Source of the DNA: Brachybacterium subflavum
Lineage (GTDB): Bacteria; Actinomycetota; Actinomycetes; Actinomycetales; Dermabacteraceae
Direction: 5' to 3'
Assembly: GCF_009299795.1 (NCBI RefSeq)
Contig: NZ_VIGP01000005.1
Coordinates: forward strand, 310,001-374,000
DNA length: 64,000 bases
In this document: positions 1 to 64,000 of the stretch, piece by piece
Layout of the letters: each line of letters begins with the position of its first letter
Position numbering within the stretch: the stretch's first letter is position 1
The notes under the pieces: generated by a model
Told to the model about the DNA's origin: nothing
What the model saw: the letters and a program-made list of their open reading frames with translations, nothing else
Databases searched by the model: none
Translations under genes and position numbers: made by a program

Positions 1-2
1 GC

Positions 3-2651
3 GCGGCCGACCCGCACAAGAACCTGCTCGCGATGCGCCCCACCTTCGACGCCCGCGCGAGCGTGGTCGAATGGCGCGGCTCCGCGCACGTCCTCACCCA
101 TCGCGGCGGGCCGTCGCGCCTGCTCGCGGGCTCGTGCGGACTCCGCTTCCGGGAGGCGGCGCCGCTGGGCCGCTCGCCCTTCGCGGTCGTCGTCACCGAC
201 GAGCTCGCCCAGGGCGACCGCACCGACCCCGATGCCTTCGAGGGCCGCACGGGCTCGGACGCGCTCGCGCTGCGCCGCCTCGACGCCGAGGGCGAGCAGA
301 TCACGCTCGACCTGGGACCCGTCGGCCGCATCCTCCACGCCGTGCCCTCGCCCGACGGCACCCGCATCGCGATCGCCACCCACGACTACGTGGTGCGCGT
401 GGTGACCCTGCGCGGCGTCCTCGACCCGGCCGGCGCCAGCGGGAAGGACGCACGCGCCGCCGAGGACGACCCCGCCGTCCCGCGCCTGGACTCTGTGCGC
501 GAGGTGGGGACCTCGCACCACGGCGAGATCAGCGACCTCGCCTGGTCGCCGGACTCGCGGTTCCTCGCCTGGGCGCAGCCGCGCAGCGAGTTCGTCTCCC
601 AGCTCATGGTCTCCGAGGTCGACGACCCGGAGCCGACGGGCCGCGCGCTCACCAGCGGACGCTTCCTCGAGTCCTCGCCCGCCTTCACGGCCGACGGCAA
701 GCACCTCGCGTTCGTCTCCGCCCGCACCTTCGAGACCCAGTACGACGACATCGTCTTCGACCTCGGCTTCGTCGACTCCCAGCGCCCGTACCTGCTGCCG
801 CTCGAGCGGACCACGCGCGACCCCTTCGGGCCCGATGCCGACGGCTGGGTCCTCGGCGGCGAGGAGAAGCCGGGCGACAAGCCCGGGGACGGCGCCGGCG
901 CGCCGGGAGCTGCCGGCGCAGGGTCCGACGGGGGCTCGTCCGGCCCGTCGGCCGATCCCGCCTCCGGGGCCGCGCGCACCAACACCCACCGCGGCGCGCC
1001 CGCTGCCGCGGACCTCTCGGCGCCGGCGACCGCGTCGAGCGCCGCGGGGGCGCAGGACGCCGAGCGTCCGCCGCGGACCAGCATCGACCTCGAGGCGGCC
1101 GAGGACCGGATCGTTCCGTTCCCCGTCCCCTCCGGCCACTTCACCGATCTGCAGGCCGTCGCGGGCGGCGTGGTCTGGCTGCGCCATCCCGCCGAGGGCG
1201 TCCTGGGGGCGACCCGCGCGGGCGTCGAGGACGAGGGCCCGAAGCCGACCCTGGAGCTCTGGGCGTTCGCCGATCACAAGGTCACCGTGCTCGCCGAGGG
1301 CGTGGACCAGGTGTGGGTCTCGGGCGACGGGAAGCAGCTGGTCATCCGCCAGGGCGAGGCGTTCGTGCAGGTCCCCGCCGACCGCAAGGTCGAGGACGAC
1401 GATCCGGCCCGGATCACGATCGACCTGGGGCGCCTCACCCTGCGCGTGGATCCGGTGCTCGAGCGCCGCGGCATGCTCTGGGACAACTACCGGCTCATGG
1501 CGCAGCAGTACTGGCGGGCGGACATGGACGGGCAGGACTGGCACGCGATGGTCTCGTGGTACGACGAGGTCGTGGACCGCCTGGTCACCGCCGACGACTT
1601 CGCGGACATGATGTGGGAGGTCGTCGCCGAGCTCGGCACCAGCCACGCCTACATCATGCCGGTGCCCGGAGACCTCGAGACCGAGGGTGCGCCCGGTCTT
1701 CTCGGCGCGGACTTCCGGGTCGAGGGCGACAGGCTCGTCCTCGCGCGGATCCTGCGCGGGGACTCCTCGGATCCCGATGCGCGCTCCCCGCTGCTCGCCC
1801 CCGGCGTCGCGGCGCAGGAGGGCGATGCGATCGTGCAGATCGGTGGCCGCGCGGTCGATGCCGGCGCGGGCGTCGGCCCCCTGCTCGCGGGCTGCGCGGA
1901 CAAGCCCACCGAGATCGTCCTCGAGCGCGACGGCGAGCGCCGCCGCGTGGTCGTCACGCCGCTCGCCGACGAGTCGCAGCTGCGCTACCAGGACTGGGTG
2001 GCCTCCCGCCGGGCCTTCGTCGCCGAGCACTCGGACGGCCGCCTGGGCTACCTGCACATCCCCGACATGGTCTCGAGCGGCTGGGCGCAGATGCACCGCG
2101 ACCTGCGGGACGCCTCCGCCAAGGAGGGCATGGTCGTGGACGTGCGCTACAACAACGGCGGCCACACCTCGCAGCTGGTCACCGACCGCCTGGCGCGCAG
2201 GGTCGTCTCCTGGGACTACCCGCGCGGCGAGCAGCCCTCCACCTATCCGGCGTTGGCCCCGCGGGGGCCGGTCGTGTTCGTGACCAACCAGGAGGCCGGC
2301 TCCGACGGCGACATCGTGGGCGCGGTCGCCAAGGCCATGAACATCGGCCCGCTGATCGGCACCCGCACCTGGGGCGGCGTGATCGGCATCGACGGCCGCT
2401 TCGACCTGGTCGACGGCACGGGCGTCACCGAGCCGAAGTACGCGAGCTGGTTCGCGGGCGTGGACTGGACCATCGAGAACTACGGCGTCGACCCCGACAT
2501 CGAGGTCCCGTTCCCGCCCAACGAGTGGCTCGCAGGGAAGGACCCGCAGCTCAGCTGCGGGATCCAGGAGGCCCTCGCCACGCTCGAGCAGACGCCCGCG
2601 GCCTCGGCCCCGCCGCTGCCGCCGGCGCGGTTCGGGGGCGGCGAGGGCTGA
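3..2651 (+). CDS. Tricorn-like S41 family protease, 5'-truncated by the window edge
   Basis: The reading frame is open from base 3, before the first ATG at 33, so this is the 3' part of a longer gene. At least 882 residues remain; tricorn proteases are usually about 1,050-1,100. The N-terminal part is beta-propeller-like, with repeated WSPDSR-type blades. An acidic, Gly/Pro/Ala-rich linker follows, then a PDZ-like segment and a C-terminal S41 serine-protease core. Counting from Met at 33, the motif ELGTSHAYI places the catalytic His at about 538, and the nucleophile motif GSDGD places Ser at about 757. Tricorn acts in the cytoplasm, trimming peptides released by the proteasome or other proteases. 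The gene ends convergently with the MFS gene downstream. Confidence 0.9.
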   Translation, partial: AADPHKNLLAMRPTFDARASVVEWRGSAHVLTHRGGPSRLLAGSCGLRFREAAPLGRSPFAVVVTDELAQGDRTDPDAFEGRTGSDALALRRLDAEGEQITLDLGPVGRILHAVPSPDGTRIAIATHDYVVRVVTLRGVLDPAGASGKDARAAEDDPAVPRLDSVREVGTSHHGEISDLAWSPDSRFLAWAQPRSEFVSQLMVSEVDDPEPTGRALTSGRFLESSPAFTADGKHLAFVSARTFETQYDDIVFDLGFVDSQRPYLLPLERTTRDPFGPDADGWVLGGEEKPGDKPGDGAGAPGAAGAGSDGGSSGPSADPASGAARTNTHRGAPAAADLSAPATASSAAGAQDAERPPRTSIDLEAAEDRIVPFPVPSGHFTDLQAVAGGVVWLRHPAEGVLGATRAGVEDEGPKPTLELWAFADHKVTVLAEGVDQVWVSGDGKQLVIRQGEAFVQVPADRKVEDDDPARITIDLGRLTLRVDPVLERRGMLWDNYRLMAQQYWRADMDGQDWHAMVSWYDEVVDRLVTADDFADMMWEVVAELGTSHAYIMPVPGDLETEGAPGLLGADFRVEGDRLVLARILRGDSSDPDARSPLLAPGVAAQEGDAIVQIGGRAVDAGAGVGPLLAGCADKPTEIVLERDGERRRVVVTPLADESQLRYQDWVASRRAFVAEHSDGRLGYLHIPDMVSSGWAQMHRDLRDASAKEGMVVDVRYNNGGHTSQLVTDRLARRVVSWDYPRGEQPSTYPALAPRGPVVFVTNQEAGSDGDIVGAVAKAMNIGPLIGTRTWGGVIGIDGRFDLVDGTGVTEPKYASWFAGVDWTIENYGVDPDIEVPFPPNEWLAGKDPQLSCGIQEALATLEQTPAASAPPLPPARFGGGEG

Positions 2652-2663
2652 GGCGGCCGGGAC

Positions 2664-2712
2664 CGGCGGGGTCGGCGTCCGGTCCGCGATCCACTGGTCC
2701 CGGACCCCGCCG
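2664..2712. terminator. Possible bidirectional terminator between convergent genes
   Basis: Ten-base arms CGGCGGGGTC (2664-2673) and GACCCCGCCG (2703-2712) can pair around a 29-nt loop that has pairing of its own. The structure sits in the 72-bp gap between the tricorn gene and the MFS gene. There is no U-tract, so the call is tentative. Confidence 0.35.
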
Positions 2713-2723
2713 CACGCCGCAGC

Positions 2724-4094
2724 TCACGGATCCTTCTCGGGGCAGCGTTCGCTCGCGCGGTGCTTGTGCGCCGGATCATCCCGGCCCGGGCCCGGCCGCC
2801 CCGCAGGCGCGAGCACGGTACCCGCCAGCGCCAGCACGCCTGCACCGAGGAACGCCGCCTCGGCTCCCGCCCGGTCAGCGACGGCTCCCCAGAACGGTGT
2901 GGCAAGCGTCTGGCCCAGGGCGATCGCGAGGAAGCCCACGCCCACCACGACCGCTGTCCGCTCCGGACGGATGCGGGTCGCCCCCACCAGGACGAGCCCT
3001 GTGAGAGCGACGTACGCGGCGCCGAAGGCTGCGCACGCGGCGATCGCGGCCGGCGGACTGTCCGGGGCGATGCCGAGCACGACCGTCGATAGGGCCAGGA
3101 GCCCCATGAGGAGCGCCCAGGCGGCGCGCGTCCCCAGGCGACGCACGAGGTCGCCGGCGGTCGCTCCCCCGAGGCCGCAGGCGCCGAGCACGATCCAGGC
3201 GGTCACTCCCACCTGCGGCCCCGCCCCGTCGGAGCCCGCGATCCGGTCCTGCCCGAACGTCCACGCCATCGCGCTCGCCGCCCCCATCACGGCCGCCGCC
3301 CCCATGAGTCGCGCGAGGGCGAGCGTGCTCGCCGTGGAGGCATCGGCCCTCCCAGGGCTGCCCGCGGCTCGGGCCCTCGACCCGCGCTCACCGCGCTCGG
3401 CACCATCGCGACCACGCCCCGCCCGCGGTCCTCCGCGCCTCGCGTCCGTCGGCACGATCCGCACCTGAGGAACCACGACGGCGACCGCGACGCACACCGC
3501 GAATGCCGCGAGCGCGAAGAGACCCCAGGACAGGCGCCAATGATCCTGGCCGAGCAGGGCGACGGGACCGGACAGCATGACGCCGGCTCCCGTGCCTGCG
3601 TTCGCGATCGACTGCACGCGGTCGCGCCTGGCCGGAGCGACGCAGCGGGCGATCGCCTGGGCGAGCGGCGGCGACGCGACGCCGGTGCTGGCGCCGGCGA
3701 TCGCCACTCCGCCGAGCAGCATCGCAGGGCTGATGGCCGTGGCGACGAGCGTGATCCCCGAGGTCGCCAGGACTCCGGCGGCGAGCGCGACCGTGCGCGA
3801 TCCCGACCGGGGGGAGAGCGCGACAGCGCCGATGATGCCCGCGCAGTAGGCGAGGTAGCTCGAGGACGCGATGAGGCCCGCGGTCCGGGAGGTGAGGTCG
3901 AAGGTCTCGCGGAACGTCGGCAGGAAGAGGCCGAAGGCGAACCGGGCGAGTCCGTAGCAGACGCCGATCAGGGAGAGCGCCACGACGGCGAGCAGGGCAT
4001 CCGTGCCGAGCTCCCGCCCAGCGGCGCCGTGCAGCCGCCGTGCGGTGCGCGCACCCGTGTCGCCGCGCGTCTCGGTGTGGCTGCTCGCGTCCAC
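2724..4094 (-). CDS. MFS transporter, YbfB/YjiJ-like
   Basis: A 456-residue integral membrane protein with about 12 hydrophobic segments. The N-terminal half carries the aromatic-rich GLARFAFGLFLP stretch typical of YbfB/YjiJ-type major facilitators. A basic, low-complexity cytoplasmic loop in the middle (RRGGPRAGRGRDGAERGERGS region) separates the two six-helix halves. It starts with GTG at 4094. It is divergent from a TetR regulator, with two matched palindromes in the gap, so it is probably a TetR-repressed drug or metabolite exporter. The substrate cannot be read from the sequence. Confidence 0.85.
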   Translation of the reverse strand: MDASSHTETRGDTGARTARRLHGAAGRELGTDALLAVVALSLIGVCYGLARFAFGLFLPTFRETFDLTSRTAGLIASSSYLAYCAGIIGAVALSPRSGSRTVALAAGVLATSGITLVATAISPAMLLGGVAIAGASTGVASPPLAQAIARCVAPARRDRVQSIANAGTGAGVMLSGPVALLGQDHWRLSWGLFALAAFAVCVAVAVVVPQVRIVPTDARRGGPRAGRGRDGAERGERGSRARAAGSPGRADASTASTLALARLMGAAAVMGAASAMAWTFGQDRIAGSDGAGPQVGVTAWIVLGACGLGGATAGDLVRRLGTRAAWALLMGLLALSTVVLGIAPDSPPAAIAACAAFGAAYVALTGLVLVGATRIRPERTAVVVGVGFLAIALGQTLATPFWGAVADRAGAEAAFLGAGVLALAGTVLAPAGRPGPGRDDPAHKHRASERCPEKDP

Positions 4095-4108
4095 GAAGCC
4101 CCCTTCGG

Positions 4109-4124
4109 TTCACAGGTCTGTGAA
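4109..4124. promoter_or_regulatory. TetR operator, copy 1
   Basis: TTCACAGGTCTGTGAA is a perfect 7-bp inverted repeat around GT. It shares the pattern TTCACnGGTCnGTGAA with the second copy 35 bp away (centre to centre), and lies just upstream of the MFS start. Binding by the adjacent TetR protein is inferred. Confidence 0.8.
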
Positions 4125-4140
4125 GTTCCCTCGCACGCTA

Positions 4141-4162
4141 GACTTCACTGGTCGGTGAAGTC
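4141..4162. promoter_or_regulatory. TetR operator, copy 2
   Basis: GACTTCAC-TGGTCG-GTGAAGTC has perfect 8-bp arms. It overlaps a TAGACT hexamer (4138-4143) that looks like the -10 box of the tetR promoter, so occupancy would give autorepression. Confidence 0.8.
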
Positions 4163-4194
4163 AATCCGGGAGCAGACGAGACGGAGGGGACGAC

Positions 4195-4809
4195 ATGGAT
4201 GACGCACGAGAGGCGCGCGGGACGGCACCGCCCGCCGATCCCGACCGAACGGCACATCTGACCCCGGGCGCGCAGCGCATCCTGGAGGCAGCGGGCCCCC
4301 TGTTCTACGAGAACGGGATCCGTGCGGTCGGGGTGGACACGATCGCCGAGGTCTCAGGGGTCACCAAGCGCACGCTCTACGATCGCTTCGACTCGAAGGA
4401 CGCACTGGTCGCCACCTACCTTCAGCTTCGCGACGAGGCCTGGCGGAAGACGCTCGAGATGCACGTCGCCGCCGCGTCGCCGCCGCGGGCGCTCGCCGTG
4501 TTCGAGGCCTACGAAGACGCCGAGCAGACGGATCGCGGCTGCGCCTTCCTCAACGCCGCGGGCGAGCTGCCCCCGGACCACCCGGGGCAGGTCGTGGTGC
4601 GCGCCCACAAGGCGCATGTGCGGATGCGTCTCGGAGAGCTCGTCGAGGAATCCGTGGAGTCACCTGCGGCCGAGGACGTCGCCGAGCATCTCTTCCTGCT
4701 GCTCGAGGGCGCCATCGCGCATCGGGGGATCGACGGGGACGCCCACCGCCTGCGAGATGCACGACGCCTCGCCACGGAACTGCTGACACGGCGCTGGACC
4801 CCGGAGTGA
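4195..4809 (+). CDS. TetR family transcriptional regulator
   Basis: A 204-residue protein with an N-terminal TetR helix-turn-helix (residues about 24-70, GVTKRTLYDRFDSKDAL recognition segment) and a helical ligand-binding C-terminus. The ATG at 4195 follows a GGAGGGG-type ribosome site. It is divergent from the MFS exporter, and both promoters fall in a 100-bp gap holding two copies of TTCACnGGTCnGTGAA. The simplest model is a local repressor of the exporter and of itself. The ligand is unknown. Confidence 0.9.
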   Translation: MDDAREARGTAPPADPDRTAHLTPGAQRILEAAGPLFYENGIRAVGVDTIAEVSGVTKRTLYDRFDSKDALVATYLQLRDEAWRKTLEMHVAAASPPRALAVFEAYEDAEQTDRGCAFLNAAGELPPDHPGQVVVRAHKAHVRMRLGELVEESVESPAAEDVAEHLFLLLEGAIAHRGIDGDAHRLRDARRLATELLTRRWTPE

Positions 4810-4842
4810 CCTGTTCCGGGCCGGTCACCGCGACCCGGTTCC

Positions 4843-5406
4843 TCACCCCTCGTCGTCGAGGACCCGCACGAGCGCGCCCAGGCCGTCGAGCAGCTGCTCG
4901 GCCCCGGGCGCACCGAGGGCGTTGAGCATCGATCGCTCGATCTCGCGCACCCGCTCGTCGGCCTCGCCGAGCAGACACTCCCCCTCGTCGGTGAGCTCGA
5001 TGGGCAGGCGCCTGCCGCTCGGGGCGGCGGCGGGCCGCGTGACCAGCCCGCGAGTCTGCAGGCCCGTGACGACGCTGTGCATGGACTGGGCGGTCACGAA
5101 GCCGGCACGGGCGAGCTCCGCGCTGGTCTGCCCGGGGCGCAGCCGGAGGTTCTGGAGGCACACGTACTGCGGCACCGTGAGCCCGAGCGGCCGCAGCCTC
5201 GCGTCCATCCGGGAGTGGAGCGACGCCTGCGCGCGCTTGAGCACGTAGCCGATCCGTCGTCCGAGGTCGCCGGGAGCCGAGACCACGGCGCCGGCATCCT
5301 CGGCGGCGACCGGTGCGGCGGCCCGGCCCGACCCCGCGCCGATCTCCGCACCCGCGCCCGCGTCCGAAACTGACTCCGATACCGATCCCGATCCCGATCC
5401 ATCCAT
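4843..5406 (-). CDS. MarR family transcriptional regulator
   Basis: A 187-residue protein. The first 45 residues or so are low-complexity (Gly/Ser/Glu/Ala). A winged-helix MarR domain follows (LGLTVPQYVCLQNL, TSAELARAGFVTAQSMHSVV recognition helix, wing with SGRRLPIELTDEG) with dimerisation helices at both ends. It is divergent from a VOC-fold gene. One near-palindrome overlaps the annotated ATG at 5406 and a perfect one lies 38 bp further on. The overlap means the mRNA is leaderless, or translation starts further in, or the site blocks initiation. Confidence 0.88.
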   Translation of the reverse strand: MDGSGSGSVSESVSDAGAGAEIGAGSGRAAAPVAAEDAGAVVSAPGDLGRRIGYVLKRAQASLHSRMDARLRPLGLTVPQYVCLQNLRLRPGQTSAELARAGFVTAQSMHSVVTGLQTRGLVTRPAAAPSGRRLPIELTDEGECLLGEADERVREIERSMLNALGAPGAEQLLDGLGALVRVLDDEG

Positions 5407-5422
5407 ATCAGCATCTTGACAT
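5405..5422. promoter_or_regulatory. MarR operator, imperfect copy over the marR start codon
   Basis: ATATCAGCATCTTGACAT matches the perfect downstream copy at most positions (pattern ATATCAGC-RTC-YTGAYAT) and covers the first bases of the marR ORF. Confidence 0.7.
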
Positions 5423-5442
5423 AGCGTCGTCCCGACGGTTGT

Positions 5443-5460
5443 ATATCAGCGTCCTGATAT
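5443..5460. promoter_or_regulatory. MarR operator, perfect palindrome
   Basis: ATATCAG-CGTC-CTGATAT has perfect 7-bp arms, 19 bp before the VOC gene start. Its AT-rich character contrasts with the surrounding GC-rich DNA. It is the likely binding site of the divergent MarR protein. Confidence 0.8.
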
Positions 5461-5478
5461 TGCTCGGAAGGATCCACC

Positions 5479-5859
5479 ATGACCGCCACCGGTCCCGACT
5501 TCATCGCCCTGCAGGTGCGCGACCTCGACGCCGCCGCGGCCTTCTTCGAGGAGCACCTCGGTCTGCGCCGCGCGCCCGCGTCCCCTCCGGGCGCCGTCGT
5601 CTTCGCCACCTCCCCGATTCCCTTCGCCGTGCGCGAGCCGCTGCCCGGCGTCGACCTCGGCGCGGCGAGCCCGCGGCCCGGCACTGGGGTCGCCCTGTGG
5701 CTCGCCGTCGAGGACGCCGATGCCCTGCACGATCACCTCGTCGGCGCGGGCGTCGAGATGTTCGGCCCCGTCACCGACTCGCCCTTCGGCCGCACCATGA
5801 GCTTCGTCGGCCCCGAGGGCTACGCGCTCACGGCCCACACCGGGCAGGTCCCCGCCTGA
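5479..5859 (+). CDS. VOC family (glyoxalase/bleomycin-resistance fold) protein
   Basis: A 126-residue single vicinal-oxygen-chelate module: FIALQVRDLDAAAAFFEEHLGL start, a central LAVEDADALHDHLVGAGVEM, and an FGRTMSFVGPEGYAL C-terminus. The ATG at 5479 is preceded by GGAAGGA. It is divergent from marR with a MarR-type palindrome in the gap, so it is probably derepressed when MarR binds a ligand. Its stop overlaps the start of the glycosylase gene by one base (TGATG), so the two are probably translated from one mRNA. Which VOC reaction it carries out, or whether it only binds a drug, cannot be told. Confidence 0.85.
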   Translation: MTATGPDFIALQVRDLDAAAAFFEEHLGLRRAPASPPGAVVFATSPIPFAVREPLPGVDLGAASPRPGTGVALWLAVEDADALHDHLVGAGVEMFGPVTDSPFGRTMSFVGPEGYALTAHTGQVPA

Positions 5860-6749
5860 TGGCAGCCGGCGGCGCAATCACGCAGGACCTCGAGGTCAGG
5901 GGACCCTGGTCGCTGAGCACGAGCCGCCGCTTCTGGGAGGGGTTCGCCCCGCAGCGGCTCCCCTCCCAGGAGGGCCCGCTGACCACCGTGTTCCGCGCCG
6001 AGCGCACGTGGGAGCCGCTGCGGGCGCAGGTCACGCAGGACGGGTCGACCGCCCGGATCACCGTCGGCCGCACGGACGGCAGCGCTCCGAAGGACCCCGA
6101 GGCGGCGGTCGCGCAGGTCGCGCGCTTCCTCTCCCTCGACGTCGACGCCGCCTCGTGGCCGACGGTCGGCGAGCACGATCCGGTGATCGGAGGGCTGCAG
6201 CGCGAGCTGCCGGGTCTGCGACCGTGCGGCTTCCACTCCCCCTACGAGGCGGCCGCGTGGGCCGTGCTCTCCCAGCGCATCCGCATCACCCAGGCGGCCT
6301 CCCTGCGCGAGCGCCTCACCGCGGACCTGGGAGAGGGCGGCGCCTTCCCCGCCCCGGGCGCGCTGCTCGAGGCGGATCTCGACCTGCCCGGGCGCAAGGC
6401 CGAGTACCTGCGGGCCGTCGCCCGCGCCGCGCTCGAGGGAACCCTCGATGGCGAGCACCTTCGACGGCTCGACCCGGACGACGCCTTCACCGAGGTGCAG
6501 GGCATCCTGGGCCTGGGCCCCTTCGCCGCCGAGCTCGTGGTGATCCGCGGCGCGAACGCCCCCGACGCCCTCCCCCGCAACGAGCGGCGCCTCGCGCAGG
6601 AGATCACCGAGCGCTACGGCGAGGATGCCGACGTCGCCGCGGTGAGCTCCGCATGGCGGCCCTTGCGATCCTGGGCCGCCGTGCTGCTGCGCATCGGACG
6701 CGAGCAGCGCACGGGCGAGATCGAGGGCGGGCGTTCCGGCAGGAAGTGA
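5859..6749 (+). CDS. AlkA-like DNA-3-methyladenine glycosylase (HhH-GPD fold), catalytic Asp apparently replaced
   Basis: A 296-residue protein. It has an AlkA-type N-terminal beta domain followed by an all-helical HhH-GPD domain (YEAAAWAVLSQRI helix; helix-hairpin-helix EVQGILGLGPFAAELVVI). Family members excise alkylated bases, using an Asp that follows the hairpin (LPDD in E. coli AlkA). Here the matching segment is DALPRNERRL, with Asn at residue 241 (codon at 6579), so the usual nucleophile-activating Asp is missing. The ATG at 5859 overlaps the stop of the VOC gene, which suggests co-regulation by MarR. It may be a divergent or inactive relative. Confidence 0.8.
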   Translation: MAAGGAITQDLEVRGPWSLSTSRRFWEGFAPQRLPSQEGPLTTVFRAERTWEPLRAQVTQDGSTARITVGRTDGSAPKDPEAAVAQVARFLSLDVDAASWPTVGEHDPVIGGLQRELPGLRPCGFHSPYEAAAWAVLSQRIRITQAASLRERLTADLGEGGAFPAPGALLEADLDLPGRKAEYLRAVARAALEGTLDGEHLRRLDPDDAFTEVQGILGLGPFAAELVVIRGANAPDALPRNERRLAQEITERYGEDADVAAVSSAWRPLRSWAAVLLRIGREQRTGEIEGGRSGRK

Positions 6750-6770
6750 GCCCGGCCGACGCCGCGGCCG

Positions 6771-7112
6771 TCAGAAGCGCACGGCGATGCGGTCGATCGC
6801 GCGGCCGACGGGGTCCTGGTCGCGCGCGGCGTCGGGCTCGGGAGGGGACGGCGGCTCGTCGTCCCGGGCGAGGCGGGCGACCGGGACGGTCGCGTCGGGG
6901 GCGAGGGTGCGGGTGATCGCGGCGTTCCCGTGCTCGAAGGCCTCGGCCGGGGTGCGCGGCGTCGGATCGGCGCGTCGCACCCAGCGGGGGTCGTCGTCGG
7001 GCGGAGGGGCGGGGAGGAGGAGTCCGAGGACCACGCGGATCGCGGCCCCCAGGGCGACGGAGACGGCGGCGATGAGAAGGATGAGGGCGATGCCCATGAC
7101 GAAGGTGGTCAT
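6771..7112 (-). CDS. Small membrane-anchored protein of unknown function
   Basis: A 113-residue protein. One strongly hydrophobic N-terminal segment (residues about 4-36) is followed by a hydrophilic Pro/Asp/Arg-rich tail. No domain was recognised. It is divergent from lysR and convergent with the glycosylase gene. The single transmembrane helix suggests a membrane anchor with a cytoplasmic or outer tail. Confidence 0.6.
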   Translation of the reverse strand: MTTFVMGIALILLIAAVSVALGAAIRVVLGLLLPAPPPDDDPRWVRRADPTPRTPAEAFEHGNAAITRTLAPDATVPVARLARDDEPPSPPEPDAARDQDPVGRAIDRIAVRF

Positions 7113-7165
7113 GCGTCGATCCTGCGACCGCCAATCCGGAAGGACAAGCGAACATTCCTACCCCA

Positions 7166-7195
7166 TTGTTCAGTACTGCTGATCGGTCGTAGGGT
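7166..7195 (+). promoter_or_regulatory. Leaderless promoter of the lysR gene
   Basis: TTGTTC (7166-7171) and TAGGGT (7190-7195) are separated by 18 bp. Six bases then lead straight to the ATG at 7202, so the mRNA probably starts at or next to the start codon. The sequence between the hexamers includes CAGTACTG, a possible regulator half-site. Confidence 0.6.
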
Positions 7196-7201
7196 GGCCG
7201 C

Positions 7202-8179
7202 ATGCTCGATCCCGTGAAACTGCGCGTGCTGCGCTCCGTCGCCGCGACCGGCAGCATCCGCGCGAGCGCCGAGGCGCTCGGATACACGCCGTCGGCCGTG
7301 AGCCAGCAGCTCTCCGCGCTGCGCCGGGAGACCGGCGTCGACCTGGTGGAGCGCTCCGGCCGCGGCATCGAGATCACCCCTGCGGGCGCGGAGATCGCAC
7401 GGGCCGCGGGCACCGCCCTGGACGCCCTCGACGACGTGCAGCGCCTGGCCGCGAACCTGCGGGAGGGACGCTCCGGGACCCTCACCTTCGCCTACATGAC
7501 CTCGGTCGCCGCCACCTGGGTCCCGCGCCTCGCGCAGGACGTGCGCGAGGCGTTCCCCGACCTCTCCCTCACCCTCCTGCACCGGGACTGCTCGGTGAGC
7601 GAGCTCGATCTGCGCGGGGACGTGCTGATCGCGGACGACATCGACGCGGAGCCCGGCACCGACTGGCAGCTCTGCGACCTCCTCGAGGAGTCGTACGTGG
7701 CCCTCGTGCCCGCGAGCCACCCGCTCGCCTCGCGCGAGAGCGTGGCGCTCGCGGATCTCGCCGAGATCCCGTGGGCGACGGACGACCCCCTGGACTCCAC
7801 CTGGTTCGCTCGGATCCTCTCGGCCTGCCACGCCGCCGGGTTCACACCCCGGGTCGAGGTCAATCCGCCCGACTACTCCGCCGTGCTGGGCTTCATCGCC
7901 TCCGGGGGCTTCGTGAGCGTGCAGCCCTCGCTCCTGGAGCAGAACCCGCCGCCCGGCGTCGTCGTCCTCCCGCTCCGCGCCCCGGCGCCGCGGCGCAGCC
8001 TGCAGGTGTGGGTGCGGCGGTCCTCCGCGAAGAACCCCGCCGTGCAGTTCATGGTGCAGCGCCTGTGGGCGATCGCGGCCGAGCATGCGGAGCGCATCCC
8101 CGGGATCACCCTGCTGGGCGAGCCGCCGCAGTACGCGGCCGCCCCGTCCCGCGCCCCGTCCGGCGCGACCGCCGGGTGA
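7202..8179 (+). CDS. LysR family transcriptional regulator
   Basis: A 325-residue protein with an N-terminal winged HTH (residues 1-60: LRVLRSVAATGSIRASAEALGYTPSAVSQQLSALRRETG), a linker helix, and a periplasmic-binding-protein-like effector domain from about residue 90. It starts at ATG 7202 under what looks like a leaderless promoter. Its neighbour on the other strand is a small membrane protein, the usual layout for a LysR target, but that protein gives no clue to the pathway. Confidence 0.9.
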   Translation: MLDPVKLRVLRSVAATGSIRASAEALGYTPSAVSQQLSALRRETGVDLVERSGRGIEITPAGAEIARAAGTALDALDDVQRLAANLREGRSGTLTFAYMTSVAATWVPRLAQDVREAFPDLSLTLLHRDCSVSELDLRGDVLIADDIDAEPGTDWQLCDLLEESYVALVPASHPLASRESVALADLAEIPWATDDPLDSTWFARILSACHAAGFTPRVEVNPPDYSAVLGFIASGGFVSVQPSLLEQNPPPGVVVLPLRAPAPRRSLQVWVRRSSAKNPAVQFMVQRLWAIAAEHAERIPGITLLGEPPQYAAAPSRAPSGATAG

Positions 8180-8234
8180 GATGATCACGGGAGCCCGCGC
8201 CGACGCCGGCGCGGATCCGCCGTGAGGAGGCCCC

Positions 8235-8795
8235 ATGAGCAGCGACAGCACCGGCGCCGAGGGAACGCACCCCGTGGACATCGACACCCGCATCCGTGAC
8301 CTGCCCGTGCGCGCGGAGATCGCCGACGACACCCTGGTCCTCGAGGTCGACATCGCCGGCACCGAGGAGCAGCTGTGGCGGGCGATCACCGATCCCGAGC
8401 AGCTCGCCCGCTGGTCCCCCGTCGTCCCCGACCGTCCGCTCACCGAGGTGGGCCCGGCGCTCAGCCGCGAGAACCCAGGGGACGACCCGGTCGCGGCCGA
8501 CGTCCTCGCTACCGCGGGGCAGCACGCGCTCACCCACCGCTGGGCCGACGCCACGATGGGCTGGATGATCGAGGAGGGGCGGCTCGACATCCAGGTGGGC
8601 CTGCCCGACGTCCAGCAGGCCCAGTACTTCGCGGCCGGCTGGCAGGTGTGCCTCGCGGTGCTCGACGCCCAGCTCAGCGGCCTGGACCAGGAGCGGCTCG
8701 TGGGCATGGACGCCATGGACCACGGCTGGGAGGAGCTCCGGGCGCGCTACGCCGAGGAGTTCGGGCACCCGGACGGGGCCGCGCCGGAGGGGTGA
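8235..8795 (+). CDS. SRPBCC (START/AHSA1-like) family protein
   Basis: A 186-residue protein. The segment LEVDIAGTEEQLWRAITDPEQLARWSPVVPD is typical of the hydrophobic-cavity SRPBCC fold, and WEELRARYAEEFG closes the domain. GAGGAGG precedes the ATG. Members bind small hydrophobic ligands or act in stress responses; no specific role can be assigned. It follows lysR by 55 bp and may share its transcript. Confidence 0.8.
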   Translation: MSSDSTGAEGTHPVDIDTRIRDLPVRAEIADDTLVLEVDIAGTEEQLWRAITDPEQLARWSPVVPDRPLTEVGPALSRENPGDDPVAADVLATAGQHALTHRWADATMGWMIEEGRLDIQVGLPDVQQAQYFAAGWQVCLAVLDAQLSGLDQERLVGMDAMDHGWEELRARYAEEFGHPDGAAPEG

Positions 8796-8806
8796 GGGGC
8801 GCCCCC

Positions 8807-8812
8807 TAGGAT
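8807..8812 (+). promoter_or_regulatory. -10-like hexamer of a leaderless promoter (lipoprotein gene)
   Basis: TAGGAT lies 7 bases before the ATG at 8820, with no ribosome-binding site between. No clear -35 was seen. Confidence 0.45.
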
Positions 8813-8819
8813 CGACTGC

Positions 8820-9191
8820 ATGCGATCCCGTACCGCACTCCCCCTCCTCCTCTCCTCCGTCCTCACCCTCGGCCTGGCCGGCTGCGGCGCAGGGCAGGGC
8901 GACTTCTGCGACGTGCTCACGAACAACACGGAGACCGCCGCAACGGTCTTCACCCCGGTGATCCCCGGGATGGTCGACGAGGCGACGATCCAGCAGCGCA
9001 TCGACCTCGTCGACCAGATCGAGAGCCCGCCGAGCGACCTCGAGGACCACCTCTCGACCTGGCGCACCTATCTGCAGACGGCGCAGGACAACATCGACGA
9101 CGCGACCGCGGTGATCGACGCCGGCACGCCCGAGGTGGACGAGGCTCAGGAGGCCCTGTTCGAGAGGTACACCGGGACCTGCATGTCCTGA
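8820..9191 (+). CDS. Small secreted lipoprotein, unknown function
   Basis: A 123-residue protein with a lipoprotein signal peptide (positively charged N-terminus, leucine-rich core, lipobox LAGC with Cys near residue 22). The mature part is a short, acidic, probably helical domain with two more cysteines (CDV, TCMS) that could form a disulfide. It would be anchored to the outer face of the cytoplasmic membrane. No family was recognised. Confidence 0.8.
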   Translation: MRSRTALPLLLSSVLTLGLAGCGAGQGDFCDVLTNNTETAATVFTPVIPGMVDEATIQQRIDLVDQIESPPSDLEDHLSTWRTYLQTAQDNIDDATAVIDAGTPEVDEAQEALFERYTGTCMS

Positions 9192-9265
9192 GCCGCCAGT
9201 ACGCCCGACCGGCCGGGCACCCGGTCCCCGACGCCCGGCACCCCTCGCTTCCCAAGGAGCTACCG

Positions 9266-10249
9266 ATGCCGGACATCCACTACTCAGCACGCGGCTTCAA
9301 CGCCAACCCGCCGACCGCCACCCTCCCCGAACAGCAGAAGCCGACAGCCGGCGTGGGCTGGGATGGCGTCATGACCAGCAGCTTGCTGGATGTCGTCACC
9401 GAAGCCGTGGCAGTGGGCGACTCCGGCATCTTCACCAACCAGCCCAAGCGCTCGGCGCTCCAGAAGATCTGGCGAGCCGCAACGATCGAGGCCTTCCTCG
9501 AAGAGTCCTCCGAAGGATTCGTGCTCTCCACAGACCACGAGACCCTCGATGGGACCGAGCGCGCACAGGTGAGCTATCACCTCGGCATGGCGCAGGCCGC
9601 CCTCGTCGCCAGGGAGGCGCTCAAAGTCCAGACCACCGTCCACTCCGACCTGGTCCTCAAGCTGCTCTACGGGAAGATCGCCGGGAAGGTCGCGGGCGAG
9701 AAGCGCCCCGACCTCCTCGGATACAGCTTCACCCCCAACAGCCCCAAGACCTTCCCCAGGGTGCTCCTGGAGGCCAAAGGGACGATGGACGGAACACTTT
9801 CGAAGCCTCTGAATGACGCACTCGAACAGCTCAATTCGCCGAGGCATGAGCTCGTCCGCCTCATCGGCACCGAGGGGATCAGAGCGGCATCCGTCGCATA
9901 CTTCCCCGCTCGCCGAGGAATGGGGGCCGCGCCTCGGGTCTGGGCGAGCCACTTCGCTGACCCTCCAGGCGGAGTGGTCGAGGACCCTCTCCAGATCAGC
10001 GACAACGAGTTCACCCAGTTGCTCAACCTCGCACAGCTGCTCCCGATCCGCTGGGCCATCGACGAAGTCCGAGAAGAACTTCCCGAGCGAGTCGAGGACG
10101 ACTACGCCGGCGGCTTCGTCAGAGCGAAGCTCCCCTTCACCGACACCTTCATCGCTCTCCCCACCCAGATCTACACGTTCCTCGGCGGGATCGACACCCC
10201 CTTCTCGACCGGCGCGCCGCCGCTTCGGAGCTCGAGGAATTTGGCGTAA
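9266..10249 (+). CDS. PD-(D/E)XK nuclease-like protein of a low-GC island
   Basis: A 327-residue protein not matched to a named family. It contains the core of a restriction-endonuclease-like fold: KRPDLLGYS (Pro148-Asp149) followed about 20 residues later by VLLEAKG (Glu169-x-Lys171), then a helix with Gln188 (ALEQL). This is the usual order of PD...(D/E)xK...Q active-site residues. The N-terminal 140 residues are helical and could hold partner- or DNA-binding functions. AAGGAG precedes the ATG at 9266. Base composition falls clearly below the neighbours (about 53% G+C at 9781-9840). It faces an ATPase gene (complement 10382-11644) with a 36-codon ORF coupled at its stop. Nuclease activity is inferred from the motif only. 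Confidence 0.7.
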   Translation: MPDIHYSARGFNANPPTATLPEQQKPTAGVGWDGVMTSSLLDVVTEAVAVGDSGIFTNQPKRSALQKIWRAATIEAFLEESSEGFVLSTDHETLDGTERAQVSYHLGMAQAALVAREALKVQTTVHSDLVLKLLYGKIAGKVAGEKRPDLLGYSFTPNSPKTFPRVLLEAKGTMDGTLSKPLNDALEQLNSPRHELVRLIGTEGIRAASVAYFPARRGMGAAPRVWASHFADPPGGVVEDPLQISDNEFTQLLNLAQLLPIRWAIDEVREELPERVEDDYAGGFVRAKLPFTDTFIALPTQIYTFLGGIDTPFSTGAPPLRSSRNLA

Positions 10250-10359
10250 TGACCGCCAAGCTCGGGGTCGACCAGCTCACCGAAGGGCTGACCAGCACCT
10301 CGCAGCGAGCGAGGGTTCTCCCCTCCCGTCTCGCCGTCACCCAAACGGTGTATGCCTGA
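10249..10359 (+). CDS. Possible 36-residue ORF coupled to the nuclease-like gene
   Basis: The ATG at 10249 overlaps the preceding stop as TAATG, and the frame runs 36 codons to a TGA at 10357-10359. No domain is visible. It may be a small partner protein, the eroded C-terminus of a longer gene, or chance. It ends 23 bp before the convergent ATPase gene. Confidence 0.3.
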   Translation: MTAKLGVDQLTEGLTSTSQRARVLPSRLAVTQTVYA

Positions 10360-10381
10360 TCCGGTGTCGCGCGTAGAGCCG

Positions 10382-11644
10382 TCAGGGAGCAGTGTCGTCG
10401 GGTGTGCTGGTGGGGATCTCGGGCCAGCTCGTCGTCAGGTACGCCTCGACCGCACGGTGACGGAACGTGTAGGGCTTTCCTCGCGTGACAATGCCCCGGA
10501 CAGAATCCAACCGTCGGGCGGTCGGGCCGGCGTCCGATCCTTGGGTCAGTCCCATCTTGCGGGCGATTGTCGTCAGAGTGCGTTCGGAGGGCTCGAGTTC
10601 CGCCATTTCTCCCAGGAACTCGCGCTCCCGGGTAGGTAGGCGGGCAAGGATCCGTTCGACATGGTCCCTGGCCTCGTCGCGGGCCATCTGCCACCCCTTG
10701 GTGACGTGTTCCCTTGTGATCACGTCGTCGGTTCCCGCATACCAGGCCTTCTCCCCGGCGAGCTGGAACAGGAAGGGCTCTCCGCGCGAGAGGTCGACGA
10801 TCGCCGACTGCGCTTCTTCCTCCATGAAGATCCTGGTGGATCCGCCCTGCTCGCCAGGGATCTCCCAGCCGCCCACGATGAACGGACGTAGGGCACTGAC
10901 GAGGTCGTCGTCGTCGAGTGGCCCTAACGTGGTCGTGTGAAAGCGTCGCGCGAAGGTCGCGCCCTTGCGAGCCCCCGCCATGTCCTTGAACTCCGGTAGG
11001 CCGGTCAGATAGATCGCGAGTGGCAGAGCTCGCTTGATGAGGCGACCGCCGGGTGCCGTGACTTCCTCTTCGTGGACGATCGCATCCCCGAGGGCCACGA
11101 GGAGCTGCGACAGTGCGTCCTCGGAGGTGATGTTCTGTACCTCGTCGATGTGAATGAGGACCATGACCTCGCCCCGATGGATCGCGGCACGTCCGAGCTC
11201 GATCAGCAGCTCGGTCAGTGTCGAGTAAGGCTCGGGGCCCTGGCTCTCCCGGAGCGTCAGGGAGACGCCCGCTGCCGCGACAGTCTCGACACGATTGAGA
11301 AGTTCGACGATCCGCTTTTCGCGTGCCGTCGCGAGGCCTGCCTGACAAGCCACGTCCAGAAGCGCCTTCGCGACCCGCTTGAGGGGGTCGGACCCGGAAG
11401 GGATTCGCAGCTGGGGTGTCACCCAGTCCCCACGCTCTGCTGCGTCGGCGGCGATCCGACGCACGAGCGAAGACTCCCCGAGCCCTGCCTCACCGAGGAT
11501 TGTCCGACCGCGCTCAGGCAGCCCTGCCAGTCGACGAGGGCGGACCACGTCACGCCAGTCGCTGAGTTGGCCGGTCCTGCCCGCCCAGACCTGGGGGACG
11601 GTATCCGAGCCGGGGCTGAATGGTGAGTCCACAGGCGTACGCAT
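10382..11644 (-). CDS. AAA/STAND-like ATPase with altered Walker A motif
   Basis: A 420-residue protein from the ATG at 11644. The P-loop region reads GEAGLGESS (residues 51-59): the Walker A lysine is Glu57, by a GAG codon one base away from AAG. Walker B is intact (MVLIHIDE, Asp167-Glu168), followed by a LTGLPEF sensor-like strand and a C-terminal helical, probably winged-helix, domain. An upstream extension of the frame to 11905 was rejected because it runs across the two operator palindromes and has no domain. The ATG sits 2 bp from an operator, so translation is probably leaderless. It is convergent with the nuclease-like gene in the same lower-GC island. The family looks like the P-loop ATPases common in actinobacterial accessory regions; its function is unknown. 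Confidence 0.75.
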   Translation of the reverse strand: MRTPVDSPFSPGSDTVPQVWAGRTGQLSDWRDVVRPRRLAGLPERGRTILGEAGLGESSLVRRIAADAAERGDWVTPQLRIPSGSDPLKRVAKALLDVACQAGLATAREKRIVELLNRVETVAAAGVSLTLRESQGPEPYSTLTELLIELGRAAIHRGEVMVLIHIDEVQNITSEDALSQLLVALGDAIVHEEEVTAPGGRLIKRALPLAIYLTGLPEFKDMAGARKGATFARRFHTTTLGPLDDDDLVSALRPFIVGGWEIPGEQGGSTRIFMEEEAQSAIVDLSRGEPFLFQLAGEKAWYAGTDDVITREHVTKGWQMARDEARDHVERILARLPTREREFLGEMAELEPSERTLTTIARKMGLTQGSDAGPTARRLDSVRGIVTRGKPYTFRHRAVEAYLTTSWPEIPTSTPDDTAP

Positions 11645-11646
11645 CT

Positions 11647-11660
11647 TGATAACATTATCA
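11647..11660. promoter_or_regulatory. Operator 1 / promoter of the ATPase gene
   Basis: TGATAA-CA-TTATCA is a perfect inverted repeat ending 2 bp from the start codon at 11644. On the minus strand it contains TAATGT, a TANNNT -10 box 7 nt before the ATG, so binding here would block a leaderless promoter. Confidence 0.75.
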
Positions 11661-11675
11661 GTCGTCGTATCGGCC

Positions 11676-11687
11676 GATAACTTTATC
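11676..11687. promoter_or_regulatory. Operator 2 of the ATPase gene
   Basis: GATAA-CT-TTATC repeats the core of operator 1, 28 bp away centre to centre. The protein that binds is not identified; it could be the ATPase itself through its C-terminal domain, or an outside regulator. Confidence 0.7.
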
Positions 11688-11919
11688 AACGTGCAGTCCG
11701 GTGCGCGCGACCCGTGAGTCCTTCGCGGCACCTCCGAAACGCCCTCGGGGCCACGCTCCGCCAGCGCGCCTGTCCTGAGCCGCCCGACGGCAACAGGTGG
11801 CCGCTCGCTCGCGTCGGACGGGGCGTTCCCTATCCTGGAGCGCATCGCCGTGCAGTGATCCCGCGCGGCCGCGCGCCCGGACCAGCCGGGCATCGCGACG
11901 CCCACCAGCTGGAGGACCT

Positions 11920-13410
11920 GTGACCCCGCGCTTCTCGATCCCGACCGACGACGCCGTCGGCCCCTTCGTCGTCGGACTCGACGTCGGCTCCGGCGGCAGC
12001 CGCGCCGCCGTCTACGACGCGTCCGGACGCGAGGTCGGCACGCGCCACCACAAGGTCGAGCACTCCTTCACCACGGCGGCCGACGGCACCTCCACGATCG
12101 ACGCCGACCAGGTCGTCGAGGAGCTGTGCGTGGCCATGGAGGCCGTGCTCGAGGGGTCCCTGCCCGGGCCCGTCGTCGGCATCGGCGTCGACACCTTCGC
12201 CTCCTCCCTGATCGCCGTCGACGCCTCCGGCACTGCTCTCACCCCGTGCATCACGTACGCGGACACCCGCTGCCGCGACCAGGTGAGCGCGCTGCGCGAG
12301 GAGCTCGACACCACCGCCCTCCACGACCGCACCGGCTCCCGCCTGCACTCCTCGTACAACGCGCCGCGCCTGCGCTGGCTGCGCGAGGAGCACCCTGACG
12401 TCTTCTCCCGCGCGAGCGGGTTCATGGCGCTCGGCGAGTACGTCGCCCTGAAGCTGCTGGGCGAAGGCGTGCTGGGCACCGCCTCGGCCGCCTGGGGCGG
12501 CATGATCGACCGCCGCACCGGCCAGTACGTGCCCGAGCTGCTCGAGGCCACCGGGGTCTCCGCGGACCGTCTCGGCGGCCCGCGCGACCCCTCGCAGGGG
12601 CAGCCCGTCGCGGGCACCCCGCTCGCGAAGCGGATCCCCGCGCTCGCCGACGCCACCTGGATCCCCGTCGTCGGCGACGGTCTGACCGCGAACCTCGGGA
12701 TCGGGGCCGTGGGCCCCGGGACCTGGGGCATCTCCACCGCGACCTCGGGCGCGATCCGTCAGTTGCTCGACACCGAGACCGGCACCCTGCCCGGGGGGCT
12801 CTGGGCCTACCGCGTCGACGCGCGCCGCACCCTCGTCGGCTCGGCCATGAGCGACGCCGGGCGTCTGCTCGACTTCGCCCGCACGCGCCTGGCGATCCCC
12901 GAGGACGTCTCCCAGATCGACACGAAGAGCCTGCTCGGTGCCCCACCCCAGGCGGGAACGCCGCTGGTCGTCCCGTTCCTCTCCGGCGAGCGCGGCACCA
13001 AGTGGCGCGACAGCGCCCGCGCGATCTTCGCGAACGTCTCCGCCTCCACCACCGCCGAGGACCTGCTGCGCGGCAGCTTCGAGGGCCTCGCGCTGTCCTA
13101 CCTGCGCATCGCCGACCAGCTGCGCGAGGTGGGCGGCGCCCCGCAGCGCATCGTGCTCTCCGGCGGCATGACAGAGAACGCCCCGGCCTGGCTGCACCTG
13201 CTGGCCGACGCCCTGCAGACCCCCATCGATCACGTCGCGATCTCCCGCTCGACCATGCGCGGCGCCGCCCTCCTCGCCCTCGAGCAGACCGTGCCCGACG
13301 CCGAGCGCGCCCCGATCCCTGTGCGCAGCACCATCGAGCCGGTCGCCGCCCACGCCGACTACTACCGCGAGCGCCTCACCCGCTTCGAGATCCTCGCCGA
13401 CGTCGCGTGA
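11920..13410 (+). CDS. FGGY family carbohydrate kinase, gluconokinase-like
   Basis: A 496-residue kinase with the two-domain FGGY/actin-like fold: phosphate-1 loop VVGLDVGSGGSRAAVYD near the N-terminus, a central YADTRCRDQV substrate-side segment, GDGLTANLGIGAVGPGTWGIS in the second domain, and a C-terminal LSGGMTENAPAWLHLLADAL adenosine-binding motif. The GTG at 11920 follows GGAGG by four bases, and TATCCT at about 11830 is a likely -10 element. Members phosphorylate gluconate, xylulose or related sugars; gluconate is the best guess, from overall similarity only. No transporter or dehydrogenase of the pathway lies beside it. Confidence 0.85.
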   Translation: MTPRFSIPTDDAVGPFVVGLDVGSGGSRAAVYDASGREVGTRHHKVEHSFTTAADGTSTIDADQVVEELCVAMEAVLEGSLPGPVVGIGVDTFASSLIAVDASGTALTPCITYADTRCRDQVSALREELDTTALHDRTGSRLHSSYNAPRLRWLREEHPDVFSRASGFMALGEYVALKLLGEGVLGTASAAWGGMIDRRTGQYVPELLEATGVSADRLGGPRDPSQGQPVAGTPLAKRIPALADATWIPVVGDGLTANLGIGAVGPGTWGISTATSGAIRQLLDTETGTLPGGLWAYRVDARRTLVGSAMSDAGRLLDFARTRLAIPEDVSQIDTKSLLGAPPQAGTPLVVPFLSGERGTKWRDSARAIFANVSASTTAEDLLRGSFEGLALSYLRIADQLREVGGAPQRIVLSGGMTENAPAWLHLLADALQTPIDHVAISRSTMRGAALLALEQTVPDAERAPIPVRSTIEPVAAHADYYRERLTRFEILADVA

Positions 13411-13481
13411 CGGGCGGTCCACCGAGGGAACCTCCGGGACCCGCGATTGCCAGACGGGCCCGGACGCGGTGTGCTTGTGCC

Positions 13482-14432
13482 ATGGACCCGACACTGCGCG
13501 CCCCCAGCGTCCCCGAGCTGCTCCTCGCCGCCGACGCCCTCGCCAGCTGGCAGCGCGACGACGCTCCGGTGCAGCTGCACCCCGGTGACCTGGGCTGGCA
13601 CGCGATGAACGGGCTGGCGTCGACCGCTGCGGCGACCCGCGTCTGGGAGCTGGACGACGTGCCGGCCGCGATCGGGCTGCTCGACGGCCCGGACCTGCTG
13701 CGCCTGGCCTTCGCCCCCGGCGCCGAGACCGACGAGGTCCTCGCGCGTCGGATCTCGGGCGACCTCGCCGACCCCACCCACTGCATCTTCGACGAGGGCC
13801 CCGGCTCCGTCGAGGCGCGCGGGAGCACCGCGCTCACCCGGACCCTCGGGGCCGACGGCTGGGAGGAGGGCGAGCACTGGACGCCCCTGCGCCTGGACCT
13901 GGGCCCGATGCCGGACATGAGCGACGCCCTGGCCTCGGCGGACGTCGTCGACCCGCAGTCCGCACCCGACTTCTCGCAGGACGAGCCGGTCCAGGAGCCG
14001 TCGGCCCGCCTCTCCCCCGTCGAGGAGTGGGCGCGCGTCCACTTCGCCGCATTCCGCGAGCGCGAGCCCGCGCCCGCCGAGCTGCACCGGCACGCCCGGC
14101 GCTGGGCGAGGATGGCCGCGACCCCGCTCGCGGCCTCCTCGCTCACGCTGCTCGGCCGCGATGACGACGACGCCGCGGTCGCGATCGCGACGGTCTGGTC
14201 GGCCGGGGTCGGCCGCCCCGGGCTGCTCGAGCCCGTCGCCGTGCATCCCGATCACCGCGGGCGCGGCTTCGGACGCGGCATCACGCTCTCCGCCGTGCAC
14301 GCGCTGCGCGCCATGGGCGCCTCGAGCGCGATCGTGTGCACGCCGAGCTCCCGCGACGGCGCGGTCGCCACCTACCTCGCGGCCGGATTCGGGGCCGACG
14401 ACGAGGCCCCCGACATGCAGCGCCGGTTCTGA
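13482..14432 (+). CDS. GNAT family N-acetyltransferase with N-terminal extension
   Basis: A 316-residue protein. The C-terminal GNAT domain carries the acetyl-CoA signature VAVHPDHRGRGFGRGITLSAV (about residues 247-267) and a final AAGFGADDEAPDMQRRF strand. The first 150 residues or so form a separate domain, possibly a degenerate second GNAT fold. The start is ATG at 13482. It follows the sugar kinase by 71 bp. The acceptor substrate is unknown. Confidence 0.8.
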   Translation: MDPTLRAPSVPELLLAADALASWQRDDAPVQLHPGDLGWHAMNGLASTAAATRVWELDDVPAAIGLLDGPDLLRLAFAPGAETDEVLARRISGDLADPTHCIFDEGPGSVEARGSTALTRTLGADGWEEGEHWTPLRLDLGPMPDMSDALASADVVDPQSAPDFSQDEPVQEPSARLSPVEEWARVHFAAFREREPAPAELHRHARRWARMAATPLAASSLTLLGRDDDDAAVAIATVWSAGVGRPGLLEPVAVHPDHRGRGFGRGITLSAVHALRAMGASSAIVCTPSSRDGAVATYLAAGFGADDEAPDMQRRF

Positions 14433-14473
14433 CCGGCCACCGCGACCCTCCTCCGCGGGCGGCGGGGCCGTGA

Positions 14474-14479
14474 CAGGCT
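14474..14479 (+). promoter_or_regulatory. Possible -10 hexamer of a leaderless promoter (SGNH hydrolase)
   Basis: CAGGCT lies six bases before the GTG start at 14486, the same spacing seen at other genes in this window that lack a ribosome site. Confidence 0.3.
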
Positions 14480-14485
14480 GACCGG

Positions 14486-15661
14486 GTGCACACGATCGAC
14501 ATCACCGAGCCGTTCTTCCACGGCCATGCGGACCTCGAGCAGACGGCCGAGGGGGTGCGCGTCCATCGACTTCCGGCCTGGCTGCGGAGGCTCTGGCCCG
14601 AGCCGGGGCTCATGGGCGCCCAGCGCCAGCCCGCCGGGGTGCGGCTCGTGCTGGACACCGACGCCCGCGCCCTCGAGCTGACGATGCACGCCACGCGCTC
14701 GGCCTTCCCCGCCGCGCAGCGCCCGCGGGGCGTGCTCGACATCGTCGTCGACGGCGAGGTGAACACCCACGATGTCCTCACCGGCGGCGCTCTGATCGTC
14801 ATCGACCCGGCCGCGGGCGCGACGACGTCGAGCCCGGGCCCGGCCCACACCACCCGGATCGAGCTCGAGCCGGGCACGCACCGCGTGGAGCTGTGGCTGC
14901 CGTACAGCGAGGACATCCTGCTGCAGTCCCTGCGCGCGGAGCCCGACGGCGCCGGACGGCCGCTGGTGCGGCCCGTCGCCTCTTCGGGAGCGCGCTGGGT
15001 GCACCACGGCAGCTCCATCAGCCACGGCTCGAACGCGGCGACCCCGCTGGGCACCTGGACGGTGCGGGCGGCCCGCGCTGTCGGCGCGGACCTGCGCAAC
15101 CTCGGCTTCAGCGGGAACGCGCTGATCGATGCCCCCGTCGCGCAGGTCATCCGGGATGCTCCGGCCGACATCATCAGCCTCAAGCTGGGCATCAACGTGG
15201 TCGGCGGGGACATCATGCGCCGTCGGGCGCTCGTGCCCGCCCTGCACGGCTTCCTCGACACGATCCGGCAGGGTCATCCGGACACCCCGCTCGTGCTCAT
15301 CTCACCGCTGCACTGCGGGCTCTTCGAGGGCGTCCCCGGGCCCAGCGCCGTGGACCCGCAGGCCCTCGCACACGGAGAGATCCGCTTCATGTCCACCGGC
15401 GATCCGGCCGGCATCGCCGGCGGCCAACTCGACCTGCCCGCCGTCCGCGAGGCGCTCGCAGAGGTCTGCGCCGCCCGTGAGGATCCGCATCTCCACCCTC
15501 TCGACGGGCTCGAGCTCTACGGCGCGCGCGACGAGGCGGAGCTGCCGCTGCCCGATGCCCTCCACCCGAGCCCCGAGGCGCACGCCCGCATCGCCGAGAG
15601 ATTCGTGGACCGCGTCTTCGGCGACGGCGGCGTCTTCGCCGCGCACCGGGCGCACGCATGA
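14486..15661 (+). CDS. SGNH/GDSL-type hydrolase
   Basis: A 391-residue protein. An N-terminal beta-sandwich-like region (about 1-165) precedes an SGNH domain. Block I is HHGSSISHGSNA with the nucleophile Ser, then GFSGNALID (Gly block) and LKLGINVVGGD (Asn block), and the C-terminal LPDALHPSPEAHARIAERF gives the Asp-x-x-His pair. This is the layout of carbohydrate esterases and lipases that act on acylated sugars or cell-wall polymers. There is no signal peptide, so it is probably cytoplasmic. Start GTG at 14486. Its last four bases overlap the next GNAT gene (ATGA). Confidence 0.85.
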   Translation: MHTIDITEPFFHGHADLEQTAEGVRVHRLPAWLRRLWPEPGLMGAQRQPAGVRLVLDTDARALELTMHATRSAFPAAQRPRGVLDIVVDGEVNTHDVLTGGALIVIDPAAGATTSSPGPAHTTRIELEPGTHRVELWLPYSEDILLQSLRAEPDGAGRPLVRPVASSGARWVHHGSSISHGSNAATPLGTWTVRAARAVGADLRNLGFSGNALIDAPVAQVIRDAPADIISLKLGINVVGGDIMRRRALVPALHGFLDTIRQGHPDTPLVLISPLHCGLFEGVPGPSAVDPQALAHGEIRFMSTGDPAGIAGGQLDLPAVREALAEVCAAREDPHLHPLDGLELYGARDEAELPLPDALHPSPEAHARIAERFVDRVFGDGGVFAAHRAHA

Positions 15662-16809
15662 GCGGCGGCACGACGGCCGTCCGGGTGCGGCCGACGACGG
15701 CGGCAGACGTCGCCCGAGCCGGCGGCACCGCAGGAGTCGGCCGGGACGCAGGAGTCGGCGGGGATCCAGGAGCCGACGGGGCCGCAGGGGCCGACGGCGG
15801 CACGTCCTCCTTCCCCGACCTGATCGAGGACCGCTGGCGGCCGGGCGGGAACCGTCGCTCCTTCGTGGCCGTGGTGCCCGACAGCGCGGGCGAGCGCATC
15901 GTCGGGCACTGCCGCGCCGTGGACAACACGGTGCATCCGAACTCCCGCGTCATGCTGCTCGAGGTCGCCCCGGATGTGCAGGGGCAGGGCGTGGACGATG
16001 CCCTGCTGCACGCGCAGGTCGAGGCCTCGAGCGTGCCCCCGCGCATGAAGATCTATGAGCACCAGGTCTCCGACCAGCAGCTCGCCGCACGCTTCGGCGG
16101 GATCGCCGTGCAGGTCACGCCGCCGTGGCGGTACGTCGTCGGCCCCGAGATGCGGGCCTGGGCGACGCAGCACGCCCCGGACCGAACCGTCTCGATCAGT
16201 CCCCCGCGCCCCGCGGACTCCGCGGACCTGCTCGCGCTCGAGGTCGACCACTACATCGACCAGCACGTTTCCTGGTCGCCGACCGCGCCCCGCGAGGTGA
16301 TGCTCGCCGAGCTCGGCGAGGACCACGATCCCCAGACCCCGGGCACCTGGGACCGCGGTCGCAGCCGCGTGCTGCAACGGGACGGCCGGATCGCCGCCGC
16401 GGTTCTGGTGTGGCCCGCCGACGACGCGTCCGACGCGGACGCCGGGAACCAGGACGGAAGCGAGGGCGAGGGCGGGGACGCGAGCGGGGCCGCGAGTGCC
16501 AGCGGGGCACCGGAGATCTCCCTGCTCTCGCGCCCGTACGCCGGCCCGACGTCGCGCGCCGACAAGGAGGCGTGCCTGGCCGCGCTCATCGAGGCGAGCG
16601 CCGACGGCGACCAGCTGCTGATCGACTCCCACCTCACGATGCGCGAGGAGTGGGCGATGATGCGCGAAGTCCCGGGCCTGGTCCCCTCCGACGGCACCGG
16701 CTGGATGACGATCACCGCGATCCCGGTGCCGGGCGGACCTGCGCCGGTCCCCGTCCCGCACGGACTCGTACCGGCGGAGACGCCCTGGGTGCACACGCTG
16801 CTGCCCTGA
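15658..16809 (+). CDS. GNAT family N-acetyltransferase, two-domain
   Basis: A 383-residue protein whose ATG overlaps the SGNH hydrolase stop (ATGA), so it is probably translationally coupled. The N-terminal half contains LLEVAPDVQGQGVDDALLHAQVEA, the acetyl-CoA loop of a GNAT domain. The C-terminal half looks like a second, diverged GNAT domain ending VPGLVPSDGTGWMTITAIPV. Gly/Ala/Asp-rich linkers are inserted near residues 20-45 and 255-285. Pairing with an esterase suggests sugar or amine acylation chemistry, but the substrate is not evident. Confidence 0.8.
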   Translation: MSGGTTAVRVRPTTAADVARAGGTAGVGRDAGVGGDPGADGAAGADGGTSSFPDLIEDRWRPGGNRRSFVAVVPDSAGERIVGHCRAVDNTVHPNSRVMLLEVAPDVQGQGVDDALLHAQVEASSVPPRMKIYEHQVSDQQLAARFGGIAVQVTPPWRYVVGPEMRAWATQHAPDRTVSISPPRPADSADLLALEVDHYIDQHVSWSPTAPREVMLAELGEDHDPQTPGTWDRGRSRVLQRDGRIAAAVLVWPADDASDADAGNQDGSEGEGGDASGAASASGAPEISLLSRPYAGPTSRADKEACLAALIEASADGDQLLIDSHLTMREEWAMMREVPGLVPSDGTGWMTITAIPVPGGPAPVPVPHGLVPAETPWVHTLLP

Positions 16810-16837
16810 GTTCCGTGCGGCGCGCGCCCGCGACGTC

Positions 16838-16888
16838 GGCTCAGCGCCTGGTCGGCCCAGCGCCTCGGCGGCTCAGCGCCTGGTCGGC
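16838..16888 (+). repeat. 19-bp direct repeat, two copies
   Basis: GGCTCAGCGCCTGGTCGGC occurs at 16838-16856 and 16870-16888, in the 258-bp gap after the GNAT gene. No function is evident. Confidence 0.8.
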
Positions 16889-16964
16889 TGAGCGCCGGCC
16901 ATGCCGGGCGGGCCCGCTCTGCCGACACGGCCGGATCCGTCGAGCCGGGCCCTTCCGTCAGCAC

Positions 16965-17014
16965 TGAACCTCAGGTACAGTCCCATAGGGACAGGGCAGT
17001 GAACCTCAGGTGCA
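16965..17014 (+). promoter_or_regulatory. Twin 15-bp sites, probable regulator binding sites
   Basis: TGAACCTCAGGTRCA occurs at 16965-16979 and 17000-17014, 35 bp apart. Each has a palindromic core ACCT-C-AGGT. The first overlaps TACAGT (16975-16980), a -10-like hexamer. The sites precede an operon ending in a PadR-like regulator, the likely binder. Confidence 0.65.
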
Positions 17015-17067
17015 ATGCCGACGACGAGAAGCCGCGGGCCCCTCGGGCCGCTCCGCAGGAGGACGCC

Positions 17068-17622
17068 ATGACCACCTCGTCCAGCTCCATGACCCCGTCG
17101 GACGCGGGGAGCACGCCCGGCAGTGCCCCGACCGGCAGGGCCCCGTCGGACAATGCCCCGTCCGGCAATGCCCCTTCGGCCGCCCCGCGCAGCCCCGCCG
17201 CGGCCGCGCACCGCACCCTGCTCCCCTACGCGCTCACGCTGATCGCGGCGAGCGCGATCCTGCAGACCGTCATCGCCGTGACCGGCAACCGGATCAGCCT
17301 GCTGTCCATGATCCTGCTGTCCGTGATCGCGCTCGGATACGCGACGTACCTGCTCACGATCGGCAGGCGGCTCTCGCGCGTGCGCTACGGCCTCTTCGCC
17401 GCCCACGCGATCAGCTATGCGGCGATCAACGTGGGGTACCTGCTGCATGCGTACCTGCTGATCGCGCTGCGCTCTCCCACGATCGCCGGCGACGGAGGCC
17501 TCGCGATCGACACGACCTGGTTCGGGGCCACCTTCGGCATGGCCGGCTTCTGGGGGCTCGGCCTCCTGATCCACGGCCTGGGCGCCGTGCTGTCTCGCGG
17601 ATTCGAGCAGGCGCGCGCATGA
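17068..17622 (+). CDS. Four-helix membrane protein of unknown function, PadR-linked
   Basis: A 184-residue protein. The first 50 residues are Ser/Pro/Ala/Gly-rich with SGNAPS-type repeats, followed by four hydrophobic segments (about residues 52-72, 76-96, 108-130, 147-172). An upstream GTG at 16999 is in frame, but AGGAGG sits just before ATG 17068 and the upstream codons overlap the twin regulatory sites, so 17068 was chosen. Its stop overlaps the next start (ATGA). It may be the controlled partner of the regulator, for example a membrane protein of an envelope-stress unit. Confidence 0.75.
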   Translation: MTTSSSSMTPSDAGSTPGSAPTGRAPSDNAPSGNAPSAAPRSPAAAAHRTLLPYALTLIAASAILQTVIAVTGNRISLLSMILLSVIALGYATYLLTIGRRLSRVRYGLFAAHAISYAAINVGYLLHAYLLIALRSPTIAGDGGLAIDTTWFGATFGMAGFWGLGLLIHGLGAVLSRGFEQARA

Positions 17623-17999
17623 CCGGCTCGCGTGCGCAGCCCGCGACGGGCGACGACGCTCCGCCCCTCGCACCGGAGGACTCCGAGTGGGCCGACGAGC
17701 TCGCAGCCTCCTGGGTGGAGGTCTACAAGAAGGCGGCCACCACGCTCGCGCTGCTGCGGTTGGTGCGCGAGAGCGGACCGATCTCCGCCCACGTCCTCGC
17801 ACCGCTGTTCGCGGAGGCTACGGGCTGGTCGCTGAGCGAGCGCGGCCTGTACCGGTCGCTGCGGCGCCTCGCGCAGGCGGGGGTGCTCGACGTCGCGCAG
17901 GTCGAGGTCCCGCGCACGGGGGCGAAGCGCCAGGACTTCTCGCTCACGGCCGTCGGCCGCGCCTATCTGCAGCGGATCGAGGGGCACGTGCTGCCCTGA
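17619..17999 (+). CDS. PadR-like winged-helix regulator
   Basis: A 126-residue protein: a short acidic leader, then a winged-helix domain (KAATTLALLRLVRESGPISAHVLAPLF, recognition region LSERGLYRSLRRLAQAGVLDV, wing RTGAKRQDFSLTAVGRAYL). It lacks the long C-terminal coiled coil of full PadR proteins. It is translated by overlap with the membrane protein gene. It probably represses its own operon through the TGAACCTCAGGTRCA sites upstream. Confidence 0.75.
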   Translation: MTGSRAQPATGDDAPPLAPEDSEWADELAASWVEVYKKAATTLALLRLVRESGPISAHVLAPLFAEATGWSLSERGLYRSLRRLAQAGVLDVAQVEVPRTGAKRQDFSLTAVGRAYLQRIEGHVLP

Positions 18000-18085
18000 G
18001 CGCCGCGCGACGCATACCCGACCCGACCCGATCCGAGCGGGCGAGGCGACGGAGAGGTGCCGCGACGAGAGGTGCGGCGACGAGA

Positions 18086-18131
18086 GGTGCGAAACCGCCG
18101 CCAAGATCGGTCTTGGCGGGGGTTTCGCACC
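18086..18131. terminator. Long hairpin between convergent padR-like and lacI genes
   Basis: Two 21-base arms pair with a single mismatch around the loop TCGG (left arm from GGTGCGAAACC, right arm ending GGTTTCGCACC). There is no U-tract. It is placed 86 bp after the padR-like gene and 117 bp after the lacI gene, so it could serve both directions. Confidence 0.7.
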
Positions 18132-18144
18132 ACTCGTGGGGTTA

Positions 18145-18206
18145 TTCGGGCGCAGCTCGTGGAGGTTGTTCGGGCGCAGCTCGTGGGGGTGTTCGGGCGC
18201 AGCGCC
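18145..18206 (+). repeat. 24-bp tandem repeat, about 2.6 copies
   Basis: Units beginning TTCGGGCGCAGCTCGTGG start at 18145, 18169 and 18192 (the last partial) between the hairpin and the end of lacI. A degenerate piece precedes them. Confidence 0.75.
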
Positions 18207-18248
18207 GGTACCGGTCGGTCAGGTCGCGCAGGCCGCCCCGCGGCCCCC

Positions 18249-19274
18249 TCAGCGCTTCTCGCGGCCGCCCGTGCTGCCGCGCACCACGAGGCGCACCGGC
18301 AGGGCGCCCTCGACGGGCCCCTTCACGCTGGAGGGCTGGCGGATGCGGCGCACGATGCGATCGACCGCCACCCGCCCCTGCTCCCGCTTGGGCGCGGCGA
18401 CGGTGGTGAGGCCGGCGCCGACCAGGCGCGAGAGCGGGATGTCGTCGTGCCCGATGACCTGCAGCTCCTGAGGGACCCGGATGCCGCTGCGCAGCGCCGC
18501 GACCAGCAGGCCGAGTGCCTGCAGGTCGTTGTAGCAGATCACCGCGTCGGGCAGCGGATCGCCGACGCCGCGCGTGGACTCGATGAGCTCGGCGAAGGCG
18601 TCCTCGCCGCCGCGCGAGGTCGGCGGGAACGGGCCGATGCGGTGCACGCGCATGCCGTGGGAGGTGCCGATGGTGCGGGCCGAGCGCCAGCGCTCCCCGT
18701 CGGACCACGAGTTCGAGGGGCCGGCCACGTACGTCATGGTGCGCACCTGCTGAGAGTCCAGATGGGCGACCGCCTGGCTCATGCCGTGCTCGTAGTCCGG
18801 GGTGATCGAGTCCAGGCCCGCGACCCGGCGGTTCAGCACCACGATCGGCACGCGCTTGGCCAGCTGCAGCAGCGTCGCGTCCGAGAGCCGGGTGCCGGTG
18901 AGGACGATGCCGTCGACGACCTCGAGGGAGCGCTCGAGGGAGATGCGCTCGCGCTCCTCGTCCTCCCCCGAATCCAGGAGGATCGGCAGGTACTCGGCGA
19001 CGTGGGCGGCCTCCTGCATGCCCGAGAGGACCTCGGCGAAGTAGGGGTTGGACAGGTCCGGGGCGGCGACGCCCAGACGCCCCTGCGTGCCCTGGCGCTC
19101 CTGCTGGTCGGGGGCACCCGTGCGGTACCCGAGACGGCGTGCGGCATCCATGACCTTCGCGTGGGTGGCGGCGCTGACGCGACCGGGGCGGGAGAAGGCG
19201 CGCGAGACGGTGCTCGGGGCACAGCCCACCTCACGGGCCACGTCATAGATGGTGACGTGCTCCTTCTGGGTCAT
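18249..19274 (-). CDS. LacI family transcriptional regulator
   Basis: A 341-residue protein. It has an N-terminal LacI HTH (TIYDVAREVGCAPSTVSRAFSRPGRVS with the hinge helix near residue 50), then a periplasmic-binding-protein-like sugar domain (LGVAAPDLSNPYFAEVLSGM ... VIGHDDIPLSRLVGAGLTTV). ATG at 19274 was chosen because the HTH begins within a few residues; the frame extends further but without homology-like sequence. A GPH-type sugar symporter on the same strand is about 800 bp upstream, a plausible target. Effector unknown. Confidence 0.9.
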   Translation of the reverse strand: MTQKEHVTIYDVAREVGCAPSTVSRAFSRPGRVSAATHAKVMDAARRLGYRTGAPDQQERQGTQGRLGVAAPDLSNPYFAEVLSGMQEAAHVAEYLPILLDSGEDEERERISLERSLEVVDGIVLTGTRLSDATLLQLAKRVPIVVLNRRVAGLDSITPDYEHGMSQAVAHLDSQQVRTMTYVAGPSNSWSDGERWRSARTIGTSHGMRVHRIGPFPPTSRGGEDAFAELIESTRGVGDPLPDAVICYNDLQALGLLVAALRSGIRVPQELQVIGHDDIPLSRLVGAGLTTVAAPKREQGRVAVDRIVRRIRQPSSVKGPVEGALPVRLVVRGSTGGREKR

Positions 19275-19398
19275 CGTGCGCCTCCCTGGGACTCCGTCGG
19301 CCGAGCAGCGGCAGGGTCCCAGGGTAGCCCGGGAGGAGCGCCGCACTCGCCCGGACACCCGGCTCGTGGAGCACGACGGAAGCCGGACCGCGCCCGCC

Positions 19399-19828
19399 TC
19401 ACCCCGCGGCGAGCATCCCCCGGGGATCGAAGGCGACGCGGATGGCACGGATGAGACCGTTCCCGCGTGGCACCCGTTGACCACCGGCGTCGGCTCCGCG
19501 TCGCCGACCGTCAGGGAGAACCAGGTCATGACGTCGTGCTCGTCGGCCAGTCGTGCTCGCCCTCGACACGCGTCGTGGCACGGGCGAGCCCGGAGAGACC
19601 TTCGAGGCATGCGCCGCGCCACAGGATCGAGGCGAGCGGGTCGTCGAACGTGGCGTCGTCCGCGAGGAACGCGGCGAGGCCCGTGAGATCGCGGCCGGCC
19701 CAGCAGCGGAAATGCGACTCGGCGAGCTCGCGGGGTGAGGGAACGGGTGCGGGCGACGGTGCCGACGCGGCAGAGGTTCCTGTCGCCGAGGGGCCCATGT
19801 CTCCGAGGGGCCCATACGCGACATCCAT
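19399..19828 (-). pseudogene. SnoaL/NTF2-like protein gene broken by two frameshifts
   Basis: Three reading frames carry consecutive pieces of one NTF2-like protein. Frame one (start ATG 19828) gives RELAESHFRCWAGRDLTG, then ADDATFDDPLASILWRG. Frame two continues with DEHDVMTWFSLTVGDAEPTP then VVNGCHA. Frame three ends LIRAIRVAFDPRGMLAAG and a TGA at 19399. The pieces join in the right order and would restore about 140 residues. The shifts lie near 19545 and near 19470. The gene's 5' end runs into a palindromic repeat. A sequencing error could cause one shift, less easily two. Confidence 0.75.
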
Positions 19829-19864
19829 GTCTCATCTTGCACGGATGTTCCGTATAGGCCCCTC
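19805..19864. repeat. 60-bp palindromic intergenic repeat, copy A
   Basis: Arms beginning GAGGGGCCCATACG and ending CGTATAGGCCCCTC pair around a loop that holds the family's conserved 25-bp core (19819-19843, CGACATCC...CATCTTGCACG). The outer bases TGTCTCC and GGTGACC extend the pairing. A partial duplicate of CCGAGGGGCCCAT precedes it from 19786. Related to copies at 54215 and 21987. Confidence 0.8.
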
Positions 19865-19880
19865 GGTGACCGTTATGTCG

Positions 19881-19921
19881 CAGGACATCGGTGACAGTTC
19901 TGCCTCAGGACATCGGTGACA
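19881..19921. mobile_element. IS-end-like double repeat with no element attached
   Basis: CAGGACATCGGTGACA is present at 19881-19896 and 19906-19921, 25 bp apart, next to palindrome A. On the minus strand the motif reads TGTCACCGATGTCCTG. That resembles the repeated transposase-binding sites inside the ends of actinobacterial IS481-family elements (from memory, not checked). No transposase gene is nearby, so this would be a solo end or remnant. Confidence 0.45.
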
Positions 19922-20079
19922 TATGGCGCTCACCTGACCGCCGAGCCGTCCGGTGATCCGCCCGGTGATCCGTCCGGCACAGGTCTGGTCGCCCCGCTTC
20001 GCGTCCGTATGCGCGGCCGCGCAGGGGCACGGCCCCAGGGCGCGGCCGCGCAGGGACCAGGCCCGGACCGAGGCCCGGA

Positions 20080-21558
20080 TCAGGCCGCGGAACCGCCGGC
20101 CCCGGCGCTCGCGCCCTCGGCCTCGCGGCGCTCGTGGAGCTCCTCGACCATGGTGGCGAAGGTCTTCTCGTCGATCGGGTAGAACTTCATGACGATCGCG
20201 GCGAGGATGCCCATGAGGATCGGCAGACCGCCCATGACCAGGGACAGGCCCAGGCGCACGTGGTCCGAGGTGTTCGTGGCGGTGGCGACCGCGTCCGAAC
20301 CCTCCATGAAGCCGAACAGGGCGATGAAGCTCAGGGCGAGGTAGCGGCCCACGGCCTGGCTCATCTTGCGGGCGAAGGAGAACAGCGAGTAGGTGGCGCC
20401 CTCGGCGCGGTCGTCGTTCTTCCACTCGCCGTACTCGACGGTGTCGCCCTCGAGGGCCCACATCAGCGTGTTGTTCAGGCCCACGCCCAGGTTGATGAGG
20501 AAGTAGCCGATCAGCGCGAAGGCGAGCACGTGCCCCAGCACCAGCATGATGATGCCGCCGACAACGAAGGCGGCGCAGCCCACGAGGTAGCCGCGGCGCT
20601 TGCCGATGCTCGCGATGATCTTCGGAGCGAACGGCGCGGCCACGAGGTTCGCGACGACGCCGGCCAGGGTCAGCCAGATGAACAGGGTCGCGTCGCCCAG
20701 CACGAAGGAGGTGAAGAACGCGGCCACGGCCTGCATGCCGTACATGCCGCCCAGGAAGATCACGCTCGAGGCGCACAGGAACGCCAGCGGACGGTTGGTC
20801 CGGATGACCCGCAGGGACTGGCGCACGGTCAGCTTGGGGGTCTCGCGGAACACGCGCTCGCGCACCCCGAAGAAGGTGATCATGAACAGCGCCATACCGA
20901 GGACCAGGAAGCCCAGGGCGCTGACGGTGATGGAGTGCTGGAGGGCGTCGGCGTCGCCCTGGTGCTGGTTGATCTGGGGGGAGATCACGAGCACGAGCAG
21001 CAGGGTGATGATCTGGCCGCCGTAGGTGCGGGCGGCGCCGAGCTTGCCGCGATCCTCGGCGACCTGGGTGATCGCGGGGGCGAGCGAGCCGTAGGGGATG
21101 TTCACCATCGAGTAGACGAAGCCCCACACCGCGTAGATGACGGCGGCGACCACGGCGGTCAGACCCTGGCTGCCCATGTGAGGGATGGTGAACAGCAGCA
21201 CCGTCATGATCATCAGCGGCAGGCTGCCGAACAGGATGAACGGGCGGAACTTGCCCCAGCGGGTCATCGTGGAATCGACGATGCGCCCGGCGATGACGTC
21301 GGCGAAGGCGTCCCAGATCAGCACGACCAGGGAGATCGTCGCGACCACGCTCGCGGGCAGGCCCAGCACGGTGATGAAGTACAGGGGCAGGAAGTTGCCG
21401 GCGAAGGCGAAGGCCGTGTTGCAGCCGGCGTCGCCCGCGCCGTAGGCGAAGACCTTGCGGAACGGCAGGCGCTCCATGGCGGCGCGCGGATCGGGCCGGG
21501 CGGCGCGCAGCGCCTGGGCCGAGGGGTCGGCGGGGCCGGCGGGCTGTGGCTGGGTCAT
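20080..21558 (-). CDS. GPH-type sugar:cation symporter (MFS)
   Basis: A 492-residue membrane protein with 12 hydrophobic segments, starting at ATG 21558 after GAAGGAG. FAYGAGDAGCNTAFAF in helix 1 and DAFADVIAGRIVDSTMTRWGKFRPFILFG (Asp residues and RWGKFRP loop) are hallmarks of the glycoside-pentoside-hexuronide family (MelB, XynB, UidB). Such proteins import sugars or glycosides with sodium or protons. Candidate regulator: the LacI protein downstream on the same strand. No glycosidase is present nearby, so the sugar is unknown. Confidence 0.88.
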   Translation of the reverse strand: MTQPQPAGPADPSAQALRAARPDPRAAMERLPFRKVFAYGAGDAGCNTAFAFAGNFLPLYFITVLGLPASVVATISLVVLIWDAFADVIAGRIVDSTMTRWGKFRPFILFGSLPLMIMTVLLFTIPHMGSQGLTAVVAAVIYAVWGFVYSMVNIPYGSLAPAITQVAEDRGKLGAARTYGGQIITLLLVLVISPQINQHQGDADALQHSITVSALGFLVLGMALFMITFFGVRERVFRETPKLTVRQSLRVIRTNRPLAFLCASSVIFLGGMYGMQAVAAFFTSFVLGDATLFIWLTLAGVVANLVAAPFAPKIIASIGKRRGYLVGCAAFVVGGIIMLVLGHVLAFALIGYFLINLGVGLNNTLMWALEGDTVEYGEWKNDDRAEGATYSLFSFARKMSQAVGRYLALSFIALFGFMEGSDAVATATNTSDHVRLGLSLVMGGLPILMGILAAIVMKFYPIDEKTFATMVEELHERREAEGASAGAGGSAA

Positions 21559-21837
21559 GTCATCTCCTTCGATGCGGGTCCGCTCGTGCTGCGGTGCGCG
21601 GGGTGGCGGCGTCGGACGCCGCAGGATCCTGCAGACCGTGGGAGCACGTCGATGGCTCGCCTTCCGGGGACTCTCCCGGCGGCGCAGGACCGCAGCCGAG
21701 TGTGTGCTCCAGTGCACCCCCGTGACCCACACCGTGCCGCGAGTTGCCATGTTGACGGGCCGCGGAGCTGGTCAGAGGGGCGGCGGGGTGGCCGACGCCC
21801 GGGCGAGCGCCGAGACTCGGCTCACATGGGGCGGGCG

Positions 21838-21883
21838 GTGGGGCGGGCGGATCGGATGCGGTGGGGCGGGCGGATCGGATGCG
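21838..21883 (+). repeat. 23-bp perfect tandem duplication
   Basis: The unit starting GTGGGGCGGGCGGATCGG is present twice head to tail. Confidence 0.9.
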
Positions 21884-21986
21884 GCGCGGTGGGAGCGGCG
21901 GGGACGCCGGACATACCGGAACGACGGGTGCGGCGCCGGCCGGGACGGCTCGCGGGGCCCAGCGATGTCACCGTCCGGCGTATACG

Positions 21987-22011
21987 CGACACTCGTGCCA
22001 CATATTGCACG
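21987..22011. repeat. Core of the palindromic repeat family, copy C
   Basis: CGACACTCGTG...CATATTGCACG matches the 25-bp core of copies A and B at all invariant positions. The upstream TGTCACCG...ATACG also resembles copy A, but the downstream arm is no longer complementary. Confidence 0.65.
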
Positions 22012-22123
22012 GCCTGCTCGCCCGCGCCCCTGCGTGACAGGTGAGGGTGGGCCGGGCCGGCCCGGCCCGGGCCCGCCCGGGCCAGACAGGATCAGACCGC
22101 CGCCGACTCAGGCACCGGCCGAC

Positions 22124-22900
22124 TCAGTCCGCGGCGGGATCCGGCCCGGGCGCCCAGCGTGCGATCTGCGCTGCGAGGTGTCCGGCACCGTAGCCGTTGT
22201 CGATGTTGACCACGCCGATCCCGGGCGCGCAGCCCGAGAGCATGGTGAGGGCGGCGGTGACCCCGCCGGCGGCCACCCCGTAGCCCACGGACGTGGGCAG
22301 CGCGACCACCGGTGCGGCGATCTGGCCTGCGACGACGGTGGGCAGCGCCCCGTCCATGCCGGCGGCGACGATCACGCAGGCTGCCTCGCGGAGCTCGGGC
22401 AGTCGCGCCTGCAGACGGTGGAGGCCGGCGATGCCGATATCGGCGATGAGCCGTGCGGGCCGGCCCAGGTGCTGGACCGTCAACAGCGCCTCGCGGGCGA
22501 CGGGGAGGTCGCTCGTCCCGGCGCAGGCGACGATGACCAGGCCGCCGCTCGGGGCCGGAGGCTGCGCGGGCCATGCGAGCATCCGCGCCTCGGGATCGTG
22601 ATGGGCAGCGGGCAGGGCAGCGAGGACGGCGCGAGCGCGGTCCCCGTCGGCCCGCGTGAAGAGGATCGGGCCCATCGGCGCGGCACCGTCATCGGAAGCT
22701 TGAATCTCGCCACGCTCAGCTATGAGCCGCGCGTACTCGCGGGCGATGGCCGCCACCTGCTCGACCGTCTTCCCGTCGCACAGCACCGCCTCGGGGGCCC
22801 CGCGGCGGCGGGCGCGGTCGAGATCCAAGGTCACCAGGCCGTCGATGACCCCGTCGGTCGCACCGGACTCGGCACCGCCCTCGGGACCGGTGCTGCTCAC
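22124..22900 (-). CDS. larB: Nickel-pincer cofactor biosynthesis protein LarB
   Basis: A 258-residue cytoplasmic enzyme that carboxylates and hydrolyses nicotinic acid adenine dinucleotide, the first step toward the nickel-pincer nucleotide. The C-terminal PurE-like domain shows VACAGTSDLPVAREALLT, VAAGMDGALPTVVAGQIAAP and VNIDNGYGAGHLAAQ. The N-terminal part has LDLDRARRRGAPEAVLCDGKT, typical of LarB. It starts with GTG at 22900, overlapping the larE stop by four bases (GTGA), so larA-larE-larB forms one coupled operon. Length is normal for the family. Confidence 0.95.
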   Translation of the reverse strand: MSSTGPEGGAESGATDGVIDGLVTLDLDRARRRGAPEAVLCDGKTVEQVAAIAREYARLIAERGEIQASDDGAAPMGPILFTRADGDRARAVLAALPAAHHDPEARMLAWPAQPPAPSGGLVIVACAGTSDLPVAREALLTVQHLGRPARLIADIGIAGLHRLQARLPELREAACVIVAAGMDGALPTVVAGQIAAPVVALPTSVGYGVAAGGVTAALTMLSGCAPGIGVVNIDNGYGAGHLAAQIARWAPGPDPAAD

Positions 22901-23886
22901 AGGCTCCCCCGGGCGTTGAGGATCTGCAGGGTGAAGGCGCCGGACTGCATGCCGCCGAGGTCCAGGGCGACGTGGCGGAAGCCCGCCTCCTTGCCGGCGC
23001 GCTGGAGCTGCTCGCGGATGCCGGGGGCGACGGCGCGCGGGAGCTCGTCGGCCGGGAGCTCGAGGCGCGCGATCTCGCCGTGGTGGCGCACGCGGCAGTC
23101 GCTGAACCCGGCGTCGATGAGGGCGGACTCGAGCTGCTCGATCTGGGCGAGCTTCTCGGGCGTGACCTCCTGCCCGTGCGGGATGCGGGAGGCGAGGCAG
23201 GGGGCGGCGGGCTTGTCCGCCACGGGCAGCGAGAGCACGCGCGCCACGTCCCTGACCTGGGCCTTCGTCATGCCGATGCGGGCCAGCGGGCGCAGCACGC
23301 GGTGCTGGGTCGCGGCCTCGGCGCCGGGCCGGTCGGGGCGCAGGGCGTCGTCGGCGTTCTCTCCGTAGGCGACGGCGTCCAGGCCCAGCTCGCGCGCGAC
23401 CTCGTCGTCGATCCGGGTGAACAGCTCGTCCTTGCAGTAGAAGCAGCGGTCGACGTCGTTGCGGCGGTACTCCTCGCGCTCGCCCTCGTGGGTCCGGATC
23501 TCGACGACCTGGGCGCCGATGAGGTCCGCGACGCGATGGGCGATCGTGCGCTCGCGCGCGGCGAGGGACGGGGAGACGCCCAGCAGCGCCACCACCCGCT
23601 CCGGCCCGAGGGCGCGGACGGCGAGCGCGAGCAGCGTCGCGGAGTCGACGCCGCCCGAGTAGGCGACGCCCAGGCGCTCGACGCCCGCGAGGTCTCCGGC
23701 GACCGCGTCGGCCAGGCGCAGCGTCTCCCCGCCGAGGGCCTCCGGGGTCATGGATCCGGCCCAGGCATCGCCCCCGTCGACCGACGGGCGGGCGGCAGGA
23801 CCGGCCGACGGACGGGCGGCGGGCGCGACGGTCGACGCCGACGCGGCGACCGGCGCCGACGGACGGGCGTTGGGCAGCGCGCTCAC
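22897..23886 (-). CDS. larE: Nickel-pincer cofactor sulfur-transfer protein LarE
   Basis: A 329-residue ATP-dependent sulfurtransferase. The PP-loop SGGVDS (residues 77-82) adenylates the carboxyl groups of the precursor. PAAPCLASRIPHG carries Cys230 at the place of the sacrificial cysteine of Lactiplantibacillus LarE; DRCFYCKDEL is also conserved. GTG at 23886 overlaps the larA stop (GTGA) and has AAGGA six bases upstream. It gives a 45-residue Ala/Pro-rich leader before ATG 23751, the alternative start. It acts after LarB and before nickel insertion by LarC. Confidence 0.95.
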   Translation of the reverse strand: MSALPNARPSAPVAASASTVAPAARPSAGPAARPSVDGGDAWAGSMTPEALGGETLRLADAVAGDLAGVERLGVAYSGGVDSATLLALAVRALGPERVVALLGVSPSLAARERTIAHRVADLIGAQVVEIRTHEGEREEYRRNDVDRCFYCKDELFTRIDDEVARELGLDAVAYGENADDALRPDRPGAEAATQHRVLRPLARIGMTKAQVRDVARVLSLPVADKPAAPCLASRIPHGQEVTPEKLAQIEQLESALIDAGFSDCRVRHHGEIARLELPADELPRAVAPGIREQLQRAGKEAGFRHVALDLGGMQSGAFTLQILNARGSL

Positions 23887-25235
23887 AGTCCGTCCTTCTC
23901 GCTCGCCAGGCGGAACAGGACCTCGCCGGCATGGTCGATGACCAGGGTGCCCGGATCCGCGCGCAGGGCCTCGAAGTCGAGCGAGGCCGGGTCGACGTAC
24001 TCGACGGCGTACTCGGCGCAGACCTCCGGGGGGATCGACGTCGCGAAGGCGCGGCGCACGCGGTTGCGCTCCTCGCCGGTCTCCGGGTCGTAGGTGCCCA
24101 GACCGGTGACGTGCGTGGAGTGCGCGAGCTCGCCCCAGGGGTGGTCCTTGAAGCGGTCCCATTGCTTCGTGAAGTACTCGATGTTGTGGTACCCGATCTC
24201 GCGCAGGCCGGGGTGCATGCCGGCGACCTCGGTGATGTGCGGGGCGAAGATGATGACCTCGCCGCCGTCGGCGCACACGGGCTCGGACTTGTAGAAGCCC
24301 TTCGCGCCGGTCCAGATGTCCTCGTACATCTCGGGGACGATCGCGACGATGCGCTGGTAGGGCTTCTCGACGTAGGTGATGTGGGTGCGCGCGGAGATCT
24401 TCGCCATCGCGGCCCAGGCGGCCTGCGGGTCGCCGAAGGACATGGCGCCCAGGTCCGCGCCGCCCTCGGCGACGTCCATCGCGAAGCAGAGCTTCTCGGT
24501 CTCGATGAGGTCGCTCGCGGCGTCGATGAGCTGGCGCACCGGGGTGATGCCGAGGGTGCCGATGATGCGGCTCGCGGTGATCAGCGCCCCCACCCAGTGG
24601 GAGATGTCGATGACGTCGTGCACCGAGCAGCCGGGGAAGAAGTACTTGTTGCCGCCGGAGAAGCCGACGACCTCGTGCGGGAAGACGGGGCCGACGATCA
24701 GGTCGACGTCGCTCTCGACGACCAGGCGGTTGATCTGGACCCGCATCGGGGTGTCCTCGAGGAGGCCGCCGGTGAGCTCGGAGATGCGCTCGGCGGGGAT
24801 CTCGCCGAGGTCGGCGATCTGCGTCTCGTCGTGCCAGGCGTGGTTGACGACCTCCCAGCCCGGGTAGGTGCGCTCGGGGTGGCCGGGCTCGGAGCCGAGC
24901 AGCCGGCCGATGGCCTCGTCGCTCATCGCTGCGTGGGTGCCCAGCGCGATGAGCACCGTGACGGAGCGGGCGCGGCCGGCGAGGGCGCGATGGATCGCGG
25001 GCAGCACCTTCGGGAGGGGCACGGAGCGGGTGCCGTCGGGGATGATCAGGCACACGCTCTTGCCGTCGAGGTCGCTCGCGGCGAGCTGGTCGGCGACGAA
25101 GCCGTCGATCTGCTCCTGGGTGAGGATCTCGCCGGGGCCGCCGATCTGCGCGGCCCGTTCGGCCAGCCCCTCGGGGATCGGATGGATGGTGGGCAGCGCT
25201 GCCCCGTCCTGCGCGGACGTGCTGGTCTGGCTCAT
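23883..25235 (-). CDS. larA: LarA family nickel-pincer racemase/epimerase
   Basis: A 450-residue enzyme with the LarA (DUF2088) fold. IPDGTR (Asp67, Arg70), ALGTHAAMS (His101), FPHEVVGFSGGNKYFFPG (His187, Lys197) and DISHW (His213) match the catalytic histidines, the nickel-binding His and the lysine bound to the cofactor in lactate racemase. Spacing from His187 on is identical to the Lactiplantibacillus enzyme. The stretch between His101 and His187 is about 20 residues longer. LarA relatives act on several 2-hydroxy acids, so lactate is not certain. First gene of larA-larE-larB, divergent from a TIM-barrel protein gene. Confidence 0.92.
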   Translation of the reverse strand: MSQTSTSAQDGAALPTIHPIPEGLAERAAQIGGPGEILTQEQIDGFVADQLAASDLDGKSVCLIIPDGTRSVPLPKVLPAIHRALAGRARSVTVLIALGTHAAMSDEAIGRLLGSEPGHPERTYPGWEVVNHAWHDETQIADLGEIPAERISELTGGLLEDTPMRVQINRLVVESDVDLIVGPVFPHEVVGFSGGNKYFFPGCSVHDVIDISHWVGALITASRIIGTLGITPVRQLIDAASDLIETEKLCFAMDVAEGGADLGAMSFGDPQAAWAAMAKISARTHITYVEKPYQRIVAIVPEMYEDIWTGAKGFYKSEPVCADGGEVIIFAPHITEVAGMHPGLREIGYHNIEYFTKQWDRFKDHPWGELAHSTHVTGLGTYDPETGEERNRVRRAFATSIPPEVCAEYAVEYVDPASLDFEALRADPGTLVIDHAGEVLFRLASEKDGL

Positions 25236-25407
25236 CGCTCCACTATGCGCCGTGGCCTCGGCCGGGACAAGCGCGGGTCCGGCTGTTGCCACCGGCCGAC
25301 GGGCATCGTCGGCCCGGGCCGGGCGGAAGCAGGACGATGCCCGGCGGGGGCGGCGACCGCGTAGGTTGGGCCGCGCACGAGGACGCGCAGCCGACCCAGG
25401 AGCGGAC

Positions 25408-26232
25408 ATGACCATCGATTCCACCAAGGCCATCCACACGTGGTCGCTGTTCCGGACCCTCGGGAGCTTCGCGGCGCCGGGGACCATGCCTGCGCTCGAG
25501 GGGCGCACCGACGGCGCGGCCGATCCCGTCGCGCTCCTCGATCTGCCGGCTCTGCTCGCCTCCCACGGCTTCCGCAGCGCACAGATCTGCCACTTCTCCC
25601 TGCCTTCGACGGACTCCGGCTATCTCGCGGACCTGCGCGGGGCGTTCGCCGACGCGGGCGTCGCCCTCGAGTGCTTCCTGGTGGACCACGGCGACCTCGC
25701 CGATCCGGCGGAGGGCGGGCGCTGGCGCGGCTGGATCGACGACTGGATCCGCGTGGCCGAGCAGCTCGGGGCCCCGAAGGTGCGCGTGAGCGCCGGGGAC
25801 CAGCCGCCCGCCCCCGACACGATCGAGCGCAGCGCGGAATCCCTCCGCGCGCTCGCGGCAGGCCACGACGGGATCCGCGTGCTCGTGGAGAACTGGCAGG
25901 GCCTGCTCCTGGACGCGGACTCGACGCTCGAGCTGCTCGACCGCTGCGAGGGAGCGATCGGATTCCTCGCGGACTTCGGCAACTGGAGCGGCCCGGGCAA
26001 GTACGAGGACCTCGCCCGCGTGGCACCGCTCGCCGAGGCCTGCCAGGCCAAGGCCGGCTTCACCGAGGACGGTGCGATCGACGCCGAGGACTACCGCTCC
26101 TGCCTGCGCATCATGGCCGACGCCGGCTACGGCGGGCCGCTCTCGATCGTCGTGGATCCCCAGAGGCCCGACGTCTTCGCGCGCCTGGACGAGGCGCACG
26201 CCCTGATCCGCGCGGAGGCGGGCACGGCCTGA
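25408..26232 (+). CDS. TIM-barrel sugar phosphate isomerase/epimerase-like protein
   Basis: A 274-residue protein of the AP-endonuclease-2/xylose-isomerase-like barrel family: IHTWSLFRTLGSF strand 1, LECFLVDHGDLADP, VRVSAGD, VLVENWQG (metal-ligand Glu), FLADFGNWSG and LSIVVDP. AGGAG precedes ATG 25408, and TAGGTT at about 25365 is a likely -10. It is divergent from larA, which suggests the substrate of the LarA homologue may be a sugar-derived hydroxy acid (inference). The exact reaction is not known. Confidence 0.82.
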   Translation: MTIDSTKAIHTWSLFRTLGSFAAPGTMPALEGRTDGAADPVALLDLPALLASHGFRSAQICHFSLPSTDSGYLADLRGAFADAGVALECFLVDHGDLADPAEGGRWRGWIDDWIRVAEQLGAPKVRVSAGDQPPAPDTIERSAESLRALAAGHDGIRVLVENWQGLLLDADSTLELLDRCEGAIGFLADFGNWSGPGKYEDLARVAPLAEACQAKAGFTEDGAIDAEDYRSCLRIMADAGYGGPLSIVVDPQRPDVFARLDEAHALIRAEAGTA

Positions 26233-26384
26233 GCCGGAGCGATCAGACGAGCGGCCGGCAGACGTCGGTGAGCTGACCCTCCTCGCTCGCCTGATCGGGC
26301 GTGGTCAGGCAGATGTCGTCGGCGTGGCCCGCGAGCGCGCCGTCCGCGCGCGCCCCGAGGGCTGCGCGGATGCGGGCCCGCCCC

Positions 26385-26390
26385 TAGGCT
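26385..26390 (+). promoter_or_regulatory. -10 hexamer of a leaderless promoter (LOG-family gene)
   Basis: TAGGCT ends seven bases before the ATG at 26398 and no ribosome site intervenes. Confidence 0.5.
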
Positions 26391-26397
26391 CCCAGGC

Positions 26398-27024
26398 ATG
26401 ACCGCAGCGCACGACCAGGACCCCTCGCACCCCTCGTCCTCCGCATCACCCGCCCGGGACATCCGCCGGATCACGGTCTTCACCGGATCGGCCTCGGGCG
26501 ACTCGCCCGTCTTCGCCGAGCGCACGACGCAGCTCGCCCGCGCCCTCGCGGAGCGCGGCATCGGCGTCGTCTACGGGGGCGGCAAGGTGGGTCTGATGGG
26601 CGTGCTGGCCGACGCCGCGCTCGCCGCGGGCGGCACGGTCCACGGGGTGATGCCGCGCGCGCTCGTGGACGGCGAGATCGCGCACGCGGGCCTCACGGAC
26701 CTCGACGTCGTCGCGGACATGCACGAGCGCAAGCAGCGGATGGGCGAGCTCGCCGATGCCTTCGTCGCCCTCCCCGGCGGTGCGGGCACCCTGGAGGAGC
26801 TGTTCGAGGTGTGGACCTGGCAGCAGCTCGGCATCCACGCCAAGCCCGTCGCACTCCTCGACGTGGACGGCTACTGGCGTCCGCTGCTGACGGCGCTCGA
26901 GGGCATGAGCGCGCACGGATTCCTCTCCCCGCAGTTCCTCGCCTCGCTCGTCGTCGCCGACACCCCGGGCGACCTGCTGGCGCAGCTCTCGACGTGGACG
27001 CCGCCGCGCGCCAAGTGGTCCTGA
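26398..27024 (+). CDS. LOG/TIGR00730 family nucleotide phosphoribohydrolase
   Basis: A 208-residue Rossmann-fold protein. TVFTGSASGDSPVF starts strand 1, VVYGGGKVGLMGVLADAAL is the nucleotide loop, and ALPGGAGTLEELFEVWTWQQLG contains the family signature PGGxGTxxE. Relatives cleave AMP or cytokinin-type nucleotides to free base and ribose 5-phosphate, and were formerly called lysine decarboxylase-like. Length is normal. It begins directly after a -10-like box, so its mRNA is probably leaderless. Confidence 0.88.
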   Translation: MTAAHDQDPSHPSSSASPARDIRRITVFTGSASGDSPVFAERTTQLARALAERGIGVVYGGGKVGLMGVLADAALAAGGTVHGVMPRALVDGEIAHAGLTDLDVVADMHERKQRMGELADAFVALPGGAGTLEELFEVWTWQQLGIHAKPVALLDVDGYWRPLLTALEGMSAHGFLSPQFLASLVVADTPGDLLAQLSTWTPPRAKWS

Positions 27025-27251
27025 CCCGCGGCATCGCGGATCGGGCGCACCGATTTCGTGATCGACGCCGCAGTGGCATGTGATTCGTTTTACACTCGGT
27101 GGCCTGGCGCCGATCCGATGGCGCCCGACGCGTGCGGAGCACTGTCGCAGCCGCAGCCGAGATCCCCTACCCACGGGGCCGGAGGTCGGCGGCCCAGCGG
27201 TCTCGCGCCCCGCTCCGCGTGACCCGATCCCGGCCCCCACCAGGAGAGACC

Positions 27252-28049
27252 ATGGCCCCCACGACCACCCGCCGACTCCTCCGCACGATGACCTCGGCCC
27301 TCGGTGCCGCGCTGCTCGCCCCCGCCCTCCTCGCGGCGCCAGCGAGCGCCGCCCCCGCCGCGCAGGAGGAGACGCAGCCCTTCGGGGGCAACGTCGGCTA
27401 CGCCTGGGAGATCCCCGACGCCCCGGCGTCCGGGATGACCAGCCTGACCATGCCCATGACGATCCATCAGGACTCCGACCACATCGACGGCTCCTACGTC
27501 GCGGCGCAGTACGCCTTCACCGGGCAGGACCAGGTCGGGTACATGGGCCTGCAGCCGCGCCCCGACTCGAAGAAGGGCAAGACCCGTCTGCACGGCGTGT
27601 TCTCGAGCTTCGTCCCCGGGACCACCTCCACGGATCCGAACTGCACGGACGGGGCCGACGGCGGAGCCGGCGTCAGCTGTGCCACGGACTTCACCGCCGT
27701 CGCCGGTCGCACGTACGACGTCGAGGTGAAGAAGACCGGCAAGAACACGTGGACCGGCACCGCGATCGACACTGTGAAGGGCAAGCGGTTCCACATCGGC
27801 ACCTACACCGTGCCCAAGGGCAGCGGGAAGCTCGTGAACAAGCAGATGGGCTTCGTCGAGAACTACTGGAACCATTCGCGCACCTGCGAAGGCGTCCAGC
27901 GTATCGACGCCACCGTCGGCCGCCCGCGCACGGGGAGCCTCCAGGGCCGGGCCGACTCCCCCAAGGAGTACGGGGACTGCCTGGACCAGGCGAACTACTC
28001 CGCAACGGTGAAGAACGGCCAGGTCCGCATCTCGCGCGGCTGGCTCTGA
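27252..28049 (+). CDS. Secreted DUF3472-like protein
   Basis: A 265-residue protein with a Sec signal peptide (RRLLRTMTSALGAALLAPAL... cleavage near ASAAPA, residue 34). The mature domain reads GGNVGYAWEIP, GQDQVGYMGLQPR, KTRLHGVFSSF and VGRPRTGSLQG. This resembles DUF3472 proteins, which have a beta-sandwich, lectin-like look. Four cysteines (NCTD, SCAT, TCEG, DCLD) could pair outside the cell. AGGAGA precedes ATG 27252. An AT-richer stretch with TACACT near 27090 is a possible promoter. Function unknown; carbohydrate or wall binding is a guess. Confidence 0.75.
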   Translation: MAPTTTRRLLRTMTSALGAALLAPALLAAPASAAPAAQEETQPFGGNVGYAWEIPDAPASGMTSLTMPMTIHQDSDHIDGSYVAAQYAFTGQDQVGYMGLQPRPDSKKGKTRLHGVFSSFVPGTTSTDPNCTDGADGGAGVSCATDFTAVAGRTYDVEVKKTGKNTWTGTAIDTVKGKRFHIGTYTVPKGSGKLVNKQMGFVENYWNHSRTCEGVQRIDATVGRPRTGSLQGRADSPKEYGDCLDQANYSATVKNGQVRISRGWL

Positions 28050-28125
28050 GCAGGGCGACGGGCCCCGGCCCGGGCGACGGGGGCCCGTCGCGGACGTCGG
28101 CTCATCGCCCGGACGCCAGCGGTTC

Positions 28126-28173
28126 TCAGCCGACGAGCAGGCAGAACGGGTGGCCCTCCGCGTCTTGGCTTGA
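28126..28173 (-). pseudogene. Remnant 3' end of a VOC/glyoxalase gene
   Basis: Read on the minus strand, the bases give SSQDAEGHPFCLLVG and a TGA at 28126. QDxEGHPFCLL is the usual last strand of glyoxalase-like VOC proteins. The frame is cut by a stop just upstream, at the edge of the MerR-type promoter, so only about 15 codons survive. Confidence 0.55.
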
Positions 28174-28200
28174 CCCTCACGCTGCGTGAGGGCCGACGGT
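28170..28200 (+). promoter_or_regulatory. MerR-type promoter with 19-bp spacer and palindromic operator
   Basis: TTGACC (28170-28175) and GACGGT (28195-28200) are 19 bp apart, the overlong spacer that MerR activators correct by twisting DNA. Between them CCCTCACGC-T-GCGTGAGGG (28174-28192) is a perfect 9-bp-arm palindrome. The predicted transcript start falls on or beside the ATG at 28208, so the mRNA is leaderless. Confidence 0.85.
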
Positions 28201-28207
28201 GGTGGCC

Positions 28208-28765
28208 ATGAACGAGTACTACAACGCCTTCGACGTCAGCCCCGTCCCCGAGCCCGGTCCCGACGCGGTCCCGCCCGAGCTGTTCCGAGGGATCTACGGA
28301 ATGCCGACGTACGTGACGATCCCGTCGCCCGATCTCGCAGCCTCTGTCGACTTCTGGACCCGAGGACTGGACTTCTTCGAGCTGTTCAGCGTCCCGGGGC
28401 AGATCGTGCATCTGCGCCGGTGGGCCTTCCAGGACGTACTCCTCGTACCGGGGGAATCGCCGCCCGCCGCGCGGCCCCCGGCCCTGACCATCGGCTTCTC
28501 GTGCGTCCTCGACCAGATCGATGGGCTCGTGGACTCCTGCCGGGCGGCGGACGGGGGATCGGTCAGCGATCCGCGCGACACCCCCTGGGGCACTCGGGAC
28601 ATCGAGGTGATCACGCCGGAGAACGTGCGGATCGTCCTCACCGCGGCGAAGCCCTACGACCCGGACAGCCAGGTGGCGCGGAACCTCGAGGACATGGGCA
28701 TCCCCGCCCCGGAGTCCCCCGCCCCTGCGTCCGACGGCGAGCAGAATGGGGCTCGTGCTCGATGA
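28208..28765 (+). CDS. VOC family protein under MerR control
   Basis: A 185-residue protein with a glyoxalase-like fold (MPTYVTIPSPDLAASVDFWTRGL, GQIVHLRRWAFQDVLLVPG, TPWGTRDIEVITPENVRIVLTAAK). An upstream GTG at 28199 is in frame, but the predicted transcription start lies at ATG 28208, which was therefore chosen. The 3' end overlaps the merR gene by 20 bp. Regulation by a TipA-type MerR points to binding or modification of a lipophilic or thiol-reactive compound; the compound is unknown. Confidence 0.82.
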   Translation: MNEYYNAFDVSPVPEPGPDAVPPELFRGIYGMPTYVTIPSPDLAASVDFWTRGLDFFELFSVPGQIVHLRRWAFQDVLLVPGESPPAARPPALTIGFSCVLDQIDGLVDSCRAADGGSVSDPRDTPWGTRDIEVITPENVRIVLTAAKPYDPDSQVARNLEDMGIPAPESPAPASDGEQNGARAR

Positions 28766-29558
28766 TGATGACGCCGAGGACCTGACCGTCGGCCGTGCTG
28801 CGGCGAGACTCGGCGTGACGGTCAGGACCCTGCACCACTGGGACGAGGTCGGCCTCGCAGGACCCTCCTCGCGGTCGGCTGCGGGCTATCGGCTCTACGA
28901 CGATGCGGATCTCGAGCGGCTGCGCCGGATCGTCGTGTACCGCGAGCTCGGGCTGGACCTCGAGGCCATTCGGCGCGTCCTCGAGGATCGGTCCACCGAC
29001 GTCGTCGTGGCGCTGCGCGAGCAGCAGACCCGGCTCGCGCAGCGGATCGCGCGCCTGCGCACGCTCCACGCCGACCTCGAGCACATGATCCGTGCGCACG
29101 AGCACGGTCTGCTGCTGAGCGAGGAGGAGCAGACCTCCGCATTCGGCCCCTCGTGGGATCCGCAGTGGCCGGCGGAGGCGCGCCAGAGGTACGGGGAGTC
29201 CCATCAGTGGCGCGAGTTCGCCGAGCGCTCCGCCACACGCACCGCAGCCGACTGGCACGAGATCGCCGACGCGACCCGCGCGGTCGACCAGGCCATGGCC
29301 GACGCGATGGACGCCGGCGTCGAGCCCGGAAGTCCTGCGGCCGACGCCCTCGTGGAGCGCCACCGCATGGCGTTCTCCCAGTACTTCTCCCTCTCGCGCG
29401 AGATGCAGGTGTGCCTCGGCCGGATGTACGAGGCCGATCCCGGATTCGCGGCGCACTACGGGGCAGTGCACGTCGGCCTCGCCCGGTGGCTGCGCCGATC
29501 CATCGACGCCTCCGCGCGGTCCCGGGGCATCGATCCCGACACCGCGTCCTGGCAGTGA
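28746..29558 (+). CDS. MerR family regulator with TipAS-like effector domain
   Basis: A 270-residue protein. It has an N-terminal MerR winged helix (LTVGRAAARLGVTVRTLHHWDEVGLAGPSSRSAAGYRLYDD), a coiled-coil dimerisation helix with LREQQTRLAQRIARLRTLHADLEHM, and a C-terminal TipAS-type all-helical domain (QRYGESHQWREFAERSA, MYEADPGFAAHYGAVHVGLARWLRRSI). TipAS domains trap antibiotics such as thiopeptides. Its gene overlaps the VOC gene it presumably activates, through the palindrome at 28174-28192, giving autoactivation as well. Confidence 0.9.
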   Translation: MGLVLDDDDAEDLTVGRAAARLGVTVRTLHHWDEVGLAGPSSRSAAGYRLYDDADLERLRRIVVYRELGLDLEAIRRVLEDRSTDVVVALREQQTRLAQRIARLRTLHADLEHMIRAHEHGLLLSEEEQTSAFGPSWDPQWPAEARQRYGESHQWREFAERSATRTAADWHEIADATRAVDQAMADAMDAGVEPGSPAADALVERHRMAFSQYFSLSREMQVCLGRMYEADPGFAAHYGAVHVGLARWLRRSIDASARSRGIDPDTASWQ

Positions 29559-29621
29559 GGGCCGCGGGACTCGACCAACCCCCGCCGCATCGGGGCTGTG
29601 CCCGTCATCTGCGGCACCAAC

Positions 29622-29627
29622 TAGCAT
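29622..29627 (+). promoter_or_regulatory. -10 hexamer of a leaderless promoter (larC)
   Basis: TAGCAT ends eight bases before the larC ATG at 29636; no ribosome site is visible. Confidence 0.5.
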
Positions 29628-29635
29628 CGGACCCC

Positions 29636-31420
<1,785 letters not shown>

Positions 31421-31499
31421 CGTCCCCTCACTCGCACTCCCCACGTCCCGCCGCCGAGCCGGCCCCCATCCCCGGCCAGATCACTCGCCGCTGGGCCGA

Positions 31500-31556
31500 T
31501 CGATCTGACGTTCGGGTGGGAATGGGGCACGAATTCCCACCCGAACGTCAGATCGA
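31500..31556. terminator. Long perfect hairpin downstream of larC
   Basis: Perfect 24-base arms (31500-31523, starting TCGATCTGACGTTCGGG, and 31533-31556) flank a 9-nt loop. There is no U-tract. Most likely a factor-independent terminator or mRNA end-protector for larC, 80 bp after its stop. Confidence 0.7.
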
Positions 31557-31698
31557 CATCCGGTCGACGACAGATCACCGGGGCGAGCTCCGTGCGGTGG
31601 CCGCAAGGGCAGCGCAGGCGGGGCCGGTCGAGCGAGGCTACGGCTAGGCTTGCCCGCATCGTCGGCAACGAGCCGGCGACGACGTCGAGGAGGACGCC

Positions 31699-32133
31699 AT
31701 GCCCGCAGCACTCCATCCCTACCTGAACTTCGCGGGGAACGCCCGCGAGGCCTTCGAGTTCTACGGCGAGGCGCTCGGCGCGACCCCGCAGTTCGCGACC
31801 TTCGGCGAGTTCCACGCCGTGCCCGAGGGCGACCCGAATGCCGACAAGATCATGCACGGGTCCCTCGAGGTCACCGAGCTGATCCGCCTCTACGTCTCCG
31901 ACACGATCGAGGGCATGGGCCCGCCCTTCCAGCCGGGCAACAACGTGACCCTCTCGCTCATGGGCGATGACGAGCAGGTGCTGCGCAGCGCCTTTGAGAA
32001 GCTCTCCGTGGGCGGGACCGTGGCGATGCCGCTCGAGAAGCAGATGTGGGGCGACGTCTACGGCTCCTTCACCGACCGCTTCGGGATCGTGTGGCAGGTC
32101 AACATCAGCGCCCCGCAGGAGGCGCAGGGCTGA
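31699..32133 (+). CDS. PhnB-like VOC family protein
   Basis: A 144-residue protein. LHPYLNFAGNAREAFEFYGEALGATPQF at the N-terminus and EKQMWGDVYGSFTDRFGIVWQVNIS at the C-terminus are the signatures of the PhnB/3-demethylubiquinone-9 3-methyltransferase-like VOC group. GAGGAGG precedes ATG 31699 and TAGGCT near 31646 is a likely -10. Members are mostly of unknown function; there is no phosphonate pathway nearby. Confidence 0.88.
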   Translation: MPAALHPYLNFAGNAREAFEFYGEALGATPQFATFGEFHAVPEGDPNADKIMHGSLEVTELIRLYVSDTIEGMGPPFQPGNNVTLSLMGDDEQVLRSAFEKLSVGGTVAMPLEKQMWGDVYGSFTDRFGIVWQVNISAPQEAQG

Positions 32134-32198
32134 CCCTGCATCATCCGCGGTCGCCGTCGCGCGACTAGCATCGGGCGAGGACCGCTGCACCGGCCCCC

Positions 32199-33680
32199 GT
32201 GATCCCCGGATCGCGGGGGTTCTCGCGTGTCCTCCCGGCCCCCGGTCTCCCGGTCTCCCCTGCCCCTGCGCATCCCGAAGGACTCGCCACGCCCACCGTC
32301 GATCCCCACGACCCACCGGACCCCAGCTCCGAGACGCCCGCGCTCGGCGCGACCCCCGGCGCGGACGCCCCGGAGCCCGGCGCCTCCCCGTCCGCGCCGC
32401 GCAGCCTCCGTTCGCGCGCCCGCGGACTCTTCGCCGACACCCGCCCTCTGCAGAACCTGCACTTCACACGGCTGTGGCAGGCGAACATCGTCACCGTCAT
32501 CGGCGCGCAGATCACGATCATCACCGTGCCCGCGCAGCTGTGGTCCCTCACCGGCAGCTCGCTGTACGTGGGGCTGACGGGCCTGTTCGGCCTGGTGCCG
32601 CTCGTGGTCCTGGGCCTGTGGGGCGGGGCGATCGCCGACGCCTTCGACCGTCGCAAGATCCTGCTGGTCACGACGCTCGGCCTCATTCTCACCAGCGCTC
32701 TCTTCGCCGCGCAGGCCATGCTGCAGGTGAAGAACGTCTGGGTGATCCTCGGGATCTTCGCGGCGCAGCAGGCCTTCTTCGCGGTCAACCAGCCGGCCCG
32801 CACGGCACTGATCCCCTCGCTCGTGCCTCGCGAGCAGCTGCCCGCCGCCAACGCCCTGAACATGACCGTCGGCCAGTTCGGCGCGATCGCCGGACCGCTC
32901 GTCGGCGGTGCCCTGCTGCCCTTCCTGGGCTTCTCGCTGCTCTACCTGATCGACACCGTGTGCCTGCTGGCGACCCTGTGGGCGGTGCTGCGCCTGCCGG
33001 CGCTGCGACCCGAGGGAGCGATCTCCCGACCGGGTCTGCGCAGCATCCTCGACGGCTTCGTCTACACCTGGAAGCACAAGATCCTGCTGGTCAGCTTCGC
33101 CGTCGACCTCATCGCCATGGTGTTCGGCATGCCCCGCGCGCTCTACCCGCAGCTCGCGGACCAGAGCTTCGGCGGGCCCGCGCAGGGCGGCATGGAGTTC
33201 GCGGCGCTCTCGGTCGCGATGGCGCTCGGCGCCCTGCTGGGCGGGATCTTCTCCGGCTGGCTGGGCCGCGTGCACCGGGTCGGCCTCGCCGTGCTGATCG
33301 CCGTGGGCGCCTGGGGCCTGGTGGTCATGGGCTTCGGCGGCGCGACCTGGGTCGCGGACGGTCGGGCCATGCCCTGGATCGCCGTCGCCGTGGCCTTCAT
33401 GGCCGCCGGCGGCATCGCCGACATGATCTCGATGGTCTTCCGCCAGACCATGCTGCAGGGCGCCGCCTCCGACGCCGTGCGCGGGCGCCTCCAGGGCGTG
33501 TTCCTGGTGGTCGTCGCGGGCGGCCCGCGCTTCGCCGACGTCGCCCACGGGGCCGCGGCCGACGTGCTCGGCGCACCGCTCACGGTGGTCCTCGGCGGCG
33601 CGCTCGTGGTGGTCGGCGTCGTCGCCTGCGGAGTGCTCGTCCCGCAGTTCACCAGGTACCGGGTGCCCCAGGGCTGGTGA
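32199..33680 (+). CDS. MFS transporter, EntS/MFS_3-like
   Basis: A membrane protein of up to 493 residues with 12 hydrophobic segments after a Pro-rich N-terminus of about 75 residues (FTRLWQANIVTVIGAQITIITVPAQLW, WGGAIADAFDRRKILLVTTLG, FAVNQPARTALIPSLV). This pattern fits the MFS_3 group that includes the enterobactin exporter EntS. The start is uncertain: GTG 32199 is used, about 25 bp after a TAGCAT -10-like element at about 32167, with no clear ribosome site. Substrate unknown; no siderophore genes are beside it. Confidence 0.83.
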   Translation: MIPGSRGFSRVLPAPGLPVSPAPAHPEGLATPTVDPHDPPDPSSETPALGATPGADAPEPGASPSAPRSLRSRARGLFADTRPLQNLHFTRLWQANIVTVIGAQITIITVPAQLWSLTGSSLYVGLTGLFGLVPLVVLGLWGGAIADAFDRRKILLVTTLGLILTSALFAAQAMLQVKNVWVILGIFAAQQAFFAVNQPARTALIPSLVPREQLPAANALNMTVGQFGAIAGPLVGGALLPFLGFSLLYLIDTVCLLATLWAVLRLPALRPEGAISRPGLRSILDGFVYTWKHKILLVSFAVDLIAMVFGMPRALYPQLADQSFGGPAQGGMEFAALSVAMALGALLGGIFSGWLGRVHRVGLAVLIAVGAWGLVVMGFGGATWVADGRAMPWIAVAVAFMAAGGIADMISMVFRQTMLQGAASDAVRGRLQGVFLVVVAGGPRFADVAHGAAADVLGAPLTVVLGGALVVVGVVACGVLVPQFTRYRVPQGW

Positions 33681-33768
33681 GGCCCCGACGGGGGGCCGAC
33701 GGGCTCAGCGTCCCACCGCCGCCGTGACCGGCGACCGGCCGCCGCCATGTCCGGCGGTCGCCCGCCGC

Positions 33769-34002
33769 TCACTCGGCCGGCTGGATCACCTGGTCCCAGT
33801 GCTCGAGCAGGTGCGTGAGCGCCGCCTTCGCGGTGCCGAGCTCGTCCGCGCTCGCATCGGGCGCCGAGAGCACGTGCATGTCCTCGTCGCCGACCACGAC
33901 CACGAAGGCGAAGCGCTCGGGCGCCTCGTGCAGCGCCTCGTCGATCCTGTCGATGACCTGCGGTCGCAAGTGGTCGTGGTCGTGGTCGGGGGTGTCTGTC
34001 AC
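33769..34002 (-). CDS. Small acidic protein of unknown function
   Basis: A 77-residue protein (GTG at 34002, with AGGAG seven bases upstream). It opens with a His/Asp stretch (TDTPDHDHDHLRPQ), then a compact alpha/beta domain (FAFVVVVGDEDMHVLSAPDASADELGTAKAALTHLLEHWDQVIQ). No family was recognised. The clear ribosome site and coherent hydrophobic pattern support a real gene. Confidence 0.65.
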   Translation of the reverse strand: MTDTPDHDHDHLRPQVIDRIDEALHEAPERFAFVVVVGDEDMHVLSAPDASADELGTAKAALTHLLEHWDQVIQPAE

Positions 34003-34112
34003 GGGAGAACTCCTGTCGTTCGTCGTCCGCCCACGGGGCGAGGGGCTGGATCGTCCGTGCTCGAGGATCGCACGCGGGGCCCCGGACGCTCCGGCGAGCG
34101 CTCACGCCACCC

Positions 34113-34916
34113 TCATCGGACCCGACCGACCAGATCGCCCAGCCCCGAGATCCGGTCCCCATCGCCGGCGGCGTCGCCGCGACGATCCAGGTGCAGGGCC
34201 TGCAGCCCCGCATCACGTGCACCGCCGAGGTCGTGCACCGGGTTGTCGCCGACGTGGAGCACCTCGGCCGGATCGAGGTCGAGCGCCCGGCAGACCGTGA
34301 GATAGCTGGCGGGATCGGGCTTCGCGGCCCCGAACCTCTCGCTGGTCCAGACGCCGACGACGAGGTCGCGGAGCCCCAGGTCCCGCATCTTCTTCTGCTG
34401 TCGCCGCTCGGGCCCGTTGGTGAGCACGGCGATCGGGACGCCCCGTCCGCAGAGCGCCCGCAGCGTGGGGAGAGCGTCGTCGAAGGCCGTCCACTCCTCC
34501 TCGTAGAGGGCGAGGAAGCGGTCGTAGAGGGCGTCGCACTCCTCCGCGCCCGGCCGGCGGGGACTGTCGGTCAGACGAAGGCTGTCGATCCGGCGTTGCC
34601 TGTCGGGCCGACCGGGCGGGTCGATCCGGCGGGGGCTGCCGGGCCGACGGGCATCCTCCGTGCCCAGATCCGCCAGCAGGTGCCGGACTCGCTCGCGGCG
34701 GTACTCGGCCCGGTCGAGCTCACCGGCACGCCGACGCGCCGTGAGCTCCTCGGCCGTCTGCTCCCAGGCGTCGGCGATGTGCTCGCTGGGAACCGCCCCG
34801 AGCTCCCTGACCAGCAGACCGAGCCCCCGCCGTGCCGAGGTGCGATGGTCGAACAGGGTGTCGTCGAGGTCGAGGATCACTGGCCCGGTTCCCGCCCACC
34901 GGCTCCACCGCCTCAC
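34113..34916 (-). CDS. HAD family hydrolase
   Basis: A 267-residue phosphatase-like protein. Motif I is ILDLDDTLFDH (nucleophile Asp), motif II IAVLTNG, motif III FGAAKPDP (Lys) and motif IV VLHVGDNPVHDLGGA. The helical cap (about residues 25-135) contains an Arg/Pro/Asp-rich insert (RRPGSPRRIDPPGRPDRQRR) that looks like repeat-driven expansion. It starts with GTG at 34916, 56 bp from a divergent kinase-like gene. Likely acts on a small phosphorylated metabolite. Confidence 0.88.
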   Translation of the reverse strand: MRRWSRWAGTGPVILDLDDTLFDHRTSARRGLGLLVRELGAVPSEHIADAWEQTAEELTARRRAGELDRAEYRRERVRHLLADLGTEDARRPGSPRRIDPPGRPDRQRRIDSLRLTDSPRRPGAEECDALYDRFLALYEEEWTAFDDALPTLRALCGRGVPIAVLTNGPERRQQKKMRDLGLRDLVVGVWTSERFGAAKPDPASYLTVCRALDLDPAEVLHVGDNPVHDLGGARDAGLQALHLDRRGDAAGDGDRISGLGDLVGRVR

Positions 34917-34972
34917 GTCGTCGTCCGACGATCCTCGCAGACGCCGCCCCCGCCGTGCGCCAGACTGGCCCC

Positions 34973-35509
34973 ATGCACCGCTGCCGCCTCCATGTCCTCG
35001 GCGCGAGCGGCTCGGGGACCACGACGCTGGGCCGCGCCCTGGCCGACGCCTGGGCCGTCCCCCACGCCGACGCCGACGACTACTTCTGGGTGCCCACCGA
35101 CCCTCCGTTCACCACGAAGCGCCCGCCGGCCGATCGCCTCGCCCTCATGGAGCAGATGTTCGCGCCGCGTGAGGCGTGGGTGCTCTCGGGAGCGATGACC
35201 GGATGGGGAGAGCGCATCGTGGAGCGCTGCGACGCGATCGTGTTCCTGACGCTCGATGCAGACGTCCGCATGTCCCGCCTGCACGCGCGCGAGGCGCTGC
35301 GCCGCGAGGGCGGGCCCATGGACGACGCCGCATGGCACGACTTCCGCGACTGGGCCCGCTCCTACGACGATCCGGCGTTCGACGGACGCAGCCGGCACCA
35401 GCACGAGGCCTGGCTCGCCGCCCGCACACAGCCGATCCTGCGCCTGGACGCCGCCCACAGCGTCCCGGACCTGCGCGACGCGGTGCTCGCGTGGGATCCG
35501 GCGGGCTGA
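34973..35509 (+). CDS. P-loop small-molecule kinase, adenylate-kinase-like
   Basis: A 178-residue protein with an N-terminal P-loop GASGSGTTT: the Walker lysine position is Thr, as in FlaR-type adenylate-kinase relatives. Next come ADADDYFWVPTDPPFTTKRPPADR (substrate lid), WVLSGAMTGWGE (Walker B-like strand) and a C-terminal helix region. No ribosome site is visible. CAGACT lies six bases before ATG 34973, so the mRNA may be leaderless. The phosphate acceptor is unknown. Confidence 0.75.
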   Translation: MHRCRLHVLGASGSGTTTLGRALADAWAVPHADADDYFWVPTDPPFTTKRPPADRLALMEQMFAPREAWVLSGAMTGWGERIVERCDAIVFLTLDADVRMSRLHAREALRREGGPMDDAAWHDFRDWARSYDDPAFDGRSRHQHEAWLAARTQPILRLDAAHSVPDLRDAVLAWDPAG

Positions 35510-35627
35510 CGACCGGCCCGTCGGACGCACCCGCGCCGACCCGTCGGACGCGCCCCTGGTGACGCATCTGCCCTTGCCGCCGCACCTCCCGCGTGCGAAT
35601 CTGATAGCGGATCCGACGACAGGATCC

Positions 35628-35667
35628 CCGGACGAGGGTGCCGTACCCGGACAGCGACAAGACGGCC
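35628..35667 (+). promoter_or_regulatory. Guanidine-III riboswitch (ykkC-III) upstream of the SMR exporter
   Basis: The 40-nt element reads CCGGACGAGG, GTG, CCGTACCCGG, ACAGC, GACAAGACGGCC in order. It matches the guanidine-III aptamer known from Thermobifida fusca at nearly all conserved positions, including the pseudoknot-forming CCG/CGG segments. It ends a few bases before GAAGGAGG, the ribosome site of the exporter at 35681, so guanidinium should free that site for translation. Confidence 0.9.
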
Positions 35668-35680
35668 GAAGGAGGCCATC

Positions 35681-35995
35681 ATGTCGTGGATCGTCCTCGT
35701 GCTCTCGGGTCTGATGGAGGCCGTCTGGGCCACCGCCCTGGGCCGCACCGAAGGGTTCAGCCGGCTCACCCCGAGCATCGTGTTCTTCGTCGGGCTGCTG
35801 CTGAGCATGTCCGGCCTGGCCTACGCGATGCGCGATCTGCCCACGGGCACCGCCTACGCCGTGTGGGTGGGCATCGGCGCGACCGCGACGGTGATCTATG
35901 CGTTCGCCACGGGGGCCGAGGCCGCGTCAGCCATGAAGGTGCTGTTCCTGGCGATGATCATCGGCGGCGTGATCGGCCTGAAGGTGAGCAGCTGA
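35681..35995 (+). CDS. SMR family guanidinium exporter (Gdx/SugE type)
   Basis: A 104-residue four-helix membrane protein. Helix 1 reads LVLSGLMEAVWATALGRTEGF with the essential Glu13 and Trp16 of the Gdx subgroup, rather than the EmrE pattern. Helix 3 has GTAYAVWVGIGATATVIYAF and helix 4 IIGGVIGLKVSS. It would work as an antiparallel dimer exchanging guanidinium for protons. The riboswitch directly in front supports the guanidinium assignment strongly. Single-gene unit. Confidence 0.93.
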   Translation: MSWIVLVLSGLMEAVWATALGRTEGFSRLTPSIVFFVGLLLSMSGLAYAMRDLPTGTAYAVWVGIGATATVIYAFATGAEAASAMKVLFLAMIIGGVIGLKVSS

Positions 35996-36040
35996 GGCCC
36001 TGCGGGCCGGGAGGGACTGAGCGCCCTCGGCCGCGCGTCC

Positions 36041-36733
36041 TCAGTCGCGCGCCTCCTCCGCGAGGCGCGAGCGGACGAAGGCGGCCACTGCGCCGAGCAC
36101 CTGCTCGTCGATGCCGTGGCCGAGGGCGGGCGAGAACTCCTCGGTCAGCCGCGTGTGCTCGCGCAGCCATTCCCTGACCTGCGCGTTCATCGCGTCGTCG
36201 AAGAGGGGGTCCTGCCCTCCGTGTCCCCAGAGCGCGGGCACCTCGCGCGCGGCGAGCGCCGCGTCGCCCGGGAGATCAGCGGGGAACGGGGCGCTGGAGA
36301 GCACGACCACCCAGTCGAGGGCCTCGGCATGCCGGCGCAGCAGCTGCAGGGCGAGCACGCCGCCCTGCGAGAAGCCGATCGCACCGATGACCCGTCCCGG
36401 GACGGAGCTGCGCACCCACTCCTCGACCGCGGCGGCGGACTCCTCGAGCAGGCCGAGGTCCTCCGCCACCAGCGGCGGAGGCGCCAGCCACCCGAAGCCC
36501 GGTCCGCAGGCCAGCACCCCGCGCAGGGAGGCGAGGACGACGCCTCCCGGGAGCATCGGTGCGAGCGAGATCAGGTCCTCCTCGTTGCTGCCCAGTCCGT
36601 GCAGCAGCAGCACCACGCGGTCCTGAGGGCCCGGCGAGTGCGGGAAGCAGCGCACGGCGCCCTCGTCGATCCGGGCTCGGTCCTGGCCGATGCCCTCGAC
36701 GGGCGGGAAGCCGAAGGGGTTGGGTCTGGTCAT
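36041..36733 (-). CDS. Carboxylesterase/phospholipase (alpha/beta hydrolase)
   Basis: A 230-residue cytoplasmic hydrolase of the carboxylesterase/lysophospholipase type: VVLLLHGLGSNEEDL oxyanion region, IGFSQGGVLALQLL with the nucleophile Ser, GHGGQDPLFDD with the Asp, and FSPALGHGIDEQVL with the His. It starts at ATG 36733, only 14 bp after the tetR stop, so it is the second gene of a tetR-esterase operon controlled by the palindrome at 37350-37367. Confidence 0.88.
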   Translation of the reverse strand: MTRPNPFGFPPVEGIGQDRARIDEGAVRCFPHSPGPQDRVVLLLHGLGSNEEDLISLAPMLPGGVVLASLRGVLACGPGFGWLAPPPLVAEDLGLLEESAAAVEEWVRSSVPGRVIGAIGFSQGGVLALQLLRRHAEALDWVVVLSSAPFPADLPGDAALAAREVPALWGHGGQDPLFDDAMNAQVREWLREHTRLTEEFSPALGHGIDEQVLGAVAAFVRSRLAEEARD

Positions 36734-36747
36734 GGCTGCTCCTCGTG

Positions 36748-37320
36748 TCACCCGACGTCGGGAAGGGCGGCGCGCAGGGCGCCGAGCTCGTCGCGCAGCG
36801 CGTCGGCGAAGGAGTCGGCGCCGTCGCCGTCGGTCCAGGCGGCGTAGGCGTTCTTGAAGGCGAGCAGGCCGATCTCGGCGGCGATCGACGCCGTGCGCGG
36901 AGCGATGCCGCGCGCCTCGAGCGCCTGTGCGGTCTCGGCGGCGAGCCCCACGTGCTTGAGCTGGTCGCGCTCGCGCAGCTCGGCGCTCGCTGCGATCACC
37001 GCGCGCAGCTGCGGTCCGATCTCGCGCCGCTCCGGCGTCATCACCTCGCTCGCGCGCAGGAGGCCCGACTCCACGGCGGCGAGAGCGCCCGAGCCGTCCG
37101 GCGCCTCGGCGACGCCCTCGCGCAGCAGCTGCGAGAGGGCACCCTGCCCGGCGGCGAGCACGTCGCGCTTGTCGCCGAAGTGCCGGAAGAAGGTGCTGCG
37201 TGTGAGCTCGGCGGCCTCGGCGATCTGGGCCACGGTGGTCGCGTCGTACCCCTGCTCGGAGAACAGGCGCAGCGCGGCGGCGACCAGGCGCTCGCGGGCA
37301 TCGGGCTTCCAGCGGGGCAT
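36748..37320 (-). CDS. TetR family transcriptional regulator
   Basis: A 190-residue protein with a standard TetR HTH near the N-terminus (LVAAALRLFSEQGYDATTVAQIAEAAELTRSTFFRHFGDKRDVL). The C-terminal helices contain RREIGPQLRAVIAAS and EIGLLAFKNAYAAWTDGDGADSF. It is divergent from an NAD-dependent epimerase gene and cotranscribed with an esterase gene. The perfect 18-bp palindrome 30 bp from its start is the probable operator for all three genes. Confidence 0.92.
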   Translation of the reverse strand: MPRWKPDARERLVAAALRLFSEQGYDATTVAQIAEAAELTRSTFFRHFGDKRDVLAAGQGALSQLLREGVAEAPDGSGALAAVESGLLRASEVMTPERREIGPQLRAVIAASAELRERDQLKHVGLAAETAQALEARGIAPRTASIAAEIGLLAFKNAYAAWTDGDGADSFADALRDELGALRAALPDVG

Positions 37321-37349
37321 AGGAAGGGACTCTATCGGTCGCAGACCCC

Positions 37350-37367
37350 ATGCGATATCTATCGCAT
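37350..37367. promoter_or_regulatory. TetR operator (perfect palindrome)
   Basis: ATGCGATA-TC-TATCGCAT has 8-bp perfect arms. It ends 6 bp before TACGGT (37374-37379), the likely -10 box of the epimerase gene, so repressor would sit in the -35/-10 spacer. Confidence 0.85.
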
Positions 37368-37425
37368 CGGGTGTACGGTGACGGGACACATGTCGCATCG
37401 GGCGGCATCGTCGGGAGGTCCCACC

Positions 37426-38328
37426 ATGAAGGTCTTCGTCACCGGAGCCACCGGATTCATCGGTTCCGCCGTCGTCCCCGAGCTCATCTCCGCCGGTCAC
37501 GAGGTCGTGGGCCTCGCGCGCTCCGACGCCTCCGCCGACCGTCTGCGCGGCATGGGGGCGGGCGCCCTGCCCGGCGATCTCTCCGATCCCGACGCGCTGC
37601 GCCGCGGCGCCTCCGAGGCCGACGCCGTCATCCACCTCGCCTTCAGCAACGACTTCACGGCCTTCGAGGCCGGTGCCCAGCAGGAGGCCGAGGCCGTGCG
37701 CGCCATCGGCGAGGCCCTCGCCGAGAAGACAGGTCCGTCCGGCGGGGCCGGCCCCGCCCTCGTCTTCGCCTCCGGGACGCCCGCCGTCCCCGGGCGCGCC
37801 TCGACCGAGGAGGACCCCTTCCCCGACGAGGGCCACACGGGCGGACGCGCGGGCACCGCCCAGTACGCGATGGGCCTCGCCGAGCGCGGCGTCCGCCCCG
37901 TCGCCGTGCGGCTCCCGCGCTCGGTGCACCAGGCGCACGTCCGCTACGGCTTCGCCTCCATGCTCATCGATGCCGCCCGCCGCAGCGGCGTCTCGGGGTA
38001 CGTGGGCGACGGATCCCAGCGCTGGCCGGCGGTGCACGTGCTGGATGCGGCACGGCTGTTCCGCCTCGCGCTCGAGCGGGCCGAGCCGGGCTTCCAGGCC
38101 CACGCCGTGGCCGACGAGGGCGATTCGATGCTCGAGATCGCGACCGCGATCGGCGAGGTCCTGGACGTGCCGGTGCGCGGCGTCGACCCGGAGTCCTTCG
38201 GCTTCCTGGGCAGCGTCTTCGCGGTCGACCAGCCCTCGCGCAGCGAGCGCACCCGCACCGCTCTGGGCTGGGAGCCGAGCCGCCCGAGCCTGCTCGAGGA
38301 CCTGCGCGCCGGCGGCTACCCCTCCTGA
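37426..38328 (+). CDS. NAD-dependent epimerase/dehydratase family (extended SDR)
   Basis: A 300-residue protein. The N-terminal NAD(P) motif is FVTGATGFIGSAVV, followed by LPGDLSDPDALRRG and VIHLAFSNDF. The region where the catalytic Tyr is expected reads AGTAQYAMGLAERGVRPVAVRLPRSVHQ, so the YxxxK pair is not typical. The C-terminus has WPAVHVLDAARLFRLALE. It resembles atypical SDR oxidoreductases of unknown substrate. Start ATG 37426 follows GGGAGG. The last 13 bp overlap the convergent tetR gene. Confidence 0.85.
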   Translation: MKVFVTGATGFIGSAVVPELISAGHEVVGLARSDASADRLRGMGAGALPGDLSDPDALRRGASEADAVIHLAFSNDFTAFEAGAQQEAEAVRAIGEALAEKTGPSGGAGPALVFASGTPAVPGRASTEEDPFPDEGHTGGRAGTAQYAMGLAERGVRPVAVRLPRSVHQAHVRYGFASMLIDAARRSGVSGYVGDGSQRWPAVHVLDAARLFRLALERAEPGFQAHAVADEGDSMLEIATAIGEVLDVPVRGVDPESFGFLGSVFAVDQPSRSERTRTALGWEPSRPSLLEDLRAGGYPS

Positions 38329-38951
38329 GGGCGGGAACCGGTCCCGGGGCGGTGGCGCCCCGGGACCGGGTGCTCGAGCGCGAGCCGGAGCGCAGGGGCC
38401 ACGGCCCGCACGACCTCCGGCCTGCTCATGCTCGCGATCGGCTCGATGCCCAGCACGCAGCGCGTCATGAACATCCCGCTCATGATCGCGGCGGCGGCAG
38501 CGGTGCGGCCCCGCGCATCCCGTCCGCCGATCGCCTCCTCGAGACGACCGGCGAGGCGGGATCCCAGGTACTCGCGCACGACGCGCTCCGCGTCGGCATC
38601 GGCGAGCGCCGTGCGGACCATGCGCCGGAACGTCGTTGCCACGTCGGGCCGGTCCCAGAGCTCGAGGGCTGTGGCGAGAAGGGCGGTCGCGAGGTCCCTC
38701 GGATGCTGGGCGATCACGTGCTCGACCACCTCCCCGGGCGCGACGGCCATCTCGAGCACCGCGCGCAGCAGCCTCTCCTTGGAGCCGAACCAGTAATTCA
38801 CCATCGCGTGGTCCACGCCGGCGTCGCGCGCGATCGCGCGCACCGTCGCGGCCTCGTAGCCATGCTCGAAGAATGAGGTCCTGGCTGCGAGGATGATCCG
38901 CTCGCGCGTGGTCGACGGGCCCGTCGGCCGCCCCCTCCTCGAATTCACCAT
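38316..38951 (-). CDS. TetR family transcriptional regulator
   Basis: A 211-residue protein with a TetR HTH (RERIILAARTSFFEHGYEAATVRAIARDAGVDHAMVNYWFGSKERLL) and a TetR C-terminal domain with LGSRLAGRLEEAIGGRDARGRT and IMSGMFMTRCVLGIEPIA. It is divergent from a flavin monooxygenase-type gene with only 37 bp between start codons, the usual arrangement for repressor and target. The two starts leave almost no leader. Its 3' end overlaps the SDR gene and contains a hairpin that probably terminates the SDR transcript. Confidence 0.9.
   Translation of the reverse strand: MVNSRRGRPTGPSTTRERIILAARTSFFEHGYEAATVRAIARDAGVDHAMVNYWFGSKERLLRAVLEMAVAPGEVVEHVIAQHPRDLATALLATALELWDRPDVATTFRRMVRTALADADAERVVREYLGSRLAGRLEEAIGGRDARGRTAAAAAIMSGMFMTRCVLGIEPIASMSRPEVVRAVAPALRLALEHPVPGRHRPGTGSRPQEG
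38338..38369. terminator. Terminator hairpin inside the 3' coding end of tetR
   Basis: Perfect 14-bp arms CCGGTCCCGGGGCG and CGCCCCGGGACCGG around GTGG begin 10 bp after the SDR stop. They lie within the last codons of the convergent tetR gene. Confidence 0.7.
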
Positions 38952-38988
38952 GGTGGCATCATGCGCCTCCGGGGATCAGCCTGGGGCC

Positions 38989-40341
38989 ATGCGCACCCCA
39001 CCCGCTCCGGCGCCGCCGCGGACCCTCACCACCGACGTCTGCGTGGTCGGCGGCGGACCGGCGGGGCTCATGGCCGGATACCTGCTCGCCCGGCAGGGCG
39101 TCGAGGTGACGGTGCTCGAGAAGCACCCGGACTTCCACCGGGACTTCCGCGGCGACACGATCCACCCTTCGACCCTCGAGCTGCTCGGCGAGCTGGGCCT
39201 GCTCGAGGACTTCCTCGACCTCCCCCATGACGAGATGCGTCGCGCCGAGGTCTCCTTCGGCTCCGCCCGCCGCACGGTCGCCGACCTCTCGCGCCTGCCC
39301 ACCCGCTGCCGCTTCATGGTCTTCGTCCAGCAGTGGGACTTCCTGGACTTCCTCGCCCGCACCGCCGAGACCCTGCCCACCTTCCGCCTGGTCCGCGAGA
39401 CCGAGGTGACCGGCCTGATCACGGCACCGATCGAGGGGGATCCCGGGTCCGCGCGCATCAGCGGCAGGGCGCGCGCGGGCAGGCGGAGCGCCGGCCGGCG
39501 GGTCACAGGTGTGCACGCCCGCTCCGCGCGGGACGGCGACGCCCTCGAGATCCGCGCACGCCTGGTCCTCGGGGCCGACGGCCGCTCCTCGCTGATGCGC
39601 GCAGCGACCGGGCTGCCGCTGCGCACCACCGGCGCCCCGATCGACGTGCTGTGGATGCGGATTCCCCGCCGACCGGACGAGGACCTGCCGCTGTTCACGG
39701 GCGGAGCGGGCGTGCTCGTGCTCATCGATCGCGGCGAGTACTGGCAGGCGGCCTTCGCGGTCCCGCACGGGACGATCGCGCGGATCCGCGTGCGCGGCAT
39801 CGGCTTCCTGCATCGCCGCCTGGCCCTCGCCCGACCGGAGCTCGAGGACCGCGTGGCCTCGCTGACCTGGAACGATGTGCATCCGCTGGCGGTGCGCGTG
39901 GACCATCTGACGCGCTGGCACGTGCCCGGGCTGCTGTGCATCGGGGACGCGGCGCACGCCATGTCCCCCGTCGGCGGCGTCGGCATCAACCTCGCGATCC
40001 AGGACGCGGTCGCCGCGGCCCGGATGCTCGGCCCGATCCTGGCGCCGAGAGCGGCGGGGCCCCACCGGCCGGCAGGAAGCCGCGCTCCCACCTCCCGCGA
40101 GCTCGATGCCGTGCGGCGTCGCCGGCTCTGGCCTGCTCTGCTCACGCAGCGGATCCAGGCGGGCGCCGCGAGCGGAGCCTTCCCGCGCACCCTCGACGAG
40201 GTCGCCACGGGTGAGCCGCTCGTGCTGCGGCTCGTCGGCGCGCTGCCGCTCCTACGGCACGTGACCGGCCGGTTCATCGGCGTGGGCGTGCGCCCGGAGC
40301 ACGCGACGCGGCTCGCTCCCCCCGAGCGTCGCCTCCGCTGA
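38989..40341 (+). CDS. FAD-dependent aromatic hydroxylase-type monooxygenase
   Basis: A 450-residue protein from ATG 38989. An in-frame ATG at 38950 would add 13 residues and overlap the divergent tetR start. FAD-binding motifs are in order: VCVVGGGPAGLMAGYLLARQGVEVTVLEK (GxGxxG), the middle motif LVLGADGRSSLMRAATGL, and CIGDAAHAMSPVGGVGINLAIQDA (GD motif). This is the p-hydroxybenzoate-hydroxylase-like class A monooxygenase layout. The substrate is unknown; the divergent TetR suggests induction by an aromatic or antibiotic compound. Confidence 0.9.
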   Translation: MRTPPAPAPPRTLTTDVCVVGGGPAGLMAGYLLARQGVEVTVLEKHPDFHRDFRGDTIHPSTLELLGELGLLEDFLDLPHDEMRRAEVSFGSARRTVADLSRLPTRCRFMVFVQQWDFLDFLARTAETLPTFRLVRETEVTGLITAPIEGDPGSARISGRARAGRRSAGRRVTGVHARSARDGDALEIRARLVLGADGRSSLMRAATGLPLRTTGAPIDVLWMRIPRRPDEDLPLFTGGAGVLVLIDRGEYWQAAFAVPHGTIARIRVRGIGFLHRRLALARPELEDRVASLTWNDVHPLAVRVDHLTRWHVPGLLCIGDAAHAMSPVGGVGINLAIQDAVAAARMLGPILAPRAAGPHRPAGSRAPTSRELDAVRRRRLWPALLTQRIQAGAASGAFPRTLDEVATGEPLVLRLVGALPLLRHVTGRFIGVGVRPEHATRLAPPERRLR

Positions 40342-40367
40342 CAGGGCACCCGTGACCCACCAGACAT

Positions 40368-40401
40368 CGTGCACTCTATGCAAACGTGCACTCGGTGCAT
40401 A
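40368..40401 (+). promoter_or_regulatory. Tandem 17-bp regulator sites before the tetR-DHA2 operon
   Basis: CGTGCACTCTATGCAAA and CGTGCACTCGGTGCATA lie head to tail (14 of 17 bases identical). Each contains TGCA-N5-TGCA. TACTCT at 40399-40404 immediately follows as a -10-like box. Confidence 0.75.
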
Positions 40402-40485
40402 CTCTGGATCTCGTCGTCGGCAGACAGCCCGCGCACAGTCGCGGCGCCCCGTCGGCCGTCATCGAAACGATCCAGGAGAGGTGCG

Positions 40486-43364
<2,879 letters not shown>

Positions 43365-43422
43365 GCGGCCCCCGACACACCTCGCCGTCCCGTCCGGGAC
43401 GGCCCCCGAAAGGACAGATCTG

Positions 43423-43983
43423 ATGACTCGTCGACTGATCGGAGCGATCGCCTCGCTCCTCGCCATGATGGCCGGGCTCTGGCTCGTGCTCTCCCCCTTC
43501 GCCCTGGGCTTCCAGAAGAAGGACGCCGACTGGACCGACGCGACCCTCACCGACGTCTGGACCGGCCTCCCGCTGGCCCTCGTCGGCCTGATCGGCGTGA
43601 TCGTTTTCGCGGCCGCACTCAGCAAGCACATGGTCCAGGCCGGGTTCGTCACCCCGCGCCCCGCGCCCCAGCAGGCGCAGTACGGGCAGCAGGATCCCGC
43701 CCAGCAGTACGGCCAGCAGCAGTACGGCCAGCAGCCCTACGCACAGCAGGCGTACGCACAGCAGGCGTACCCGCAGCAGGGCGCCCAGGCGGCCCCCGCC
43801 TCGGAGCGCTCCCGCGAGATGGATGCGATGCTCGAGCCGCTGATCGCGGCCCTCGCCCGCGACATCGAGCGCGAGGAGCACACCGCCTCCACCGCCGCGG
43901 AGACGCCGCACCACCGCGAGTACGGCCGCGCCGCCGTCGGCACCGACACCGGTGCCCAGGCCGCCGTCCCCGCCGAGCGCTGA
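43423..43983 (+). CDS. Two-helix SPW-like membrane protein with Gln/Tyr-rich tail
   Basis: A 186-residue protein. Helix 1 reads AIASLLAMMAGLWLVLSPFALGFQ, which resembles the SPW repeat, and a second helix reads LPLALVGLIGVIVFAAAL. The tail has YGQQ/YAQQ repeats (residues about 85-125) and an acidic helical end. Third gene of the tetR-DHA2 operon, 58 bp after the transporter. It probably accompanies the transporter in the membrane; role unknown. Confidence 0.75.
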   Translation: MTRRLIGAIASLLAMMAGLWLVLSPFALGFQKKDADWTDATLTDVWTGLPLALVGLIGVIVFAAALSKHMVQAGFVTPRPAPQQAQYGQQDPAQQYGQQQYGQQPYAQQAYAQQAYPQQGAQAAPASERSREMDAMLEPLIAALARDIEREEHTASTAAETPHHREYGRAAVGTDTGAQAAVPAER

Positions 43984-44062
43984 GCGCTCCCCCGTATCCA
44001 GCGCTCCGGCGCGCGCATCCCGCGCACGCAGCCAGCGCATTCTCGCCCCAAGGAGAATCCTG

Positions 44063-44494
44063 ATGACCCAGATCTCGCACACCGCCCCCGCCGGCACGGG
44101 CTCGCACGCCCAGCCCACCGCATCGCAGGCCGCACCCCGGACCGCCGACGCGGCTGGTTCCGCCGGCTCGACCGGCTCGACCGGCTCGACCACCTCGGCC
44201 GACAGCGCCGAGTCCGTCTCCGCCGTGAAGGCCGAGCCCATCAGCGTGCTCGACAAGGTCGGCATGGGCATCCTGGGCCTGCTCACCCTGAGCGGCCTGT
44301 GGATGATGCTCGCGCCGTTCCTCACCGACACCCAGAAGCGCGGGGCCGACTGGTCGGCCGGCACCACGAACGACTTCTTCGTGGGCCTCGTGCTCGCGGT
44401 GGTCGCGCTCGCGGCCCTGGTCGCGGTCCTCGCCGGCGGACTCTCCGCCGTCGCCCGCCGCGCCCGCGCCCGCGCCGCCCGCTCGGAGGCCTGA
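44063..44494 (+). CDS. Second SPW-like membrane protein
   Basis: A 143-residue protein with a Ser/Thr/Gly-rich leader (GSTGSTGSTTSADS) and two helices: GMGILGLLTLSGLWMMLAPF and FFVGLVLAVVALAALVAVLAG. LAPFLTDTQKRGADW parallels LSPFALGFQKKDADW in the gene before it, so the two are diverged duplicates. AAGGAGAA precedes ATG 44063. Last gene of the efflux operon. Confidence 0.75.
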   Translation: MTQISHTAPAGTGSHAQPTASQAAPRTADAAGSAGSTGSTGSTTSADSAESVSAVKAEPISVLDKVGMGILGLLTLSGLWMMLAPFLTDTQKRGADWSAGTTNDFFVGLVLAVVALAALVAVLAGGLSAVARRARARAARSEA

Positions 44495-44585
44495 ACCCCG
44501 CCCGTCGGTGGAGGCCGCCCGTCGGCGGGGGCCGCCCGTCGGCCCGGCGCTCGGTCCGACCCGTCGGCCACCACCTCGGACCTCT

Positions 44586-44653
44586 CCGGGTCGGCCGACA
44601 CACCGTGAGTGCTGCGCATCCGGGTCGGCCGACAGACCGTGAGTGCTGCGCAA
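44586..44653 (+). repeat. 34-bp tandem repeat leading into a long hairpin
   Basis: Two head-to-tail copies (44586-44619, 44620-44653) begin CCGGGTCGGCCGACA and end GTGAGTGCTGCGCA, differing at one internal base and at the last. The end of copy 2 is also the left arm of the hairpin at 44640-44695. Confidence 0.85.
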
Positions 44654-44695
44654 TCGTCGTTCTGAGCGATCAGAACGACGATTGCGCAGCACTCA
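44640..44695. terminator. Long perfect hairpin between convergent operons
   Basis: Perfect 26-base arms (44640-44665 and 44670-44695, right arm starting TCAGAACGACGATTGCGC) enclose the tetraloop GCGA. It lies between the efflux operon and the phosphotransferase gene, which converge here. No U-tract. Confidence 0.7.
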
Positions 44696-44789
44696 TCGCA
44701 TGCACGGGCCCTCACACGGCCCGCACGGAGCATCACGACCGGCTATCACGGATGCTCGACGGAGACGTCCTCGGCGACGGGGCTTCCTC

Positions 44790-47486
44790 CTACGCGTCCC
44801 CCGTCGCCCGCACCGTCCCCGCATTCCCGTCGATCGTGACCCGCTGGCCCGTGCGCAGGCGGCGGGTGGCCGTGCCGGTGCCGAGCACGGCGGGGATGCC
44901 GTACTCGCGGGCGACGATGGAGCTGTGGCTGAGGGGTCCGCCGACGTCGGTGATCACGCCCGCGGCCATGGCGAACAGCGGCGTCCACGCCGGGGTGGTG
45001 ATCGCGGCGACCAGGATCTCGCCGGGACGGAAGTCGCGGAACTCGTCGGGCCCGTAGAGGACATGGACGGATGCGGTGACCGTGCCGCCGCTGCCGCCGA
45101 TCCCGGTGAGCACGAGACCTTCCGCACCGCCGTCGCCAACGCCGTCACCCCCGCCCCCGCCCTGGCCGACCGACGGCATCCAGCGGTCGAAGCCGTGCCA
45201 GATGGAGCGCTCGGGCAGCAGCTGCGGGGGCGTCGCGAGCTTCTGGCCGCGCCAGGTCACCCGGCGGTCCTCGATGATCCCCGCCCGTGTGGGCAGGGAC
45301 TGCGCTCCGCCGTCGAGCGCATGAGCGAGGTCGAGCAGCTCGTCCCGGCGCAGCCAGAACACGTCGTCCGCCTGCGCGATCACGCCCGCTGCGACGAGGC
45401 GGCGGCCGATCTCCCGCAGAGCGCGCCGTGCCGCGGGCCAGCCCAGGCCGATGCCGGCGAGCGCGTCCTCGCGGGCGGGCGCGAGCTCCTGGGCGCGGCG
45501 CAGCAGGCGCGCGAACACCCTGCGCAGCGGTGAGGAGAGGTGGGCGGAGATCCGTGCGGCGCCCTCTTCTCTGGCCCGCGCCGCCTTCTCGCGGCGCTCG
45601 CGTGGATCCGTCCCCTCCCCGCGCAGGTACATCCGCAGCACGTCCCACAGCAGCTCGGGGGAGTCGGCGGCGACGGGCTGAGCGAGGTCCAGGGTGTAGG
45701 TGGCGTGGCCGTGCGCGTCCAGGTGGGCGGCGAAACGCTCGCGCCACTGCGTCCACGCCTCCTCGTCGACACCCTCCGGGCACTGCTCGGGGACCACGTC
45801 GGAGGCCTCGAGCGCGGGCGCGAGGCCCTCGTGCCCGCGCGCCCACGCGGCCAGGTCGAACAGGGACTGCTCGGCGCGGATCGGCTCGCTCTCGAAGCCG
45901 AACACGAGGGTCTCCGGGCGGGGGTCGCCGGGCCGGGCGACGCGCCGGCAGAACGCGGTGAACGCGGACTCGGCGATCACCACGGGCGGGATCACCGTCT
46001 GCACTGCGGTGTAGTAGGCGAATCCGGCCGCGACCAGGTGCTCCGCACTGGCCAGCAGCGCAGCGGCGTCGGCCGCTCCGACACCCGTCCGCGACTCCTC
46101 CTCGACGATCCGCCGGTACCGGGGCAGCGCCGTCGTGCGCCAGTAGCGCGGCCCGCCCACGCCGCCTCGCAGCAGGCGGGGCACGAGCAGCCCCGAGCGG
46201 GCCGTCATCCCGACCATGGCGGCGTTCGTGTAGCCGTAGTACGCGTAGCCGTTGATGGTCGTGAACTCGACGCCCTTCTCGCGGAAGACGCTGCTGCCGC
46301 TCGCGTCCCTCACGGTCGCGATCATCTGCTCGATGACGTGGGAGGCCGTGAGGTCGGCGAAGAGCGGCGTCAGCGGATCGGGCATCTGCTCGACGATGCT
46401 CGCGCGGAAGTAGCCGGCGCGGCGACGGGGCACGGGCCACGACGTCGGGGCGGGTCCGGCCGGTGCCGGGAGGCCGATGATGGGCCGCGCCTGGGTGATG
46501 ACGAAACCGGTGCCCGCGCGCGCCCACTCCACGTCCTGCGGGGCGCCGTAGTGGTCGGTGATCCGTGCACCCCAGGCGGCGAGGTCGAGCGCGGCGGCGT
46601 CGTCGAGCACGGGGGCGCGCCGCTCGGCGGGGCCGACGGGAACCGTGCGGGTGCCTTCGTCGGAGCCGGTGCCGCCGGAGCCGGTGCGGTCGGAGCCGGT
46701 GCCGTCGGCCCCGCTGGGCCTGCCGGTGCCGGCCGCCGGGACCACCATCACCTTCTTGTCGGCCGTGGAGCGGGAGGCGACGCGGCGGCGCAGGGTGTCG
46801 ATGACGAGGTCGTCGGTGTCGACCTGCCCGGAGACGACGGCCTCGCCGAGGCCCCAGGCGGCGCTGATGAGCGTCTCGGAGCGTCGGCCGTTCTGCGGGT
46901 TCGCCGTGAACATGACGCCCGCGGAGTCGGCCGGGACCATCTCCTGGACGACCACGGCGAGCGCCATCTCGGCCGGGTCGATGCCGCGGTGCGCGCGGTA
47001 GGCGAGCGCCCGGGCGGACCACAGGGAGGCCCAGCAGTCGCGGACGGCCCGCAGCAGCGCATCGTCCCCGTCCACGTGCAGATACGTCTCCTGCTGTCCG
47101 GCGAAGCTCGCGTCCTCGAGGTCCTCCGCGGTGGCCGACGAGCGCACCGCGACGGGCGTCCTGCCGAGCTCGGCGCGCGCCGACAGCAGGTCCCGGCGCA
47201 GGTCGTCGGGGATCTCGACGCCCGCGAACAGCGCGCCGACGTCCGCGCTCGCCCGATCGGCGGCCTCGGTGTCCTCGGGGTCGAGGCCGCGGACGGCCTC
47301 GAGCAGCCGTCCCCGGATGCCCGCGGTCTCGACGAACCGTCGGTAGGCGTCGGTGGTGAGCACGAAGCCCGGCGGCACGGGGATGCCCGCCCGCGTCAGC
47401 TCGCCGAGGTTCGCGGCCTTGCCGCCCACCTCCGCGACGTCCTCTCGTGAGATGTCCTGGAACCAGCGGACCGTGCGGTCGACCAT
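44790..47486 (-). CDS. Rifampin-phosphotransferase/PEP-synthase-like enzyme
   Basis: An 898-residue protein in three parts. The N-terminal ATP-grasp (PPDK-type) domain has EVGGKAANLGELTRAGIPVP and VAVRSSATAEDLEDASFAGQQ. The large middle domain (about 380-800) holds FRASIVEQMPDPLTPLFADL. The C-terminal phosphohistidine swivel domain reads GGPLSHSSIVAREYGIPAVL with catalytic His854. This order is that of rifampin phosphotransferase (RPH), which phosphorylates rifamycins with ATP, and differs from PEP synthase, which has a C-terminal PEP barrel. A Gly/Ser/Thr-rich insert lies near residues 265-290. RPH activity is inferred from architecture. Confidence 0.8.
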   Translation of the reverse strand: MVDRTVRWFQDISREDVAEVGGKAANLGELTRAGIPVPPGFVLTTDAYRRFVETAGIRGRLLEAVRGLDPEDTEAADRASADVGALFAGVEIPDDLRRDLLSARAELGRTPVAVRSSATAEDLEDASFAGQQETYLHVDGDDALLRAVRDCWASLWSARALAYRAHRGIDPAEMALAVVVQEMVPADSAGVMFTANPQNGRRSETLISAAWGLGEAVVSGQVDTDDLVIDTLRRRVASRSTADKKVMVVPAAGTGRPSGADGTGSDRTGSGGTGSDEGTRTVPVGPAERRAPVLDDAAALDLAAWGARITDHYGAPQDVEWARAGTGFVITQARPIIGLPAPAGPAPTSWPVPRRRAGYFRASIVEQMPDPLTPLFADLTASHVIEQMIATVRDASGSSVFREKGVEFTTINGYAYYGYTNAAMVGMTARSGLLVPRLLRGGVGGPRYWRTTALPRYRRIVEEESRTGVGAADAAALLASAEHLVAAGFAYYTAVQTVIPPVVIAESAFTAFCRRVARPGDPRPETLVFGFESEPIRAEQSLFDLAAWARGHEGLAPALEASDVVPEQCPEGVDEEAWTQWRERFAAHLDAHGHATYTLDLAQPVAADSPELLWDVLRMYLRGEGTDPRERREKAARAREEGAARISAHLSSPLRRVFARLLRRAQELAPAREDALAGIGLGWPAARRALREIGRRLVAAGVIAQADDVFWLRRDELLDLAHALDGGAQSLPTRAGIIEDRRVTWRGQKLATPPQLLPERSIWHGFDRWMPSVGQGGGGGDGVGDGGAEGLVLTGIGGSGGTVTASVHVLYGPDEFRDFRPGEILVAAITTPAWTPLFAMAAGVITDVGGPLSHSSIVAREYGIPAVLGTGTATRRLRTGQRVTIDGNAGTVRATGDA

Positions 47487-47650
47487 GGCGCCTTCTTCGA
47501 CGGTGCGCCCGGAGTGGGGCGCGTGGCGCCAGTGAGCGTAGCGCCGCGCCGACGCCGCGGCCACCCTCCGCGGCCGGGGGCGTGCACGCATGCGCTGCGA
47601 GGACTACGGTTCCCACAGCACGCCCCGTGCACCCGGATCCGAGGAGGCCC

Positions 47651-48565
47651 ATGGCCTGGCACGCCGGTGACATCACCGTCCACAGCATCCACGAGACCAC
47701 CCTGCCCTCGAGCACGGGAGCCTGGCTGCTGCCGGATGCGACCGAGGACCTCGTCGCGGCGACGCCGTGGCTGCGCCCCGACTACGCGGACCCGGACGGT
47801 GCGCTGCGCATCGCCAGCCGCACGTTCGCCCTCCGGATCGGCGGGAAGCGCGTCCTGGTGGACACCGGCATCGGCAACGGCAAGCAGCGCGCGAATCCCG
47901 CATGGAACGACCTGAGCACTCCCTATCCGCAGCGCCTCGCGGAGGCGGGCTTCGAGCCCGAGTCCGTGGACCTCGTCATCCTCACGCACCTGCACGCCGA
48001 CCACGTCGGCTGGAACACCCGGTGGGCCGACGGACGATGGACGCCGACATTCCCCCGCGCCCGCTACCTGACCTCCCGTCTCGAGAGGGAGTTCTGGGAG
48101 GGATACGCCATGGACGAGGCGCGCGAGCAGATGTTCCGCGACTCCGTCCTGCCCGTGGAGCACGCCGGCCTGCTCGATCTCGTCGACGTCCCGGCGGGTG
48201 GGGCGGAGATCCTCCCCGGGCTCCGCCTCGTGCCCTCGCCGGGCCACACGCCGGGCCACGTATCGGTCGCGCTCGGAGACCGCGACCTGCCGTCGGTCCT
48301 GATCACGGGCGACTGCATCCACCATCCCGTCCAGATCGCCCATCCGGACATCGGCTCGTGCGTCGACATCGATCCTGCCGCGGCCCGGAGCACCCGACGC
48401 GATCTCCTCGAGGCGTGCGCGGAGCGGGGAACCCTCGTCCTGGGCACCCACTTCGCATCGCCCGCAGGAGGCACGATCCTCCGCGCGGCCCCCTCCCGGC
48501 GCTTCGCCCCGGCCGGTGAGGAGCCGCAGGACGCGTCGACCGGCACCTCGCAGCCCCTCTGCTAG
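47651..48565 (+). CDS. MBL-fold metallo-hydrolase
   Basis: A 304-residue protein with the zinc-binding motif LTHLHADHVGWN (HxHxDH), VPSPGHTPGHVSV (third His ligand), ITGDCIHHP (bridging Asp) and LVLGTHFASPAGG (last His). The set fits lactonase- or sulfatase-like MBL hydrolases. GGAGG precedes ATG 47651, with TACGGT near 47606 as a possible -10. Divergent from the phosphotransferase gene. Substrate unknown. Confidence 0.88.
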   Translation: MAWHAGDITVHSIHETTLPSSTGAWLLPDATEDLVAATPWLRPDYADPDGALRIASRTFALRIGGKRVLVDTGIGNGKQRANPAWNDLSTPYPQRLAEAGFEPESVDLVILTHLHADHVGWNTRWADGRWTPTFPRARYLTSRLEREFWEGYAMDEAREQMFRDSVLPVEHAGLLDLVDVPAGGAEILPGLRLVPSPGHTPGHVSVALGDRDLPSVLITGDCIHHPVQIAHPDIGSCVDIDPAAARSTRRDLLEACAERGTLVLGTHFASPAGGTILRAAPSRRFAPAGEEPQDASTGTSQPLC

Positions 48566-48636
48566 CGTCGCAGCACGCCGCACCGTCGGCGACGTCGCGC
48601 CGTCGGCCATCGATCCGAGGAGGGCCGGGTCCCGCC

Positions 48637-49062
48637 ATGCAGAACGACACCGCCCACGGCACGCACGCCGAGCAGCCCGATCGGCCAGATCGGCCGGATC
48701 GGCCCGATCGGCCCGATCGGCCAGATCGCTCTCAGCATGCCCCGCAGTCCGGGCAGGCCCAGCACCTCGAGCATGCCCGCGCGCACCGCGAGGACTCCGA
48801 TCTGGACGTGCGCATCGGCCACCATGAGCTCATCCTCAGCCAGCGCTACGAGGCCGCGAGCATCGCGAACGACGTGCTCATCGGCATCTGGTTCATCGTC
48901 GGGTCCATTTTCTTCTTCTTCGCCTCGATGATGACGGCGGGGACGGTGCTGTTCCTCATCGGCTCGGTCCAGATGACGATCCGACCGGTGATCCGCCTGG
49001 CGCGCCGCTTCCACCTGCAGCGCGTGAGCGGCCGCAGCGTGCCCCACGCGATGGACTTCTGA
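48637..49062 (+). CDS. YrhK-like membrane protein with Pro-Asp-Arg repeat
   Basis: A 141-residue protein. Residues 14-31 are six exact PDR repeats, followed by a Gln/His-rich stretch. A two-helix YrhK-type domain (RYEAASIANDVLIGIWFIVGSIFFFFASMM, AGTVLFLIGSVQMTIRPVIRLARRFHLQ) completes it. GAGGAGG precedes the ATG, and TAGCGT near 48564 is a possible -10. Its stop shares a base with the next start (TGATG), so the two membrane genes form an operon. Confidence 0.8.
   Translation: MQNDTAHGTHAEQPDRPDRPDRPDRPDRPDRSQHAPQSGQAQHLEHARAHREDSDLDVRIGHHELILSQRYEAASIANDVLIGIWFIVGSIFFFFASMMTAGTVLFLIGSVQMTIRPVIRLARRFHLQRVSGRSVPHAMDF
48676..48729 (+). repeat. 9-bp coding minisatellite, six copies
   Basis: CCNGATCGG is repeated six times (third base varies C/A/G, last copy ends CGC), encoding Pro-Asp-Arg each time. 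The variation falls at a silent position, which suggests the tripeptide is maintained. Confidence 0.9.
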
Positions 49063-49700
49063 TGACACGGCTGAAGGACTCGACGCGCCTGCGTCTGCTG
49101 CTGGCCGTGGTGGTGGGGGCGGTCCTGGGGATCCTGCTCTGGCTCGCGGTCGACCGCGTCCACGCGACGATGATCGCGATCACCGCGGGAGAAACGGTCT
49201 TCCTGGTCAGCTCGTGGCTCTCGCTGTGGCCGATGGACGCGGAGCAGACCCGGCGCAGCGTGGGCCGGGAGGACCTGCGTCCCTCGGCCGACGAGGCCCT
49301 GACCGCTGGCGCCTCCGCCCTCGCGGTCATCACGGTGGTCGCCCTGCACCTGGGCGCGGCGGGCCCCGGCGGCGCCTCGACGCTGGGCGCCGTCATCACG
49401 CTGGTGGGCGTGTTCGGCGCCTGGGCCTGCGTGCACCAGACCTACGCCGTGCACTACGCCCACCGCTACTACGCGACGCGCGGCGGCCTCGATTTCGGCG
49501 ACGACCAGCCGCCCGCCTACTCCGACTTCCTCTACGTCGCGTACGCGGTGGGCATGACCTACGGCGTCACCGACACCGGTGCCGTGGACCGCGGCATGCG
49601 CAAGATCGTGCTGCGCCACGGGCTGGTCTCGTTCGTGTTCGGCCTGGTCATCCTCGGCGCGGCCGTGAACCTCGTGGCAGGCGTGTTCGGGCTCGGCTGA
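49062..49700 (+). CDS. DUF1345 family membrane protein
   Basis: A 212-residue protein with five or six hydrophobic segments. The segment QTYAVHYAHRYYATRGGLDFGDDQPPAYSDFLYVAYAVGMTYGVTDTG is the conserved core of DUF1345, and IVLRHGLVSFVFGLVILGAAVNLV the end. Translated by overlap after the YrhK-like gene. Function unknown in all known cases. Confidence 0.88.
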   Translation: MTRLKDSTRLRLLLAVVVGAVLGILLWLAVDRVHATMIAITAGETVFLVSSWLSLWPMDAEQTRRSVGREDLRPSADEALTAGASALAVITVVALHLGAAGPGGASTLGAVITLVGVFGAWACVHQTYAVHYAHRYYATRGGLDFGDDQPPAYSDFLYVAYAVGMTYGVTDTGAVDRGMRKIVLRHGLVSFVFGLVILGAAVNLVAGVFGLG

Positions 49701-49747
49701 ACGCGCCCGCCGGATCCGAGGCCCGGCCGCGGGTCGTCGGTCGCCGC

Positions 49748-50503
49748 TCAGGCCCGCGCGAGGATCGCGACCAGGAAGTCGTCGTCGGCGGGGCGCAGGT
49801 CCCAGCTCGAGAAGCGCTGCTGGAGAACGAGGTCGACGGCCCCTGCGTCCGCCGCGAAGTCCTCGAAGCCGTACCCGCGTCCCGCGCCGAAGCCGACCAC
49901 CAGCCGGCCCTCGGGGGCGAGGTGCGCGCCGAGGTGCTCGAGAGCGGGCCGACGCTCGGAGGCCGAGAGGAAGGCGAGCACGTTGCCCGCGCTCACCTCG
50001 AGGTCGAAGAGGAGTCGCTCCCCGTCTCCGGAGCGCTCCGTGCTCGCCGTGCTCTCCTCGCCCGGATCGCGCAGGTCGAGCTCGGCGAGGTTCTGGACCT
50101 CCCAGCGCGCCTGCGGATGATCCTCGCGGGCCACGGCGACCAGCTCGGGATCGAGGTCGACGCCCACGACCGTGTGGCCCGCGGGCAGCAGGTGGGCGGC
50201 AAGCCGACCCGTGCCGCAGCCGGCGTCGAGGATGCGTGCGCGGCGCGGCGCCATCGCGTCGATCAGTCGCGCCTCGCCCAGGATGTCCGCGCCCTCGGAG
50301 GCGATCCGCCTCCACCGCTCGGCGTAGCGGCGGGCGTGCTCCGGATCGCGGCGCACCGCCGCGCGCCAGAGGTTCTCGGCAGGTCCGGGGAGATCCGCGG
50401 GGACGGCCGGACCCGTGGGGCCGGGTGGATCCGCGGGGCCGACGGCGGAGTCGTCTGCCCCGGAGCGGGACGGCGGTGTGGGCTGCAGAGGGAGGGACGG
50501 CAT
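49748..50503 (-). CDS. Class I SAM-dependent methyltransferase
   Basis: A 251-residue protein. A Pro/Gly-rich leader (about 45 residues) precedes a Rossmann-type methyltransferase domain: RILDAGCGTGRLAAHLLPAGHTVVGVDLDPELVAVARE (motif I with the acidic loop), FDLEVSAGNVLAFLSASERRPALEHLGAHLAPEGRLVVGF, and a C-terminal FSSWDLRPADDDFLVAIL strand. Substrate unknown. Convergent with the DUF1345 gene. Confidence 0.88.
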   Translation of the reverse strand: MPSLPLQPTPPSRSGADDSAVGPADPPGPTGPAVPADLPGPAENLWRAAVRRDPEHARRYAERWRRIASEGADILGEARLIDAMAPRRARILDAGCGTGRLAAHLLPAGHTVVGVDLDPELVAVAREDHPQARWEVQNLAELDLRDPGEESTASTERSGDGERLLFDLEVSAGNVLAFLSASERRPALEHLGAHLAPEGRLVVGFGAGRGYGFEDFAADAGAVDLVLQQRFSSWDLRPADDDFLVAILARA

Positions 50504-50535
50504 GCCCCCAGTGTGACAAGCCGCCCGGGGGAATG

Positions 50536-50589
50536 GGCAGCTCGAGCGGCCCCGGCAGCTCGAGCGGCCCCGGCAGCTCGGGCGGCTCG
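50536..50589 (+). repeat. 18-bp tandem repeat, three copies
   Basis: GGCAGCTCGAGCGGCCCC at 50536 and 50554, with a diverged third copy at 50572, in the gap before the methyltransferase gene. Confidence 0.85.
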
Positions 50590-50609
50590 GCGCTGCTCGC
50601 CCCGCACGG

Positions 50610-50645
50610 CGACGGGGCGCCCCGCCGCAGCGGAGCGCCCCGTCG
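50610..50645 (-). terminator. Terminator hairpin of the CmpX-like gene
   Basis: Perfect 11-bp arms CGACGGGGCGC and GCGCCCCGTCG with a 14-nt loop, 36 bp after the stop of the gene at 50681. Confidence 0.65.
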
Positions 50646-50680
50646 ATCCGAGCTCGGTGGGAGCTGTGGTGGAGCCGGGG

Positions 50681-52069
50681 TCAGGCCTGCGGTCCCTCCG
50701 TGGAGGGAGCCGAGGCGGGACCGGTGGACCCGGGACCGGAGGAACCGGTCGAGCCGGAGGTCGCGGACGCCTTCGGGGACGTCCCCGCCTTCCCCGTGTT
50801 CTCCTCGATCTTCTCGAGCTGGCGGGCGGCCGCATCCCGGCCGCCCAGTCCGAAGGCGAGCACGGCGGCGGCCGCGAGGCCGATCACCAGCGAGCCGAAG
50901 GCGATCTCGATGATCCGGTCGGCCACGCCCATGGACTGCAGTCCCATGGCCGCGAACAGGATGATGATCGCCCACTTGATGACCGTGGACGCCGTGCCCG
51001 AGACGAGCTTGGAGACCACGGAGGCGATGAAGAAGCCGGCGGCGATGATGACCGCGCCGAACAGGACGCTGCCGCCGAGGTCCAGGATCTGGCTGAGGAT
51101 CTCGGTGATCTGCGGGAAGCCCAGCACCTGCGCCGCCATCACGGCGAAGAACAGGACCACGGCGATCTCGATGATCCGCAGCACGGTGGGCGTCGCCGAG
51201 GAGCCCTCCGAGATCACGTCGTTCTTCTGCAGCCAGTCGTCGATCCCGGTGGATTCGAGGATCGGACGGAACAGCCCGGTGACGAAGCGGGCGATGAGCA
51301 CGCCGATGCCCACCAGGGCGACCGCGGCGATGATGTTCGGGATCGCCGTGAACACGGTGGTGAGCATCGCGGCGGCGGGGTCGGAGATCGAGGCGATCCC
51401 GAGGATCTGCAGCGAGGCGATCGACACCACGATCATGATCAGCGCGAACACGACCGAGGCGATGATCTCGGGGATGTTCGAGCCGGGCTTCGCGCCGCCC
51501 TGGCCGGGCTGGCCCTGCTGCGGCTGTGCCTGCTGGGCCTGCTGGGCCTGACCCTGCGCCGAGGCAGCGCCCTGCGCGGAGGCGGCGCCCTGCGTCCCTC
51601 GCTGATCCCCCATCGCTCCGCCGGTGGCCTTCTGGATGCCGGACTGGGCGGTGCCCAGGAGCTTGCCGAAATCGACGGCGTGCAGGGCGGTGGTGATGAG
51701 TGCTCGCACGATCTTGGCGATGACCAGGCCGATCACGAACACGAAGACGGCACCGATGATGTTGGGCAGGAACCCGAGGCCCTGCTCGAGCATCGAGGTG
51801 ACGGGCGTGAGGACCTGGTTCAGCTGGAAGATCCCCAGCACGATCACGAGGCCCAGAAGCCAGATCACCATCGAGAGGATCGTGCCCACGGCGTTGCCGA
51901 GGGACGCTCCGTCCTGACCGATGCGCCGCAGCGCCGGCACCTTCTGCGCGAGCTTCGAGGCCGCGCTCTTGAGGACGGCGGCGAGGATCGCGGTGATGAT
52001 GAGGACGACGATGGCGGCCAGGACCTTCAGTCCCAGTCCCGCCCAGTCGACATTGGACAGTGAGTTCAC
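50681..52069 (-). CDS. CmpX-like mechanosensitive-channel-related membrane protein
   Basis: A 462-residue protein. Repeated TM-helix modules (conserved TM helix, PF05552-like) occur as GLGFLPNIIGAVFVFVIGLVIAKIVRALI and IPNIIAAVALVGIGVLIARFVTGLF, with further GGSVLFGAVIIAAGFF helices. A Gln/Ala-rich stretch (QGQAQQAQQAQPQQGQPGQ) sits between the two halves and a Ser/Gly/Pro-rich tail ends it. It lacks the MscS beta domain. It starts with GTG at 52069. It may act in osmotic or envelope-stress response, by analogy to CmpX. Confidence 0.85.
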   Translation of the reverse strand: MNSLSNVDWAGLGLKVLAAIVVLIITAILAAVLKSAASKLAQKVPALRRIGQDGASLGNAVGTILSMVIWLLGLVIVLGIFQLNQVLTPVTSMLEQGLGFLPNIIGAVFVFVIGLVIAKIVRALITTALHAVDFGKLLGTAQSGIQKATGGAMGDQRGTQGAASAQGAASAQGQAQQAQQAQPQQGQPGQGGAKPGSNIPEIIASVVFALIMIVVSIASLQILGIASISDPAAAMLTTVFTAIPNIIAAVALVGIGVLIARFVTGLFRPILESTGIDDWLQKNDVISEGSSATPTVLRIIEIAVVLFFAVMAAQVLGFPQITEILSQILDLGGSVLFGAVIIAAGFFIASVVSKLVSGTASTVIKWAIIILFAAMGLQSMGVADRIIEIAFGSLVIGLAAAAVLAFGLGGRDAAARQLEKIEENTGKAGTSPKASATSGSTGSSGPGSTGPASAPSTEGPQA

Positions 52070-52280
52070 GGGTACCTCCGTGGGTCACGGGAGCCGACTG
52101 TCCGACGGGCTGTGCGCCGGGGACGGTGAGGAGGCTCCACTGCCGGGGAATGCAGATGTGTGACCACGCTAACATCACGCTCCGGTCACGGCGCCAGCCC
52201 CTGTGCCGCGGATCAGGCGGCGTCGCCGCCGAGGGCGACTCCGCCGGACCCCGCGCGGTGCGCCCGCTCCCGGCAACGGA

Positions 52281-52312
52281 GAAGGCCCCCGGGATCTCTC
52301 CCGGGGGCCTTC
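52281..52312 (-). terminator. Terminator of the tRNA-Leu gene
   Basis: Perfect 14-bp arms GAAGGCCCCCGGGA and TCCCGGGGGCCTTC with a 4-nt loop start 9 bp after the tRNA 3' end. Confidence 0.85.
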
Positions 52313-52320
52313 GCCTCACG

Positions 52321-52404
52321 TGCGCGAGGGGGGACTCGAACCCCCACGCCCTCTCGAGCACACGGACCTGAACCGTGCGCGTCTACCAATTCCGCCACTC
52401 GCGC
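52321..52404 (-). tRNA. tRNA-Leu (anticodon CAG)
   Basis: An 84-nt class II tRNA. Acceptor arms GCGCGAG and CTCGCGC pair fully, with discriminator A and no encoded CCA. GGTAGACGC is in the D region, the anticodon loop is TTCAGGT (anticodon complement at 52368-52370), a long variable arm follows, and the T-loop contains GGTTCGAGTCC. It reads CUG, a main leucine codon in high-GC genomes. Confidence 0.95.
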
Positions 52405-52539
52405 GTGTCTTCGGCACCAGGAGTCGCAGCTCACCGAGACCGAAGTGTCCTCAGACTACTCGTACGCAGGCGCTCGCCCAAACCCCGCCGACCGTGGGGT
52501 GCGCAACACCACTCCGGCACCGGGACGCCGGCGCGCACG

Positions 52540-54120
52540 TCAGCGGGAGGATCCGGCCTGGCGCTCGCGCACGAGCTCCGCCTCGGTGAAGGCGTCGTCG
52601 ATGTGGGCGGGGTCGATGCGCCGACGCACCACCGTCACGTACAGCACCGTCGCGATCGCGACGGCGATGATGCCCACGACCGCCGCGAGGGTCATCTCCG
52701 CGCGCACCACCACGGTCGCGAACACCGCGAGCAGGCCGACGATCCCGATGGTCGCGGAGACGCGTCCGCCGGGCATCCGGAAGGTCGCGCCCTCGATGCG
52801 ACGGGCGCGGAAGCGCAGGTAGGTCACCAGGATCAGCATCCACACCAGCAGCACCGCGAACACCACGACGCTCATGAGGTAGCCGAAGGCGGCGACGCCG
52901 CTCATCTGCAGCACGGCGGCCGCGAGGATCCCCACGCAGCTCACGGCGATCGCGGGCGCGGGCACCCGCCTCCGCGTGACGCGCGCGAACACCTGCGGGG
53001 CCAGACGGTCCTCCGCGAGGGAGTGCATGATGCGGCTTCCCGCATACAGGTTCGCGTTGGCGGCGCTGAGGGCCGCGATCAGCACCAGCAGGTTCGTGAT
53101 GCTCGCGGCGGCGGGCACACCGATCGAGTCGAAGACGGTGACGAACGGGGACGTCTCCACGGCCTCGCCCGTCGCCGAGGCCTGCCTCCACGGCACCAGC
53201 GCCACGACGATCCCGATGCTCACCACGTAGAACAGGGCCAGGCGCACGATCGTGGTGCGAGCCGCAGTGCGGATCGAGCGTGCGGGCTCCTTGGCCTCTG
53301 CCGCGGTGATCGACAGCAGCTCGATGCCGCCGAAGCTGAACATCACCACGCTGAGCGCGATCCAGACCGCCGCCCAGCCGTTGGGGGCGAAGCCGCCGTC
53401 GGCCGTCAGCCCGGTCAGCCCCGGCGCGGGATGCGCACCCGTGCCCAGGAACACCAGGAACAGGCCGACCAGCATGAACACCACGACCGCGATCACCTTG
53501 ATGCTCGAGAGCACGAACTCGACCGCACCGAAGGAGCCGACGGTGGTGAGGTTGATGGCCAGGATGACCGCGGCGAACAGCACGATGCCGACGGGCACGG
53601 GGATCGCCGGGAACCAGTAGGCGAGGTAGAGCGCGCAGGCCACGAGCTCGGTCGCGGTCACGGCGACCGTCACGATCCAGTAGAGCCAGCGGCTGAGGTA
53701 CCCCCAGTACGGGGTGAGGTAGTGGGCGGCGAGCGTGCCGAAGCCGCCGCGCACCGGGTGGCGGGAGGCCATCTCGCCCATCGCCAGCGCGATAGTCGCG
53801 GCGATCAGCGAGCCCACGGCGAAGGCGATGATGACGGCCGGGCCGGCGTAGCCGATGGCCTCGCCCGAGCCGAGGAACAGGCCGGTGCCCAGCGCCGATC
53901 CCATGGCGATCATGGCGATCTGGCCGTGGCCCAGCGAGCGGGCGAGCTGGGGGGCCGGGGCGCCGCCGGGGGCGCGGGGGGCGGGGGACGTCTGCTCGGC
54001 CGACGGGGCCGGAGGCGTCTGCCCGGCCGACTCAGCGGGGGCCGACGGGGAGGATGCGGCCCCGGAGTCCGCGCGGTCCGACGCCCGGGAGGACGGCGAC
54101 GAGGAAGAGTAGGAGTTCAT
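52540..54120 (-). CDS. APC family amino acid permease
   Basis: A 526-residue protein. A Ser/Pro/Ala-rich leader of about 55 residues precedes 12 hydrophobic segments. Helix 1 reads IAMIAMGSALGTGLFLGSGEAIGYAGPAVII, the canonical GSxxGTGLF substrate/sodium site of the amino acid transporter subfamily (GABA/aromatic amino acid permease type). FSFGGIELLSITAAEAKEPARSI lies in helix 6. The ATG at 54120 gives the full domain. Probably imports an amino acid; which one cannot be said. It lies directly after rplI on the same strand, but a terminator separates them. Confidence 0.9.
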   Translation of the reverse strand: MNSYSSSSPSSRASDRADSGAASSPSAPAESAGQTPPAPSAEQTSPAPRAPGGAPAPQLARSLGHGQIAMIAMGSALGTGLFLGSGEAIGYAGPAVIIAFAVGSLIAATIALAMGEMASRHPVRGGFGTLAAHYLTPYWGYLSRWLYWIVTVAVTATELVACALYLAYWFPAIPVPVGIVLFAAVILAINLTTVGSFGAVEFVLSSIKVIAVVVFMLVGLFLVFLGTGAHPAPGLTGLTADGGFAPNGWAAVWIALSVVMFSFGGIELLSITAAEAKEPARSIRTAARTTIVRLALFYVVSIGIVVALVPWRQASATGEAVETSPFVTVFDSIGVPAAASITNLLVLIAALSAANANLYAGSRIMHSLAEDRLAPQVFARVTRRRVPAPAIAVSCVGILAAAVLQMSGVAAFGYLMSVVVFAVLLVWMLILVTYLRFRARRIEGATFRMPGGRVSATIGIVGLLAVFATVVVRAEMTLAAVVGIIAVAIATVLYVTVVRRRIDPAHIDDAFTEAELVRERQAGSSR

Positions 54121-54370
54121 CCGCACGAGAGTAGTGGGTCTTCTTCGCCCATCGGGCCCGCCACGGACTCGGGGCCTCAAGGTCACAGCGGCGCGCGGAG
54201 CGGGAGTCGTCATGGAAGGGCCCTGGTGCGACATCCATGCCGCATGTTGCGCGAGTGTCCCCTATGGGCCCTTCGGTGACACAGCCGGCCCGATCTGCCC
54301 GCCCAACGGCACCCCCGCACCGCCCAACCACGGCATGCCCGTGCCCATGCCCACCACCCACCACAACACG
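54121..54370. other. Gap between the permease start and the rplI terminator
   Basis: Apart from palindromic repeat B (54215-54274), the gap shows no gene. It must hold the permease promoter, which was not recognised. An AT-rich ACCACCCACCACAAC stretch near 54355 is non-coding. Confidence 0.5.
54215..54274. repeat. 60-bp palindromic intergenic repeat, copy B
   Basis: The ends GAAGGGCCC and GGGCCCTTC pair exactly, and the core CGACATCC...CATGTTGCGCG (54229-54253) matches copy A at 19819-19843. Total length, 60 bp, equals copy A. CGGTGAC follows in both. Confidence 0.8.
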
Positions 54371-54410
54371 GAAGCGCCCCGCCCCCGAATGCTCGGGGAC
54401 GGGGCGCTTC
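54371..54410 (-). terminator. Terminator of the rpsF-ssb-rpsR-rplI operon
   Basis: Eighteen-base arms (GAAGCGCCCCG... and ...CGGGGCGCTTC) with one mismatch and a 4-nt loop, 33 bp after the rplI stop. Confidence 0.8.
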
Positions 54411-54442
54411 GCTCGCCGGGGCTCAGCCCGCGGCGGAGGGGA

Positions 54443-54910
54443 TCACTTCGCGGCGCCCTTGGCGGCGACGGCCTGGACGACCAGGTTCGCGAAGACGTCC
54501 TCGTGCAGACGCACGGTCGCCTTGTACTCGCCGAGCGACTTGATGGGAGTCGTGAACTCGACGGAGCGGCGGTCGATGTCGCGGTCGAACGCGGTCTTCA
54601 CGGCGTCGGCGACCTCCTTGGAGGTCACGGCGCCGAAGAGACGGCCGTTGGTGCCGGCGCGCTCGGAGACGACGACGGGCTTCGACTCGAGCACGGCCTT
54701 GAGCGACTGCGCCTCCTCCAGGCTCGCCACGGCGCGCTTGCTGCGCGCGGAGCGGATCTGGTCGAGCTGGCGCTGGCCGCCGTCGGTCCACGGGGTGGCG
54801 AGCTTGCGCGGCAGCAGGAAGTTGCGCGCGTAGCCGTCCTTGACGTCGACGACGTCGCCCGCGGTGCCGAGGCCGGTGACCTCGTTGGTGAGGATGAGCT
54901 TGGTGGTCAT
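54443..54910 (-). CDS. rplI: 50S ribosomal protein L9
   Basis: A 155-residue protein with the N-terminal L9 signature KLILTNEVTGLGTAGDVVDVKDGYARNFLLPRKLA, a long connecting helix, and a C-terminal domain (TNGRLFGAVTSKEVADAV, RSVEFTTPIKSLGEYKATVRLHEDV). It binds 23S rRNA near the L1 stalk. Last gene of the operon; ATG at 54910 is 17 bp after rpsR. Confidence 0.97.
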   Translation of the reverse strand: MTTKLILTNEVTGLGTAGDVVDVKDGYARNFLLPRKLATPWTDGGQRQLDQIRSARSKRAVASLEEAQSLKAVLESKPVVVSERAGTNGRLFGAVTSKEVADAVKTAFDRDIDRRSVEFTTPIKSLGEYKATVRLHEDVFANLVVQAVAAKGAAK

Positions 54911-54927
54911 GTGTGTGCCTTCCTCGC

Positions 54928-55164
54928 TCAGCGACCGGAGGTCGAGTAGGGCAGCAGGGCGATCTCGCGGGCGTTCTTCACGGCCTTCGCGATCTTGCGC
55001 TGCTCCTGCACGGACACGCCGGTGACCCGACGCGCGCGGATCTTGCCGCGGTCGGAGATGAACTTGCGCAGCAGGGCTGCGTCCTTGTAGTCGATCGACT
55101 CGACGCCCGCGGCCTTCAGCGGGTTCTGCTTCTTCTTCGGCTTGCGAAGAACAGGCTTGGCCAT
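54928..55164 (-). CDS. rpsR: 30S ribosomal protein S18, cysteine-free form
   Basis: A 78-residue protein ([42 protein letters not shown]). The N-terminal [19 protein letters not shown] has no cysteines, so it is the zinc-independent form. As far as I recall this is normal in Micrococcales at this locus, whereas some actinobacteria keep a Cys-containing copy here. It binds the S6 partner made from the same operon. Confidence 0.97.
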
Positions 55165-55331
55165 CGTGGTGCTCCTTGTTCCTTGGTGCGGAGCCCGGGT
55201 CTCCCCGGGATGGGTGAATGGTGTGTGAGCAGGGGATTCGCCCTGCCGTGGTCGGGGACGCGCTCCGTCCGTCCGGCCCCTCGGTCCGGTTCGCCTCTCA
55301 CCCGCAGGTGATCAGCGCGGATCCCTCGGGA

Positions 55332-55910
55332 TCAGAACGGCGGGTCGTCGTACCCGCCCTGGTTGCCGCCGGCCCACGGATCCTGGTCGGCGCCGCCGCC
55401 CTGGTTCCCGCCGTAGCCGCCCTGGCCGCCTCCGGAGAAGCCGCCGCCCTGGCCGCCCTGGGGGCCGCCGAAGCCGCCGCCCTGGTTGCCCTGGCCGCCC
55501 TGGCCGCCGCGCTGACCGCCGCCGTTGAAGCCTCCGCCGCCGCCGCGCTGGACCTTGTTGGCCTTCGCGGTGGCGTAGCGCAGGGACGGGCCGATCTCGT
55601 CGACGTCCAGCTCGATCGAGGTGCGGTTGTTGCCCTCACGGTCGGTGAAGGAGCGCTGCTTGAGGCGGCCCTGCGCGACCACGCGGGTGCCCTTCTCGAG
55701 GGACTCCGCCGCGTTCTCGGCGGCGTCGCGCCACAGCGAGCAGCGCAGGAACAGGGCCTCGCCGTCCTCCCACTGGTTCGACTGGCGGTTGAACGTGCGG
55801 GGGGTGGAGGCGATGGTGAAGGAGGCCACGGCGACGCCGGACTGCGTGAAGCGCAGCTCGGGATCGGCCGTCAGGTTCCCGACCACCGTGATGATCGTGT
55901 CATTGGCCAT
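55332..55910 (-). CDS. ssb: Single-stranded DNA-binding protein
   Basis: A 192-residue protein. The OB-fold domain (residues 1-110) has [56 protein letters not shown] and [20 protein letters not shown]. It is followed by a Gly/Gln-rich linker made of [12 protein letters not shown]-type repeats and the acidic tip DDPPF that recruits repair proteins. Start ATG 55910. It protects ssDNA at the replication fork. Second gene of the rpsF operon, as in most bacteria. Confidence 0.97.
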
Positions 55911-56052
55911 GCTCTGCTCCTGATCTCCGGGTGCTCTCGTGCGGGGGTGGGTGCGGCGAGCCGACGTCGGCTCCGTCATGCGGCTGCGGGCCCGGGGCCC
56001 CTCTGCGGGGTCCGAGGATTCCGCGGCCGACGGGCCGGTCAGCTCTCGCGGA

Positions 56053-56343
56053 TCACTTCGCGTCGAGACGCATGAGCTTCGTGCGCAGGACGGACTCGTT
56101 GAGTCCGAGCTGGCGGTCGAGCTCCTTGGCGGTCTCCGACTTCGCGGTGAAGGACAGGACGACGTACAGGCCCTCGGACTTCTTCTGAATTTCGTAGGCG
56201 AACTTCCGCTTGCCCCAGACGTCCACCTCGTCGATGGTTCCGCCTTCGGCAGGGATGACCTGCACGAGCTTCTCAAAAGTGGTGCCGACGGTCCGCTCGT
56301 CGATCGAAGGGTCGAGGATGACGACCATCTCGTACTTGCGCAT
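56053..56343 (-). CDS. rpsF: 30S ribosomal protein S6
   Basis: A 96-residue protein ([66 protein letters not shown]). ATG 56343 follows a GGAGGTGG-type ribosome site. First gene of rpsF-ssb-rpsR-rplI; the promoter should lie in the 201-bp gap to the PBP gene. Confidence 0.97.
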
Positions 56344-56544
56344 GTTCGAGTACCCACCTCCTGTGGTCTCAGCGGCCACGGGACTTCCGTGGCAGGAGGG
56401 TTCCATGCCGTCCGGACCGCTCGGATCGCGGCACAGACCAGCCAAGACTACCCGGGCGTGCGCGGGCCCGCCAGGCCGGCGCACGGCGTGCGCGGGGGAT
56501 CACAGGGACGGGCCGACGGGCTCCGGGCCCTCACGCCCCTCGGC

Positions 56545-59364
56545 TCACTCGCCGTCGTCCTCGGTGGCCTTCTTCGTGTCCTTCGAGCCGGAGCCCGTCT
56601 TCTTGTCGCCCGAGCTCTTGCCCGAGTCGCCCGTGCTCTTGTCGCCCGAACTCTTGTCGTCCCCGGAGTCCCCGCTCTTGTCGCCGGAGTCCTTCGAGTC
56701 GCCCGTGTCCTTGTCGGAGTCCCCGCCCTTGTCCTCGTCGGAGTCCTTCGAGTCGTCCTTGCCCTTGTCCGAGTCATCCTTGTCGGACTCCTTGTCCGTG
56801 GGCTTCTCGGTCTTCGAGGACTCCTCCTCGGTGGGCTTCTCGGACTTCGAGGACTCCTCCTCGGTCGGCTTCTCGGTCTTCGAGGACTCCTCGTCGCTGG
56901 GCTCCTCGGACGGCTCCTTGCTGGGCTCCTCCGTGGTGGGTGCCTGCGTGGTGGTCGGGGCCTTCGTCTGCGGGGCCTGCGTGGTGGGCGCCTTGGTGGC
57001 GTTGCCCGCGGAGGACTTCTGGTTGTCCAGGACGACCTCGCCGTCGAACTGCTCGATGGGCTCGCCCTCGAGGGTCTGGGACATGATGCGGCCCCAGATC
57101 GTCGCGGGCCATGAGCCGCCGGTCATGCTGGAGACGCCGCCGAACGGCGTGAGCTGCTCCTCGCTCTTGCCGTCCTCGGAAGGCTGGAACATGCCCACCG
57201 CGGTCACCATCTGCGGGGTGAAGCCGACGAACCAGGCCGACTTGAACTTCTCGGAGGTGCCGGTCTTGCCGGCGACGGGACGACCGCCCATCACGCCGGC
57301 CACGCTGCGGGCCGAGCCGGTGGACGGCGGGCCCTGCAGGGCCACGGTCGCGTTGATCGCGACCTTCTCGTCGAGCACGCGCTTCGAGCTGTCCTTGTGC
57401 TCGTACTCGTCGGAGCCGTCGGGGTTGGACACCGAGTCCACGATGTAGGACTCGTGATGGACGCCCTTGGCGGCGATCGTCGCGTACGCCTCGGCCATCT
57501 CGCGGACCGTCGGCGAGGCGCTGCCCAGCACGTTGGAGGCGTCGTCGTTCAGACCCGGGGTCTTCTCGGGGATGCCGAGCTGCACGGCGGCCTTGCGGGT
57601 CTTCTCGGGCCCCATGGCGACGTTCAGCCCGGCGTAGGCGGTGTTCACCGAGTTCGTGGTCGCCTGCTTGAGGGTGATCGGGCCGTAGGAGGTGTGGCCG
57701 AAGTTGTTCACCGTCCAGCCGCCGAAGGTGCGCGGCGAGTTGCCGTCCCAGGTCGAGTTCAGGCCGTAGCCGTTCTCCAGGCCCGCGATCAGGGCGAAGC
57801 TCTTGAAGATCGAGCCGGCCTGCATGCGCGACTGGGTGGCGTCGTTGATCGACTGCTTCACGAAATCGGGGCCGCCGTACATCGCGGTGATCGCACCGGA
57901 ATCGGGGTCGATCGACATCGTGCCCACGCGGTTGGCGTCGGGCCGGCCCTCGTCCTTCAGACCGTCGATGGTGTCGACGGTGATGTCCTGGTCCTTCTTG
58001 GAGACCGTGGAGACGATCTTGTACCCGCCGGTGTTGATCTCCTCCTCGGTGAAGCCCTCGCGCTCGAGCTCGCTGCGCACCATCATCAGCAGGTAGCCGT
58101 TGGTGCCCTCGAGGTAGTTCTGCTGCTTGTTCTCCGAGGTCTCGGGGAACTCGAGCTTGTCGGCCTGCTCCTCGGTGAGCGTGCCGGTCTGGTTCACCTC
58201 GCGCGTGATCACGCGGTCCCACTTCTTGGCCGACGCCTCCTTGTCGTTCGCGGGATCGTAGGCCGACGGGGCAGGGATCACGGCGACCAGCAGGGCGGCC
58301 TCGGACTCGTCGAGGTCCTTCGCATCCTTGCCGAAGTAGGCCTGGGAGGCGGCCTGGATGCCGTAGGCGCCGCGCCCGAAGTAGATCGTGTTGAGGTAGC
58401 GGGAGAGGATCTCGTCCTTGCTGAGCTCCTGATCGGCCTTGAGCGCCATGATCATCTCCTTCACCTTGCCGGTGTAGGAGGTGGTGGTGCCCGTGTAGTA
58501 CCGCTCCACGTACTGCTGGGTGATGGTCGATCCGCCCTGCCGGGAGCCGCCCTTCAGGTTGTTCCAGAGCGCGCGCACGATGCCCTTCGGGGACACGCCG
58601 CGATTCTCGTAGAAGGTGGAGTCCTCGCTCGCGACGACCGCGTCCTTCACGGTCTGCGGTATCTCGTCGTTGCTCAGGATCGTGCGGTTGACCTCGGAGA
58701 ACTGCCCCATCTCGGTCTCGCCGTCGGAGAAGTAGACGCGGGTGGTCTGCGCGACGGCGACGTCGTCGGCCTGGGGGACGTCGGTCGAGTTGTAGAGCCA
58801 CACGGCCCCGCCCAGGCCCAGCAGCACGATCAGCGCGATGGCGCCGCCGAACATGCGCAGCGAGGGGAACCAGCGCAGCGGACCCTTCGTGCCGGCGCGC
58901 GGGTAGTTCAGCGCGGCGGCCAGACCGGTGCGCTTGGCCGGACCACGACCCCCGCGTCCTCCGCGACCCCCGCGGCCCGAGCCGGCCGCCGCCGAGGTGC
59001 CGCGCTTCGCGGTCCCGCTCTTCGCGGCGCCGTTCTTCGCGGTCCCGCTCTTCGCTGCGCCGCTCGCGCCCGCGGCGCCAGCCCCGGCGGCGCCGGCGCG
59101 GCGCGCGGTGCGGCTGGTGCCCTTGGGCGAGCCCTCGTTCGCGGATCGGCCGGCGGCCGAGCCCGCACCGGCGCTCCTGCCCGATGCCTTCCCCGCGCCC
59201 TTGCTCGCGCCCGCACCCTTCGTGCGGCTGCGGCCCTGGGCGCCCGGGAACTGCTTGCGCGCCGAGGAGGCGCCGTCGCCGGCGCCGCGGGACCGGCCGG
59301 TGCCGGAACCGCCGTCGCGTCCGGATCCGGACGACGGACGCGAGGGTCCACGAGAATCGCTCAC
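56545..59364 (-). CDS. Class A penicillin-binding protein (bifunctional peptidoglycan synthase)
   Basis: A 939-residue protein. The N-terminal 150 residues are basic and low-complexity (Gly/Ala/Arg/Ser/Lys). One membrane anchor follows (FGGAIALIVLLGLGGAVWLY). The GT51 glycosyltransferase domain has VASEDSTFYENRGVSPKGIVRAL and GGSTITQQYVERYY. The transpeptidase domain has MQAGSIFKSFALIAGL (SxxK), TNSVNTAYAGL (SxN) and GKTGTSEKF (KTG). The C-terminal 170 residues are a Ser/Asp/Lys/Glu/Thr-rich tail outside the cell. GTG at 59364 has AGGAG five bases upstream. It polymerises and crosslinks the cell wall. Confidence 0.95.
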   Translation of the reverse strand: MSDSRGPSRPSSGSGRDGGSGTGRSRGAGDGASSARKQFPGAQGRSRTKGAGASKGAGKASGRSAGAGSAAGRSANEGSPKGTSRTARRAGAAGAGAAGASGAAKSGTAKNGAAKSGTAKRGTSAAAGSGRGGRGGRGGRGPAKRTGLAAALNYPRAGTKGPLRWFPSLRMFGGAIALIVLLGLGGAVWLYNSTDVPQADDVAVAQTTRVYFSDGETEMGQFSEVNRTILSNDEIPQTVKDAVVASEDSTFYENRGVSPKGIVRALWNNLKGGSRQGGSTITQQYVERYYTGTTTSYTGKVKEMIMALKADQELSKDEILSRYLNTIYFGRGAYGIQAASQAYFGKDAKDLDESEAALLVAVIPAPSAYDPANDKEASAKKWDRVITREVNQTGTLTEEQADKLEFPETSENKQQNYLEGTNGYLLMMVRSELEREGFTEEEINTGGYKIVSTVSKKDQDITVDTIDGLKDEGRPDANRVGTMSIDPDSGAITAMYGGPDFVKQSINDATQSRMQAGSIFKSFALIAGLENGYGLNSTWDGNSPRTFGGWTVNNFGHTSYGPITLKQATTNSVNTAYAGLNVAMGPEKTRKAAVQLGIPEKTPGLNDDASNVLGSASPTVREMAEAYATIAAKGVHHESYIVDSVSNPDGSDEYEHKDSSKRVLDEKVAINATVALQGPPSTGSARSVAGVMGGRPVAGKTGTSEKFKSAWFVGFTPQMVTAVGMFQPSEDGKSEEQLTPFGGVSSMTGGSWPATIWGRIMSQTLEGEPIEQFDGEVVLDNQKSSAGNATKAPTTQAPQTKAPTTTQAPTTEEPSKEPSEEPSDEESSKTEKPTEEESSKSEKPTEEESSKTEKPTDKESDKDDSDKGKDDSKDSDEDKGGDSDKDTGDSKDSGDKSGDSGDDKSSGDKSTGDSGKSSGDKKTGSGSKDTKKATEDDGE

Positions 59365-59640
59365 AGCTGCTCCTGACGGCTCGACTCCAGGGCATCCCGG
59401 CGCGCCTGGGGCAGGCGTCCGGGGGCGAGGCGCCGAAGGGCACGGCGTCGCAGTCCTCCAGTATCCGCACGAGCGCGCACGGATGGGAACGCCCCGGCGG
59501 TGACCATCACACGGCCTTCACCCCGCCCGTCCAGGTGAGGAGAGGTGCGGGTGGTCCATGCCACAGCCGCTCGGAGCGACGTCCCGGGGCGGCGCCGCGC
59601 CACCGTCGGAGCGGCCACTCTCAGGGCTTCATCTGAGCGT
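59365..59640. other. 276-bp gap upstream of the PBP gene
   Basis: Apart from the PBP ribosome site, no gene, hairpin or repeat was recognised. It presumably contains the PBP promoter and the 3' end of the CCA-transferase transcript. Confidence 0.5.
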
Positions 59641-61119
59641 TCACCCGCGATCCTCCCACCAGGCGCGCAGCCGGCGCTCGGCCTCGTCCTCACCGAGGGG
59701 GCCGTGCTCCATGCGCTCCTCGAGGAGGAAGCCGTAGGCCTCGCCGACCTCCCGCCCCGGCGCGATCCCCAGGACCTGCATGATCCGGTTGCCGTCGAGG
59801 TCGGGGCGGATCTTCTCGATCTCCTCGCGGGCGGCGAGGTCGTCGATGCGCTCCTCGAGGTCGTCGTAGGCGCGGGAGAGCGCGCGGGCCTTGCGGCGGT
59901 TGCGGGTGGTGACGTCGGCGCGAGTGAGACGGTGCAGGTGCTGCAGCAGCGGACCGGCGTCGGTGACGTAGCGGCGCACGGCCGAATCGGTCCAGCCGGA
60001 GTCCGCATAGCCGTGGAAGCGCAGGTGGAGCTCGACCAGTCGGGCGACGGCCTTCGTGGTGTCCTTGTCGAAGGCGAGCTTCTTCATGCGCTTGGCGGTC
60101 ATGCGGGCGCCCACGGTCTCGTGGAAGCGGAAGGTCACCAGCCCGCCGGGCTCGAAGCGACGGGTCGCGGGCTTGCCCACGTCGTGCATGATCGCCGAGA
60201 GCCGCAGCACCAGGTCAGGGCTCTCGCAGGGACCGCCCGAGCCCTCGGGGCTCTCGAGGTCGATGGCCTGGTCGAGCACGGTGAGCGTGTGCTCGTAGAC
60301 GTCCTTGTGATGGTGGTGCTCGTCCCGCTCGAGGCGCAGGGCGGGCAGCTCGGGCAGCACGTGCTCGGCGAGGCCGAGGTCGACCATCAGCTCGAGGCCG
60401 CGGCGCGGGTGCGCTCCCACCAGGAGCTTCACGAGCTCGTCGCGGGTCCTCTCGGCGGAGACGATGTCGATGCGCCCGGCGAGCTCCCGGATCGCCGCGG
60501 CGGTCCGGTCCTCGATGGTGAAGCCGAGCTGGGAGACGAAGCGCACTGCGCGCATCATCCGCAGCGGGTCGTCGTCGAAGGACTGGGTGGGCGGGGCGGG
60601 CGTGCGCAGCAGCTCGCCGGCGAGGTCGTGGAGGCCGTCGAAGGGGTCCACGAACTCGAGGGAGGGCAGGCGCACGGCCATCGCATTGACCGTGAAGTCG
60701 CGGCGCGAGAGATCGCCCGCGAGGGTGTCGCCGAAGGCCACCTCGGGCTTGCGGCTGGTGGGGTCGTAGGACTCGGTGCGATACGTCGTGATCTCGACCT
60801 TGACGCCGTCGCGGGTCGCGCCGAGCGTCCCGAACTCACGACCCATGTCCCAGATCGCACCGCCGTGCGTCCAGCGCCGCAGCACGGCCTCCGTGTCGTC
60901 GGGCCGGGCGGAGGTCGTGAAGTCCAGGTCGGCGCTCGAGCGGCCCAGCACCGCGTCCCGCACGGGCCCTCCGACGAGCGCGAGCTCCTGCCCTGCCTCC
61001 TCGAAGAGGCGTCCGAGCTCGTGGATGGGTGCAGGCAGAGCCTGGAACATCGAGGCCGCGCGGGTGCGCGCGGCCGTGAGACGTGCGGCGCGCTCGTCGG
61101 GGTGCTGCGGGTCGGTCAC
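59641..61119 (-). CDS. CCA-adding tRNA nucleotidyltransferase
   Basis: A 492-residue class II CCA-adding enzyme: ELALVGGPVRDAVLGRSSADLDFTTSARP (GGxxRD and DxD metal site), RRDFTVNAMAVRLPS, DDPLRMMRAVRFVSQLGF (head domain) and an HD domain LSAIMHDVGKPATRRFEPGG. It adds CCA to tRNA 3' ends. This is needed here, since the tRNA-Leu gene in the window does not encode CCA. GTG start at 61119. Divergent from the DUF6049 gene, as in other actinobacteria. Confidence 0.95.
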   Translation of the reverse strand: MTDPQHPDERAARLTAARTRAASMFQALPAPIHELGRLFEEAGQELALVGGPVRDAVLGRSSADLDFTTSARPDDTEAVLRRWTHGGAIWDMGREFGTLGATRDGVKVEITTYRTESYDPTSRKPEVAFGDTLAGDLSRRDFTVNAMAVRLPSLEFVDPFDGLHDLAGELLRTPAPPTQSFDDDPLRMMRAVRFVSQLGFTIEDRTAAAIRELAGRIDIVSAERTRDELVKLLVGAHPRRGLELMVDLGLAEHVLPELPALRLERDEHHHHKDVYEHTLTVLDQAIDLESPEGSGGPCESPDLVLRLSAIMHDVGKPATRRFEPGGLVTFRFHETVGARMTAKRMKKLAFDKDTTKAVARLVELHLRFHGYADSGWTDSAVRRYVTDAGPLLQHLHRLTRADVTTRNRRKARALSRAYDDLEERIDDLAAREEIEKIRPDLDGNRIMQVLGIAPGREVGEAYGFLLEERMEHGPLGEDEAERRLRAWWEDRG

Positions 61120-61257
61120 AGAAGTCCTGTCATGTCAGGGGCGCAGGGAGCCGAGATCCCGGGGCGGGGGCTCCGAGGGCCGAGGGCCGTGGGGGATGCC
61201 CTGTGGAGATCTCGCGGCAGGCCCGGTCACCTGCCGGGCTCTACCGTATCGGCCGCA

Positions 61258-61263
61258 TACAGT
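61258..61263 (+). promoter_or_regulatory. -10 hexamer of a leaderless promoter (DUF6049 gene)
   Basis: TACAGT ends six bases before the ATG at 61270; no ribosome site is present. Confidence 0.5.
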
Positions 61264-61269
61264 GTCCCC

Positions 61270-63714
61270 ATGTCCGAGCCGAGCCCGTCCGTGCGCCCGC
61301 GCGCGCCGCTCCCCGGACCCAGGGCCCTCGCGACGGCCGCCCCGCGGCTCCTGCTGGTGGCGCTGCTCGCCCTCGCCCCGGCGCTCCTGATGCCCGCCGG
61401 GCCCGCGATCGCCCAGGTCACAGGCTCACAGTCCGTATCGGCCGGCACGCAGTCCGCGTCGACCGGACGGACCTCGAGCACCCTTGCCACGGCCTCGTCG
61501 GCCTCCGCCTCGTCCGCGAGCGCCCGGCCGTCGGCCCCTCAGCCGGCGGAGCCCGAGGCGACCGGCGGGGTGAGCCTCGACCTGCTCGACGGCGGGGACG
61601 TCACCCTCAAGCCCGGGGGGAAGCTCACGCTCAAGGTGCGGCTGACCAACCGCGGCACGACGGCGATCGAGGATCCCGACCTGGAGCTGCGGGTGCGCAC
61701 CGATCGCGTCACGGACCGGAGCACGCTCGCGCAGTGGCAGCAGCAGGACGGCCCGGACACCTACGGCGTCCCCGCCGCCACCGAGAAGGGCCCGGCGACC
61801 CTCGACGCGGGAGACTCCGCCGACCTCACCCTCTCGGTCGACGCCGATGACCTGGGCCTCTCCACCGCCTCCTACCTGTGGGGCGCGCGGCGGCTGTCGG
61901 TCACGGCCGCCGATGCCGACGGGCCCCTGGCCTCCCTGCGCTCCTTCACCGTGTGGCGGCCCGACGACGCCGACGCGAAGATCGCCGGGAGCGTGCTGCT
62001 GCCGCTGTCCGCGAGCGACCCCGGCGCAGCCGTCAGCGATCCCGACGCCTACGAGGCGTCGGCCGAGAGCGGCCGGCTCAAGGATCTCGAGGGCCTCGCG
62101 GCGCGGAAGGACGTGGACTGGATGCTGGATCCCGCACTGCTGGATCCGCCGTCGCTCTCGGACGCCGCCGCCGGCGACTCCTCGGGGTCGGGATCGTCGG
62201 GGTCCGACGCCTCGGCGGACACGGACGACGGGGACGACGGCGACTCCGCGCAGACCCCGCCCGCGCGCTTCACGACGCCGGACGCCACGAAGCACCTGGC
62301 CGACGCCCTCACCTCGGGGGCGGAGGACCGCGACGTGATCGGGCTCCCGTACGCGCAGTCGGACACGATCGCGCTCGAGCAGTCCGGCACCACCGATCTC
62401 TCCGACGCGCTCGCGGCGCGCAGCGAGAAGGTGTGGGAGGACGCGCACATCGACCCGCTCGGCGAGGCCGTCGCGATCCCGGGCGAGGAGGCGAGCGGCA
62501 AGACCCTCTCGCAGGCCGTGACCAGCGGCGCCGATCTCCTCGTGGTGCCCTCCTCCTCCCTGCGCGCCGACCCGGCGGGGACCGTGACGCCGTCCTCCGT
62601 CGGCACCTTCACCGCGGGCGATCGGACCGTGCCCGTGCTGGCGCCGGACCCGACGCTGTCCGAGGAGGTCTCCGAGCTGCGCACGGGCGAGGACGTGCAG
62701 CAGGTGCGCCAGCGGATCCTCGCGGAGACCGCCGTGATCGCCTCGGAGCAGTCGAGCACGCAGCGCCAGGTCCTCATCGCCCCCCAGCTCGGGGAGGACA
62801 TGGACGCGGATGCCGTCTCCTCGACCCTCGACGCCCTCGACGACGCGCCCTGGATGACGCAGGCGCCCGTCTCCGACCTGCTGGACGCGGCGGAGGGCGG
62901 CGACATGGTGACCGACACGGGCACCGAGGGCGACGGCCTCTACGCGCTCGGCGAGCTCGACGCGGACGACGTGCGCCCGTCGGGCCCCGGAGAGGACGGC
63001 ACCTGGGCGCATCTGCCGCGCGCCCGTTCCCGCGACGAGGTCGACACGGGCACCCTGCAGTCCCTGCAGCGCTCGCTGCGCTCGATGAGCACCGTCGCCG
63101 CGGTCGCCGAGGACGACGCCCCCTTCTCCTCGACCCGCACACTGATCCTCACCACGACCTCGACGACGCTCGCGAAGGACCATGACGAGGCGTCCCGGCG
63201 CGCGAAGACCGCGCAGAAGGACGTCGCGACGATGCGCGAGGCCATCCACGTGGTGCCCGCCTCCGGCTACAACCTGGTCTCCGACTCGGCCGGCGTGCCG
63301 ATCACGGTGACCAACGACCTGGACAGCCCGATCACGGTGAAGGTCGAGGTGGGCACGGATCGGCCGATCGTGCGGGTGGGAGAGCCCACCACGGTCGAGG
63401 TGCCCGCCCGGCAGAAGAAGGAGGTGACGGTCCCGATCGACGCGATCGCGAACGGGACCGTGACCCTCACCTCCACCGTCCGCTCGGAGGACGGGGAGGA
63501 GCTCGCCGCACCCGTGTCGGTCCCGCTGAGCGTGAACCCGGCATGGGAGAACTGGACGACCATGGTGCTGGTGGGCGCCATGGGCGTGCTCGTGGTGGTG
63601 GGCGTGCTGCGGGCCCGGCGCACGGGCTCGCGCCGCCGGGCCGCCGCGGCCGAGCTGACGGACGACGGCGAGGGGCAGGCCGCAGGGGATGCGGCCGACG
63701 AGGAGAGACGATGA
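61270..63714 (+). CDS. Secreted/membrane-anchored DUF6049 family protein
   Basis: An 814-residue protein with an N-terminal signal sequence (LLLVALLALAPALLMPAGPAIA), an outer-face body with a Ser/Ala-rich linker, an IG-like domain (GGKLTLKVRLTNRGTTAIEDPDLELRV), a central catalytic-looking alpha/beta region, and a final beta domain (VPITVTNDLDSPITVKVEVGTDRP). It ends with a C-terminal helix (WTTMVLVGAMGVLVVVGVLRARRT) and a basic tail. This is the DUF6049 pattern found next to murJ in actinobacteria. It overlaps the next gene by four bases (ATGA). It probably functions in cell-envelope assembly. Confidence 0.85.
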   Translation: MSEPSPSVRPRAPLPGPRALATAAPRLLLVALLALAPALLMPAGPAIAQVTGSQSVSAGTQSASTGRTSSTLATASSASASSASARPSAPQPAEPEATGGVSLDLLDGGDVTLKPGGKLTLKVRLTNRGTTAIEDPDLELRVRTDRVTDRSTLAQWQQQDGPDTYGVPAATEKGPATLDAGDSADLTLSVDADDLGLSTASYLWGARRLSVTAADADGPLASLRSFTVWRPDDADAKIAGSVLLPLSASDPGAAVSDPDAYEASAESGRLKDLEGLAARKDVDWMLDPALLDPPSLSDAAAGDSSGSGSSGSDASADTDDGDDGDSAQTPPARFTTPDATKHLADALTSGAEDRDVIGLPYAQSDTIALEQSGTTDLSDALAARSEKVWEDAHIDPLGEAVAIPGEEASGKTLSQAVTSGADLLVVPSSSLRADPAGTVTPSSVGTFTAGDRTVPVLAPDPTLSEEVSELRTGEDVQQVRQRILAETAVIASEQSSTQRQVLIAPQLGEDMDADAVSSTLDALDDAPWMTQAPVSDLLDAAEGGDMVTDTGTEGDGLYALGELDADDVRPSGPGEDGTWAHLPRARSRDEVDTGTLQSLQRSLRSMSTVAAVAEDDAPFSSTRTLILTTTSTTLAKDHDEASRRAKTAQKDVATMREAIHVVPASGYNLVSDSAGVPITVTNDLDSPITVKVEVGTDRPIVRVGEPTTVEVPARQKKEVTVPIDAIANGTVTLTSTVRSEDGEELAAPVSVPLSVNPAWENWTTMVLVGAMGVLVVVGVLRARRTGSRRRAAAAELTDDGEGQAAGDAADEERR

Positions 63715-64000
63715 GCGCACCACGACGCATCCAGCACCGGCCGCGGCATCTGCGGCCTGGCCCGCCCCGCGCCCGGCCCCGCCCGGCCCGGGCACGGCCC
63801 GCCGCGCAGGCCGCGCCGTCCCCCGCGTCGACCGCTCCCTCGGCCCCCGCACCCTCGGCCCCCGCGCCGTCGGCGCCCGAGCGGCCCATGCCCGCCGCCG
63901 AGGGCTCCGACTCGGCGGAGGTCTTCTCCTCGCGCACTCCGGCTCCCGCGCGCCGCACCGCGCCGGTCTCCGACGATGCGGCCGCTGCGCACGCGGCCGA
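63711..64000 (+). CDS. 5' end of a gene cut by the window edge, probably murJ
   Basis: The frame is open from ATG 63711 to the window end (96 codons). Only a basic Arg/Pro/Ala-rich cytoplasmic leader is visible (RRIQHRPRHLRPGPPRARPR, then SAPAPSAPAPSAP repeats). No membrane helix has started yet. The assignment as the lipid II flippase MurJ rests on the overlap with the DUF6049 gene and on the usual actinobacterial gene order, not on sequence. Confidence 0.5.
   Translation, partial: MSAPRRIQHRPRHLRPGPPRARPRPARARPAAQAAPSPASTAPSAPAPSAPAPSAPERPMPAAEGSDSAEVFSSRTPAPARRTAPVSDDAAAAHAA

Follow-up and report, generated by a model that had tools for sequence, protein, structure and literature searches.

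The window analysed here is the whole stretch of 64,000 nucleotides from Brachybacterium subflavum, whose genome is 3.99 Mb in size. It contains a 2.6 kb island, bordered on the left by a small lipoprotein-like gene (8820-9191) and on the right by an FGGY-type kinase gene (about 11920-13410). The island encodes a PD-(D/E)XK-nuclease-like protein of 327 aa on the forward strand (9266..10249), a 36-codon ORF on the same strand (10249..10359) and, facing them on the reverse strand, an ORC/STAND-type AAA+ protein of 420 aa with a C-terminal winged helix (10382..11644, from the ATG at 11644).

The G+C content of the island is about 65% (64-66% in each inner 500-base window), compared with 70-78% in the surroundings listed. 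A 14-bp direct repeat, TGTCCTGAGCCGCC, is present at both edges, the left copy (9184-9197) in the end of the lipoprotein-like gene and the right copy at 11771-11784. An empty site was found in a genome of the same genus (G025), in which the flanks are 91% identical to those of the window and are separated by 63 bp; identity breaks off at about 9197 and starts again at 11780, and the island stands in place of about 63 bp of the empty site. Both flanks are likewise joined in another genome of the genus (G029), which is without the lipoprotein gene. The preliminary description of this DNA had proposed an acquired low-G+C island, and this is borne out by both the base composition and the empty site. 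The joined flanks, together with the repeats at both edges, indicate that the nuclease and ATPase genes lie in one inserted segment, and their insertion may have been one event or two.

The nuclease-like gene and its pairing with the ATPase

The 327-aa ORF carries RPD at residues 147-149, LLEAK at 167-171 and Gln188, all as first described. When the window protein was aligned with three relatives, R147-P148-D149 and E169-A170-K171-G172 were invariant, and Gln188 was outside the invariant columns. The retention of the RPD and EAKG motifs in all four sequences suggests that they reflect more than chance, and on this motif the protein is a candidate PD-(D/E)XK-like nuclease. The invariant residues are what it has in common with the PD-(D/E)XK superfamily; no match in Pfam, NCBIfam, PADLOC or the PDB names its family. 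Searches of Pfam and PADLOC gave no match and those of the PDB no useful one (none also with a profile), and the sole NCBIfam match was weak and to an unrelated transferase family. The three relatives, and the ATPase orthologue L057, matched 0 PADLOC families at 0.01. A single-sequence AlphaFold2 model of the protein had a pLDDT of 34.6, which is too low for use.

Three relatives of this protein were aligned with it. They are a protein of 397 aa in G330 (34% identity), whose gene has greA on one side and a methionine sulfoxide reductase-like gene on the other, one in G222 (29%) and one of 469 aa on a Rothia terrae plasmid (26%). The gene is present in 3 of the 396 genomes of the order that were sampled, and scans of genome contigs and viral records gave no relative. 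The G222 protein is matched more distantly in 104 plasmid records, of which Agrobacterium accounts for 92. On Agrobacterium and Rhizobium plasmids, distant relatives overlap or adjoin an annotated RES-family NAD+ phosphorylase.

The 36-codon ORF is present at 10249-10359 as described, and it may not be a third gene. Across the stretch 10180-10360 the codon-position G+C passes from the nuclease frame towards that of the small ORF, at about 10200-10240, and the three relatives extend past the end of the window protein or differ there. These two observations suggest that the ORF may belong to the nuclease as its frame-displaced terminus, in which case the displacement may come from mutation or from sequencing error.

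It had also been inferred that these genes, the 36-codon ORF included, make up one acquired functional unit, considered here as an anti-phage system. Both genes are indeed in one island between the 14-bp repeats and have a like G+C content. Furthermore, PADLOC models are matched by two proteins encoded near the nuclease relative in G222 (locus L048), an OLD/AbiEii-like ATPase and a UvrD-type helicase. However, the genes of the window are convergent and form no operon, their proteins have no PADLOC match at E <= 1 and the ATPase lacks its Walker A lysine. The proposed check, co-occurrence in other genomes, went against the pair as well; of 396 genomes sampled from the order, 19 have the ATPase and 3 the nuclease, the only genome with both is that of the window, and the homologues otherwise occur independently of one another. 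No nuclease was found among the neighbours of the 59 ATPase loci examined, and no ATPase of the window's family among the ORFs read beside nuclease relatives. The pair was rejected on this distribution and gene neighbourhood, and a single anti-phage system is very improbable. The nuclease-like gene is better regarded as independent of the ATPase gene with which it shares the island, and the adjacency of a nuclease and an ATPase in one island does not necessarily make them a system.

Within the G222 locus L048 (23-8461), the OLD/AbiEii-like ATPase and the UvrD-type helicase, the latter with GajB-like matches, are accompanied by an MrfA Zn-binding-domain protein near the nuclease relative, and the region is a possible defence island.

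The ATPase family, its distribution and the window copy

The ATPase family has an AAA+ core with a Walker A motif and a Walker B-like LIHIDEVQN, and a C-terminal winged-helix DNA-binding domain. The orthologue L057 passes the cut-off of the Pfam family AAA_16 (PF13191; 34.1 against 32.6 bits) and is just under that of nSTAND1 (PF20703; 26.9 against 27.1 bits). The window copy is below the former (26.9 bits) and absent from the latter at E <= 1, and at the same threshold neither it nor the nuclease-like protein matched any PADLOC model (2023 library). The family differs from nSTAND1 and AAA_16 proteins in being a 410-residue protein without an added sensor or effector domain, and the archaeal AAA+ ATPases PAB2304 (2qen) and SSO1545 (2fna) are only 14-16% identical to it. 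In a literature search at title and abstract level no description of the family was recognised.

The recurrence of the gene is patchy. Close relatives, of 53-82% identity, are present in 6 of 37 other genomes of the genus and in 19 of 396 genomes of the order at E <= 1e-30 (the window's genome counted). A sample of the class gave 3 of 394 genomes, all within the window's order. In a collection of 84,980 species, 58 loci were found, including Corynebacterium and propionibacterial records. One search matched 59 of 118 genomes, for the most part with weak relatives of 25-32% identity. Relatives of under 60% identity occur on 25 plasmid records, a single match of 26% was found among phage records, and a pattern scan of IMG/VR found no member of the family. 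In the tree the window copy groups with L057 and L058, whereas L100, L039 and L040, which are also Brachybacterium copies, fall together in a group far from it.

The neighbours of the gene vary from locus to locus (L033 being a contig of only 3.6 kb), and ORF clustering across 59 loci revealed no gene that consistently accompanies it. The biggest cluster besides the ATPase itself comprised ABC-transporter ATPases, at 12 loci by single linkage, and the next was present at 5; both are taken as common genes. A set of 136 flanking proteins was also assembled, with at most one upstream and two downstream per locus and those of more than 600 aa dropped. Among the 25 of 138 Pfam families listed, none occurred in more than 3 of the 136, and the same ceiling of 3 applied to the PADLOC families, of which 25 of 32 were listed. 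The families with three members are ordinary ones, with ABC, TetR, MarR and AAA domains and PADLOC mad3, mad8 and AriA. A defence context for the ATPase was rejected, as no Pfam or PADLOC family among those listed recurs in its flanks beyond 3 of 136.

Direct repeats of at least 14 bp surround the ATPase gene at 6 of 57 loci, compared with 6 of 1500 cross-locus pairings and, at randomly chosen positions in those loci, 33 of 1425, the window having been searched over a longer downstream stretch than the other loci. The offsets of these repeats are inconstant, and as a mobile-element signature they amount to a modest excess.

Broken or remnant copies of the gene were seen inside contigs at L113, L114, L109, L111 and L038; that of L038 is frameshifted, and L113 and L114 retain 43 and 20 residues inside long contigs. 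Such copies suggest frequent loss. Taken together, the patchy presence, the varied neighbours and the grouping in the tree point to a solitary ATPase gene with many gains and losses that moves laterally.

The preliminary description had placed a 420-residue P-loop ATPase opposite the nuclease. The reading frame and the AAA/STAND-type fold of its family hold, and the P-loop itself requires qualification. The Walker A motif GxxGxGK[ST], with its lysine, is present in 52 of the 52 orthologues listed, whereas the window copy reads GEAGLGES, and by comparison with these orthologues codon 57 (11474..11476, reverse strand) specifies Glu in place of Lys. Given the general role of the Walker A lysine, its loss would be expected to lead to weak ATP binding and so to weak repression, or to a dead protein. 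The window copy is probably impaired in both ATP and operator binding, although the Lys to Glu change may be a sequencing error.

This substitution bears on the alternative that the island in this genome is mainly wreckage on its way to loss, containing a Lys-less ATPase and a nuclease with a displaced end. The apparent shift of frame in the last part of the nuclease gene is in keeping with such decay, as is the breakage of the gene elsewhere, by frameshift in L038 and down to remnants in L113 and L114. Against this, the reading frame is intact over all 420 aa, the protein is otherwise preserved, as are its two operators, and the branch of the window copy (0.17) is close in length to that of its nearest relative, L058 (0.15). 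Decay has nearly an even chance of being the correct account of the island, and it is compatible with the autorepression proposed for the family.

Twin operators and the recognition helix

Two palindromes precede the ATPase gene on its own strand. The start-proximal one, TGATAATGTTATCA (11647..11660), contains a -10-like TAATGT (11657-11652) located 7 nt before the ATG, and the distal one, TGATAAAGTTATCG (11675..11688), contains a -35-like TTATCG (11680-11675) at 17 bp from that hexamer. With at most one mismatch, the core GATAANNTTATC has two matches in the window, and shuffled sequences had a mean of 0.03 with none of 100 containing two. The twin operator recognised in the preliminary description is thus well founded in the window, and its layout recurs across the ATPase loci.

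Palindromes were counted at 66 loci by a rule that was fixed after the first examples had been viewed (core TAA..TTA, at most one mismatch and at least 4 of 6 symmetric positions). The frameshifted L038 and the partial L083, L109 and L111-L114 were left out of these counts and of those of covariation. L174, L177 and L182 duplicate the contigs of L064, L059 and L107, respectively, and were removed, and near-copies such as L073/L080, L072/L092 and L091/L095 were kept in both sets of counts. In the family the palindromes have the form TGATAANNTTATCA, which ends two bases short of the start codon, and 64 of the 66 loci have one starting at -15 or -16 from that codon. Two palindromes are present at 51 loci, three at 7, one at 6 and none at 2 (L067 and L106). 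Control windows of 110 bp taken elsewhere in the loci contained one palindrome in 11 of 7701 cases and two in none. The 65 spacings between palindromes are strongly focused, 28 bp occurring 47 times, 29 bp eight times, 27 bp five times, 31 bp four times and 30 bp once.

At the spacing of 28, the TTATCA that forms the second half of the distal palindrome is 17 bp from the TAANNT in the proximal one, and this TAANNT ends 7 nt ahead of the ATG. Read by the promoter hexamer consensus, and as leaderless transcription is known in actinobacteria, this spacing and these hexamer positions suggest that the palindrome halves could be the -35 and -10 elements of a leaderless promoter. The palindromes would then overlap the ATPase's own promoter.

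The exact operator sequence appears private to the gene. Of six genomes, five contain exact TGATAANNTTATCA, in each case only at the ATPase promoter, while the copies in G023 are imperfect. For the genome of the window, a search with the core gave no exact match besides the two operator sites, 3 places with one mismatch, and 118 places in all with up to two mismatches, compared with 24 for a backward control pattern; weaker operator-like sites may therefore exist elsewhere in this genome. More distant relatives have other repeats in the same position. L195 (38% identity, G566:C25) has three direct repeats, GGTACTNTGACGTC, with a 28-bp period and ending at the ATG, and L155 (39%) has an imperfect TGATAATGTTTTCA before the gene. 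The layout of repeats before the start may extend across the wider ATPase family. A second distant relative in G566, L189 (G566:C2), also has other repeats ahead of its start codon.

Some lineages of the ATPase have TGTTAA half-sites instead of TGATAA, and this difference is accompanied by a change in the recognition helix. In the window the helix comprises residues 369-381 (10502..10540, reverse strand), with limits taken from a model of the orthologue L057, which has the same numbering, and residue 375, which co-varies with the half-site, is encoded at 10520-10522. In a first set of loci, residue 375 was Phe, Tyr or Pro in all 8 rows with TGTTAA and Thr in 45 of the 48 others. It stands first among the ranked residues (0.592, the next being 0.360), with half-site classes that were defined after the data had been viewed and a class threshold that was changed once; under the first, stricter rule, without L101, L097 and L099, it is still first (0.370 against 0.318). 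Of 197 well-conserved columns, 375 alone shows a difference in every one of the four switch pairs, and its closest competitors do so in two. Eight loci added later fit the same scheme, six having TGATAA with Thr and two TGTTAA with Ile and Ala.

In the full table of 64 rows, from which L067 and L106 are absent as they have no palindrome, a residue other than Thr is found at 10 of 10 TGTTAA loci and at 3 of 54 others (Fisher p 1.9e-9, relatedness disregarded). Six changes of the half-site and seven of residue 375 were placed on the tree. The pair test that allows for relatedness has too few pairs for significance, as its five pairs on supported branches gave three to four changes in the same direction, none in the opposite direction and one to two ties (p 0.125-0.5, not significant). 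Three loci with TGATAA or TGGTAA have Val or Ala at 375, which indicates that Thr is not strictly needed. Since the half-site varies with the recognition helix, we read the ATPase as the ligand of its own operator.

A rival reading is that the palindromes are recognised by another regulator and that the ATPase is an effector with a winged helix for another purpose, for example an accessory ATPase of DNA transposition or replication comparable to TnsC, MuB or ORC. Conserved palindromes would also be expected at a fixed promoter under an unrelated regulator, but covariation with the helix would not, and this reading is considered unlikely.

Proposed autorepression and its meaning

The preferred explanation, which we consider fairly probable, is that the ATPase represents an actinobacterial family of ORC/STAND-type AAA+ proteins, encoded by solitary genes that have spread horizontally, whose members act as autorepressors. 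From the operators, their position, the covariation and the fold we infer binding, ATP dependence and repression as follows. A dimer or oligomer of the ATPase, probably ATP-bound, would bind the two palindromes through its winged helices. It would then cover the -35 and -10 elements of the leaderless promoter, so that the gene is switched off by steric block. Loss of the bound state, by nucleotide change, titration or another trigger, would release a burst of ATPase protein. Autorepression in the family would probably be ATP-dependent.

A comparable protein is found in the archaea. Orc1-2 of Saccharolobus islandicus is reported to be a non-initiator ORC that regulates the response to DNA damage and consists of an AAA+ domain followed by a C-terminal winged helix in about 410 residues; it recognises a motif at its own promoter, and mutation of Walker A makes its DNA binding poor (PMC9738581). 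The ATPase family resembles it in domain order, in length and in having a candidate operator at its own promoter (PMC9738581). It differs in being bacterial and in an operator unlike the ANTTTC motif of Orc1-2, and whereas Orc1-2 controls many other genes, the exact operator of the ATPase family was found only at its own promoter in the genomes searched (PMC9738581). By analogy, the same logic, with binding at the own promoter and a need for Walker A, is proposed for the family.

A bolder and doubtful extension is that the gene is a one-gene travelling module with a private operator-promoter and essentially self-only recognition, its operator re-evolving together with one helix residue, and that ATP-dependent autorepression serves as a tripwire; once infection, DNA damage or a change in nucleotides released it, the ATPase would flood the cell. 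If this were true, the STAND immune ATPases would have in this family a minimal relative consisting of a single gene.

If autorepression is correct, it would give a name and a first mechanism to an actinobacterial gene that is patchy in distribution and strongly conserved (53-82% identity). It would also provide a clean protein-DNA recognition code, in which Thr375 goes with TGATAA and other residues with TGTTAA. Archaeal Orc1-2 would then have a bacterial counterpart in this family, which would also be a simple system in which to see how an ORC/STAND ATPase couples its nucleotide state to DNA binding.
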